From: Chondrosia reniformis
Taxonomy: Eukaryota > Porifera > Demospongiae > Chondrillida > Chondrillidae
Length of the DNA stretch: 64,000 nucleotides
Assembly (NCBI GenBank): GCA_947172415.1
Contig: OX359193.1
Coordinates: 1,250,501 to 1,314,500 of the forward strand
Direction: 5' to 3'
Shown: positions 1 through 64,000 of the stretch, one piece after another
Layout of the letters: every line of letters starts with the position of its first letter
How positions within the stretch are numbered: the first letter of the stretch is position 1
The notes under the pieces: model-generated
The model's database searches: none
Seen by the model: only the letters and a program-made list of their open reading frames with translations
What the model was told of the DNA's origin: nothing
Translations under genes and position numbers: made by a program

Positions 1-3000
1 TGTACATTTTACTTTTATGATGAAAATATTATAACCAACACTTACAGTGTGTCTAGAGGATGTATGACCTGATCTGGTCTGATATTTCCATTGTCCTCAA
101 TCCTTATTCCAGACCTTAGTGCAAGGTAGAATGAACCCACAAAGACATAGAGGACCACAATGAAAAACACCAAAAATCTACATATATCTTTTCTCAAAAT
201 TTCCCACAAGGCATATATGTGTAAACTCCAATAAACCTGTAAACACAAAATAATGATTACTGAACATTGAGCTATGATCATGAACAGAAAGGTTACACTA
301 ACGTTTACGTTTAGTTCCCTATAGACTTTTTTACAGAGTAGGCATATATAGCATGTAGGAAAATGGTGTATTAGTGAGTGCCACCAGTAGTCGAAATTGC
401 AGAAGATGGCACCCCAACCAAAATGGACTTTCTTAGCAAACATCTACATGTACAAGGCCCATACAAATTAAGCTCATGTACTAAGTTTGAGCAAATTTAA
501 ATTCACTTAATTACGAAGGAGACACATATAATGAATCAATTAAAATATTGAACCATATACATTTTTATCTGACTCCCATATTCTTAATAACTATCTATGG
601 CCATTTTCTGTTATTTATACTGCGTGGCAGCACTCACATAACAAAATATAATTACTCACTTGTAAACTGATATAAACTCAAAAATCAAAATTGCATTGAA
701 GAAATAGGCCAGAGAGACAAACACCCATTGCCATGTTGATGGAGAAACACACATATAATTGATCTCAGTATTGTTTGGTGTACAACTGCTACAATAGTCA
801 ATGCCAGTTAATGCACACCAGGTTGTAGCAGCCCTCAAAGGAACCACAAACAGTAATGGGATTATTATAGAAAATATCTGTAGCCAGTTGAGATTGTCCT
901 TAAAGTACTGTTTCCATCCACTAAAATACAAAACAAATTAGAGGAGGATGTGTAGTAATCTTTTTAAATTTAATCAGAGGCTTACGTTTCTTTTAGCTCT
1001 ACTACTTCATCAAATAGCTTCCAAATAAAGTACATCAATGACAATATCTCAAAGGCAAGTCTAGCCCAATCCCAGCTGTCCACATAGCACCCTGGATTGG
1101 GGCGGTCTGGTCTGCTACCTATGAGGAAAGCCATGGTCAAAATTGCCATTCTAATCAGATAGAAGAAAAACAGCTTCCTGTAGAGAGAAAGAGAGGATTT
1201 AATGGAAACTATATATGACAAATATAGGTATGAATATCTATAGTACTTAATTGGAATATTGATGGTCTTCTTACGTGTGGTAAAAAAATAAAAAGTTCCA
1301 CTTGTAATCCAGTAATGTTTGAACAGCAGGATGAGAAGCAACTGTCTACAATAAACCAAGTAAAAACTACGTACTACGTATATAGCTGTATTATACTAAC
1401 AAAGTCTAACTTTAAATAATTCTGCAAGTCAAATTCCTAAGAAGGCATTGCTAATAAAATTGTACTACTATATTACAAAGGCATATATATATATATATAG
1501 ATCTATATACGTACGTATATGTTGCATTTGTCATTTTGTAAAAGATATAAAAGTCCATACAATACATGCACACCCCTAAATACCCCCTGTTGCTAACACC
1601 CTTTCACAGGGGGTGCATGTATCCCGAAAATCCATTTTTAACATACCCAATTTTGAGCCCAACGGAAGAAATTACTCTCTTCACTGTTCTGTTTTTTCTC
1701 AAATATTTGAAATGGCCTTTTGCAAATAATCCAGAGGTTATTAACAATTCTAATCAGGAAATTTGCAAATTGATTGGATTTTTGATTATGATGTCTCCTA
1801 GTCACAATTTTGTCCATACAACTTTGTTTTTTTTTCCTCATTCTCCTCATTTTGTTTTTTTCCTCATTTTCTTTGTAACTAGGGCTATCAGTGTCAAGGG
1901 CCTCACAGTTAACCACTCTATTTCCAACAACAAACTTATTCAATGCAGCATCAGTCAGATTCTTTATATTTGCCTTTAATTCAAACAAATAACAAAAATG
2001 ATTAACCAACATACATTATTCATAAATACTGCATTTTACAGTATATACGTACGTATGTAATTAATGCAATCATACAGTAGTATATACGTACCCGGTATTT
2101 TTTTGAACTTTCTGGATCAATAAATTTCTGCAGCTGGAGCTGACGTCCATCAGTTAGCTCTCGAATAAATCTGTATTAGGAATGTAACTTCGATAATAAT
2201 TTAGGACACTAGAATATATAATATCATGTCTTACACTGATCTAGAAAGTTTATGGAGTTGGTATCCTGCAGTGGTATAATCTGGCGGATTATTTATTTTT
2301 TCATCATCAAAACAATCTTTTAGTTTGTCTACTGTCAGTTTTGTTTTTCTATAATTGTCTGGATCTTGAGTGGAATTATCATCAGAAATTGCAATCTTAT
2401 AAAGCAGATGGTAGTAGCCTGAACCTGTCATATTTTTAAGAGAACACAGAAAACAAACATGCATGATTCACTTCCTGTACACACAGTACATATATCCAAT
2501 TAATCAGCAATTCCGAGCAATACAAACGTATATGACAGATAATGCCCACCCATTATCAGTTCTTTGCCATGACAATGGCCATGGGGTATTGAAAAAATAG
2601 GGAGTATTTGTTGTCAAATTGGTCAGCAAATATATACTTTTCTTGCTGATACTCAATAAATCATACATACATATATACATGATTATGAAGTGATAAGGTG
2701 CAGGTGTCTACATCAAGTGCAGTACGTCCACGATTGTCATGCAACTTATGGTTTATGCCCTGCTTTTCAAGCAACACACTTAATAAGCTTTTTTGCTCTT
2801 TTGTTTTCATTCTTATTTTTTCTGCAGCAATGTGAAGTGCTGTCCTACGTTTTTCATCCTGTTTATTCATCAATGATGCACCTATTCAAAAAGAATTATG
2901 AAATCAAATATAATAAAGGTACTGTATATACGTACAATTGACACCAATTGCTAGGTTATCACTCATTAGAAAATTGCAGACTTTCTCTTTTCCGTACATG

Positions 3001-5256
3001 ACAGAGTAGTAAAGTGGAGTATTACCAGCTCCATCACCTTCATTCAAGGATGGATGTGGAGCTTGAGAGGCAGACAAGAGTGCTTGAACTATTTCAACAT
3101 TATCTTGTAGAACAGCCCAATGTAGCGGTGATCTGCCATCCTGAAATGAGGAAAATATGAAGATTAAAAATAATTTTTTTAAATTATTCAATTTGGAGAA
3201 TTAAATAAAATGACATTTTTTTAAGAATTGGACAAAAAATCTTGAACCTAATTTGAGAGATATGTTTTTATTTTCAATGTACACACAATTGCAACAGTAG
3301 AAACATTCAATAATTACGTAGCTCAACAGTTATAGTAACATGACTAAATATGCATAATTAGTATATATACAAACAATTCATGATCGATCATACATGCATT
3401 CAGACCAAGAATGAATGCTCAAGTAGGTACGTACATGTGATTTACTCAGTATATGTAGAGAACTATAGGCTTACCTGATCTGCTAAGACGTGATAACTCT
3501 CTGTTGTTAAGCCGACTGCATTAATGTTGTTGTGGATCACTGCTTGCTGTAACAACGTCCTTTTGTCCTATATATATATATATATATATATACAGTGATA
3601 TTGATAATATTGCAAAGTTCTATTATAAAAATTATTAATGCTAAAATTATCAAATGAAATAAACTTGCATGCATTTCTCTTTATTAGAGGTATATTTGTC
3701 GTCTTTTTCAAGAGCATATCTAAAATATCCATTCCTTCTCCATCTCTTAGGGCTAGGAACAAAGGACTCTCTCCTAGTTCATCATCACCTTTGCTAACAT
3801 CAGCTTTACCGAGAAGTAACCTCTCCACCAGTTTGGTGTCCTTTCTAATGGTTGCCCAATGAAGAGCATACTTTCCATCAGCACCAGGTACAGCATTTGG
3901 ATCAGCACCTCTCTTCAAAAGATCATCGGCCATAAACCATATCTAAATTAATGAATTGAATTTGTTTCATTGTACCGTGCAACATGCATCTAAATTAATA
4001 GTAATGATTTAGTATACTATATAAGCTAGCTAGCAATCTTTTCTTACAGCATTGTGGTTGTATGTTCCATTCACTATGTGAGCAAGTGCCTTGTTTCGGT
4101 CTCCAGCAAACCATTCAAGTTCCAACAGACTATCAACCAAGACAGTGACTTCAGGTTCTGCTGGAGAAATCTCTTCTCTTGCTTTTTGTTGGGTGTTCCT
4201 GACTCTGTATCTAGAAATTTGTTTCTTTACACCATCCTATATATGTGTACAGTGGAAATACATATGTACGTAAGACCATGGTCAGCTGCAGTAGTATTAA
4301 TGGTACGTATGTAACACAATGCACATACCGTATGGCTGCAAATTCTGGATTGCATGAAGAATATATTTGGCGGGATTACTTAAATTATGGCATTTGCAAT
4401 TGCCTGATTTTTTAATTGGCAATTTTACAAACAAGCCAGTTCTCTGCCAAATAAATTCTCTGTCAAAATTCCAGCCATGCAGCATACGGTTGTAATGTAC
4501 GTAATTCATTAATACAATAATTGTGAACATTGACCACTCCTTTATAATGATTGTGAGGTCTTTCTTTCTATGAATGAAAACTTCTTACATATATAAATGC
4601 CATATATGGTAGTGAATGTCAAGTTTGAAAGAGTTCATCAGTTTGCAGTTTCCATAGCCAAAGGAAAGGTATCCATATAAGAGGAACACTACGTATTTAT
4701 AATTCTGCAGAATTATTTAAATCTACTCCAGCCTAGATAAATTTTAAAGGGTACTAGACATACGTATTAAAAAAAATTACAAAAATGGGGAAGATGCAGG
4801 GATGGCGCAAAAAGTACAGAAACAAGAAATGATGTTACACAGTGAAGCATTAGCTGTGCATGAATCATGCAACCAAGGGTGCTGCAACATATCCCTACAT
4901 CTGGCAGCATTTTGCATGGTGTGCTTCCCACTAGAAAATGCATGATGTCTAAGTACTTTTATTCTTCCCATACATAGGTATATACCACATACAGAAAGCC
5001 TTTGTCTGTCCTACTTTCCTATACTTATTTCTTACTTTCCTATACTTTGCAGCCTTTACACTTATTTCACTGCATGTCATTGTGTGGAGTATACATGTTA
5101 GGGGGACTGCAGTCCTTTTAGTAATGTACTTTATTACCTCAATTGTTATGCATATATAATACTTAATAACCAGGATCGTTAGTAGTGTAGAAAGATGTTT
5201 TGCCATGGGGAATGAAATGCATACAGTTTTCATTAGAGTACTATATAGAGGTGCCT

Positions 5257-5287
<31 letters not shown>

Positions 5288-6002
5288 TTGTTAATTATTG
5301 TGACATGCTATACAAAACTGAAATCAGTAAAGACAGCCCAACTACAAGGGTTTATAAGTCACACTAGAAGACATTGACTGCAACTGGATAAATATTGGAG
5401 AGGGGGGGGGAGTGAATTGTATGCATTTATAAAAGTGCTAGGTGACTGATTTGTGCTGCAAGTACATGAGATACGTAAATACAGTTGGTGATTTGTTTAT
5501 TAGGGTATGAAAGGATATAGAGGCATTTCTGCATATTGTTTATAGAGTATCAAAATAGGGGTTAATAATATTACACTCATTAAATAATTTACATCTTAAA
5601 TTGTGAAAAAACCGAAGTAACCGAGTCCTACAGGGTTGGTTCTACCAGGTAGTACCTAAGGTAGTACCTTACGGAATGTATATAAAGATAATTTCTGTGC
5701 CTACCATATGGGTGCCATTTGATGCATTCAATAAGACATTTCACAGTCTTTTTGCTGCATGAAGGTGAAACACAGACAAGCTTAAGGTTGGTATATACCT
5801 TGATATGTGGTAAACTCTGCAGTGCCTTTAGCCATTCCTCTGAACTCTTCTTTTTAATGTCATCAGTCAGCAAGATAACATCCGCATTTAACTCTTCCCA
5901 ATCAGCCAATTTCTTTGAATCAATTGGTCCTGCTGGTCCAGGAGTGTCAGTATTGGTTGACTGGACCATAACATTAGTTAAGTAATCTGCACTGGTGTCC
6001 AT
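1..6002 (-). CDS. Ankyrin-repeat TRP-like cation channel, copy A (3' end beyond the window; shortened, possibly decaying)
   Basis: This is a paralog of the two channel genes at 28,548-39,723 and 43,811-53,824, read from the minus strand. Visible exons: 5799-6002 (start MDTSADYL), 4048-4236, 3673-3942, 3475-3567, 2936-3140, about 2679-2881, 2235-2424, 2092-2170, 1647-1973, 1275-1345, 986-1177, 660-920, 46-236. They give an N-terminal domain, a few ankyrin repeats, then channel segments S1 to S5; the pore and S6 lie beyond position 1. Exons equivalent to copy B exons 6-18 are missing: exon 5 and the exon-19 equivalent are separated by only 54 bp. Exon 4 lacks 12 bp in frame. Oddities are a GC instead of GT donor at 3671-3672, an exon-19 equivalent whose likely donor does not match the next exon's phase, and a 2-bp length change in the last visible exon. 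It may be a short functional isoform-like gene or a young pseudogene. The family is clear; functionality is uncertain. Confidence 0.75.
4237..5798 (-). other. Intron 1 of channel copy A
   Basis: This 1.56-kb intron separates the first exon of copy A from the second. I see no exon in it. It holds an (AAT/TAA)n microsatellite near 5257-5285 and a G run near 5401-5411. The stretch near 4775-4970 (about 'gatggcgcaaaaagtacag') loosely resembles the foldback elements at 6280 and 8586. Confidence 0.5.
5257..5285. repeat. Trinucleotide microsatellite (TAA)n
   Basis: About nine consecutive TAA units in the first intron of channel copy A. Confidence 0.9.
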
Positions 6003-6279
6003 GCCTTTAATGCAGCTGTATAGCAAGTAGCAACATGAATGGACACTATATAAAAATGCACCTATATATATAGTCTGATGAAAGGTCTAAAATATTGAGC
6101 AGCTGCAGGACACAGATCAAATCTCAGGTTTCAGAAGGCATGAAACCTATTTAAAACTCTTTGATTTGTCAGGTTTCCAAAGGTATGAAAGTTTGTATAA
6201 ACTTGGAAAGGGGGCTGTTAAAATTTGAAACCTATGAAATTACTCTATTAGTGCATACTTATAAAGCAAAATAAAAACA

Positions 6280-7165
6280 TTTTAAAAAATGAAATTAGAA
6301 GTAGGGATGGCCCATGCAACAAATGACAAACACATCTGGAAAAAGTAGAGAAACAAGACAGTGACCATGTGATAAGGCATACTGAAATTTAAGTGACTTA
6401 ACCATACACATCCCTTCTATGTTTGGGCGCACCATCCCTACTTCGATCAGCTATCATAATACTGGTGCACCCAAACATATATAGAAGTGATGTGTATGAT
6501 TAAGTCACTTAAATTTCAGTATGCCTTATCACATGGTCACTGTCTTGTTTCTCTACTTTTTCCAGATGTGTTTGTCATTTGTTGCATGGGCCATCCCTAC
6601 TTCTAATTTCATTTTTTAAATGTTTTTATTTTGCTTGTTTTCCCAATATTACTTGTTAAAATTTATTTTGTAAGTGTTCTCTTGGCGATAAATTTGCAAG
6701 GAGAGAGAGAGAGAGCAGATAACCCAGAAGTCTTAATTACAAAATGGCGTCCGAGGTCCCACTCTTAACACCTTCAGAAATAATATGCTTCGTGTAGAAC
6801 GTGTTCAAACCTATTCCCTAGTTCAGATTCGATTTGGTACGATTTGTATCAAAGGGAATAGGGTATTTCCCTCGACACCAGCGGTAGCTCAAGAAAAGAA
6901 AGAATAAGAAGAATTAATAAGACCGACAAAGTGTGGAATTTTTCAAGATGGCGGCTTTTGGTTTTTTCGTTCGCTACTGGTCTTCCCCTTATTTAATGGT
7001 TATCTCTGAACTTTGGGTAAGTTATATTTTTTTTAGAATTCAATTACAATTCGAGCGCTCCTTCACGACGAGTGCTACAGTCGATTTTACCGTGCACATG
7101 ACACCATACATTACATAGGGCGGCCATTTTTTCCTGGCCATCCCTACTATAGAGTACTACCGTAC
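6280..7165. mobile_element. Foldback non-autonomous transposable element, copy 1
   Basis: The left part (6280-6620) is a long inverted repeat. An arm of about 150 nt at 6280-6441 is mirrored with few mismatches at about 6470-6620 around a short loop. The motif agtagggatgg occurs at the outer left edge and its reverse complement ccatccctact occurs at 6588 and again near 7137-7149, so the larger unit of about 880 bp appears bounded by short terminal inverted repeats. The body holds a GA microsatellite near 6701-6716 and a block (6743 onward) containing 'aaaatggcgtccgag' that recurs in copy 2. No transposase is visible, so this looks like a MITE or foldback element mobilised in trans. Superfamily not determined. 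Confidence 0.75.
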
Positions 7166-7180
7166 TGTATGATACCCTTT

Positions 7181-7590
7181 GAAACCTGGTTGTTGAAGAA
7201 GTAGGAAATATAGGCATGCCAACCTGACTGTGATCAGAATCTGGAATTCTGTGTTGGAATTTGGAAGTCATAAAATTAATCTATTAGTGCATACTTATAA
7301 GCACCCTTTGAAACCTGGTTGTTGAAGAAGTAGGAAATATAGGCATGCCAACCTGAGATTTGATACTGTGATCAGAATCTGGAATTCTGTGTTGGAATTT
7401 GGAAGTCATAAAATTTATCTGTAGTGCATACTTATAAGCACCCTTTGAAACCTGGTTGTTGAAGAAGTAGGAAATATAGGCATGCCAACCTGAGATTTGA
7501 TACTGTGATCAGAATCTGGAATTCTGTGTTGGAATTTGGAACTTGTAAAATTAATCTATTAGTGCACCCTTCGAAACCTGGCTGTTAAGT
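7181..7590. repeat. Tandem repeat of about 130 bp, three units plus a partial fourth
   Basis: Units start with 'gaaacctggttgttgaag' at 7181, 7310 and 7447, and with a diverged version at 7573. Spacing is 129, 137 and 126 bp. The units are nearly identical, so amplification is recent. The array follows directly after the end of foldback copy 1. No coding content seen. Confidence 0.9.
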
Positions 7591-7721
7591 AATTAAGTTT
7601 GCGGCAACCACTGATCACCTCCAAGTCATTAATTATGACAAAGAGCTAACCATGCAGCATCTATATAGTGATCATATATATGACATGCAGTACTAGTATT
7701 AGCTATTTTTTATTTGAGTTA

Positions 7722-7798
7722 ATTATTTCCTGGCATTTGTTGTTCAAAATAATAAGCTGCTACAATTAATGTTAAGTGCAAAGGAGTTCTTCCATCCT
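7722..7798 (-). pseudogene. Relic ankyrin exon (equivalent of channel exon 6)
   Basis: Read on the minus strand after an intact 'ag' acceptor, the sequence encodes DGRTPLHL followed by VAAYYFEQQMPGN and then a stop. This closely matches exon 6 of copies B (36921-37079) and C (near 51710). Copy A lacks exon 6, and this relic lies upstream of copy A's first exon. It is therefore either a displaced remnant of A or a leftover of a fourth channel copy. Confidence 0.75.
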
Positions 7799-8585
7799 AT
7801 ATATATTAATTTGTGATGACAGCTGTGGTTGAGTTTATGAAATATTTTGCATATTTATATGATTTGCATACCTGAGATACGTTCCACTTCCTAACTGAAG
7901 TACAGATAGTAGGAATTTTGTGTGCTAACACATTCAATTGAAATGCGAAGTACGTATAAATCTAACTTAATTTTGCAAAGTTAACACCACAATTGCAATT
8001 ATGCTTTCCTAGCTCTGTATCTGTGAACATATACATTTCCTTCACATTCATACTTCCCAGTTACAGGGATTAATGTATTACAGAGACATATGTACGTACG
8101 TATATATATATACGTAGTGTATTCAGAAATATATGACTATGTACAGTATATATAGTGACTATATAAAACTTGCACTGATTAATCCCACAAATCAAAAGAT
8201 TTTGTAACCTATACACTTGAACCCAGCATAATATAGGCAACCATGGCCGTTGCAGTACAGCTTGGTTTGGAAGGCATATTGGTGTTCCATTCTGCTATGG
8301 CATACAACATCTAAATGCAATTGGCATCATATCTAAATATTATGAAACCTATAGCTATTTAAAACATTTAGAGCTACAGTTGCAGGTTATGAAGATTTGC
8401 AAACCTCTAATCTACGATTTGCATGGTTGTGTCATATGAATAATATATAATAGTCTAATATACACCATTTTCCTACATGTTATGCCTATACTCTGTAGCG
8501 AACTATAAAAAGCCTAAAAGGAACTAAACCTGGAGGGAGCTTTGTATAATGTGCATAATAAAGTGTATAAATTAAAGTAAATAAA

Positions 8586-9515
8586 AAACATTTACAAAAA
8601 TGATGTTAGAAGTAGTAATGGCAGTGTTCACTAATACATCTGCAAAAAGTATCGAAACAAGACACTGATTATATATGATAAGGCTAATCATACAGAAGTT
8701 GCATATATACTGAAATTTAAGTAACTTAACCATACACTTCTGTGTTTGGGCGCACTAACCTTAAGTAGGAATGGTGCGCCCAAACACAGAAGTGTATGGT
8801 TAAGTTACTTAAATTTCAGTATATATGCAACTTCTGTATGATTAGCTATAGCCTTATCATATATAATCAGTGTCTTGTTTCGATACTTTTTGCAGATGTA
8901 TTAGTGAACACTGCCATTACTACTTCTAACATCATTTTTGTAAATGTTTTTTATTTACTTGTATTCCCCCTTTTTCCTCTTAATATTACTTGTTTTAAAT
9001 TGATTTGAAAGTTTTCTTGGCGAAGATCTCAAAATAACGTCTTAGACAAGAGAAATTTGCCGAAAACCATGATCTCTTAATTAAAAAAATGGCGTCCGAG
9101 AAGACCACAATTTTCGCTCTTCACAATTAATATGCTTATTGTAGAGCGCATTCAGATTTAGGGCTGTCTATTCCCTAGTTCCGAAATATTTATGACGATT
9201 TATAACTAGTAAGTGCCCGCATAAGTTCGCATATTAGCGCTAGTCTATTCAATAAAAGAAGAAGAAGAAGAAGAAGAAAAAATGAATTTTGGAAGTGGGT
9301 CTATTCCTAGTTAGCCGCTTTTTGAACGCTATAGAGCGTGTAGAGCGTCGAAACATGTTTTGACATTTAGGAAAGCGTGCATTAATCGCTGCAAATAACC
9401 GAATATAACCGAAAATCGCTTCGTTGGCGATTTATGAGGTGTTGATTGCTAATACATTGGATAGGGCGGCCATTTTTTTCCCCGGCCATTCCTACTTAGA
9501 GAGTACTACCGTACT
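8586..9515. mobile_element. Foldback non-autonomous transposable element, copy 2
   Basis: Same family as 6280-7165. The foldback arms lie at about 8586-8765 and 8770-8945, pairing over most of their length around a tiny loop. The right part shares blocks with copy 1 (aatattacttgttt, ttcttggcga, aaatggcgtccgag) and ends with the same 'gggcggccattttt' motif followed by agagtactaccgtact. Length is about 930 bp. No coding capacity seen. Confidence 0.75.
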
Positions 9516-10029
9516 CTCTGATAATTAACCTTACTGTATGTGAATATTTAATTTGGCATACAAAAAACTTCATACATATTTTTACTAGAGTTGCCACACT
9601 AAATGTACATATTCTAGTTTTCGACTTAATGTATAGAGCAAATATAAAGATTTATATATCAAATATCTAAATCTCATTGGATATACATATGTTACGTATA
9701 CATGTCTGTGAATGACAGGTTTAAGCTTCATATACGTATACGTAGTAGACGTAATAAAACGTATATTTGCCTATTTGACACACCAAATGTACATTCTAAT
9801 GCTGCATGCTACTCTACCAGATGGACAGATATGAAGCTGAAACTTGGTGTCAACATTCACAGAGATCTATGGTAGTTGACCATTTGTAAAATCAAACCAA
9901 AAGCTAAAGATGTATATGCCGAAGCAAATGAATCACAATTTTTTATACAATCATGTAAACGTACTTCTATTAGGTTGTTTGTATATAACAACAGTTATAT
10001 TAACAAATTGATATACAGTATGTGTTATT

Positions 10030-10782
10030 TCACATAAGGTCTGCCTTCTCTTCACCATCAGTGACATCTGGATTTAGGTTGACCTTGATATCTTCATCTG
10101 GGGATGGGGCAACTGAAAATGCAACACTATCCTTTGGTACTTTCTTTCTGCCACTACTGTGTGCACAAACAAAAATTAAAGAGCGTCAAAATAACGAGGC
10201 AAATATACCTATGCATACATGTATGATCTCACAATATATATTATTAGAGACCATAAAGATGTGGTAGTATGTAGTATGCAACTGCAGGCATGTAGAACAA
10301 AAGTATTAAACACAATTGGCTAAGAAACAAACTGTATACTACAGTACATGTAGGATTCACAAAAGATCAAGATCAAGAAAAAGACAAAGATTCCCAGGGT
10401 CACTGATGAAGGGTGGAATTCCCAGAAAGAGCTGTCCGGCTCAGTATAGCAGAAGAAGAAAAGAAAAGAAATGACTCTTGTATCTTCATCCAAAGCCCTC
10501 TCCAGGTTTAGTTCCCTATAGGCTTTTTACAGAGTAGGCATAGCATGTAGGAAAATGATGTATTAGATTTTTCATGTACATATTATATATTATAATTAAA
10601 TCATGTGTTAAATGATTACTCTGGTATTTTACTTATAACCTATAAACATACATAATAAAAAAGACCACTCCAGTAACAACAGCAATAACAGCAATCAGTA
10701 GGACACCCACTATTACTGGAACTACAATGGCGGCAATATGGACTCCAGTCGCCTCTGGAGTTGGTGTGGAGGAAGCTGGTAC
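10030..10782 (-). other. Single transmembrane exon and cytoplasmic tail exon
   Basis: Exon 10640-10782 encodes a short Pro/Thr spacer and a helix of about 27 residues (IAAIVVPVIVGVLLIAVIAV and onward) ending YVYR. It splices in phase 2, through a weak gttata donor, to 10030-10156, which encodes a basic SGRKK stretch, an acidic tail (PSPDEDIKVN, TDGEEKADLM) and TGA. No further membrane exon is seen before foldback copy 2. Confidence 0.85.
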
Positions 10783-13700
10783 CTGAAAGTGAGAAGAGGA
10801 TTACATGGCCACAAGTTTTTTATACTCAAAATACTTGTGTTTTTGACATACTATTGTAGAGCTAGGGCTTATCTGTTGCCAATAGGATGGATTAGTTATT
10901 TGTTGTTATATGAACCACATATATTTGTGTAGTACAGTGTTATTTTTTTAAAATGGCACCTACGTATGTACATTTGGAATTTGGTTAGTGAGGGATTCTG
11001 ATAATAAAGGTTTGAAAAACTGAGAATGCTTTATGCATGCAGCATCACATGTCATGTATATAAATGTGAATGAAGTGATATGTGATGTTTGTTTTGTTCA
11101 AGATTCATATGGGCTTGACCTAGCGTCTTCATCCTTCTTATGATCAAAGCTCAATAAAACCAGGATACATATAAATATGCATACATGTACATATAAGTCT
11201 AGCCAAGCCATGAATGGCAAATACTACAATTCAACTCACTTGCACAGCTGCAAAACTAGTAAGATGATTGCACTGACAGTACAAGAACTCAGAAGTCTCC
11301 CTCTCCACTTTGCAACCTTCTTCAGACCAAACACCCAACCCATCTACAAGCCCAGGTAGAAGATAATCAAAGTGCCTCCATGCTCTTTATATACGTATAA
11401 AACAATAATTATCAACTATATTGGTGTAATTATGACAAATTAGAGTATTAGAAAGTCACCTGAGGTGTCCCAAAACCTGCAAGTCATTTTCATGTTCTCT
11501 GCAACATTCTGCATGTACATACATACATATATATACATTTAACTATGCAAAGTTAAACCAATACAATTTATAAATATAAAGTTACCATTTTCTTTCTTAA
11601 TTTGACTGTAACTGGATCTATCAAATCAGATACACTTTCTTCCAAAATGTAAACTGTCAGAGAAAATACTGAACTGGACACAATCAAGCTTTTATTTCTT
11701 CCAGAAAAGATAGTTTCAGATATTATGGCACTACTGATGCGAACCGACGTTGTACTCAAGCTTCCAAACACAGAACGAGGAATGGTAGCCTCAGCATCAC
11801 TTCTTCCTGGATGGCTCACAGAGAAACCAGCTGAAGGTATGTTTCTGATCTCCATTTCAATTGCAAAGAGTGCAAAATTAGCCTGTGCAGCTGCAAAGCT
11901 TTCTCCTTCTGCCAAGTCAATATTTACATTGATGTCATCAAATATATTCTCAAGCCTATAAACCAGAAAGATATACAATTTCAGTTTAATTAAATCACAA
12001 CCAAAATGGCCTCCACAGTACCTATTAGATGTCTCAGATTTTTCACTGGTTTCCTTTAAAACAGCCGCATCAACAGAGAGGAGTAAGTCAATATTAGTCA
12101 GTGTATTTCTTCTTAACTGTTTGAAAAAAGGAAGAATTGTACTATAATACTATAAGGCGCTACTAGTAATATAGAAGCACTATATTCTCTAACCATAGGG
12201 TTATTGACTACATTGGAATCTACTGAATTGGCAATGACATTAACGATTGCTGCCACATCACCAGCTTCAAGTTCTTCAATATTAAAATTTTCAAAAACAT
12301 CCTCTAAACTAGTACCATCCTATAATTCAAATGAGAGGGAGCAGAAGTAATAATCATAATAGTTTATGTATGCATATAAATAATATAATAGTTTATGTAT
12401 ACATATAATTAAAATAAGAGTTTATGTATGCATATAAATAAGATAATAGTTTATGAATGTTACATAGCTTGCAATGTACATCTGATTCAGCTGTTACCTT
12501 GCAAAAAGCTTCCAAAGCCTCACCAGTGCAAGCCTCAAAATCCGTATCCATCCACCTTCCATCTTGACCACATCCTCTAAAGGCAAACAATCCAAGTGTC
12601 AACTCTGGTGATTGCTCACAAGGACACTGAATTCTTGCCTCTTCTCCATAGAGTGTCAGTGGCCATTGAAACAGTCCATTTAATGCTGTGATTCTCTCAG
12701 TTACAGCAGGACATGGTACAGCTATAAGAACAATGAACAAGTATTATCTGTTACATTAGCTGTTTTGGGTGCAGTGTGTGCTTGGAAATAGCCTAGGTCT
12801 ATTTTGTGTTGCGCAATCGCTCAGTTGTCATGGAAACTCGAATTCACAATATGGAGTAGATAGAGAATTTTATTCTGAGCAAAATAATACCTAGTATAGC
12901 CTATAATCTCACTTTATGACTGATATAAAGCCTTATAAAAAGATAAAACATTAATGTATGGGAGGGTAGGAGGGTTAATATGTACGTACTAGCTGTTTTG
13001 GGTGCAGTGTATGGTACTTGGAAATAGCCCTACAGGTCTAAGGCCTACACAAAGTAAAATAAGATACGATGCTGATAATAATGATGATAAACTACAAAAT
13101 AATGATGCTTCTATCACTGTATTCATTCCATCATATATAATAATGATGCAAGGTAAATCTTACTGGTACTTACTGGATGTAGGTGAAGGAGAGGTACTGG
13201 GAGTGACTGATGGTATGTGTATTGATGGAAGTAGAAATAGAAGAAAGAACAAATGAAGATCAATTATATACATTACATATAAATTATGATACTCATTTAG
13301 ATGTAAGCAAGGTACTGGGAGTGTTCGATGGTATATGTACAGTATTTATGGAGAAATTGATGCTTAAAGTGAAAATAAAAAATATTGATCCCCGACATTC
13401 AGCCTTACAAACTATCAATACAGACGATCTATCACTTTATTCATTCTATCAAATTAATCATGCAAGGTAAATCTTACTGGTACATACTTACTGGATGTAG
13501 ATGAAGGAGACTGTGAGGTACTGGGAGTGACTGATCGTGATGGTATGCGTATTGATGGAGAAATTGATGCTTAAAGTGAAAATAAAATAAATATTGATTC
13601 CCCGACATTCAGGCTTACAACTATCAATACATACAAATGACATGTTTATATACACTCTATCACTTTATTCATTCTATCAAATTAATCATGCAAGGTAAAT

Positions 13701-16700
13701 CTTACTGGTACTTACTGGATATAGATGAAGAAGAGGTACTGGGAGTGACTGATGGTATGCGTATTGATGGAGAAATTGATGCTTAAAGTGAACAGAATAA
13801 TTATAAATATTGATCCCCGACATTCATACACTGAAGCACACTTTGTAAGATAAAGAGTACAGTTAATCTCTATTGAAACTCACTGGTAGCATTTTCACAA
13901 TAGGTCCCTTTATAAGAAGAAGTACATTGACATGTTTGCGTGTCTTCATTGCAGGTTCCATTGTTGAAGCAATAGAAACTGCCACAAGATGGTCCAGGAA
14001 CTGCAATGTTGATATATGTATGAATAATCAAAGTGTTAAGTAACTATAGTCATTCTCAAATATCATGAAGGGGAAATAACACAAAAGAAGCAATTGCTGG
14101 AAATCAAACCCAGGACAACTGGTTATGACCACCAGTGCTCTTTCACTGAGCTACAATTGCCACAGCAATACTACGTTCATGTTTCTTATGCTTACTACAA
14201 AAAGTATAATCTTCATTCACTAATTAGAGATGATTCTGTATCATTTCTATTGCTAAACACATGGATCTTAAATATACGTACACAAATCAACTAAGGCTGT
14301 GTGTATGAATCATGTTAGCCATAAGAAATATATATGAACAAACACTGTGATAATCAAAATTTAAATGTTGTGTCAAATTCACTTATGGGAAAACACTAAA
14401 GATGTAATTTTAAGAACCTAGGACAGGTGGACCAGGTGTAGCTAACTGAGCTAAACTACATGTCACAGCTATATGCCAAACCCTCCTGACCTCAAGAAGA
14501 TTAAGACACTTTTCAAGGAAAAGACCATAGCACTTATAAGCTAATCCGTATGAATAATATCTAAAAGCAGCTGTATACTGTATGTACAGTAAGTATGTAT
14601 ATACATTAGAGCACTGTTTTATAACTAATGTCATCATATACGTATATTACACTTGCATGATTACCCCACACCCACTCATGATTCCTGAGGAGTACTAGTG
14701 TAATGGGCTTGTATAGTACAGACATTGGTTTTGTATTTGGGACTCATCAGGATATTGTAAAATAGATCTCTGAGTCACAAATCTGTCAATAAGTACGTAC
14801 CACAAATCAAATATTTGGTGTCTACCTGATACGTACAGTAGATACGGGATATGCAGCCTACATATGACTGATCAATACACATCCTCTTTTGGGTGAAAAT
14901 GGAAGGAGGTCTTTGGTTTCTGTGGTTTTCATCAAGTGGACTTTGGTTATAGATCTACCAATTCAAACTCATTGTGCTATTCAAACAATGATAGGTTAAA
15001 TCCTTCAAATTTTAGATCCCTACTAAACACATTTACATAGTGAGAGCACCGTGTAAGAGGCTAACCAGATGTATAAAATACCTCTAGGGAAGAATGAAAC
15101 TCTATATATTATCATGATACCTACGGCATACCTATTTCACAGCTGTTCCCTCGGAAGGGATAAGGACAAGAACAGAAACCATCATAGCACGAGCCATTGT
15201 TCTGACAATCAGGTATACCTGCAGAAGAATATATAGGTATACCTTAGAAGATGAATAAAGTATATTTTTAATGCATAATAGATTCTATATATCTAATATT
15301 GGCAGAATATAAATATTATAATAGAGTAAGGATTTCTTCTAACTGCATCGAACTTATCTTTGGAAAGGGAGAAGACCCCAGGGTCGAAACGTCTGGCAGA
15401 AAGAAGAATAAAAAACTGCGTCTCTAGATGCTCCCAAAGTCGAAAGATGACCCTTTCCAAAGATAAATATTATAGTATTGCAGCTCAAGGCTGTGACTTG
15501 TGACTTCTCCAATCAACAATGGCCAAGTACACTGCTGTTCAGTCAGGTTGTCATAGTAGCCAGCCGTATATGAAGCATATTATATTGGCCGTATATTGGC
15601 ATGCTAGTTACCCCATACACAGTAGTGAAGAAGCCGACACAGACTATCTATGACCTGACTACCCATGTGTATAGTTGCTTGTGTATCCTTCAAAAAGAAA
15701 TGGACTCCATCGATATGCAAGCAACATCATGAGTCGTTCCTTGAATATGCACTGTAGCTGCACAAACGTCCAAAGTATTATTATGTACTATAATAACGTG
15801 TATATATGTGATAAGTAGTATACGGTATGTATATGTAGTATAAATATTGATGGATTTAAATTTATCCCATTTGGCCAAACCATCTAATTAAATCCCCACT
15901 AAATTCTTGGCTATACAGTGTATACGTATATGAACAAACCACACACAAATACAACATATTATACATAATATAGTAATTACTTACAAATTCTTTCAAAGCA
16001 GTCAAATCCAGTGTAGTTTTGTTGGCAAACACATGACTGGGTGATATTGTCACATCGTCCATAGTAACAAGTTTGCCGATTGAAATCACAATACTTTGTT
16101 TCTGGAAAATATAAAAACAAATCATATACATGTATATAGTATAATAATAAAATAAAGAACTATTTCATAAATTATTGCCTAATAATATTGAAATCTTCAT
16201 TACAAATTTCCTGTGATATTAAGGCACTTAATCTTACCAAATTCACAGCTCTTTCCATAGTAATCATAAGAACAATAACAGTAGCCATCATAGCAGGAGC
16301 CATTGTTCTGACAGGCTGGTATGCAAGACCTGTATTGGCAATATGGAGGCTCAAAGCCTTCCTTACAGTTGCACCTCTGCTCATCTACATCACATGTCCC
16401 ATTAAAACAGTAGTATCCCCCGCATGCAGGACCAGGAGCTAGAAGTAGGCAAATGAGAAAATAAAAGAGGAGGATTTCAAATTAATTGATTCACTTACGA
16501 ATCTCGCAACTTCTACCAGTAAATCCAAAAGGACAATAACACTTTCTATTATAACAGGATCCATTATTCAGACAATTTGGATTACCTGTAAAGGTAGAGT
16601 AGAATCATGACTATTTAAATTGAAAATTTATGCATGTAAGTAACTCATTAACTCACAAATTTCTCTTCTACATTCAGGTCCAGTAAACCTTTCTGTACAA

Positions 16701-19700
16701 ATGCAAGTGTCTCTATCACTGTCACATGTTCCGTTATTCCAGCAGTAGCTACCATTACAAGCTGGTCCAGGTGCTGTGTTGAGGGATTGAGGAACATTCA
16801 GTAATACATATCAAAGAAATGATATATAATATCTTACGAATGTTACAAGTTGATCCATTAAATCCATTAATACAGACACATCTTCCATCATAACAATAAC
16901 CATTTTCACATTCTGGTTCACCTAACGTTTGGAAAACAAAATATATATAAATTATAAAAACAGATATCTTCCTGCAATACATTGGAGTAATGTACAAACA
17001 TACATATTTCCATTTCACATCTTTCCCCTGTAATGTTTTCTCGGCAATAACATGTTTCATTCATGCAAGTGCCTCCATTAAGACAGTAATCACAGCCAAA
17101 CATGTCTATATGTGGAAATGGGTCCAGAAATAGAATAAGGGAGTACAGTATACCACTATACATATACTGTATGTGCAAGTATGCAATACTCCTTACATGT
17201 CTCACAGTATTGACCAGTGTAACCATAGTAACAGGCACATTCCATCCCCTTGCAGTTATAACTGCCATTGGGATTACAGTAGGTCTCACCTGCAGAAGAA
17301 ACAAGAAAGGATATACCACATTCATTGTGATGTTTGGGTTGCAGTAGCCCCATGACGTCTACACCCTTGTTTTACAAATGCTAAGCTCAAGCATTACGGG
17401 TGTTTCCAGTAGTAAAGAAAGGATATACACCACATGAAGAAACAATATTGATATATTCAGAGTAAGAAAAAATGTAAATGTATCTACAATATATGGTCAA
17501 ACCAAAACTCAGTTGAATGTATGTACATACGTATATAAAAGAACAATACGTATATATAAGGATTTACTGTATTGAATTAATCTTTTAGATGGATTATCTT
17601 TTTGAGTGTTAAGTATTGCTGCTTGTTCAATGACAATATAATTTCTAAACTGTGCACCTCTAGATGTTCAAAAGTCAAAAGGTGATCCATCTGAAAGAAC
17701 ACTAATTACTTACATATAGTGCTTTCACAGGTGTATCCAGTATATGGATAGGAGCAGTCACACTGATCACTGACACATGTAGCGTTATTTCCACAAAAAT
17801 AACTGCTATAGTTACCACAAACCTCAAGTTCTATACAACAACAGGACACCATATATATATATATATATACAATATATAAAGTATACACCACAATGCTACA
17901 AGATAAGAAACATAGAATGAATGATGTGTATATGTGCAACAGACTAGTTTCACAAGATCTTCCAGAAAACCCAAAAGGACACGAGCAGAATCCATCATAA
18001 CATGATGCATTATTCTGACAAGGAGGATCACCTATAGAGATAAGTATGCAATATACACTTTTACATTATCCTTTATCTACCCAAAATGGAAAATCACATA
18101 ATCTGTGTGTACAAATAATTTACTCACAATCTCTGTATTTGATGTCAACAGAATATTTAGAGAAAATAGTGTTTATTACATATAAAGTTGAAATATTTGT
18201 TTTTGCACTACTCTTAAATGGAAGTTGGCAACTCTTTGAATAATCTAATATAGAGTACTCACAATCTCTGTATCTACAGTTAGGTTGGAGGAATGGTTCC
18301 GGACAGTCACAGCCATTACCAGTAGCATTACATGTACCATTATTGTAGCAATATGACCCAGCACACACTGGTCCAGGTGCTGCATGAATAACAAGGGTAC
18401 ACATTAACAGGTTTCCATTTTTTACAATTCCTGTTATGATGTAATAATACTTTGTTTCCTATACAAAGCAGTATTGGAAGTGTTAATTATATACATACTT
18501 CCATGTATATCTATCTCCCTTTAAGATTGTTAGCTTTAATAGAGTTGAAACATACGTATGACTGTAAACAAGTTTATCAGTAGATTAATTAAAGTGCCTA
18601 TATCTAGCTAAAATTAACCTCTTTCACAACGGCTTCCGCTAAATCCAAATTCACAATAGCAATAATTTCTTTCAAAACAAGTTCCATTATTTTGACAAGG
18701 AGGGTCACCTAAGAAGAACATCAGGAGACTATATTTCATTATGTGCACTTGAGCAAGGTCTAGCTCCTTAAATCTGCAAGCTTAATGTCTGTGTGCTCTA
18801 AATAAAATAAACTCACAAACATTTATAAGACATTGGGTTCCAGTGAACTGACTAGGACAAGAACAGACACCATTATTACATGTACCGTTGTTGTAGCAGA
18901 TTGTACGGTTTGCTTCATCGCAGACGTTTAATTCTGCAAATTCAGAAAAGAGAACATAAAAGTGTATGTACACACATCGACTTTGGCAAATAGTAAATCT
19001 ATCCATTAAGTTTTACGTACATCCACTTTAATTTACTATATTCCACAACGTAATATGTAATGTCTCAACAGGATTGTGAAATCAATGAGCAATCAGTGAT
19101 ATATGCATACAAAGCAAAGAGAAATAAGTGTACATTCTTGAAAATAGACACAGCTACATATATATTGCTATAGTAAAAGCTTTTGAAGTATATACATATA
19201 ATATACACCCCGTTGCTGGGGCAACCAAGGCAAATTATTCCACAACTAGTGTATAACTATATGGAGAGGCACTTTGACCTCTTATTATATGTAGTTATAC
19301 AATGCCATATCCTGCCGATAACTCAGTAAATGCCTAAGGCTTGCATTATCCTGCAAAAAGCCTAGGGGCTGAGTATATATATATTAGTTATACAGCTTTT
19401 TCTTAAATATATATACGTATAATAATATCATGTTTGCAACAAGGTAATCAACATTTAAAGCTATATTCTTTACTTCTTTCACATCGACTGCCAGAAAATC
19501 CAAATGGACAAGTACAATAATTTGGATAAGCACATGTTCCATTATTCAAGCAGTCTTCTTCACCTAATATCAGTAGATGAAAAAAGAGTCTAAAGGCATT
19601 AATTAATACCTTGTAGCCAACCTTTTTCAGAAGTGAAGATGTGCATGATTAAATTAAAGCAACTATATATTTAGAAGATATTTTGAAAATAGTATAATTG

Positions 19701-22700
19701 GTATAAACTAAACATGTAAGTACACTGTACTTCATTAAATGCAATTATAGTCAGTTTAGTGTAAAGAAATACTGTAAATCCCTTTATTTAAGCAGAACCA
19801 AAACTGGATTTTACCCCTACATAGCGGAATTTAATATTAGCGACTTACAAGATGCATGGAAGTTTTGTTAGTTAATTACAGTAATACAGTATAGTACTAG
19901 TACTATATATAGCGAACTATAATTTTAGTGGTAAATGTCAAATCGCTAATATAGCTAAAATAATTATTTTAATAGCATGCTAATAATAAGGATTTACAGT
20001 ACATCACTTTTATAGAGTCCTAAAGCAAAGTCTTTCAGATGATTTAATCTTATCCCTATAGTCAGAAAGCCATGTACAGCCATATATAGGTACATACATA
20101 TGTACTTATATATGGCTGTACATGACTTTAACCGCACGGATCTATATCTTGTTGGGCGGTTTAGAGAGAATCTAGTTCAGGTACTCTGTATTCATGTATG
20201 TATCCATAATATGGAGTTTCAAGATCTACAAATAGACAGAAAACTCACATATTGGTTCATTGCAGGTGATCCCTGTGTATCCTGGGTGGCATTTGCAGAC
20301 ACCTGTGTCATTTTGACAGTTACCATAGAAACAGCTAATAGTACTGCAAATATCTAAGAAAGGAGTAAGTATATATGCTTGACTTAATAATTGTGCTGTC
20401 GCTATGTATATACTCTTTACTCATTAATAGGGTTTGCATTATATGTCACATAAGAGGAGTGGACATATTATTATGGATATTGTGTAGATGCTGGATTTTA
20501 AATCTAAACTGTAGGGTTAGACTTTCCCCAGAGAATCAAAAGATCTGAGGAAGATGAAGAAGAGGTACTTGGAGTGACTGATGGTATGTGTATTGATGGA
20601 GAAATTGATGCTTAAAGTGAAAAGAATAATTATAAATATTGATCCCCGACATTCATACACTGAAGCACACTTTGTAAGATAAAGAGTACAGTTAATCTCT
20701 ATTGAAACTCACTGGTAGCATTTTCACAATAGGTCCCTTTATAAGAAGAAGTACATTGACATGTTTGCGTGTCTTCATTGCAGGTTCCATTGTTGAAGCA
20801 ATAGAAACTGCCACAAGATGGTCCAGGAACTGCAATGTAAGTGTTAAGTAATTATAGTCATTCTCAAATATCATGAAGGGGGAATAACACAAAAGAAGCA
20901 ATTGTTGGAAATCAAACCCAGGACAACTGGTTATGACCACCAGTGCTCTTTCACTGAGCTACAAGTGCCACAGCAATACTACGTTCATGTTTCTTACACT
21001 TACTACAAAAAGTATAATCTTCATTCACTAATTAGAGATGATTCTGTATCATTTCTATTGCTAAACAAAATATACGTACACAAATTAACTAAGGCCGTGT
21101 ATGAATCATGTTAGCCATAAGAAATATATATGAACAAATACTGTGATAATCAAAATGCAAATGTTGTGTCAAATTCACTTATGGGAAAAACACTAAAGAT
21201 GTAATTTTAAGAACCTAGGACAGGTGGACCAGGTGTAGCTAACTAAGCTAAACTACATGTCACAGCTATATGCCAAACCCTCCTGACCTCAAGAAGATTA
21301 AGACACTTTTCAATGAAAAGACCATAGCACTTATAAGCTAATCCGTATGAATAATATCTAAAAGCAGCTGTATACTGTATGTACAGTAAGTATGTATATA
21401 CATTAGAGCACTGTTTTATAACTAATGTCATCATATACGTATATTACACTTGCATGATTACCCCACACCCACTCATGATTCCTGAGGAGTACTAGTGTAA
21501 TGGGCTTGTATAGTACAGACATTGGTTTTGTATTTGGGACTCATCAGGATATTGTAAAATAGATCTCTGAGTCACAAATCTGTCAATAAGTACGTACCAC
21601 AAATCAAATATTTGGTGTCTACCTGATACGTACAGTAGATACAGGATATGCAGCCTACATATGACTGATCAATACAATACTCATGAGTCCTAATGTGCCA
21701 GCAGACACATGTCTATTCCTCCTAGTCCTCCTCTTTTTGGGTGAAAATGGAAGGAGGTCTTTGGTTTCTATGGTTTTCATCAAGTGGACTTTGGTTATAG
21801 ATCTACCAATTCAAACTCATTGTGCTATTCAAACAATGATAGGTTAAATTCTGAAATCATTTCAAATTTTAGATCCCTACTAAAGACATTTACATAGTGA
21901 GAGCACCGTGTAAGAGAAAGGCTAACCAGATGTATAAAATACCTCTAGGGAAGAATGAAACTCTATATATTATCATGATACCTACGGCATACCTATTTCA
22001 CAGCTGTTCCCTCGGAAGGGATAAGGACAAGAACAGAAACCATCATAGCACGAGCCATTGTTCTGACAATCAGGTATACCTGCAGAAGAATATATAGGTA
22101 TACCTTAAAAGATGAATAAAGTATATTTTTAATGCATAATAGATTCTATATATCTAATATTGGCGGAATATAAATATTATAATAGAGTAAGGATTTCTTC
22201 TAACTGCGTCAAACTTATCTTTGGAAAGGGAGAAGACCCCAGGGTCGAAACGTCTGGCAGAAAGAAGAATAAAAAAACTGCGTCTCTAGACGCTCCCAAA
22301 GTCGAAAGATGACCCTTTCCAAAGATAAATATTATAGTATCGCAGCTCAAGGTTGTGACTTGTGACTTCTCCAATCAACAATGGCCAAGTACACTGCTGT
22401 TCAGTCAGGTTGTCATAGTAGCCAGCCGTATATGAAGCATATTATATTGGCCGTATATTGGCATGTTAGTTACCCCATACACAGTAGTGAAGAAGCCGAC
22501 ACAGACTATCTATGACCTGACTACCCATGTGTATAGTTGCTTGTGTATCCTTCAAAAAGAAATGGACTCCATCGATATGCAAGCAACATCATGAGTCGTT
22601 CCTTGAATATGCACTGTAGCTGCACAAATGTCCAAAGTATTATTTATGTACTATAATAACGTGTACTATACGGTATGTATATGTAGTATATATACATACG

Positions 22701-25700
22701 TAAGTGTATAAATATTGACGGATTTAAATTTATCCCATTTGGCCAAACCGTCTAATTAAATTCCCACTAAATTCTCGGCTATACAGTGTATACGTACATG
22801 AACAAACCACACACATATACAACATATACAACATACATATACTAATTACTTACAAATCCTATTATTGCAGGCAAATCCAGTGTAGTTTTGTTGACAAACA
22901 CATGACTGGGTGATATTGTCACATTGTCCATAGTAACAAGTTTGCTGATTGAAATCACAATACTTTGTTTCTGGAAAATATAAAAACAAACCATATACAT
23001 GCATATAGTATAATAATAAAATAAAGAACTATTTCATAAATTATTGCCTAATAATATTGAAATCTTTATTACAAATTTCCTGTGATATTAAGGCACTAAA
23101 TCTTACCAAATTCACAGCTCTTTCCATAGTAATCATAAGAACAATAACAGTAGCCATCATAGCAGGAGCCATTGTTCTGACAGGCTGGTATGCAAGACCT
23201 GTATTGGCAATATGGAGGCTCAAAGCCTTCCTTACAGTTGCACCTCTGCTCATCTACATCACATGTCCCATTAAAACAGTAGTATCCCCCACATGCAGGA
23301 CCAGGAGCTAGAAGTAGGCAATTGAGAAAATAAAAGAGGAGGATTTCAAACTAATTGATTCACTTACGAATCTCGCAACTTCTACCAGTAAATCCATAAG
23401 GACAGTAACACTTTCTATTATAACAGGATCCATTATTCAGACAATTTGGATTGCCTGTAAAGGTAGAGCAGAATCATGACTATTTAGATTGAAAACTTAT
23501 GTATGTAAGTAACTCATAAACTCACAAATTTCTCTTCTACATTCAGGTCCAGTAAACCTTTCTGTACAAATGCAAGTGTCTCTATCACTGTCACATGTTC
23601 CATTATTCCAGCAGTAGCTACCATTACAAGCTGGTCCAGGTGCTATGTTGAGGGATTGAGGGACATTCAGTAATACAAAGTTGTACGTACGTATGTATCA
23701 AAGAAGTGTAATATAATATCTTACGAATGTTACATGTTGTCCCATTAAATCCTTCAATACAGAAACATCTTCCATCATTACAATAACCATTTTCACATTC
23801 TGGTTCACCTAACGTTTGGAAAACAAAAAATAGAAAAACAAATTAATAAACCTTTAATGCATTGGAGTAATGTACAAACATACATATTTCTATTTCACAT
23901 CTTTCCCCTGTAAAGTTTTCTCGGCAATAACATGTTTGATTCATGCAAGTGCCTCCATTAAGACAGTAATCACAGCCAAACATGTCTATATGTGGAAATG
24001 GGTCCAGAAATAGAATAAGGGAGTACAGTATACCACTATACATATACTGTATGTACAAGTATGCAATACTCCTTACATGTCTCACAGTATTGACCAGTGT
24101 AACCATAGTAACAGGTACAATTCATCCCCTTGCAGATATAACTGCCATTGGGATTACAGTAGGTCTCACCTGCAGAAGAAACAATATTATGATACTCGGA
24201 GAAAGAAAAAATGAAAATGTATCTACAATCAAACCAAAACTCAGTTGAATGTACGTACGTACGTACGTGTCTAAAAGAACAATACGTATATATAAGGATT
24301 TACTGCATGAAATAATCTTTTAGATGGATCATCTTTTTGAGTGTTCAGTATTGCTGCTTGTTCAAATACAATATAATTTCTAAACTGTGCACCTCTAGAT
24401 GTTCAAAAGTCAAAAGGTGATCCATCTGAAAGAACACTAATTACTTACATATAGTGCTTTCACAGGTGTATCCAGTATATGGATAGGGGCAGTCACACTG
24501 ATCACTGACACATGTAGCGTTATTTCCACAAAAATAACTGCTATAGTTACCACAAACCTCAAGTTCTATACAACAACAGGACACCATATATATATATATA
24601 CAATATATAAAGTATACACCACAATGCTACAAGATAAGAAGCACAGAATGAATGATGTGTATATGTGCAACAGACTAGTTTCACAAGATCTTCCAGAAAA
24701 CCCAAAAGGACACGAGCAGAATCCATCATAACATGATGCATTATTCTGACAAGGAGGATCACCTATAGAGATAAGTATGCAATATACACTTTTACATTAT
24801 CCTTTATCTACCCAAAATGGAAAATCACATAATCTGTGTGTACAAATAATTTACTCACAATCTCTGTATTTGATGTCAACAGAATATTTAGAGAAAATAG
24901 TGTTTATTACATATAAAGTTGAAAAGTTTGTTTTTGCACTACTCTTACATGGAAGTTGGCAACTCTTTGAATAATCTAATATAGAGTACTCACAATCTCT
25001 GTATCTACAGTTAGGTTGGAGGAATGGTTCCGGACAGTCACAGCCATTACCAGTAGCATTACATGTACCATTATTGTAGCAATATGACCCAGCACACACT
25101 GGTCCAGGTGCTGCATGAATAACAAGGGTACACATTAACAGGTTTCCATTTTTTACAATTCCTGTTATGATGTAATAATACTTTGTTTCCTATACAAAGC
25201 AGTATTGGAAGTGTTAATTATATACATACTTCCATGTATATCTATCTCCCTTTAAGATTGTTAGCTTTAATAGAGTTGAAACATACGTATGACTGTAAAC
25301 AAGTTTATCAGTAGATTAATTAAAGTGCCTATATCTAGCTAAAATTAACCTCTTTCACAACGGCTTCCGCTAAATCCAAATTCACAATAGCAATAATTTC
25401 TTTCAAAACAAGTTCCATTATTTTGACAAGGAGGGTCACCTAAGAAGAACATCAGGAGACTATATTTCATTATGTGCACTTGAGCAAGGTCTAGCTCCTT
25501 AAATCTGCAAGCTTAATGTCTGTGTGCTCTAAATAAAATAAACTCACAAACATTTATAAGACATTGGGTTCCAGTGAACTGACTAGGACAAGAACAGACA
25601 CCATTATTACATGTACCGTTGTTGTAGCAGATTGTACGGTTTGCTTCATCGCAGACGTTTAATTCTGCAAATTCAGAAAAGAGAACGTAAAAGTGTATGT

Positions 25701-27752
25701 ACACACATCGACTTTGGCAAATAGTAAATCTATCCATTAAGTTTTACGTACATCCACTTTAATTTACTATATTCCACAACGTAATATGTAATGTCTCAAC
25801 AGGATTGTGAAATCAATGAGCAATCAGTGATATATGCATACAAAGCAAAGAGAAATAAGTGTACATTCTTGAAAATAGATACAGCTACATACGTATATAT
25901 TGCTATAGTATATATACGTATAGCTTTTAAAGTATATATGTATATAATATACACTCCGTTGCTGGGCTAACCAAGGCAAATTATTCCACAACTAGTGTAT
26001 AACTATAATGAGAGGCACTTTGACCTCTTATTATAGTTATATAATGCCATATCCTGCCGATAACTCAGTAAATGCCTAAGGCTTGCATTATCCTGCAAAA
26101 AGCCTAGGGGCTGAGTATATATATATCAGTTATACAGCTCTTTCTATAAATATATATATATATAATAATATCATGTTTGCAACAAGGTAATCAACATTTA
26201 AAGCTATATTCTTTACTTCTTTCACATCGGCTGCCAGAAAATCCAAATGGACAGGTACAATAATTTGGATAAGCACATGTTCCATTATTCAAGCAGTCTT
26301 CTTCACCTAATATCAGTAGATGAAAAAAGAGTCTAAAGGCATTAATTAATACCTTGTAGCCAACCTTTTTCAGAAGTGAAGATATGCATGATTAAATTAA
26401 AGCAACTATATATAAACTAAACATGTAAGTACACTGTACTTCATTAATGCAATTATAGTCAGTTTAGTGTAAAGAAATACTGTAAATCCCTTTATTTAAG
26501 CTGAACCAAAAGTTAGTGAAACTGGATTTTACCCCTACATAGCGGAATTTAATATTAGCGACTTACAAGATGCATGGAAGTTTTGTTAGTTAATTAAAGT
26601 AATACAGTATAGTACTAGTACTATATTTAGCGAACTATAATTTTAGCGGTAAATGTCAAATCGCTAATATAGCTAAAATAATTATTTTAATAGCATGCTA
26701 ATAATAAGGATTTACAGTACATCACTTTTATAGAGTCCTAAAGCAAAGTCTTTCAGATGACTTAATCTTATCCATATAGTCAGAAAGCCATGTACAGCCA
26801 TATATAGGTACATACATATGTACTTATATATGGCTGTACATGACTTTAACCGCACGGATCTATATATTGTTGGGCGGTTTAGAGAGTTTAGTTCAGGTAC
26901 TCTGTATTCATGTATGTATCCATAATATGGAGTTTCAAGATCTACAAATAGACAGAAAGCTCACATATTGGTTCATTGCAGGTGATCCCTGTGTATCCTG
27001 GGTGGCATTTGCAGACACCTGTGTCATTTTGACAGTTACCATAGAAACAGCTAATAGTACTGCAAATATCTAAGAAAGGAGTAAGTATATATGCTTGACT
27101 TAATAATTGTGCTGTCGCTATGTATATACTCTTTACTCATTAATAGGGTTTGCATTATATATCACATAAGAGGAGTGGACATATTATTATGGATATTGTG
27201 TAGATGCTGATTTTAAATCTAAACTGTAGGGTTAGACTTTCCCCAGAGAATCAAAAGATCTGAGGAAGATACTGTAATCATAACTAGACAATATATTTAT
27301 AAAACAGTGCAAATTGCAATGCTACAGTACTCTAAAGTAATGTAATTAATGTAATGAGATTCATGGAGTTAAAGTGCAAATTCTTTCTTATGTAAAGTTA
27401 TCATTACACTGTCTCATTAGTCTTAGGCTGCATGTGTACGTATATACGTATATATATCCAAATTTTAACTTGAAGTTAGCTAATACAAGGGGGTAGGCCT
27501 ATATATCTAAAGAAATTCACAAGTGTTGTTTATGCCCGGGATACATTAAAATGAACCTGGCAAGGCTGATAAACACAAGGTGCATATAAACAAGGTTAAA
27601 CGCGTAACAGACAAGGACCCGAGTATATAGATGTCAAGAGTGTTTCATACAAACGATGAGGATGCAGGCTTTTGCTTACCTGTTGAAGTTCGCACTGGTT
27701 CAGGATAGATCGATAAAACGGTAATCCAGAACAGCAAAAATATCTGTACCAT
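10030..27752 (-). CDS. Large EGF-repeat / HormR-like / GAIN-GPS receptor with a single transmembrane helix
   Basis: Hand-built model of 43 exons, 1,637 codons including stop, open and in phase throughout. Order: signal peptide exon (27680-27752, start MVQIFLLFWITVLS), 34 EGF-like domains in two near-identical blocks of 16 exons, two Ser/Thr/Pro stalk mini-exons, a HormR-like exon, GAIN-like exons, a GPS motif split over two exons, one hydrophobic helix and a 42-residue tail. EGF and stalk exons are all phase 1-1, so whole blocks can be gained or lost in frame. EGF-HormR-GAIN-GPS is the usual adhesion-GPCR ectodomain order, but there is one helix and a stop codon instead of seven helices. By family knowledge the GPS should self-cleave at His-Leu/Thr, leaving a large non-covalently held N-terminal fragment. 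Ligand and signalling role are unknown. Start chosen because it gives a clear signal peptide and a phase-1 donor. Confidence 0.9.
10363..10583. repeat. Dispersed repeat family member in an intron of the EGF receptor
   Basis: Long copy of the family described at 56468-56728, opposite orientation. It sits between the transmembrane and tail exons of the receptor. Confidence 0.8.
11240..11343 (-). other. GPS autoproteolysis motif exon
   Basis: Continues the GPS begun in exon 11460-11508: VWSEEGC, then YCQCNHLTSFAAVQ. All landmark residues are present: CxxW, W, GC, CxCxHLTxFA. Cleavage is expected between Leu and Thr of HLT, so the motif looks catalytically competent. Confidence 0.9.
11460..12319 (-). 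other. GAIN-like domain exons
   Basis: Exons 12194-12319, 12022-12116, 11586-11955 and 11460-11508, phases matching throughout. The first two are helical and acidic, as in GAIN subdomain A; the third reads beta-rich sequence (NIPSAGFSVS, SAIISETIFSG, LIVSSSVFSLTVY). The last starts the GPS with NMKMTCRFWDTSG. Together they sit where a GAIN domain must be, directly before the GPS. Confidence 0.75.
12498..12721 (-). other. HormR-like domain exon
   Basis: Encodes about 75 residues with CPAVTERI, a WP-T-G-E-A-CPC segment, then FRGCGQDGRWMDTDFEAC. The spacing WPxTxxGxxAxxxCP...RxCxxDGxW...C is that of the hormone-receptor domain found just before GAIN domains in adhesion GPCRs. A CCP/sushi-like reading is the alternative. 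Enters in phase 1 and leaves in phase 0. Confidence 0.7.
13492..13781 (-). other. Ser/Thr/Pro stalk mini-exons of the EGF/GPS receptor
   Basis: Two paralogous mini-exons, 13716-13781 (66 nt) and 13492-13569 (78 nt), each with a ttaag acceptor and gtaagt donor and both phase 1-1. They encode SISPSIRIPSVTPSTSSS-type sequence, rich in Ser, Thr and Pro, as expected for an O-glycosylated stalk between the EGF array and the HormR-like domain. Two degenerate copies lie downstream in transcription: about 13316-13371 has an in-frame TAA and no donor, and 13174-13231 keeps a donor but lacks an acceptor. Confidence 0.8.
14090..14160 (-). tRNA. tRNA-like sequence (degenerate tRNA or tRNA-derived element), copy 1
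   Basis: Read on the minus strand it forms a 7-bp acceptor stem (GCAATTG/CAATTGC), a D arm with an A-box-like TAGCTCAGTGAAAGAGCA, a 5-bp anticodon stem CTGGT/ACCAG and a T arm with a B-box-like GGGTTTGATTTCC. The anticodon loop GGTCATA lacks the expected U33, so identity cannot be assigned. It lies in an intron of the EGF receptor. Confidence 0.55.
15355..15470. mobile_element. Small hairpin element (MITE-like) in an EGF-receptor intron
   Basis: Termini 'tatctttggaaaggg' and 'ccctttccaaagata' are perfect inverted repeats about 110 bp apart, with an internal inverted pair around 'gggtcgaaacgtctgg'. It is copied with the duplication at about 22215-22330. A diverged start also appears at the right edge of the window (about 63938-63975). 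Confidence 0.7.
17580..17702. mobile_element. Second small hairpin element in an EGF-receptor intron
   Basis: Termini 'cttttagatggat' and 'atccatctgaaag' are imperfect inverted repeats about 115 bp apart. The matching copy in the other unit is near 24312-24434. The layout resembles the 15355 element but the sequence is different. Confidence 0.5.
19195..19400. mobile_element. MITE-like element sharing its ends with the insertion at 31,152
   Basis: One end reads taatatac-ccgttgctggggcaacc and the other near 'tattagttatac'. The same two ends, in the opposite order, bound the insertion at 31152-31571 in channel copy B. The inner part contains 'gcctaaggcttgcattatcc'. A duplicated copy lies at about 25945-26145. 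Confidence 0.5.
20898..20968 (-). tRNA. tRNA-like sequence, copy 2 (carried by the tandem duplication)
   Basis: Duplicate of 14090-14160 with the same D, anticodon and T arms. Its acceptor stem has a mismatch (GCACTTG against CAATTGC), suggesting less constraint on this copy. Confidence 0.5.
22215..22330. mobile_element. Small hairpin element, duplicated copy
   Basis: Copy of 15355-15470 within the second duplication unit, with the same inverted termini and only a few substitutions. Confidence 0.7.
27680..27752 (-). other. Signal-peptide exon of the EGF/GPS receptor
   Basis: First coding exon: Met followed by a hydrophobic stretch (MVQIFLLFWITVLS), then polar residues, ending in a gtaagc donor after one base of the next codon (phase 1). 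It defines secretion and the type I topology of the protein. Confidence 0.85.
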
Positions 27753-28547
27753 GTCTTCCTCTCAAGAAGTCAGAAGGGCCGGCACTCGTTTACGAATAAC
27801 AAGGAGTGGGTCCAAACGTGATTGGCACTTTTGGAATTTATGAATATTCAAATTTATTGTTGAAGTATTATATTACAACACGCAATTTATTATGGACATA
27901 ATAATTTAATATGTGGGAAGTCCTATTTATTATATATATATAGGAATACACTATTTATTATATAGAACACACTATTTGTTATAAAATGAAATGTTAATGA
28001 TCATGAATATAGTACATCTGGAAAAAGTAACAGTGATCATGTGGTAAGGCTAAGCATATATACAGAAGCTTGTGGCTGTGGCACATGCACTGATTTTATC
28101 AATTCACATATAAATATTTCAGTGTGCCACTAGTATATACCTCTGCAGTGCATTCTGATCATATCCCATCTGGTTTCATTACCTATACGTTTTCATATGT
28201 ATATAGCCACTGCATGTTGCCAGCCCTAGCATGAGCATGGCCACTTTATAAGAGTAGTTTGGTTAGTGAATTAAGAGAGAGTTTTTCTACGTTTGGTATG
28301 TGTTACATCTTCTTGAGAACTCAGAGTTCACAGACTTAATACAACTTCCACATTACCTGATTTAGCACAGAGTATAATGAATACAAAGACTAAAAATTAG
28401 AACACAAATATGCATGTGTGTATATATGTAGCTACCTATAGCTGCATTGATTACAAAGTAAGAAACTCTAGCGTATATATGGATACAGAGTCAAATGCTA
28501 ATGGAATTATCTATTAAGTTGTATCCTGTTGTCATTCAAACACCAGT
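27753..28547. other. Intergenic region between channel copy B and the EGF receptor
   Basis: Presumed promoter and 5' UTR of the receptor gene on the right-to-left strand, plus 3' flank of copy B. At 28015-28140 there is a diverged piece of the foldback family ('acatctggaaaaagta', 'gatcatgtggtaaggc'). No gene seen. Confidence 0.5.
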
Positions 28548-31117
28548 CTATGGTGTCCGTGGATCTTCTTTAATTACACTCTCTTGCTTCTTGAAGGATC
28601 TTTGACTAAATGAGCGACTCATAGCAGGAGGATCAACAAGAGAGTGTAGGGTTTTGTTAAGCTTCTCAACTTCTCTCTTGATGAGCTTAAGGTCTTCCTT
28701 AAGTTCATCTACTTTTGTTGAATCAGAAGATCTACATATTTACATTTAGTAGAAATGGAATTTTAGTTTCAGATGTAAAATGGATGCCTTACTCTGAAGA
28801 CCTTTTCTTCTCGTGTGCTTCTTTCAAGGCTTCAATTCTCTCTTCATCTTCATTATTAGATAAACATATAACTTGCAAAATCATGCATGCATGTACCTGT
28901 TTAACTTACTAATTAGGAGGTACTGTCTATAAGGTAATTCCCCTAAATCTTGCCTATATCTGTTTAGATGTCTGGCTAAAGCTTGATAATATTTAGTGTT
29001 AACTCCCTCTGCAGTATCTTCATATGTCTTACTCATTTGAGCAATTAACACATTTAGCAAGACAACAATCACAAAGAACAGGAAGACAAGGTAAGCTATC
29101 ATTGGCAGCCACCTAAAAGTAAATGAAGTACCAAAGAATTCCCCTAAATGTTAAAATTAATGGGAAATATGCTTACGAGAATCCAATGTATGTTCCTGTG
29201 CTATCAGTTGCAAAATAATCATCCAACAGTCCTCCACCCTCGATTAGTGTACGTATGCCAAAGAATAGAGTGTGCCAAGGATAACTGAAGAAAAAGTATT
29301 TTTATACTTTAATACTAGAAGTATATTTTATATTATACAGATCTATAGAAAATTAAATACATTTTTAATTAATGAGGAATGTAGCAACCAACACTTACAG
29401 TGTGTCCAAAGGATGCAAGGTTTGATCCGGCTTAACGTTTCCATTATCCTCAATCAATATTCCAGACCTCAGTGCAAGGTAAAATGAACCCACAAAGACA
29501 AAGAGGACCAACATAAAGAACACCAAAAATCTAGATATGTCTTTCTTCAAAATTTCCACCAAGGCATACAGGTAAACTCCTGTAAACCTGTAAAGGTAAA
29601 TTAATATATATGAGCTATGAACAGCCAAATATGGAGCCAAATATGGAGTATACTGTATATACATACATAAATATAGAAGTTCAAATCGAAACATGTATCA
29701 TTAGATACTCAAAAGATGAACACTTTCAAAGATATGCATGTACATAGTTGGAAGAAATCAACATCATATATATATATATATATCTTAAGTATAAGCACTA
29801 TAGCCTAGGTTACACTATACAGCAAAATGTGTATTGATAGTTGTTAGGAAAGTAAGTTCAAAATATAGCTTTTTCTTATAAATGACGTATTGTAAGCTTA
29901 TTCTACTAGTTCAGTGATACAAAACATGGTGACTTACTTATAAACTGTTACAAACTCAAAAATCAGCATTGCGTTGAAGAAATAGACCAGACAGGCAAAC
30001 ACCCATTGCTGTGTTGATGCATAAACACAAATGCTATTGATCTCAATATTGTTTGGTGAAGGCATACTACAGTAGTCAATGCCAGTTGATGCACACCAGG
30101 TTGTAGTAGCTCTCAAAGGAACCACAAACAGTAATGGGATTAATATTGCAGGTATCTGCAGCCAATTGAGATGATCCTTAAAGTAATTCTTGGCACTAAA
30201 AAAAGCAAAATTCACGACACTGTTTAATATGTAAGTATGTATACCCAGTAAATATATAAAATATGGTCTGTTAAGTACGTATTTACTTTCTCATTTCTAT
30301 CACTTCATCAAATAGTTTCCAAATAAAGTACATCAATGACAATATCTCAAAGGCAAGTCTAGCCCAATCCCAGCTGTCCACATAGCACCCTGGATTAGGG
30401 CGGTCTGGTCTGCTACCTATGAGGAAAGCCATGGTCAAAATTGCCATTCTAATCAGATAGAAGAAAAACAGCTTCCTGTAGAGAGAAAAGGAAGAGCGAG
30501 ACATAAATGTTTAACAGAAAGTAGTACTGTAGCAATTAAAGTGATTTCCTTACGTATGGCGGACAAATGCAAAATTCCACTTGTAATCCAGTAATGTTTG
30601 AACAGCAGGATGAGAAGCAACCGTCTATACATATATACATACAATATAAAATATAAAACAACTGAGTACTACTAGCTACATACCGGCTATATGAACAAAC
30701 AATGTACTGCCAATTTTTGTGTAATGTTTTACTTTACTAAACGATTAGTCCATCTGTTATTAATTTGTAGAGGCTTTATTATTCCTAAATAAATGTACTA
30801 CTGTAGTCTGCATGATAACTAACCTGCTTTGAAGCCAAATGAAAAAAAGGTTTCATTTTGCTAGTCCTAACTCTTTTTTCAGCGTCATTCTCTTTGCAAA
30901 AAGTGAATGGCCTTGTACAAGTAAACAAATAGTTGAGTGGAATCTTTAGAACAAAAATCAACAGGATGAGGAGACTGTGGCAACAGCCATGATGCTGATC
31001 TTCGTGCTCTTTAATGTTGCCAATACTTTCATAACTGGGGCTATCAGTGTCAAGAGCTTCACAAATCACTACTCTATTTCCGACAACAAACTTATCCAGT
31101 GCAGTCTCAGTCAACTC
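28548..31117 (-). other. Channel domain and C-terminal coiled-coil exons of copy B
   Basis: Exons 22-30: 30824-31117 (extra hydrophobic segment SLLILLIFVLKIPLNYLF), 30554-30624 (pre-S1), 30287-30475 (S1 and S2), 29938-30195 (S3 and S4), 29399-29587 (S5), 29177-29284 (pore loop), 28910-29112 (S6), 28793-28847 and 28548-28731 (charged coiled coil with heptads such as VDELKEDLKLIKREVEKLNK). Exons 20-21 are 32524-32689 and 32392-32455. Phases agree across all junctions. Confidence 0.85.
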
Positions 31118-34100
31118 CTAGCAGTTATCAAAATTTTAATACAAAAAATATGTATTAGTTATACCACGGCGTTGAGGTGTATAGGGGTTTTATACGTACG
31201 AGTCACGAGGGCGCATAGCGCCCTAGGGCAAGTACGTATATAAACCCATATACACCAAAACGCCGTGGTATGAGTGATATATACTCCATCGCTTCTTATC
31301 GTTATTTTGGCGGGACTTTCAGGATGGCTCATCTAGCGTCTGGTTGGTTTTGCTTAAACGCTGACAACTTCATAGAATGCTCTTGCCCTGACTACTCCAA
31401 CTGTCCTAAATGTAAGGAGAATTGTCCACTCCCCAAGAAGAAACGTCTTAGTTTACCATATTTGGGCAGGGATATAACAGGATTTAAGAAGCTGATGCAG
31501 TATATAGCTTCTTAAATCCTGTTATATCCCGGTTACGAAATTTAAACACAGGCGGTTGCCCCGGCAACGGAGTATATTATATGATATACCGGTATGGCAT
31601 TTGCATACACTTGTACAGTGGAACTTTTGAATGCATGAAGGACATTTTATGACTACTTTAATATTTGACATCCCATTAGTATTTATATTTAGCTCTCTCT
31701 ATTTAGATGTGATTGTAAGTTTGAAATCCTCTTTATCACTACAGAATATTAGGGGAAGATATAATCTGCTTTTAAAGTAAATAGTTTGGTAAGTCCTGAA
31801 GTGGCCATCAAATGGACTATTGAGGTGGCTATTAATGGGGTGTCGCTGACATACGTACGTACATATATACAGATTTTATGTATATACATATATAGGTAAT
31901 ATATAACATACACTATGAAGTCTACATATGCCTGCTATACGTATGTCTCCTATAGGAGCAATTTCACAGTACGGTGGACCCTCGCCAATCCGAATAGCAT
32001 TGTCCCAAAGGCTACAAGGAATGTGTCCAGATTAGTGAATTTGTTTGGATTAGTAAAATTTTCACAAAATGTGTACAAAGTACAATTAATTATCAACACT
32101 CAATTTTCGTCACAGAGCACAGTATAGGATTTCTTTCCAATCTGGTCGAGCAGCTTCAGTTTGTGATCAACAGTTAGGGTCTTGTGCGCTCTCTTGGCCT
32201 TCATTATAGACGCTATTACATGTATTTAACCTGGAATCGTCCGCATAAGGCCAAAATGTTTGGCGTTGGCGGTGACTATGATTAGTTACGTATTCGTCAT
32301 TCGGATTTGCAAGGGTTCGGATTAACGTGATTCGGATTGGCGAGGGTCCACTGTATAATATTATATGTTGTGTACATGAACAACATTTTACCTTGTTCTT
32401 ATTTGTCAAGCAATCCTGGAGAGTAATTCTCTCACTGGTTAGTACTTTAACAAAACTGTAGAAACAAAAGTTCTGGATATACCATCTTTCTTTAGCAGAA
32501 AATGTATGTATCACATGTCTTACTCTGGTCCAGAAATCTTATCAAGTTCATTCTTTGCAGTAGCATAATCCGGTTGCTTCCCTTTCAAACTTCTTGTCAA
32601 TTGGGTCACATCACACTTAAACATATCAGTTGCCTGAGTGGAGCTGTCTCCATAAAAGGCAGCTAAAGTTTGCTGTAGACCTCCTGAACCTATATACGTA
32701 TATGATTAAGATAATGCACAGTTGACAACCACGTAAATATACATCTGATGTCGAGGAACCTCAGTCCAAAAGAATACATATAGTGTACAGACTTGGTATA
32801 TATTGCAAAAATTCCCAAAAACTAGCTCATGGCCAGTGAAAAAAGAAAGACAAAACAGTAGGCAGACCAACCATACCCTCATCACAATAGAAATTCTAGA
32901 AAAGCAGTCTATTCGATTGTATGATCTCTTATGTCTTATAATGCATGACTGTCAACATTCAGAAAATGGTATTAAAATTATTCATGATGACTTACCAGTG
33001 GTGCTGCTAGTCCATGCTTTCTCTCTTACAGTTTTCATTGGGTGCACCATGGTCTCCCATAATGATTCCCGAAAGCTAACTTCAGCAACATCAAAATTCT
33101 CCAGAAAGACATCCAATGCGGTGTATCCGGCCTCGTTTGCCAAGCCATGATCTACTCTTTTCTTTAGCAATGTACTTGCTATCTCTACATCTCCCTTCTC
33201 TGCAGCAATGTGAAGTGCTGTCTTACCCTTAGCATCCTGGACATTTCTCAATTCTGAACCTTTTTAAGCAAAGATATACCATATAGCTGGAAATGTTTGC
33301 GAGGAATTAAAGAGTTAGTGGCTTGCAATTAAATATTAAACTTGGAGCTCTATAGAGTGCAATTTATATAATGGGTGTACTGTAATATACTTACAATGCT
33401 CACAAAGGCATTCAATTTTAGGTATGCAGCTGGAATAGGTAGCTTGATGAAGAGCAGTCCATTGTTTCTAAAAACAATATAAAAGAAAGCTAATGACAAA
33501 AAGCGGACGTTTTGACAACTTAGTTATCTGACATCATCCGTGGCTTCCGTGTTTGCCTTCTTCTTGATCAGAAACATAGTCTCTAGAGTGCTCTCCACAG
33601 AATGAAATAATGTCCTTCCATCCTAATATGTTAAAATGTAACCAAATATCACTAAAATATTGATAATACATTGAATAGGGCTGTCATGTTTCTTTGGCTC
33701 TCCCTGTGTAGAGAGTAGCACTGTACTCTCTCCGTACAACAATACAAAATTAACAATAAACGCCAGTATACAATGAAAACTCTCTTACAATGGACTATAT
33801 AGTATATTTCTCCCAAAATTCACTGAATATTACAACAACTATGGATTGACTAAATACATCACTTCATGTACTCTGCACCTCAGGATCACCCTTGTTTAAC
33901 TCAGCTGAATCTAGTCCATATTGCAAGAGCAATTCTGTCTTTACTAGAACTTGCACTGGGTTCCTTGTAAGAGAATATGAACAGTGCAAGGCTGTATTCC
34001 CTTCCTATACATAATATAGCATATATATGTATGTAACTATAAGTCAAAATGGATCAAACATTGGATGACTTTAGTTCTTACAGACCTTGTTCTTGGCATT

Positions 34101-37100
34101 AGGGTCAGCACCTCTTAGGAGAAGCAACCTTACATCTTCTATTCCTCCATACCTTGTAGCAAAATGTAAGGCAGTTTCTTTATCCTGTATGTGTGTATAA
34201 CAAAAAACACATAACAATTTCAGTGGTAAGTGTAAAGTAGTAACATTAGATAATCAACAATAAGTACGTACGTATACTACGTATAGGTACGACTTAGATA
34301 TTGACCTTTCCATCAACTAGTGATACATCAGCTCCATGTTCCAAAAGGATGACCATTGCTGGATGATTGGTGTGACCATCAACACAGCATGTCATTAGAG
34401 GGGTTTTGCCATCCATGTAGTCCTGCTCATCAACGAATACACCTCTTTGCAGTAATTTCTTCAGTAACCAGATACAATCCCTGTCTCCTTCCATTGCAAC
34501 AACTTTGTGAAGTAATGATGAATCTTTTTCACATTCCTCTTGAGCTTTTAGTGGGTCAGCCCCTCTACTTAGCAACTCTGCAGTCATGCATATCACCTTG
34601 ACAACAAATGAGGATTTTAATTGTAAGAAAATGAAACAAAAATGAAGAATTACTTACCAAATAAGGACAGGATATGTCATAAGGGCATTTTGCTATTCCA
34701 AACAAAATGGCAAGAGCTTTATGCTTCTCCCCACCAATAAAGCTTTCATTGAGAAATGCATCAACCATCTTTACCACTTCATGCGCTTGCTTAGAAGTGA
34801 GCTCAGTTGAAAGACCATTAAACTGACTAATGCCATGTACAGACTTCTCCATTTCAGCCTAGAGAATTAAACAGACGTAGTAGAACAATTTTTACAGTTT
34901 AAGGGATCAAAGCCTAGAGAATTGTATGTATAAGACTTTGCAAAAAGAAGATCTAAAACATTTACTGTATCTACGTACTTCAAACCAAATATTTTATAAA
35001 GTAAAAACTTTGTGGAACATTTTGGGATGTTGTATAAACAACATGCAGTATATTTTTGATAAACGAGCTGCATTATATCCTTACTGTATCTTCATCATTC
35101 ATTTGCGTGTTTGTGAAACTATTCAGCTTATCTAGCCACTGTTGCATGTTTTCAAAGTTCGTACCACCTAACAGAACCTTGTATTTCTTGTGAAACTCAA
35201 TCTTCTTTGATTTTTCTGGTTTTGTGGTCTCATTTGGAGGTTCAGTGGTCTATTAATTTAAGAGTTAGTAATAACTAACTAATGCAATTCAAAAAGGAAA
35301 AACCTCATGTGTGGAATAATGTGTGTATGTAAATGTGTACAGTTATATACTGCACCAGCATGGATAATAAGATTCAATATATAATTCTTTACCTTTTCCT
35401 CTAAAAGTTTAATAACACTGTCATTTTGTGTTGTCTGACTCTTTGCTACTTCCAAAGCTGTTCTGTTAAACTGAATTGACATATTTGTCAAATGTAATAT
35501 CTAATCAATATATGTACATTATATACAGAATACCTTATCCCTTGTATTGGCATCAACTCCTGCACCAAGGAGCATTTCAATCATGGAGTCACTTGTGTCT
35601 GGGTTTGCAGCAGCCACATGTAAAAGTGTCTGTCCATCCTTTTAATGAAACAAGACAAATTTAAGATTCACATTTAATCTAATAATACATAATGAAGTAC
35701 GAACCTTGTCAGTTTTTTTCACATCAATAACTTCATAATCAATTATGAGGTCCACAATATATTCCAATCCATTCTGTACTGCCAGGAATAGGGGATGTCT
35801 ACCCAGCTAGAGAACATAATACGTTTGCTCATATAATGATCATTTCAACATTGCATTTGCAGTTTAATATGCTAAAATCGTATTACACAGTTTTGCTTTG
35901 CATTAATTGTCAGGCTTTCTAGGTTCATAAAATCCTATATACTAGTACTATAAATCGTATAATAATACGTATGTATTAAGGTAAGGGAGGGAGTTTCTAA
36001 ACAAACATTAACTTGCGCAACGAATTTCCCTTATCACTTCATTTCTTCTGCTCCTTTGGCAGCCAAGGGAGGGTGGACTGGTAGCCAAAGGAAAGGCCTA
36101 CCAGATTGCCATGTTTCAAGTTTGTGCGTTGTTGCTTGCGGCAGAGCGTGCCGCTTTTCCGCACAAAATGTTAAGGGAGGGGATTTCCGGACACGGTGCC
36201 GTATTTTGCCAATACGAGAAGGAGCAGCTTCTCACTTGGTCCCTCGTTAGCTTGGCTCCTGTGCTAACTGGGAACAAAGTAAGAAGCTGTTCTATCGTGT
36301 ACATGTGAAAAGCGACACTGTGTCCGGAAATCCCATCCTGTCTGGAAATCCCCTACTTTACCTTATGTATTGTTAAATTACGTATATGCTTTTATCCATC
36401 AATGCAGTACATATATATTCATATATATGGTGTATTAGATGTTTCATATAAATATGCATGAACCTCATCTTGGTGGCCAAGTGGGTCATTTGTGTCATCA
36501 AAATCCTCACAACGGGACAAAATGTAGTCAATTGTATCCATCCAGTCAAGCTGATCATTTATAGAGTCTATTCTCTTGTACCCATGTGTCAAGAGGTCAT
36601 GATAAGGAGTCTGGCCTTCCTATAGTATGAATTGGATCAAATAAAGGCACACCATTTTTTAGGGTGGTTTCATGAAAACTGGAGATATCATTATATACAG
36701 AAACTTCAGAAACCTGCACTTATACATACATGTACCTTATCAATCCAGTTTGCAACTTTGCATGAATCAGGTAATTCGTTTACCAGATCCTCTAAAAATG
36801 GCAAGCCTATACCCCAGTAAGCTGCCTCATGTAAAGGAGTTCTTCCAAACTACATAATGAACATTGTCACGTAATGTAGTAACAATGTAACTACAACCTT
36901 GAGATGTGTGTGTATCTCACATTGTCTTGTTTTGAAATGTCAGCCTTTCTAGCTAGCAGAGCTCTTGCAAAATACGTGTGACCAGAGTCACTGCTTTCTG
37001 CTTCACCATCATTTCCTGTCATTTCTTGTTCAAAATAATAAGCTGCTACAAAAGCTAAGTGCAAAGGAGTTCTTCCATCCTAGAGATATAAAAGCTTATA

Positions 37101-39723
37101 TAGTTAATATAATACTGTATACACATGTGACATACGTACTAATACTTTGATCAATAATAAGTGTTGCTGATGCTCAAATTGTAACCAATTCATTATGGAA
37201 GCAACAAATACCCCATATTACTTCACATGTGACATATTACATACATAGTATTAACTCTTTGCGATTCGTGTTTTTCACTTTCACTAGCCCTTTGCAGTTT
37301 TTAGGCCAAAAAGTGGCTCAAACGTCAACATTAATTGTATCCATCATAAGCCATAAACCTTCAGTATGCTCTTGTAAACTAATGCCTGGCCTTTCTATGT
37401 ATGTTTACAACTGTGTGCTATTTCACTATCCTAAAATGAAGTTTTAACAGTTATAATGATGAAGCACAAACTCACATGATTGGCTTTGTCAATATTCAAT
37501 CCACTAGCCAGGTCATCACTCATTAGAAATTTGAAGACTTTCTCTTTTCCGTACATGACAGAGTAGTGAAGTGGAGTATTACCAGCCACGTCACCTTCAT
37601 TCAAGGATGGATGTGGAGCTTGAGAGGCAGACAAGAGTGCTTGAACTATTTCAACATTATCTTGTAGAACAGCCCAATGTAGTGGTGATCTGCCATCCTG
37701 AAATGAGGAAAATATGAAGATTTTTTTTAAATTATTCAATTTGGAGAATTAAATAAAATGACATTTTTTTAAGAATTGGACAAAAAATCTTGAACCTAAT
37801 TTGAGAGATATGTTTTTATTTTCAATGTACACACAATTGCAACAGTAGAAACATTCAATAATTACGTAGCTCAACAGTTATAGTAACATGACTAAATATG
37901 CGTAATTAGTATGTATACAGACAATTCATGATTGATCATACATGCATTCAGACCAAGAATGAATGCTTAAGTAACACTAGGTACATATGATTTACTCAGT
38001 ATATGTAGAGAACTATAGGCTTACCTGATCTGCTAAGACGTGATAACTCTCTGTTGTTAAGCCGAGTAACCTATTGACTGCATTTATGTTGTTGTAGATC
38101 ACTGCTTGCTGTAACAATGTCCTTCCATCCTACATACATACAGTGATGTAAAAATTAATGCTAAAATTATCAAATAAAATAAACTTGCATACATTTCTCT
38201 TTATTGGAGGTATATTTATCGTCTTTTCCAAGAGCATATCTAAAATATCTATTCCTTCTCCATCTCTTAGGGCTAGGAACAAAGGACTCTCTCCTAGTTC
38301 ATCACCTTTGCTAACATCAGCTTTACCGAGAAGTAACCTCTTCGCCAGTTTGGTGTCCTGTCTGATGGTTGCCCAATGAAGAGCATACTTTCCATCAGCA
38401 CCAGGTACAGCATTTGGATTAGCACCTCTCTTCAAAAGAGCATCGGCCATGAACCATATCTAAATTAACATCAATGAATAATATAATCCCAATAAAGAAA
38501 ACCTCTTAATAATGAAAAAATATGTTTGTCCCAATGCTGTTTATTATTCGGAGATTCTACTGTATTGGATCATCTGTGGACTTAGAGAGTACAGTATAGA
38601 GTAATTTAGGCACGGGGTACTGTAAATCCCAAAATTAAAGCAGTCCCTTTATAATTAAAGCTAGTTGCGCGTATAATATGGAGTTGAGTATGGGGTAATT
38701 TATAGGACAACTCAAATAGGGGTTAACATTTCACTTACTGAATTAAGCCATATAGAAGTCTATATCTGTGGCTTATGATGAAAAAATTGCTTTAATGTCC
38801 CAAATTACCCCAGGCAATTGAACATTTAACTACTGATTTAGATCCGGTAAAGAAGACCCACTTCAGAGAACAGTGCCTTGAGACAGATTTATGTAGAAAA
38901 TTCATAGGTTTGCAATCATTTTTTCTAGCTAGTACTCTCTGATATCGGTTGTTATATTTTTTTGCTTACTGCATTGTGGTTGTATGTTCCATTCACTACG
39001 TGAGCAAGTGCCTTGTTTTTGTCTCCGCCAAAGCTTTCAAGTTCCAACAGACTATCAACCAGGACAGCGACTTCAGGCTTCTCCATTTCATCATCTCTGT
39101 CCACATTCTTGACCCGCTTTTTCCTTCTTTGTGATTTACCCTTGACATCTTCTGCCTTAGAACCAGCTTTGTCTGTAGCTTCCTTGGGCTGTTCTGCACT
39201 CCTGGCTTGCTCTCTGCTCTTGTGACCTATAGCTAGCTTGCCTACACCTTTCTACTCGAACACATAATATATGCTTTACTTGAATTAGTCATATCTAGTT
39301 ATGCTGTCATGCACACTTGATCAGAGGTCCAGGACACTAATTAAGCTTATGTACCTTAATATGTTGCAAACTCGCCAGTTCCTCTAGCCATGCCGTTTCA
39401 CTTTGATTATAATCAATCAGCAAGACCACATTCTCATTTAACTCTTCCCATTCGGTCAAAGGGTCCTTCTTCTTATCAACTGATGACGATCCGGCGCTTT
39501 CCTTCTCTTCCTTGCTTTTTTTAAATTTTAGGAGGCCGCCTAGCCGAAACCTTTCTTCTTTATTGTCAGATCGGGTTGCTGCTGCTGTAGTACTTCTAGT
39601 ATCCACTTCCTCCTCATTCTGCAGCAACTGTGATTGAGAGGATTGCAGATTTAATTTCGGATCAAGCATGACCGGCTCAGTTATAACACTTTGTAACTCG
39701 TAATCTTTAGTTTTAGCAGCCAT
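28548..39723 (-). CDS. Ankyrin-repeat TRP-like cation channel, copy B (complete)
   Basis: Hand-built model of 30 exons, 1,682 aa, in frame throughout. Residues 1 to about 215 are polar (MAAKTKDYELQSV start), followed by roughly sixteen ankyrin repeats in exons 3-19 (DGRTPLH, NEAGYTALDV and similar), a linker, six channel helices with a pore loop, and a C-terminal coiled coil. TRP traits are the pre-S1 HPAVQTLLDYKWNF, pore loop PWHTLFFGIRTLIEGGG, and end of S6 VVLLNVLIAQMSKTYED. This is the layout of TRPA/TRPN/TRPV-type channels: plasma-membrane non-selective cation channels acting as sensors. Subfamily cannot be settled by eye. Start at 39723 is chosen because paralog C starts at the same residue and has an upstream in-frame stop; B could add ten residues from 39753. 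It carries two insertions absent from C. Confidence 0.9.
31152..31571. mobile_element. Insertion of about 420 bp specific to copy B (MITE-like, multiple hairpins)
   Basis: Copy C reads straight through at this point (about 46978), so the insertion is precisely delimited. It contains three hairpins: accacggcgtt/aacgccgtggt (31163/31259), gggcgcatagcgccc, and a long perfect stem gggatataacaggatttaag/cttaaatcctgttatatccc around 31470-31530. Its right end 'ggttgccccggcaacggagtatatta' matches the end of the element at 19195. An open frame at 31270-31515 has a CxC-C-C-C stretch but no recognisable product. Confidence 0.75.
32996..38459 (-). other. Ankyrin-repeat exons of channel copy B
   Basis: Exons 3-19: 38193-38459, 38025-38129, 37476-37697, 36921-37079, 36736-36849, 36464-36619, 35705-35806, 35534-35638, 35393-35470, 35085-35249, 34658-34858, 34306-34596, 34086-34184, 33879-34004, 33533-33622, 33395-33467, 32996-33259. 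Most start with an (E/D)G-T-PLH type repeat opening and nearly all introns are phase 0, so single repeats correspond to single exons. Exons 12 and 13 (35085-35249, 34658-34858) are a non-ankyrin linker that resembles the N-terminal exon 2 (E-S-F/I-G-G-x-K-x-K-A-L-A). Confidence 0.85.
35978..36364. mobile_element. MITE-like insertion in an intron of copy B with target-site duplication
   Basis: A 387-bp GC-richer block is flanked by direct repeats atgtatt (35971-35977 and 36365-36371) and has imperfect terminal inverted repeats aaggtaagg/ctttacctt. Inner inverted repeats 'ggggatttccggacac' and 'gtgtccggaaatccc' lie near each other. The corresponding intron of copy C lacks it. The 7-8 bp target duplication fits hAT-like elements, but there is no transposase. 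Confidence 0.8.
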
Positions 39724-39938
39724 GGTTTGCATTCGAGCTGAAGAGGACCACACTACAACAATTATTCACGACCCCCTTAGGCTATCCACGCCCCTAAGTA
39801 TAGTGTTATTAAAGCTAGACTATGATTAATTTGACAATGAATATCATTTATGCTAGACGACACTCATTTAACCGCATAATCGAAAACGATATCGAATAAA
39901 GAAAAACGAGAGGGAATTTTGAACACAGATTGGTGGCA
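39724..39938. promoter_or_regulatory. Divergent intergenic region between channel copy B and the coiled-coil gene
   Basis: Only 215 bp separate the two start codons. It must hold both promoters and 5' UTRs. No TATA box or other element could be assigned. Similarity to copy C's upstream region ends within about 20-25 bp of the start. Confidence 0.5.
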
Positions 39939-42933
39939 ATGGCTAAGAAAGAGTCATCGAGAGACCAAAGTCATCTCTTTGAGCACATAAAGCCGCAAGA
40001 TTGGAGTATAGTTCTACCTAAAAGGGGTGGTGCTGGCGACTCTAGAGGGATAGTGTCTTCAACCCCAGCTGTAGCGTCATCTTTTCGGAACCCGCAGCTT
40101 CTTCCCTCTATTCTAGATGTTAGCTTTATCCCAAATGTGTCAAAAACACAAAGTATGATGAGACAAGTATAAGTGTCTTTATAATTTATAAATTGTATGA
40201 ATGTTAAGTAATTTACAAAGTTGTATGAATGTTAAGTAATTTACAAGTTGTATGAATGTTAAGTAATTTACAAAGTTATATGAATGTTAAGTAATTTATA
40301 AGTTGTATGAATGTTAAGTAATTTACAAGTTGTATGAATGTTAAGTAATTTACAAGTTATATGAATGTAAGTAATTTACAAAGTTGTATGAATGTTAAGT
40401 AATTTACAAGTTGTATGAATGTTAAGTAATTTACAAGTTGTATGAATGTTTAGTCTTTATTTTGGGTACATAGGTTCACCTTTTGTTAACACAACGGCTG
40501 GCAAGAATAGGGAAGTACGTATGTTTTCATTGATTCAAATAATTCTTTATCTCTCATATGTTTCACTTTGTAACTTGTGGCTCCTTTATATAAAGTATGC
40601 ATGAAAAATCTAAGGTACCATTTTCCTACATTCTATGCCTATTCTGTAAAAGAGCCTATAAGGGAACTAAACCTGAAGAGAGCTTTGCAGGAGTCCTTTC
40701 TTCCTTCTTTTCCCTTCTTTCATCTTCTTCTCCACTGGGTCAGACAGCCGTTTCTGGGAATTCTACCCTTCGTCAGTGATCCTGTCTTTTTCTTTATCTT
40801 GATCTGTGAATTCTTCGCATGTGCTTTTTGTATCTATGTTGCACTGTTCAGCCAAATCCCACTTGCACTGATACTTGTATTTTAATTATATGAAGCTTCT
40901 GGGTGTTTCCCTTCTATTATAGTTTGGTGGAAAAGGAGACCACGCCCACACCACCTGGGTACCAACTGATAGTCAGCTTGACATTCTGAAGGTCCGAGCA
41001 AGGCAGTGGTACTGCCTTCTACTAACTGTAAGAAATTGTTTTTTTTTTCTATTTATTGTTTGAAAGTACAGATTGTACTGGAACTATGTACATATTTGCT
41101 ATCTACTCAAATATTCACTTTTATTTACTCTTCTTATATAGGCTATGAAATCTTATGAAGAATATGCACAGCACTGTACAGTTAGTAAAATCATAATACA
41201 CATGTGTATGTTGTACAATTTACCATGTATTATATACGTAATTACATAAATATAGAAAATATTTTTGTTTTATGTACAATGAATATTGTCTAATGTTTGT
41301 AATTTGGTACTGTATTTATTACATATGTGTGTACATACGTATTTAATGTATATAATATGTAGATGAAGCCATAATGTATGTTCATAGATACAACTTGACC
41401 TGCTTCAAAGAGAGATTACTTCAAGAAAGAAAGAAATTGCACAATTAACAGCTGAAGTCAAACATTTTAAGCTGCAGATTGCATTGGAACAAGTTCTTTC
41501 TTGTCAGGTTTGGCACACTAAGATACTAAGTTGCACTACATTCACTGCATTGGTATTGTCAGGTTTGGCACACTAAGATACTAAGTTGCACTACATTCAC
41601 TGCATTGGTATTGTCAGGTTTGGCACACTAAGATACTAAGTTGCACTACATTCACTGCATTAGTATTGTCAGGTTTGGCACACTAAGATACTAAGTTGCA
41701 CTACATTCACTGCATTGGTATAAACGTTAAAAATTGTATCATAATGTAATTGTATGCATGCATACATTATGTATATAGGAAGCTGATTTGGATAAATGTA
41801 GTCAATTACTGACTAGGAGTTTGCTGGGTTATGAGAAACTGGCCTCAGCAATAGATAGCAGTAGACACTGGATTCAAATGACAGATGTTCACAAGATCAA
41901 TGAAGGTAGGCATGTACATACGTATGTTTAAATGATGTTGTTTATATTTGGAGTATTATATGTACGTATGTATATGTATTTATATTATCTAAGTAACAAA
42001 TTATTAAGTAACAATGAAAACAATATAGGGGATTCCCCTAAAATGTGTGGAATATTCAATTGTAAATGATTAGCCCTAAAAGGATGATACCTGCAGACAT
42101 TGTACAATTTAATCCATAAATCTTTAGCCTATAAGACATATATACGTATATACAGTATATGTCCGTATAGAAGCCGGGCTCAAATAGAGGCTGGGTCAAA
42201 ACTCCCTGGAAAGAAATAGAGGCCCGGGCCTCTATTCGGACATATACGTATATACTTTAACTCTAACCTATTTTATTAATATTAGATGTAATGTTAAATG
42301 AGTTAGCCAAGTGTGAGCAGGTTATGAAAGAAATCCTACAGTTGATGGCCAACTGGAATGGACAGAATGTAAGTTCTGTAGTCATACGTAGAAGAGCAGG
42401 CATGAATATAGTACAGTACATCGCAATGCTTTGATTACTGTATGTAACTTGCACTGTGTATGTACATTTATAGCCGTTGCCATGCCAACTGGCTGGTTAA
42501 TGGTGGAGAAAGTCAAACAGGATGTGAATCAATTAGTCACCTTTTACAGTGCTATCAAGGCTAATAGTATTCATTGATCAGTTGCCACAGTTGCCTCTGG
42601 GCTATAGCATATACATACCATACATCTATATATGTTATAACTTGTATATACCTTATGTATAAACCCAGGTTATTTCTTCACGGCAATATATTGTGAAGTT
42701 AAGGGACATGTTAATCTTTGAAGAAGTAGCAATGAAAAAGTGAGTCTTACTTGAATGATCAAAATATTCCATAACTGGTGGTTAATGGCACTACGTACGT
42801 ACATACAACTAGAATGTACTCACAATTCTTCCTTACTTGTGTTTCCAGTCTGCAGAAGACTATAAAAGAAGTTGTAAGAAAAGAAGTAGAAGCTCTTAGT
42901 GCAAAGTTTCATTCAGAAAACTCTGATTTATGA
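39939..42933 (+). CDS. Coiled-coil protein, possible HAUS8-like augmin subunit
   Basis: Nine exons in consistent phase: 39939-40166, 40923-41027, 41142-41180, 41388-41507, 41779-41905, 42286-42368, 42669-42739, 42849-42933; total 285 aa (eight junctions checked; a further small exon is not excluded). The N-terminus is disordered; the rest is helical and heptad-rich (QREITSRKKEIAQLTAEVKH). The segment LLGYEKLASAIDSSRHWI resembles the A-LDTTRH region I recall from HAUS8, a component of the augmin complex that recruits gamma-tubulin to spindle microtubules. That identification is tentative; the coiled coil is secure. Introns 1 and 4 contain minisatellites. Confidence 0.75.
40195..40450. repeat. 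26-28 bp minisatellite in intron 1 of the coiled-coil gene
   Basis: About ten copies of 'tatgaatgttaagtaattta' followed by caa(a)gtt(g), varying by one or two bases. Confidence 0.9.
40597..40835. repeat. Dispersed repeat family member in intron 1 of the coiled-coil gene
   Basis: Long copy of the family described at 56468-56728, same orientation. Confidence 0.8.
41502..41720. repeat. 55-bp tandem repeat, four copies, spanning an exon-intron junction
   Basis: The unit begins 'ttgtcaggtttggcacacta' and its first copy contains the last bases of exon 4 and the splice donor cag|gtttgg (41507/41508). Each later copy repeats the same donor. Because 55 is not a multiple of three, use of a downstream donor would shift the frame. 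Confidence 0.9.
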
Positions 42934-43810
42934 TATTTTAAACATTTTACTATGTGTACCTCTACATATAATATTGATAAGTGAATAATCAGTGAGAGGA
43001 TATTATTTCAGACCAGCCAAGAGGCTGAGGTCTTGTCCTGGTCTGGTATTTGGTATATATGGTGGGAGACCAAAGTCCTATTAAACAGCAACCCATGATT
43101 GCCTCCCAGTCATCAGTCCCCCATGATGACAAAAATCAATAAAAGAACCATATAGCAAGCTGTTTCTTTCTTAGGCTCTTCGGTATGGTACACTCCATTG
43201 GTGATGTATTTTAAGTAAATAGATAGAGATGAGGAAAGAGCATGTGCAGTTGTTGAAAGATTCTAGAGCCAAAATAGTCCAGATCCCCCAAACACAAGTA
43301 CGTATGTAAATTATGCATATTTCAGTGTCACCTGTCAGAAGGAATACGTATATACGTACGTACGTAAGTGCTTATATCAGCCAGTCATTCAGTTCATCAA
43401 TCTGAAACCATAGACATCTTTATAATATACACTTTGGAAACTCATGCTGTAAGGAAGCAGATTGAATCTTGTATATAGATTAAATAGAGAAAACATGTCA
43501 TTCAGTATAAAGTATACCCATGCAATTAATTTTATTTGCAAATATCCACCACTATAGATTGCGCAGTTTCTTGAAATTCACAGTAAATTATATTCAGCAA
43601 TATATACGTAGTTAAAGGCTGTAGTTTTATAGTGACTCAGGTTGCCTGGTAATTATATATATCTTTAATATATTGTTATCATACTTTCGTGGCTGTAAAG
43701 ATTGCAAAGTGATAATATCAATTCTATAGCTAGTGTATGTATCCAGTGTTAATTACTAAATCATCCATTAAGATGGACCCTATTGTTATTCAAACGTCCA
43801 CTAGTATACT
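42934..43810. other. Intergenic region downstream of the coiled-coil gene and channel copy C
   Basis: Two convergent genes end here. I see several tacgta-rich palindromic runs (43345-43366) and no gene. Confidence 0.5.
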
Positions 43811-46800
43811 CTATGGTGTCATTGGTCTAAATCTTTTTACTTTTGCACTCTCTTGCTTCTTGAAGGATCTTTGACTAAATAAGCGACTCATAGCAGGAGG
43901 ATCAACAAGAGAGTGTAGGCTTTGATTAAGCTTCTCAATTTCTCTCTTGATGAGCTTAAGGTCTTCCCTAAGCTCCTCTACTTTTGTTGAATCAGAAGAT
44001 CTACGTACATATTTACATTTAGTAGCCTTGAAATTTTAGTTTCAGATGTAAAATGGATGCCTTACTCTGAAGATCTTTTCTTCTCATGTGCTTCTTTCAA
44101 GGCTTCAATTCTCTCTTCATCTTCATTATTAGGTAAACATAAAAGGTTCAATGAGTATTGCAGAGTCATGAATGTTATACATATAATACAACCTACCAAT
44201 TAAGAGGTACTGTCTATAAGGTAATTCCCCTAAATCTTGCCTATATCTGTTTAGATGTCTGGCTAAAGCTTGGTAATATTTAGTGTTAACTTCCTCTGCA
44301 GTATCTTCATATGTCTTACTCATTTGAGCAATCAACAAATTTAGCAAGACAACAATCACAAAGAACAGGAAGACAAGGTAGGCTATCATTGGCAGCCACC
44401 TAAAAGTAAATGAAGTACCAAAGAATTCCCCTAAATGTTAAAATTAATGGGAAATATGCTTACGAGAATCCAATGTATGTTCCTGTGCTATCAGTTGCAA
44501 AATAATCATCCAACAGTCCTCCACCCTCGATTAGTGTACGTATCCCAAAGAATAGAGTGTGCCAGGGATAGCTAGTATAAAGAAATAACTTTTGTGATGT
44601 ATATATAGACATAGGCATAGTATAGAAGGTCCGGTGGACCAGAAGCCACTGGACCAATAATTTAGAGAGCAGCAAGCATTTTTCAAATAGAGAGAATGGA
44701 CCAATGGTATGGCAATCGATTATGTCACCATTCACTTCCACCTCGCTTTATGACTTACGTATGTCCTAGTCTTGCTAGGTTAGAGTTATGGTTAGAGTTT
44801 GTGTTAGGGACCCCTGAAGCTAATTACCCTAACCCAACACTGATACTAATTCTAACCCTAGCAACACTTGGACAAAAGTCATAAAGCAAGGTTGAAGTGA
44901 ATAGCGATGTTATCGATTGCATAATACATACAGTTGGTTCGTCCTTTCTACCGGATCCATTTTACCTTCTTTGAATTATACTTGTAATGTTTCCACTTAA
45001 CACTGTTATTTATTGACTACATATTAACAACGGCCATTTTGGGATTTGGGAACGAGATGGAGAATATGCAATTGCATTGTGCATTGTCTTATTAGTCTTT
45101 GGTAAATTGACGGTTTTGAGTTAAGATGATTTTTGCCTGACCAATGATTCTGATACTGCTACGGTACCTTGCTAGAAATGTAGCCACCATTACTTACAGT
45201 GTGTCTAGAGAATGCAAGGTTTGATCTGGTCTGATGTTTCCATTATCCTCAATCAATATTCCAGACCTCAGTGCAAGGTAGAATGAGCCCACAAAGACAA
45301 AGAGGACCAACATAAAGAACACCAAAAACCTAGATATGTCTTTCTTCAATATTTCCACCAAGGCATACAGGTAAATTCCAGTAAACCTGTAAAGGCAAAT
45401 AATGCATGTAACTATATATGGAGCACGCATGCATGTATGGCCTATTGGAAAAGTAGAAGAGCTAGGAGAAAACTCTTGTACCTCAATGTTCAAAGCTCCA
45501 ACTAGGTTAAGTTCCCTATAGGCTTTTACTCTAAAGTAGTTTTAGCATGTTAGAAAAAACAATAGATTATTCATAAATAAACATAATTCAAACAGAAAGT
45601 TTAACCTTTGGAAGAAATATGTATACTTATATCTTATAGCCTAGGTTAGTACACTATACAGCAAAATATATATTGATAGCTGTGAAGTTACAAAATATAG
45701 CTTTTTCTTATAAATGACGTATTGTAAGCAGGTTATATTAGTTTAGTGATACAAAGCATTGTGACTTACTTATAAACTGTTACAAACTCAAATATCAGCA
45801 TTGCGTTGAAGAAATAGGCCAGACAGGCAAACACCCATTGCTGTGTTGATGCATAAACACAAACTCTATTGATCTCAATGTTGTTTGGTGAAGGCATACT
45901 ACAGTAGTCAATGCCAGTTGATGCACACCAGGTTGTAGTAGCCCTCAAAGGAACCACAAACAGTAATGGGATTAATATAGCAGGTATCTGCAGCCAATTG
46001 AGATGATCCTTAAAGTAATTCTTGGCTCTATAAAAACACAAAATTCATGACACTGTTAAATATGTAAGTATGTATACCCAGTAAATATATAAAATATGGT
46101 CTGTTAAGTACGTATTTACTTTCTCATTTCTATCACTTCATCAAATAGCTTCCAAATAAAGTACATCAATGACAATATCTCAAAGGCAAGTCTAGCCCAA
46201 TCCCAGCTGTCCACATAGCACCCTGGATTAGGGCGGTCTGGTCTGCTACCTATGAGGAAAGCCATGGTCAAAATTGCCATTCTAATCAGATAGAAGAAAA
46301 ACAGCTTCCTGTAGAGAGAAAAGGAAGAGCGAGACATAAATGTTTAACAGATACTAGTACAGTAGTAACTAAAGTGATTTCCTTACGTATGGCGGACAAA
46401 TGCAAAATTCCACTTGTAATCCAGTAATGTTTGAACAGCAGGATGAGAAGCAACCGTCTATACATACGTATATACATACAATACAAAATATAAAACAACT
46501 GAGTACTCTAGCTATGTACCGGCTATATGAACAAACAATGTACTGCCAATTTTTGTGTAATGTTTTACTTTACTAAACGATTACTCAATCTGTTAATTTT
46601 TAGAGGTTTTAATAAATGTACTACTATAGTCTGCATGATAACTAACCTGCTTTGAAGCCAAATGAAAAAAAGGTTTCATTTTGCTAGTCCTAACTCTTTT
46701 CTCAGTGTCATTCTCTTTGCAAATAGTGAATGGCTTTGTACAAGTAAACAAAAGATTGGTTGGAATCTTTAGAACAAAAATCAACAGGATGAGGAGACTG

Positions 46801-49800
46801 TGGCAACAGCCATGATGCTGATCTTCGTGCTCTTTAATGTCATCAATACTTTCATAACTGGGGCTATCGGTGTCAAGAGCTTCACAAATCACTACTCTAT
46901 TTCCGACAACAAACTTATCCAGTGCGGTCTCAGTCAACTCCTAGCAGTTATCAAAATTTTAATACAAAAAATATTATTATATGATATACCGGTATGGCAT
47001 TTGCAACACTTATACAGTGGAACTTTTGAATGCATGAAGGACATTTTATGACTACTTTAATATTTGACATCTCATTATTATATCAATTAGTTCTCTCTCT
47101 TTAGATGTGATTGTAATGCTTTAATCTTAGCATAAAATATTAAGTTATAATCCGCCTTTAACGTAATAGTTTGAGTGACACTGAGTTAATTGTTGGGTGA
47201 GTTAGGAGTGTCCATAAAGAGATTTCACACTTTATATGTTATACTGTGTATATACATATACAAAATCTGCAATATACGTAGCTATACCTTATTTTTATTT
47301 GTCAGGCAATCCTGGAGAGTAATTCTCTCACTGGTTAATACTTTAACAAAACTGTAGAAACAAAAGTTCTGGATATACCATTTTTCTTTAGCAGAAAATG
47401 TATGTATCACATGTCTTACTCTGGTCCAGAAATCTTATCAAGTTCATTCTTTGCAGTAGCATAATCCGGTTGATTCCCTTCCAAACTTCTTGTCAACTGG
47501 GTCACATCACACTTAAACATATCAGTTGCCTGAGTAGAGCTGTCTCCATAAAAGGCAGCTAAAGTTTGCTGTAGACCTCCTGAACCTATATACGTATGTG
47601 ATTAAGATAATGCGCAGTTGACAACCACGTAAATATACATCTGATGTCGAGGAACCTCAGTCCAAAAGAAACCATATAGCATACAGACTTGGTATATATT
47701 GCAAAAATTCCCAAAAACAGCTGTCTAGCTCATGGCTAGTGACAAAAGAAAGACAAAACAGTAGGCAGACCAACCATACCCTCATCACAATAGAAATTCT
47801 AGAAAAGCAGTCTATTCAATTGTATGATCTCTTATGTCTTATAATGCATGACTGTCAACATTCAGAAAATGATATTAAAATTATTCATGATGACTTACCA
47901 GTGGTGCTGCTAGTCCATGCTTTCTCTCTTACAGTTTTCATTGAGTGCACTATGGTCTCCCATAATGATTTCCAAAAGCTGACTTCAGCAACATCAAAAT
48001 TCTCCAGAAAGACATCCAATGCGGTGTATCCGGCCTCGTTTGCCAAGCCATGATCTACTCTTTTCTTTAGCAATGTACTTGCTATCTCTACATCTCCCTT
48101 CTCTGCAGCAATGTGAAGTGCTGTCTTACCCTTAGCATCCTGGACATTTCTCAATTCTGAACCTTTTTTAAGCAAAGATATATTCAGGTAAATTTAAATA
48201 TTAAACATGGAGCTCCAGGTGCATTGGGACAGAAACACTTACAATGTTCACAAAGGTATTCAATTTTAGGCATGTAGCTGGAATACGTGGCATGATGGAG
48301 AGCAGTCCAGTGTTTCTAAAAAATCAATAAATCCATAATATATGTATAAAATAATGCTAATGACAGAAAGTAGAGACATCCTCGAGCTCAGCTTACATCA
48401 TCAGTGGCTTCCATGTTTGCCTTCTTTTTGATCAGAAACATAGTCTCTAGAGTGCTCTCCACAGAATGAAATAATGTCCTTTTATCCTATAACATTATGC
48501 ATAATTAGCAAAAAATAAAAGTAACAATTTCTATGTACAAAACAAGTAGCTATAGCTATAGTATCATTATAAATCTATTTATAAGATACACTTAACAACC
48601 GGTAGTGCATAAGATATATATATGGACTGTCTACAGCAGTAACTGAACATTACAGTGACTATGGATTGACTTAATATAAGGAATACATCACGATCTGTAC
48701 ACTGCACCTCAGGATCACCCTTGTTTAACTCAGCTGCATCTAGTCCATATTGCAAGAGTAACTCTGTCTTTACTAGAACTTGCACTGGGTTCCTTGTAAG
48801 AGAATATGAACAGTGCAAGGCTGTATTCCCTTCCTATACATAATATAGCATATATATGTACGTATGTAACTGTAAGTCAAAATGGATCAAACATTGGATG
48901 ACTAAATTTAGTTCTTACAGACCTGGTTCTTGGCTTTAGGGTCAGCACCTCTTAGGAGAAGCAACCTTACATCTTCTATTCCTCCAAACCTTGCAGCAGA
49001 ATGTAAGGCAGTTTCTTTCTCCTGTATGTGTGTATAACAAAAAACATATAACAACAATCCATCTTAGTATAATAATGTGAACAAACTTATTCTATAAAAT
49101 GGCTACCATGCATAACAATACCAGTCATTGCAATTTTAATCTAAGTGTAAAGTAGTAACATTAGATAATCCACAATAAGTACATATAGGTATAGGAGAAC
49201 ACTTAGATATTGACCTTTCCATCAACTAGTGATACATCAGCTCCATGTTCCAAAAGGATGACCATTGCTGGATGATTGGTGTGACCATCAACACAGCATG
49301 TCATTAGAGGGGTCTTGCCATCCATGTAGTCCTGCTCATCAACGAATACACCTCTTTGCAGTAATTTCTTCAGTAACCAGATACAATCCCTGTCTCCTTT
49401 CATTGCAACAACTTTGTGAAGTAATGATAAATCTTTTTCACATTCTTCTTGAGCTTTAAGTGGGTCAGCCCCTCTACTTAGCAACTCTGCAGTCATGCAT
49501 ATCACCTTGACAACAAATGAGGATTTTAATTATAAGAAAATGAAACAAAAATGAAGAATTACTTACCAAATAAGGACAAGATATAGGATAAGGGCATTTT
49601 GCTATTCCAAACAAAATGGCAAGAGCTTTATGCTTCTCCCCACCAATAAAGCTTTCATTGAGAAATGCATCAACCATCTTTACCACTTCATGCGCTTGCT
49701 TAGAAGTGAGCTCAGTTGAAAGACCATGAAACTGACTAATGCCATGTACAGACTTCTCCATTTCAGCCTAGAGAATTAAACAGATGTAGTAGAACAATTT

Positions 49801-52800
49801 TTACAGTTTATGGGATCAAATTAAAGCCTACGAACTTTAAGAAATTTTATAACTTTGTAAAATGAAATCTAAGACATACGTATACTTAACTCAGGGGTAA
49901 ATCTCTTCCAACCAGCAACAAACGAAAATTCTAATAATTCACAATCTGACATTTCAACCACTTACTGTGGCCTTCTTCAGAGTACAAATAATCAATTTCT
50001 TGAGTTATGAATTACAACCAACTGAGATCATCACTCCGAAAATACGTATACTTATAGGTCATAACAAAGTACCCTGTTTAAAAATTTTTAGGAAAACATT
50101 CAGTGGGCTAAACCAATGTTTTAAATTTATGTACTTTGCTGCAAGGTCAGGGGGGATGTCCCTCCTCCCCTTAAACTCCCTGATTGTTCATGCATAAACA
50201 ACATACATAATTGTGATAAAGGAGTTGCATTCTATCCTTACTGTATCTTTATCATTCTTTTGAGTGTTCTTGGAGATGGCAAATTTATTCAGCTTATCTA
50301 GCCACTGTTGCATGTTTTCAAAGTTTGTACCACCTAACAGAACCTTGTATTTCTTGTGAAACTCAATCTTCTTTGGTTTTTCTGGTTTTGTGGTCTCATT
50401 TGGAGGTTCAGTGGTCTATTAATTTAAGAGTTTGTAATAACTAACTAATGCAATTCAGAAAGGAAAAACCTCATGCGTGGAATAATGTATATACATACAT
50501 TTATGTCAAAGATAAACACATGTACTTAATGTACGTAAATGTATACAGTACCTACATATGTATATAATTCTTTACCTTTTCCTCTAAAAGTTTAATAACA
50601 CTGTCATTTTGTGTTGTCTGACTCTTTGCTACATCCAAAGCTGTTCTGTTAAACTGAATTGACATTTATTAAATTTAACATCTAATCAGTATACATCATT
50701 ATATACAGAATACCTTATCCCTTGTATTGGCATCAATTCCTGCATCAAGGAGCATTTTAATCATGGAGTCACTTGTGTCTGGATTTGCAACAGCCACATG
50801 TAAAGGCGTCTGTCCATCCTTTTAATGATACAAGACAAAGATTCGCATTTAATCTAATAATATATAATGAAGTACTCCTACGAACCTTGTCAGTTTTTTT
50901 TACATCAATAACTTCACATTCAATTATGAAGTCCACAACATGTTCCAATCCATTCTGTACTGCCAGGAATAGGGGATGTCTACCCAGCTACAGAATAAAC
51001 ATGTACGTATACTAGTACGTACATATATTGTATTGTTATTCATCAATGCAGTATATACATATTCATAGAAATACGTATGAACCTCATCTTGGTGGTCAAA
51101 TGGGTCATTTGTGTCATCGTAATCCTCACAACAAAAAGACAAAATGTAGTCAATTGTAGACATCCAGTCAAGCTGATCATTTATGGAGTCTATTCTCTTG
51201 TACCCATGTGTCAAGAGGTCATGAAAAGGGGTCTGACCATCCTATAGTATGAATTGGTAAGAAATAATAAAAATGTGTCATTTGTGAAAATGGAGGTTTC
51301 ATAAAAACTTGGATGCTGCAGATATATCATTATACATACGTAAACTTCAAAAACCTGCACTTAAACATATACCATATCAATCCAGTTTGCAACTTTGCAT
51401 GTATCGGCGGGTAATTCTTCTACCAGATCCTCTAAAATCGTCAAGCCTATACCCCAGTAAGCTGCCTCATGTAAAGGAGTTCTTCCAAACTACATAATGA
51501 ACATTGTCAAGTAATGTAGTACCAATGTAACTACAACCTTGAGATGTGCGTGGATCTCACGTTGTCTTGTTTTGAAATGTCAGCCTTTCTAGCTAACAGA
51601 GCTTTTGCAAAATACGTGTGACCAGAGTCACTGCTTTCTGCTTCACCATCATTTCCTGTCATTTCTTGTTCAAAATAATAAGCTGCTGCAAAAGCTAAGT
51701 GCAAAGGAGTTCTTCCATCCTATACAATGCATTGTATATCAACAGCTGCTATATATATATTGGTTCAACTATTAGCTGTATATATATCTAGTGATATATA
51801 TACTTAATTCTTATGAAGCACAAACTCACATGATTGGCTTTGTCAATTTTCAATCCACTAGCCAGGTCATCACTCATTAGAAATTTGAAGACTTTCTCTT
51901 TTCCGTACATGATAGAATAGTGAAGTGGAGTATTACCAGCTGCATCACCTTCATTCAAGGATGGATGTGGAGTTTGAGAGACAGACAAGAGTGCTTGAAC
52001 TATTTCAACATTATCTTGTAGAACAGCCCAATGTAGCAGTGATCTGCTATCCTGTAATAGACGCATGTGATTTCCTCAGTATATTTATATATGTAGAAAC
52101 CTATATAGGCCTAGGCTTGCCTGATCTCCTAAGAGATGATAAGTCTCCGTTGTCAAGCTTAGTAACTTTTTCACTGCCTTAATGTTGCTGTAGATCACTG
52201 CTTGCTGTAACAATGTCCTTCCATCCTATGCACATATATTTATATACAGTGATGAATACAATTTTTATTATAAAAATTGTAAATGCTAAAATTATCAAAT
52301 AAAATAAACTTGCATACATTTCTCTTTATTAGAGGTATATTTGTTGTCTTTTCCAAGAGCATATCTAAAATATCCACTCCTTCTCTATCTCTTAGGGCTA
52401 GGAACAAAGGACTCTCTCCTAGTCCATCATCACCTTTGCTAACATCAGCTCTATCGAGAAATAACCTCTCCACTAATTTGGTGTCCTGTCTGACGGTTGC
52501 CCAATGAAGAGCATACTTTCCATCAACACCAGGTTCAGCATTTGGATCAGCACCTCTCTTCAAAAGAACATCGGCCATAAACCATATCTAAATTAACATC
52601 AAAAAATTGAATCTGTAGTGACTGTCAATACATACGAAATAACTTCTTAGCTACTGTATAATGTACGTACATGTATAATAAAATTCAAAATGAAGTTTAT
52701 AAGCCCATGTTATGGCAGTGCTTGCAACAGATCTAGATACAACTGAAAAGATTTTCAAAACAAATAAGTGATTATTGAGGTTGAGGTTGGTCTGACAAAA

Positions 52801-53824
52801 CTTGCAGTGGATGGTTTCAATTAACACCGACCGTTCTGTGGTCTAACATCAACCATATTTATAGTCATTGGAATATACCCATCCGACCTTTCTGTTTACA
52901 TATATACAATTGTGAGGAGGAGTGTGAGGATTTTATGGTTAACTCCTCTTCTGTACATGTATCAGTATTAAGGTACACAATTTGTAAAATCGGTCAACTT
53001 GTCAGATTCTTAAAATGCTTGGACTCCCATCGGTTGCTATGATTTTTTTGCTTACTGCATTGTGGTTGTATGTTCCATTCACTACGTGAGCAAGTGCCTT
53101 GTTTTTGTCTCGGCCAAAGCTTTCAAGTTCCAACAGACTATCAACCAGGACAGCGACTTCAGGCTTCTCCATTTCATCATCTCTGTCCACATTCTTGACT
53201 CGCTTTTTCCTTCTCTGTGATTTACCCTTTTTTGCCTTAGAACCAGCTTTGTCTGTGGCTTCCTTGGGCTGTTCTGCACTCCTGGCTTGCTCTCTGCTCT
53301 TGTGACCTATAGCTAGCTTGCCTACACCTTTCTACTCGAACACATAATATATGCTTTACTTGAATTAGTCATATCTAGTTATGCTGTCATGCACACTTGA
53401 TCAGAGGTCCAGGACACTAATTAAGCTTATGTACCTTAATATGTTGCAAACTCGCCAGTTCCTCTAACCATGCCGTTTCGCTTTGATTACAATCAATCAG
53501 CAAGACCACATTCTCGTTTAACTCTTCCCATTCGGTCAAAGGGTCCTTCTTCTTATCAACTGATGACGATCCGGCGCTTTCCTTCTCATCCTTGTTTTTT
53601 TTAAATAGGAGGTCGACTAACCGAGACCCTTCTTCTTTGATGGCAGATCGGGTTGCTGCTGCTGCATTACTTCTAGTATCCACTTCCTCCACATTCTGCA
53701 GCAAATTTGATTGAGAGGATTCAAGATTTAATGCTGGAGATTGATTGTATTCGCTTTTCGGATCAAGCACGACCGACTCAGTTACAACACTTTGTAACTC
53801 GTAATCTTCAGTTTTAGCAGCCAT
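43811..53824 (-). CDS. Ankyrin-repeat TRP-like cation channel, copy C (complete)
   Basis: Close paralog of copy B with the same exon order; about 1,690 aa. Checked exons include 53435-53824 (start MAAKTEDYELQSV), 53056-53331, 52318-52587. Channel exons lie near 46638-46940 (hydrophobic segment), 46430-46460 (pre-S1), 46120-46310 (S1/S2), 45767-46028 (S3/S4), 45196-45390 (S5), 44465-44575 (pore, PWHTLFFGIRTLIEGGG), 44205-44402 (S6), and the coiled-coil end at 43811-44000. No frame break was found in the exons I compared with B. It differs from B by many single substitutions, a few residues of length change in exons 1-3 and a different extreme C-terminus (AKVKRFRPMTP). An in-frame stop lies just upstream of the start. 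Role as for copy B. It lacks both of B's insertions but carries its own in the intron before the pore exon. Confidence 0.88.
44590..45170. mobile_element. Insertion with long hairpin in an intron of copy C
   Basis: The intron between the S5 and pore exons is about 620 bp here but 114 bp in copy B. Within it, 44708-44932 forms a foldback: 'tatggcaatcgattatgtca', 'ccattcacttc', 'cgctttatgactt' pair with their complements near 44876-44930. The loop side contains telomere-like (TTAGGG/CCCTAA)-type stretches around 44783-44865. MITE-like, no coding sequence. Confidence 0.65.
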
Positions 53825-54825
53825 GCCTTTGCATTCGAGCTAGATAGGAAAGGAAAACGGTCACTCTATAGTTATAGGGGGCCGGGGCTGCACCAAATTA
53901 CAAGGGCTCTTATTCACACATTGTAACTATATATATATACGAATTCGTAATGGTCTCTGTGATAAATTGCGAAGCCATAAAGAATTAGCTGTTTACATGA
54001 GAAAAAAATTCATGCTATGAAGATTTTCAAACGATGCATGCCTCCGCACATTCTATAATATCTAATATCAAGCTTTAACCAAGTGTTTGAATCTCTGTGC
54101 GAATCCGATGATTGAATTGCAAACCAAATATAAAGCCCTATACAAATCAAAGGTATGGAAACAAGAATCGAAGCCTCAATATATAAACCCACAAATGCAA
54201 TTTGCAAGTTGTAAAAATGCAATTAATATAGCCCAGTACGTAGTCATGCATATATGTGTGTGTGTGTGTGAATGTAGTCAAACTGTATGGCTTTACATCT
54301 CTCTCAAAATCTGTTGTATATCTGTTATAACTGAGATCTGTAGATCCCTTAATAAGACTGTTCTTTGTGGAATTAACGGTTCAAGTAACCTATAGGATTT
54401 GTACAGTGCAGGTAATAGGTGTGTAATTGTTACACCATAATATGGCCTTCTTTGCATAACTTGAGTGTGATGAAAAGCTTATATATGTATTCTGATTCAA
54501 TGGTGCCTATGCTATATAGTACATGTAGTGGTTTAAATATACAGGTATACAGCACCCCAGGTGTCAGATGTTTTTGATGATTTGCACTGTGTAGTATATA
54601 TATTGTCAAACGATCAATACACAATCAAAGAGCATCCAAATGGATCCTTAAACTGGCAGTCTCTAGCTCTTGTTTGCTTTCCAGTGTACTGTTTGCTTTA
54701 AATGAAAATGCATTCATAATTCAGAAACTAAAATCATACATAAACCAGTTTATAATATGTCTAACATGTACAGTTTGAAAAGTTATAGGCTAATTTACAA
54801 GAGATATACATGTAAACTGATATGA
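53825..54825. other. Intergenic region between channel copy C and the small membrane-protein gene
   Basis: A (GT)n run lies near 54255-54270. No gene or structured element was recognised. Confidence 0.45.
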
Positions 54826-55765
54826 TCAATCATCATCGCTATCTTCAAACCAATCATCTATCATCTTCTCAAGACAATCATTACATTGCATAAAACAAAA
54901 GCAGCAGCAACAACAGCAACAGAAAATGTACAATGGAAGGTAACAACAGAGAAGTAGATATAGCTGAATAAGAGTCTTGCAGAGCCCATTTTGTTTATAT
55001 CCCTCGCGACACAGTAACGGGCAAGCAAACAAACACACAAGTAGGAAGGGTGAAATTGCCCCTATTCCTATCCCAACAACTTGTCCCACAGTGAAACCTA
55101 CAGTGTAGTGCAGAAAAAGACTAAAACTTAGTTGAACTAGTAAACACTTTTTAGTCTTTATTTTACTTAATAACTCACTACAAGTTACGGCTGCAAGGTT
55201 ATTGTCAATGTTGTTGGGGCAATGAAACTCATCATTTAGCATATAAGAACAGTTGTCCATACTCGTACAGGTTAAATTGAAAATCACTGATACATCAGTT
55301 GGATATTGAGTGACTCTATAAGATAGAGATCGACATTATATAACTATGGTCAATATATATTTAGGATTAGAAAAGCAGACACCAAACCTACCCTAGACTA
55401 CCTATGGTTCCAGAACCGAAGGTCGCAAGCCAACCAATACTCGTACACGCGACCAAGGCCGTACGAGAAACCACTGGAGCACAGACGGGAGTGACGATCG
55501 TTTCGTTTAATGTTTCATTTTTGATTTCGGCTAGCAGAAATCCAGTCTCTTGTATCCCCAAACTCGAAACTCCGCCAAGGGAGAACCTAACTATAGGTCC
55601 CAATGGAGTTTGACCTGCAATTACTTATACGTAGGGAAAAATCGTATATAGGTTAGTCGGTTGGTAGCAAATGTAGTTTTATGGATAGTGAACTAGAAAT
55701 GCAAAAGTTGCTGACTTACTAGTAGCCAAGGTAGCCCAGATCATCAAACAGAAGAAGTAAAGCAT
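54826..55765 (-). CDS. Small cysteine-rich single-pass membrane protein, family unknown
   Basis: Four exons: 55720-55765 (signal peptide, MLYFFCLMIWATLA), 55392-55614, 55179-55315, 54826-55097; 225 aa, phases consistent. The ectodomain has N-glycosylation-like NET/NLT/NCS sites and paired cysteines (TCTSMDNCSYM). The membrane segment GQVVGIGIGAISPFLLVCLF is followed by a Cys-rich stretch with seven consecutive cysteines (FCCCCCCCFCF) and an acidic end (DWFEDSDDD). The poly-Cys run beside the membrane suggests palmitoylation (inference). The last intron, 55098-55178, is 81 bp with no in-frame stop, so retention would add 27 residues. Not recognised as any known family. Confidence 0.7.
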
Positions 55766-55786
55766 CTTCTAGTTTCGTTTCAAAAA
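55766..55786. promoter_or_regulatory. Very short divergent start region
   Basis: Only 21 bp separate the ATG of the minus-strand membrane protein from the ATG of the plus-strand ORF. Either the transcripts overlap or one of the starts is not real. Confidence 0.4.
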
Positions 55787-56047
55787 ATGGCGTCGTTATA
55801 CAAGTCTCGCCTCTTTTTTCGGCAAGATCGGTTCTGGCTACACGAGACTACCACACACGTGCCATGTTTAGCCCACAATGGTGACATAGGAATTTGTGTT
55901 TTCACTAATTTTGTATTCAGTACTTCTAGATCTGTTTGTGAGAATTTTGTCCATATTGACATGGTTGCACAAGAGCTAGGTAATAGTGCTATCAAGGGGC
56001 ATACAGAGTGGTGGCAAAAACGATATTTAAATCTAAATACATTATGA
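55787..56047 (+). CDS. Short unrecognised ORF or first exon
   Basis: 86 codons starting MASLYKSRLFFRQDRFW, with a favourable aaaaATGG context and TGA stop. A possible donor (gagctag|gtaata) near 55979-55985 means it may be a first exon rather than a whole gene. I could not find a downstream exon that continues the frame. The encoded sequence matches no family I recognise. Confidence 0.4.
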   Translation: MASLYKSRLFFRQDRFWLHETTTHVPCLAHNGDIGICVFTNFVFSTSRSVCENFVHIDMVAQELGNSAIKGHTEWWQKRYLNLNTL

Positions 56048-56467
56048 GATGATAATTTGTGAGTGATGATTATATACCAGCTCAGAAACACACAGTGGAA
56101 TGTACCTTAAAGAGACACTAAAGTTTTTATATTACTTATATTACATTGTATATTGTGTTGTACTATGCCTGTTAACAGTACGTACAAGATTGGTTTTATT
56201 ACATATACAACAGATTATTCAACTTTTGATATACTGCAGCAAAAACTATCTAATGTGGGCCAGCTGAACTTTGCCTTATAAGAGAGGTGGTTGCATTATA
56301 GAAAGCCCTATATACGATCCATTATGTATCTAATTAGCCAGGACTTTTTAATAGGCAACCTTAATTTGGAGATGACCCTGTGCTCACAATTTAGGCAACT
56401 ACACAGGCTTTACTATAAAAAAAACAGTTTAATTCACTGATTGATCATGAATTTTTTTTTTTATCAT

Positions 56468-56728
56468 TGCATGAAAAATCTAAGATACCATTTTCCTACA
56501 TGCTATATGCCTATTCTGTAAAAAGAGCCTATTGGGGAACTAAATCTGAAGAGAGCTTTGGATGAAGATACAGGAGTCTTTTCTTCCCTTCTTTCATCTT
56601 CTTCTCCACTATGTCAGACAGCCGTTTCTGGGAATTCCACCCTTCATCAGTGATCCTGGGAGTCTTTGTCTTTTTCTTTATCTTGATCTTCTGTGAATCC
56701 TTGGCTCTCTTTGCTAAATCTAGGGGCC
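56468..56728. repeat. Dispersed repeat family member (long copy)
   Basis: Reads 'gcatgaaaaatctaagatac', 'cattttcctacatgctat', then ctattctgtaaa, cttcatcttcttctccact and gggaattccacccttcatca. The same ordered blocks occur at 40597-40835 (same strand) and 10363-10583, 61440-61662 (opposite strand), with fragments at 299-375, 8465-8540 and 45490-45565. In the reverse direction part of it could encode KTPRITDEGWNSQKRLSD, perhaps a remnant of the parent element's gene. Confidence 0.8.
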
Positions 56729-57118
56729 TTATATACACTATTTTGGCACCAAAAGTTAAATAAGGTGTTAACTAAGACACATGATGAAATATAATTTTAT
56801 GAAAGGAATGTAGGTCCAATGAACTTTTATGAATTAAATCTATTAGTAATCTTGCTTGTATATAGGTAAAACAGACTCAGCATAACTATAGACACAAGTA
56901 GGACATATTACATAAGTCTACCCTTAGGTCTTATAGTAGTAACATTTCTTTGGAGGTGGGGTAACACAATATGGGGTAATACAAGACAGTCCTTAAGCAT
57001 ACTAGCTACTTTTTGCTTATACTTGATTCTAACTAGAGGTTGGCATGTTATTTATGTATATTTATATATATATTTCATTGTATATCATGTATTTTCAATT
57101 CTTTTTTTATAGTTCATT

Positions 57119-57537
57119 GAACTGATGGGTCCCTACTCTAAAGCGCCTGGCCGATCCCAATGAGCTAAAGTCTGTGTACAGTGTTCCCAAGCTACGTTGT
57201 GTACACATGATGATTCTCATTGGTGGGAGTTTGTGGTCCGCCAGGGTCGGGCTTGTTCTGTCCGTAGCGTGAGGCAGTGCAGGACTAGTAACTGGTCACA
57301 GGTCGGTCAGGTACGCCGGACCGTTCCCGAGCAGCTTCTCTTACGACACAAGTAGTGGAAGTGTCAAACAGAGTTGAGAAACCGGAGGCCATTTGGGGCA
57401 CGAAGTACTTCTACCTCCTCGTGGTGTGCCCTGGGGTCACCTTTACACTCAGTAAAGTGATGCGAAACGAAGTACTGCAGCACCGTTCCAGTAACACTCC
57501 AATGAAAAGAAACAGCATGATCTCTTTACAACCATGA
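57119..57537 (+). other. GC-richer island with overlapping open frames, unknown
   Basis: This block stands out from AT-rich surroundings. After a tatag acceptor-like site one frame reads FIELMGPYSKAPGRSQ, then TGA, then continues openly for 62 codons from AKVCVQCSQ (with HWWEFVVRQGRACSVRS) to a TAG; a second frame is open from about 57283 to 57537, ending NSMISLQP. It could be a degraded gene, a spliced exon I cannot join, or a non-coding RNA. No family recognised. Confidence 0.35.
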
Positions 57538-57777
57538 AGAACTTGTTTTTTAGAACTAGACCACTTTATTTTTTTGAACATTTTTTGATTTTAAAACCAT
57601 GTACATGTACGTATATTTCAGAATTGTCAAACAAAAATGATCATTGTGCAGTGGTTATATACAATCCTAATTGTCAATAATGATGAATTTATAAGGAGAT
57701 CGGTAAAATAAAAAATTATGCATGCGTCTATGTAAGCATTCAGTATACTCTTGTAAATTATTGCATAACAAGCGGCA

Positions 57778-57985
57778 AGTCAGAAAGGAAGTAAACGAAA
57801 AAGAAAAAAAGGGAAAAAGAAAAAAGTGAAAAAGAGGAAAAGAAAAAGAAAAGGGAAAAAGAAAAAGGGAAAAAAGAGGAAAAGGAAAAGGAAAAAAGGG
57901 AAAAAGAGGAAAAGAAAAAAGAAAAGGGAAAGAGGAATAGAAAAAAGAAAAGGGAAAAAGAAAAAAAAGGTAAAAAGGTAAAAAG
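57778..57985. repeat. Long polypurine tract
   Basis: About 200 bp almost entirely of A and G on the plus strand (aaaaagggaaaaag-type motifs). Such mirror-like purine runs can form triplex DNA; here it is simply low-complexity sequence. Confidence 0.9.
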
Positions 57986-58261
57986 AACGATATACGTACG
58001 TATTATATTCTGCAAGAAAAGCAAGTACACGAAAAAGAAAGAAGGAAGATGGTGCACACACATTTTTGCTTCCCTCGAAATTCTATAGTCACACCCCAGC
58101 AGTGTGTGTAAACAACTTGTGCATTATATAGCTATAGCTAGATAAGTTCTGCAAATTGCTGTGCTATATACAATCCATTGACGTGAGTTTAAATTAAACT
58201 GTATTGTCTGAAATCTAAAAAAGTTCAAATTCTTTAAATAGAAATTTCTTACATAGATATG

Positions 58262-58267
58262 TTTATT
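58262..58267 (-). terminator. Polyadenylation signal of AMD1
   Basis: Canonical AATAAA on the minus strand (tttatt on plus), about 36 nt after the AMD1 stop codon. Confidence 0.6.
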
Positions 58268-58302
58268 CGGTACATAATATGTGAAATAAAGGTGAGTTTG
58301 TT

Positions 58303-61300
58303 TCAGGTATGAAATTGAAAAGCTGCTACTGTGAGGTGATAGCCATAGAGAGCCTTCTCTTGAACATCACATGCACAGCTACGCTCTTTCAGCAAGAAAA
58401 GAGGAATATCTTCTTCCTGAACATGAAGGCAAACAATGATATACTTCTAAACAATATATATAAGTTATAAAAGTCAACGCAACATTTGAAGAGCTAAAGC
58501 AGATTGAATGTATAGTTCATACATACGTACGTTCGTATGTACATACATGTGGCATATGATGTACCTGATTAGTAAAGAATGTTACAATGCAAGAAGTTGG
58601 TTCAAATATTTCCAAAACCTTGCATATAATGTCATCATACGAAGCCTAAAGAAATGAAAAGAATTGCAATATTATACAGAATACATATGTATATGTACCT
58701 ATATACACAAAAACCTATTAGAATGAAGCACTTTCGTTTAGAATATAACTGATACCTAAAATCTCATGTATAAACTTACAACTCCAGAGTTAGTTTCAAG
58801 GCTGGCATATGAACACTCCACCTGAGGCGTAACATGGATGTTGCAATACTCATCATCCTAAGTAAGTGGGAATGAGGACATCCTAAGTAAGTGGGAATGA
58901 GGTCATCCTAAGTAAGTGGGAATGAGGACATCCTAAGTAAGTGGGAATGAGGACATCCTAAGTAAGTGGGAATGAGGACATCCTAAGTAAGTGGGAATGA
59001 GGACATCCTAAGTAAGTGGGAATGAGGACATCCTAAGTAAGTGGGAATGAGGACATCCTAAGTAAGTGGGAATGAGGACATCCTAAGTAAGTGGGAATGA
59101 GGACATCCTAAGTAAGTGGGAATGAGGACATCCTAAGTAAGTGGGAATGACGTCATCCTAAGTAAGTGGGAATGAGGACATCCTAAGTAAGTGGGAATGA
59201 GGACATCCTAAGTAAGTGGGAATGAGGACATCCTAAGTAAGTGGGAATGAGGACATCCTAAGTAAATGGGAATGAGGACATCCTAAGTAAGTGGGAATGA
59301 GGACATCCTAAGTAAGTGGGAATGAGGACATCCTAAGTAAATGGGAATGAGGACATCCTAAGTAAGTGGGAATGAGGACATCCTAAGTAAGTGGGAATGA
59401 GGACATGATTTACAGTGTTAAGCTGTAGATAACAGTGTCTGCCTACTGTCTACGTAGCTACACTAAGTAATGAATAAGATATTGTGGAATTAAATTGGTA
59501 CACATACATACGTATATATAAACTGGTACATACAGTACATACATATATAAGCTGGTGCATACATACATATATAAAATGGTACATATAAACTGGTATATAA
59601 ACTGGTACATACATACGTATATAAAATGGTACCTGTATGATAACATTCATAGAATATCCGCAAGGTTCAAAAGCTTTCGGGTCAACCTTGTCTGCTTCTG
59701 GAAAGAGACTTTCCAATCCACTCTTCTGCATCATCTGCATGCCTGACGGGTAGCACTCATAAGTGAAAAGCTCGGCAGATCTATCAGATATGCCACTCAT
59801 CAATATCTAGAGGCATGCCACAAATAGAAGAATAACATTAGAACATTCTACAAACATACAATGGGGATACTACAGGTACAGATAGTCTACAGATATGCTA
59901 TTATAGATGTACATACGTAGTTGATTTTGCGTATGTGTATAATATGGACATACGTACGCACATATAATCAGGAACTACTTCAAATAAATTGTAAAATATG
60001 AACAACATATGTACTTTACAGGCTCAGTTACAGAGATTTTAGATAGCAACAGAATTAACGCTTAATTTCCATACTAAAAGCTACTGGCTCTGTTAGGTAA
60101 GAGATAGATTGGAGGTACGTATTCCACAGTTTTCTAGGAAAAGCACATTTAGTCTATTCTATTAGGATTTCCCCCTAGTCTCATTCATGTCAACCACGCA
60201 CAGAAATGGTATTTTAGATTATTCATGTGCGTACATATGCAACTTAATACATACACATGTTCATATACTCCATTCTACATACTTAGTCATATAGTACACA
60301 TATAAAAGTACTACACGCAGGTACCTCTAAAGTTCGGTCCGGCTGGGTTTGAAAGGCTCCTTCATGCAGCAGAAATAGGTACCTTAAAGCAAGCACATAT
60401 ACGTATACGTAAATTGGATAAATAGACTGAACGCATGTTTGACTTATCAAACCTGTATGTACACACTAATGATGAGGGACTTACGTACCACTGCTGATGT
60501 GGGGGACCGTAACTCATTGACTTTCCTTCTGCAGAAAAGTTGAGATGGGAGCTGTGAAAGTGTTCTAAAGCATTTCTCATTTGCTATCAGTTTTTACTGA
60601 TGTAATCACAAGCCAGCATGATATAGGACAGATACAATCACCTCTATACTGAGCCAGCATGATATAGGACAGATACAGTCACCTCTATACTGAGCCAGCA
60701 TGATATAGGACAGATACAGTCACCTCTATACTAAGGAACTCTCAGCAAAGTCAACATGTGAACTGTGTATGGCTTAGAGATCACTCACGTACGTACCGGG
60801 AAAGTACTTTTTAAGGAATGTCACCTACAGATGCACATAAATAAGGATGGAAAGGGAGTAAATATCACTGAGCTGTACAGAGGCTATGAAAGGATAGAAA
60901 TATAATCACTGGTTGCCATTAATACGTAGGACTTCGGTCTCCCAACCTAATATATCCCATTATTAATTGAATTTCTAACATAATTAACGATATACACATG
61001 CCATATGTACTTACAAAATAAGGAAGGTATAAGGAGTGCTTGTTGCAATCATTATGAGAATAAAATCTTATTGAGCATCAGCAACATGAATTTACTAATT
61101 CTGGACACTTCAACCCTGAGGTCCATTGTGCAATATATTGCTGATGAAGACCTCTGAGTTGAAACATCTAGAATTAGTAGATTCATGTTGCTGATGCTCA
61201 ATAAGACTTTATTCTTACAAATTGAGGAAGGAATAAGGAGTGAGGATATACAAAAACTACTTAATAAAACGGATGATCAAGCGCTCTTAAACCAACCTCA

Positions 61301-62198
61301 TTTTCAAAGCTGCAATGTGGAGGAATCTGATTACTGGGCTCCAGAAAATTCTTCCGTGAGTAAAAGAAATCCTACAAACACACACATATATGTACATGAT
61401 AAATAGGAAAATATGAATGCATACACTAAGTAGTAATAGACCTCCATTCCCAGTGGAGAAGAGAGAAGAAAGAAAAGAAAAGACTCCAGGACCTGTATCT
61501 TCATCCAAAGCTCTCTCAAGGTTTAGTTCCCTATATGCTTTTATAAATGAACTAGCGCTAACATGCGTACTTATCCCAGCAGATACAAGTACTAAATCTT
61601 CATCTTAATTTTCTAAAGAGTAGGCATAGCATGTAGGAAAATGGGGAATTAGATTTTTCATGCAATTTAAACACTTGTTCTGTTGGTCTGCATATGTATA
61701 ATATAGCCATACAGTAGTCTGTTACTAGCCATATATGTAAAGGTGAATGTACCTTGATACTGTATCCTCCAATATTCTTTTTGACACAATCCAGCAACGG
61801 GGTCAGGACATTGAGGATTGTTGTTCTCCCACAAGTCTTAAGGATGAGTCTTTCCCTTGAGACAAACATACTACTCTCGCTCAGCAAATAGGCTGTCATT
61901 ACGTCACTGGCTGTGATGCCTATAATCTCACACTTGACAAACTTTAACACCTCGGTCCATTGGTCCCTGAACGAGATAAGAGTACAGAAATATTTTTATA
62001 CACGCTCGTTAACTCAAACCCAGACAATGGAACGGTCAATGTACAGCCTCGTTCACAAACAACTTACTTGGTCACATTAAGTAATCCACGCTGTGAATTT
62101 GAGAAATCAAACCATATTTCCAGTAGTTTCTCGGCTCCCTCAAAGAACCCGCAGTCCTTCACTGAAAGTCGTCCTTTTTGGTTACTAAATGGTTCCAT
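58303..62198 (-). CDS. AMD1: S-adenosylmethionine decarboxylase proenzyme
   Basis: Eight exons, all in phase: 62068-62198, 61753-61966, 60489-60583, 60325-60382, 59633-59806, 58780-58857, 58565-58645, 58303-58416; 314 aa, close to the usual ~330 aa of animal enzymes. It decarboxylates S-adenosylmethionine to supply aminopropyl groups for spermidine and spermine synthesis in the cytosol. The self-cleavage site LLSESSMFVS is intact: cleavage before Ser75 would generate the pyruvoyl cofactor. Other hallmarks are FFEGAEKLLEIWF, LKTCGRTTILN, PPHQQWYLF, QPDRTLEILMS, FEPCGYSMN. A poly(A) signal aataaa lies at 58262-58267, about 36 bp past the stop. Introns hold a 25-bp minisatellite, a foldback element and a dispersed repeat. 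A 7-codon upstream ORF precedes the start. Confidence 0.93.
58855..59406. repeat. 25-bp minisatellite, about 22 copies, abutting an AMD1 splice acceptor
   Basis: The unit on the plus strand is aagtaagtgggaatgaggac plus atcct, nearly perfect, with a few variants (gtcatcc, cgtcatc, taaatggg). On the transcribed strand each unit reads cccacttacttag|gatg, a copy of the acceptor of the exon that starts at 58857. The array lies directly upstream of that exon. Confidence 0.95.
60612..60735. repeat. 42-bp tandem repeat, three copies, in an AMD1 intron
   Basis: The unit 'agccagcatgatataggaca' followed by gatacagtcacctctatactg is repeated three times with a single substitution in the first copy. Confidence 0.9.
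61063..61212. mobile_element. Foldback element in an AMD1 intron
   Basis: Arms of about 44 nt, starting 'aataaaatcttattgagcat' at the left and mirrored at 61168-61212, pair with very few mismatches. The interior again contains inverted pieces (cctgaggtcc/gacctctgag). About 150 bp, no coding content. Confidence 0.8.
61440..61662. repeat. Dispersed repeat family member in an AMD1 intron
   Basis: Copy of the same family, opposite orientation to 56468, interrupted by an extra stretch of about 70 bp near 61540-61610. Confidence 0.75.
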
Positions 62199-62360
62199 TT
62201 CTAAGGGAAACTGCTAGCAATCCGAGGGAGACTTCATAAAGATAGAATGAAGACACCCTTACTCTAGTGGGGGTGGGACACATTGATGGGCAGTAAAAAA
62301 TGGCGGATAGAGTAAGACAATGAGATTCATTGATTGAGGTTGCAGCGTCGACTGTTTAAA
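62199..62360. promoter_or_regulatory. Divergent promoter region of AMD1 and SIRT1
   Basis: 162 bp between the two start codons, GC-richer than the introns, with 'aaaaatggcggatag' at 62296. Holds the AMD1 uORF (62214-62237) on the minus strand. No core promoter element could be assigned. Confidence 0.5.
62214..62237 (-). promoter_or_regulatory. Short upstream ORF of AMD1 (7 codons)
   Basis: Minus strand ATG AAG TCT CCC TCG GAT TGC TAG encodes MKSPSDC and ends 15 nt before the AMD1 ATG at 62198. Mammalian AMD1 mRNA has a 6-codon uORF that mediates polyamine control of translation. The peptide here differs, so equivalence is only a hypothesis. Confidence 0.5.
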
Positions 62361-64000
62361 ATGGCTTCTAAAGGCCATGGATCAGGTACAGGCGATGTTC
62401 GGGAGCCTACGATTGGAGATGGGAATACGGATACGGAGATGCCTGAATTAGACCAAGAAGACGGTCGAGACGGACAAGTCTTAAATGGTAGGATTTACCA
62501 CATTTTTGTTAAAAATGTTTTTCAACAAAAACACTTGAGATATCTGTTATTTCATACGATTCGCGTCATATCAGGATCGGAGGAAGGTTCAGTCGATTCA
62601 CTAAGAGGTCTCTTCTGTGTTTCCGGTGATCCTACTGATGGCGTATCTATGGAGGATGCGGTCGATCCGAGACAAGTGCTTGAATACCTGATCCCAGGGA
62701 TTCATTTGGTATGTTTCGAGTCTCATATCAGTAGATGAATTGTTGTCAGTATTACGTACCTCTGTACTTGGGTTGTTGGCAGAGGAAGATATAGTAAATG
62801 TACACTTCCTTAATGGCTGCTCATTAATCCATTACAAGGAAGCCCTTAATTGCCAAGATAATTTTTAGTATCTCTGTTGGCAACAAAAACTTAACTCTCT
62901 CCCTCCCTTTCCCTCTCTCCCTCTCTCCTACTCCGTCTCTCCCTCTCCCTCTCTCCTACTCCCTCTCTCCTACTCTCCCTTTCCCTCTCCCTCTCTCTTT
63001 CCATCTGATATATAGCCTCCAGATGTTTCTGATGATGTAATGTGGCGTTTGGTAATGCAATGCTGGAATGAACCTCCAAAGAGGGAAAAGCTTCAAAATG
63101 TCAACACCCTCGAAGATGTTCTGGAGCTGCTTCAGAAGTCAAAGAAGATACTTGTAGTAACTGGAGCTGGGGTAGGTTGGTCTGTAGTGTATGTCACTAA
63201 CAGTGTTTCTTTCATTTAGCAAGGGGGGGACAAAATGATGATAATAGAAATGAAGGGGGGCAAACATATTTAGTGCACTAATGTTCATTCTAGCATATAT
63301 ATAGCATATACGTACGTAACATTTGTCATTTGCCTCCTCTGCCCCCCCTGAAACCTTGACTAAATAATTATATATTGTGTGTGTATATATGTAAGTGTAT
63401 GTCAATATATACATGCATACGTATATGCCTTGAAATATCTGCAATATTGTTTTACTGTAGATTTCTGTATCTTGTGGCATTCCAGATTTCAGATCACGAA
63501 ATGGAATCTATGCACGATTATCACAAGATTTTCCTGAGCTCCCAGAACCTCAATCAATGTTTGACATTCACTTTTTCAAGATTGACCCTCGACCGTTCTT
63601 TAAGTTTGCAAAGGTAAGCTATGTAGATCGCTAGAGAGAGCAATACGAATGTACAGTCAGTGATTATTACCTTAGTTAGTATTTAGTTATTAATGTTATT
63701 ATTAATATAATTGATACCACCCATCCCTACATACAGCCATATCTAGTCTTGCCATGAGTAATCCCCAAATGTGTGTTATATGCAGTATAAACATTAAAAT
63801 GATTACCCTTCCTAGGCAAGTAGAGTCTTTAGTCACCATGAATCCTTGGCATGGAAAGTGTGAATGTGATTCAGTATTCCCTCGCTCATGTTAAATCAAT
63901 AAAGCTACGTATTTGTGTCTGCAATAGAATTAGAATTCCTTCTAACTGCATTGTCAAACTTACGTATCTTTGAGATGGTACATATATATATCTTCTAAAC
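62361..64000 (+). CDS. SIRT1: SIRT1-like NAD-dependent protein deacetylase, 5' part (continues past the window)
   Basis: Exons visible: 62361-62487, 62575-62708, 63016-63171, 63461-63613, in phase 1, 0, 0, 0. The start MASKGHGSGTGD is followed by an acidic N-terminal region, then KKILVVTGAGISVSCGIPDF and FRSRNGIYARL, the sirtuin NAD-binding GAGxSxxxGIPDFRS signature in its SIRT1 form (SVSCGIPDF). PEPQSMFDI and FKIDPRPFFKFAK follow as in SIRT1. The zinc-binding cysteines and the catalytic His region lie beyond the right edge. SIRT1 deacetylates histones and transcription factors in the nucleus using NAD+. Intron 1 is 87 bp with no in-frame stop, so its retention would be tolerated. Intron 2 carries a CT-rich tract. 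Confidence 0.93.
62891..63002. repeat. CT-rich polypyrimidine tract in SIRT1 intron 2
   Basis: About 110 bp of ctctccctctcc-type sequence, ending shortly before the exon-3 acceptor. Confidence 0.9.
63614..64000 (+). other. Start of SIRT1 intron 4 (right edge of window)
   Basis: Intronic sequence after the gtaagc donor. The end (63930-63975) resembles the start of the hairpin element seen at 15355 ('attccttctaactgcattgt'). No exon seen. Confidence 0.6.

Follow-up and report, generated by a model that had tools for sequence, protein, structure and literature searches.

Natural proteins that combine a GPS with one membrane helix are represented, in the literature searched and as far as its available text goes, by the REJ and Cirl cases only; in particular, sea-urchin SpREJ1, 8 and 9 contain a GPS and one predicted helix (available part of PMC1934368), and Drosophila Cirl produces 1TM isoforms (Bormann et al. 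2025, as told in the accessible sections of PMC13197933). These proteins make incomplete the statement of the first-pass annotation on this DNA, in which the families with a GPS were either 7TM or 11TM. In the accessible text of PMC12488864, self-cutting persists when a GAIN ectodomain is placed on a single PDGFR helix and is enhanced by the full 7TM, so that cutting may be less efficient in a GAIN with one helix. In the stalk of ADGRF1, alanine at F3, L6 or M7 removed basal activity (available part of PMC9046087).

The window, which is the whole stretch of 64,000 nucleotides analysed from the sponge Chondrosia reniformis, contains on the minus strand a gene of 43 exons whose GT-AG introns join one full-length open frame, from the ATG at 27752 to the TGA at 10030, and the exon joining of the first-pass annotation is thus borne out. 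The spliced product begins with a signal-peptide-like segment, followed by 34 EGF modules, a Ser/Thr stretch, a HormR-like module and a GAIN domain with an intact GPS, after which a single membrane helix leads to a short basic tail and the stop codon (Table 1). Additional nearby exon copies in the Ser/Thr/Pro-rich region are omitted from the gene model. For the helix exon, an end at GTATGT (10652), the better donor, is more likely than one at GTTATA (10640); the frame is preserved with either (1,632 or 1,636 aa), and one helix results both ways.

Table 1. Features of the one-helix gene, in positions of the window.
Feature	Positions	Strand	Basis
Exon 1: ATG and hydrophobic signal-peptide-like N-terminus MVQIFLLFWITVLSIYP	27680..27752	-	gene model; signal peptide judged by eye
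EGF block 1: 16 phase 1-1 exons, 17 EGF modules	20713..27069	-	gene model; Pfam EGF families
EGF block 2: 16 exons, 17 EGF modules	13884..20353	-	gene model; alignment to block 1
Ser/Thr/Pro-rich short exons	13492..13781	-	modelled as 13781-13716 and 13569-13492; exact exon number uncertain
HormR/HRM-like module exon	12498..12721	-	Pfam HRM scores
GAIN N-terminal part, exons 12319-12194 and 12116-12022	12022..12319	-	gene model; similar stretches in three paralogs
GAIN subdomain B exon	11586..11955	-	alignment to solved aGPCR GAIN domains; C14 copies 76-79% identical
GPS exon a (CRFWDTS)	11460..11508	-	gene model; Pfam GPS
GPS exon b: GC...CQCNHL/TSFAAVQ, phase-0 intron directly after cut-stalk position 7	11240..11343	-	
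Single membrane-helix exon; alternative in-frame donor moves end to 10640	10652..10782	-	shared with three paralogs
Cytoplasmic tail exon: basic start SGRKK, end ADLM, then TGA	10030..10156	-	gene model

The count of 34 EGF modules given by the first-pass annotation agrees with the gene model, in which each block of 16 exons contributes 17 modules; the Pfam EGF-family scan covered the first 398 aa of the protein. The two blocks share 94.6-96.7% DNA identity over four aligned pieces, and the number of modules is, judging from this identity, the product of a recent internal duplication. Among the matches listed, the paralog at C5:1230 kb has a single EGF block, the EGF matches in the genome being a lower bound (76 of 153 candidates scored).

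The GAIN domain with GPS that is typical of adhesion GPCRs is recognizable in the spliced protein from a Pfam GPS match of 50.9 bits (cut-off 22.5) and from the alignment of GAIN subdomain B to solved adhesion-GPCR GAIN domains, while no Pfam match was obtained there for subdomain A, the N-terminal part. The H-x-S/T autoproteolysis motif is present as HLT, the predicted cut site. The HRM match of the spliced protein (22.3 bits) lies under the cut-off of 26.2, and that of the HRM exon with its frame neighbours in the genome profile search (28.4 bits) lies over it; in two paralogs the module scores 31.4 bits (C14, over the cut-off) and 22.8 bits (C5:1230 kb, under it). Every solved-structure match at E<=0.001 is an adhesion-GPCR chain, with 19 of 19 distinct sequences in one search and 17 of 17 in a second. 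Pfam on ten neighbouring frames gave sub-threshold channel matches only.

The seven-transmembrane part of an adhesion GPCR is lacking, the single helix being followed by the stop. None of the at least 111 genome matches to 7tm_2 (E<=0.01, best 150 of 153 candidates) falls on C5, the chromosome of the gene, and a 7TM region further downstream of the GPS was rejected for lack of such a match; the one helix, the complete GPS residues and the absent G-protein module described by the first-pass annotation are all supported by the gene model and these searches. The helix has a KD of 3.28 and passes all three levels of a chance control on 2000 random 900-nt stretches of the window, in which a 21-residue segment at KD>=2.7 occurred in 115, at KD>=3.0 in 18, and at KD>=2.7 together with a phase-0 AG and a phase-2 donor (>=5 of 6) in 17. 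A chance origin of the helix exon was rejected, since only these 17 stretches had comparable features.

The gene is one of about 25, a family and not a single oddity, a fact missed by the first-pass annotation. The genome contains at least 92 GPS exons, of which at least 61 lie no more than 8 kb from a 7tm_2 match while 31 have none at that range; the GPS, HRM and 7tm_2 counts are lower bounds, from 98 of 98, 150 of 158 and 150 of 153 candidates scored, respectively. The 31 exons were divided into 25 one-helix genes (this one included), two 7TM-like genes (L033 and L038, counted as 7TM class because the GPS and next helices look 7TM-like) and four that were left unclassed and omitted from both classes (L029, L030, L032 and L036, with V, V, D and V at stalk position 7). 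The 25 were hand-chosen from a listing of helix segments behind GPS exons; in each, a helix segment follows by at most 0.9 kb and no 7tm_2 match lies closer than 8 kb, the DNA covered behind the GPS being 7 kb in 21 genes and less than 1 kb in four (L031, L034, L035, L037). Several of them are near-identical, with 14 distinct stalk 7-mers.

The family is defined by a GPS exon whose phase-0 end lies directly behind stalk position 7, a helix exon starting in phase 0 and ending in phase 2, a basic tail exon and no 7tm_2, all found in the present gene; a tail exon was picked in 17 loci. A GT lies exactly behind stalk position 7 in 24 of the 25 genes (with a donor of only 3 of 6 in L012, L025, L034 and L035), and 24 of 25 have a phase-2 donor (>=4 of 6) behind the helix, although the score of the chance control is not reached by all, as L012 has 4 of 6 and L016 none. 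A phase-0 AG for the start of the helix exon is available in all 25, other phases often being available too. The helices of L027 and L031 are weaker, with KD about 2.5 versus the 2.7 of the chance control. Past the first helix, KD>=3.0 is reached again in L014, whose helix exon is present twice, in L017, which has low-complexity runs of Ile/Leu, and in L011, with one other helix that is rich in Ser/Thr. Upstream, at a distance of up to 3.5 kb, 20 of 25 genes have an HRM match, in some below the curated cut-off. In a tree of 60 distinct GPS stretches, whose length (at most 26 residues) is too short to decide and whose supports were not inspected, the one-helix genes do not form one clade; most share one half of the tree with the 7TM genes that have the same intron position, and L031 lies among other 7TM genes.

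Stalk position 7, the residue that drives 7TM agonism, is hydrophobic in all 63 7TM-type genes (61 of 61 without the moved L033 and L038) but in 2 of the 25 one-helix genes (Fisher 3e-19), and, counting distinct stalk 7-mers, in 17 of 17 versus 2 of 14 (6e-7). The stalk of the present gene, TSFAAVQ, retains F3 with V6 and Q7, and differs from a hydrophobic tethered agonist of the F3, L6, M7 type. The H-x-T/S cut motif is retained in 21 of 25 genes and lost in four, which have Gly at P1', and cleavage is therefore not essential in every member. The comparison indicates that the cleavage joint is retained and the agonist relaxed across the one-helix genes.

Compared with three paralogs, the gene has a dN/dS of 0.22-0.37 over HRM-GAIN-GPS and of 0.34-0.42 over the helix exon; the latter ratios are rough, since most comparisons of this exon have a dS close to 1 and cover 42-45 codons. 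As estimated from these alignments, the gene is under purifying selection relative to its closest paralogs, helix exon included. Two recent C14 copies have a dN/dS of 0.59 to each other.

The best reading is that these genes form a dedicated family of single-pass adhesion proteins that cleave themselves and would work as a release joint lacking a G-protein module. The protein would be a type-I single-pass adhesion receptor whose long EGF stalk and HormR-like module are carried on the GAIN domain; this would cut itself at HL/T in the ER and its halves would stay associated, the ectodomain being held non-covalently on a short membrane stub of one helix and short basic tail. Ligand binding or tension on the EGF stalk may then release the ectodomain, and the joint would serve for detachable adhesion or as a switch for shedding rather than for activating a G protein, since the seven-helix bundle is absent and the agonist-driving stalk residue is gone. 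Forces of about 95-160 pN are given for isolated GAIN domains (accessible sections of PMC13197933). This explanation as a whole, extended to a multigene family of about 25 genes in which a one-helix exon lies behind the GPS exon, is considered probable.

The best-surviving alternative, itself unlikely, is that the one-helix protein is obligately partnered with a 7TM adhesion GPCR, whose signalling would be tuned by ectodomain pairing with the 7TM sister as with the fly Cirl 1TM isoforms: a 1TM-7TM pairing is reported for Cirl (accessible sections of PMC13197933), at least 61 7TM-type GPS genes are present in the same genome and 14 of 63 have a donor at the same site behind stalk position 7, but the sponge 1TM forms are separate genes lacking a nearby 7tm_2 match and not isoforms of a 7TM gene. 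It is also unlikely that the protein is itself a signalling receptor, in which after ectodomain loss the helix and tail would signal via scaffold proteins or a Notch-like second cut. A class I PDZ-type end is found in 8 of 17 predicted family tails (eight was reached in 0 of 5000 composition shuffles), and basic residues open the tails, which is no independent trait because a basic start was among the criteria by which the tail exons were chosen by eye; against this reading, the present tail ends in ADLM, outside class I, the tails are short (26-75 residues in 16 of 17, with a single one of 245 residues), no enzyme-like domain was seen in them by eye (Pfam covered the tail of this gene only) and the exons were selected by eye among candidates.

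A decayed or misassembled 7TM adhesion GPCR would fit the TGA in the HRM exon of the close paralog C14:1996 kb, one of the two recent copies, and the recent internal EGF duplication; this reading is very improbable and already largely refuted by the family, given the full-length open frame, the selection reaching the helix exon, the 25 genes with compatible exon phases and the lack of a 7tm_2 match on the chromosome. Finally, a reduced polycystin-1/REJ-type protein, for which SpREJ1, 8 and 9 are the precedent (PMC1934368, available part), is rejected for want of any fitting REJ, PLAT or channel match, as none occurs in this gene or, for the other one-helix genes, on the strand of the gene at 10 kb or less from the GPS exon, the three REJ matches of the genome all lie on C7 below 0.44 Mb, far from all one-helix genes, two of the three PLAT matches are on the opposite strand within 2.4 kb of the C5:580 kb GPS and the third is 45 kb from a C7 gene, none of seven channel matches is near a one-helix gene, and the solved-structure matches are all adhesion GPCRs, weak evidence because PMC11697300 had no experimental PKD1 GAIN structure to use.

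The preferred reading, a self-cutting joint on one helix, would have consequences for adhesion GPCRs, for which a natural family with the joint and no seven-helix part would separate the mechanical role from the agonist role. In addition, the GPS motif alone is an unsafe basis for GPCR naming, as in a sponge immunity study that named a GPCR by this motif from an incomplete transcript (available part of PMC6208332); here it would mislabel 25 of 92 GPS exons. It is somewhat favoured that the sponge family is a third gene-encoded GAIN class beside adhesion GPCRs and polycystins, with the self-cutting joint under selection, the tethered agonist released and one helix joined at the intron directly behind the agonist, in which GAIN would be a purely breakable adhesion joint.

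In comparison with adhesion GPCRs (class B2, HormR-GAIN-7TM), the gene shares the EGF/HRM ectodomain, the GAIN-B sequence, the GPS with HL/T and, with those 14 of 63 7TM-type genes, the donor right behind stalk position 7, but has one helix instead of seven, a polar position 7 (Q) and Val in place of the usual Leu at position 6. The engineered ADGRE2 ectodomain on a PDGFR or calnexin helix (accessible text of PMC12488864) likewise carries GAIN on a single helix, and self-cleavage is shown for the chimaera, which is a laboratory construct and no natural gene. SpREJ1, 8 and 9, as described in the available text, are also a multigene family with a GPS and then one predicted helix, but have REJ/PKD1 ectodomains, whereas the sponge genes lack REJ and PLAT and mostly have HRM. 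The Drosophila Cirl 1TM isoforms, in the sections available, similarly place an adhesion-GPCR ectodomain on one membrane helix; Cirl, however, produces them from a 7TM gene by intron retention, while no 7tm_2 match lies in the window or on its chromosome (best 150 of 153 candidates) and the sponge proteins are encoded by separate genes with a dedicated helix exon.

Splice modelling on the DNA resolved the one-helix GPS gene (hereafter this gene) into 43 exons with GT-AG introns in a single frame on the minus strand, and the first-pass reading of a GPS followed in frame by one helix, a tail and a stop is borne out by this model. The predicted cut falls between residues 1540 and 1541 of a 1636-residue product; behind the helix GTATGT is a better donor than GTTATA, and its use gives 1,632 residues and leaves the rest of the model unaffected.

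Parts of this gene and other elements of the region (window positions)
Feature	Position	Strand	Remarks
N-terminus	starts 27752	minus	signal-peptide-like
EGF array		minus	34 modules in two near-identical blocks, 94.6-96.7% alike
Ser/Thr-rich stretch	between EGF array and HormR-like module	minus	
HormR-like module (HRM)		minus	followed by GAIN
GAIN		minus	GPS residues C, W, W, GC, C-x-C, H-L/T (slash, predicted cut) all present
C-terminal part	ends 10030	minus	one helix, basic tail, TGA
Tandem duplication, internal	13884-27069		recent, 6.5 kb, doubles the EGF array
tRNA-like sequence, intronic	14087-14161		ARAGORN call tRNA-SeC; may be a tRNA-derived repeat
Its relative, in duplicated intron	near 20,960		by eye, no ARAGORN call
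Inverted repeats, downstream	6269-6632 and 8570-8965		long, near-perfect, MITE-like hairpins; arms 73-157 nt, 94-100% complementary
Channel-like gene, directly upstream	28553-31100	minus	three exon frames scanned with Pfam; last frame sub-threshold (PKD_channel 20.3 of 22.4 bits, Ion_trans 20.0 of 25)

In Pfam the GPS scores 50.9 bits, and the HRM is under the cut-off in the spliced protein and over it in the genome search with frame neighbours; among the closest paralogs it is over the cut-off in a C14 copy and under it in the gene at C5:1230 kb. A three-member family profile matched, among solved structures, adhesion-GPCR chains only (17 of 17 matches at E<=0.001); the alignments to ADGRG2 were the longest, covering GAIN-B and GPS (profile positions 147-320), the remaining ones were shorter, and GAIN subdomain A was not recognised. 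By the tests made, this gene is a relative of adhesion GPCRs and neither a GPCR nor a polycystin.

The profile search of the genome (117,379,552 bases, 15 contigs) returned at least 92 GPS exons and at least 111 7tm_2 matches. Among the matches listed, at least 61 of the 92 GPS exons have a same-strand 7tm_2 match within 8 kb, 58 of these within 2 kb, and 31, including all 12 on contig C5, which holds the window (C5:1250501-1314500), have none within 8 kb; we sorted the 31 into 25 one-helix, 2 7TM-like and 4 in neither class. A one-helix layout behind the GPS is present elsewhere in the genome, and this gene, as judged from its sequence, is a family member and not a single odd gene. Most one-helix genes lie in small clusters, this one being among four within 80 kb.

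The exon structure is shared. A GT directly behind stalk position 7 (counted from the cut), in phase 0, is found in 24/25 one-helix genes, an available phase-0 acceptor ahead of the helix in all 25, a phase-2 donor behind it in 24 (the exception is locus L016), and an HRM match within 3.5 kb upstream in at least 20; 17 loci offered a candidate tail exon, short and beginning with basic residues. By chance, a helix exon with these phases turned up in 17 of 2000 segments of 900 nt drawn at random from the window, under a donor rule stricter than some of the 25 genes satisfy. At locus L014 (C5:742500-752400) the helix exon occurs twice, at +552 and +2805 behind a single GPS exon, possibly as alternative exons.

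The HRM, GAIN, GPS and helix exons of this gene recur in its three closest paralogs, with dN/dS against it of 0.37, 0.22 and 0.23 over HRM-GAIN-GPS (319-322 codons) and of 0.42, 0.34 and 0.38, at dS near 1, over the helix exon (42 codons); between the two recent C14 copies the corresponding ratios are 0.59 and 0.41. Among the matches listed, with 76 of 153 candidates scored, the C14 gene near 1.95 Mb has a related EGF array upstream, with the first part of the block repeated about three times, and the C5:1230 kb gene is preceded by a single EGF block whose exons follow the order found here, apart from a first exon that did not come up; given this single block, the doubling in this gene may be an assembly effect. 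The close paralog L020/L092 (C14:1994600-2005900) carries a TGA within the HRM exon, as a pseudogene, sequencing error or variant.

The two classes differ in the stalk, which in 7TM proteins is the tethered agonist. Position 7 is hydrophobic in 63/63 7TM-type and 2/25 one-helix genes (Fisher 3e-19) and, since copies inside clusters are not independent, also in 17/17 versus 2/14 distinct 7-mers (6e-7); position 6 is Leu in 62/63 versus 8/25, and position 3 holds an aromatic residue (Phe or Tyr) throughout both classes. The cleavage motif is retained in 21/25 one-helix genes; in the other four (L022, L023, L024, L037) Gly replaces Thr/Ser at the cut site, so that self-cleavage is not expected there. 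At the level of these motifs the family is one in which the agonist is gone and the predicted cut retained, a pattern that would be expected if the joint were selected and the agonist not.

The donor directly behind position 7 also occurs in 14/63 7TM-type genes, which makes it possible that the helix exon took the place of the 7TM exons at this intron; the stretches in the GPS tree are too short for testing exon replacement or a single origin.

According to one report, the ADGRE2 GAIN ectodomain on a single PDGFR helix self-cleaves efficiently, membrane tethering favouring the cut and the full 7TM enhancing it further (PMC12488864); a one-helix GAIN can therefore be competent. The likeliest role would be a joint for detachable adhesion or shedding, where we infer cleavage and all later steps. 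Tail ends were scored for the class I PDZ-type motif: it ends 8/17 family tails (0/5000 composition shuffles reached eight), which suggests scaffold binding in some members; the tail of this gene ends in ADLM, which is not class I. By analogy, the one-helix proteins may pair with 7TM sisters, as is reported for fly Cirl (PMC13197933).

The literature searched, which included few subscription papers and no preprints, did not describe one-helix HRM-GAIN genes as a family of their own. According to a 2025 paper, the sole other GAIN family is that of the PKD1-like proteins (PMC11697300). The first-pass claim that GPS families are 7TM or 11TM alone does not hold, since sea-urchin SpREJ1, 8 and 9 (PMC1934368) and the Drosophila Cirl 1TM isoforms (PMC13197933) are natural one-helix GPS proteins and one-helix GPS isoforms, respectively.
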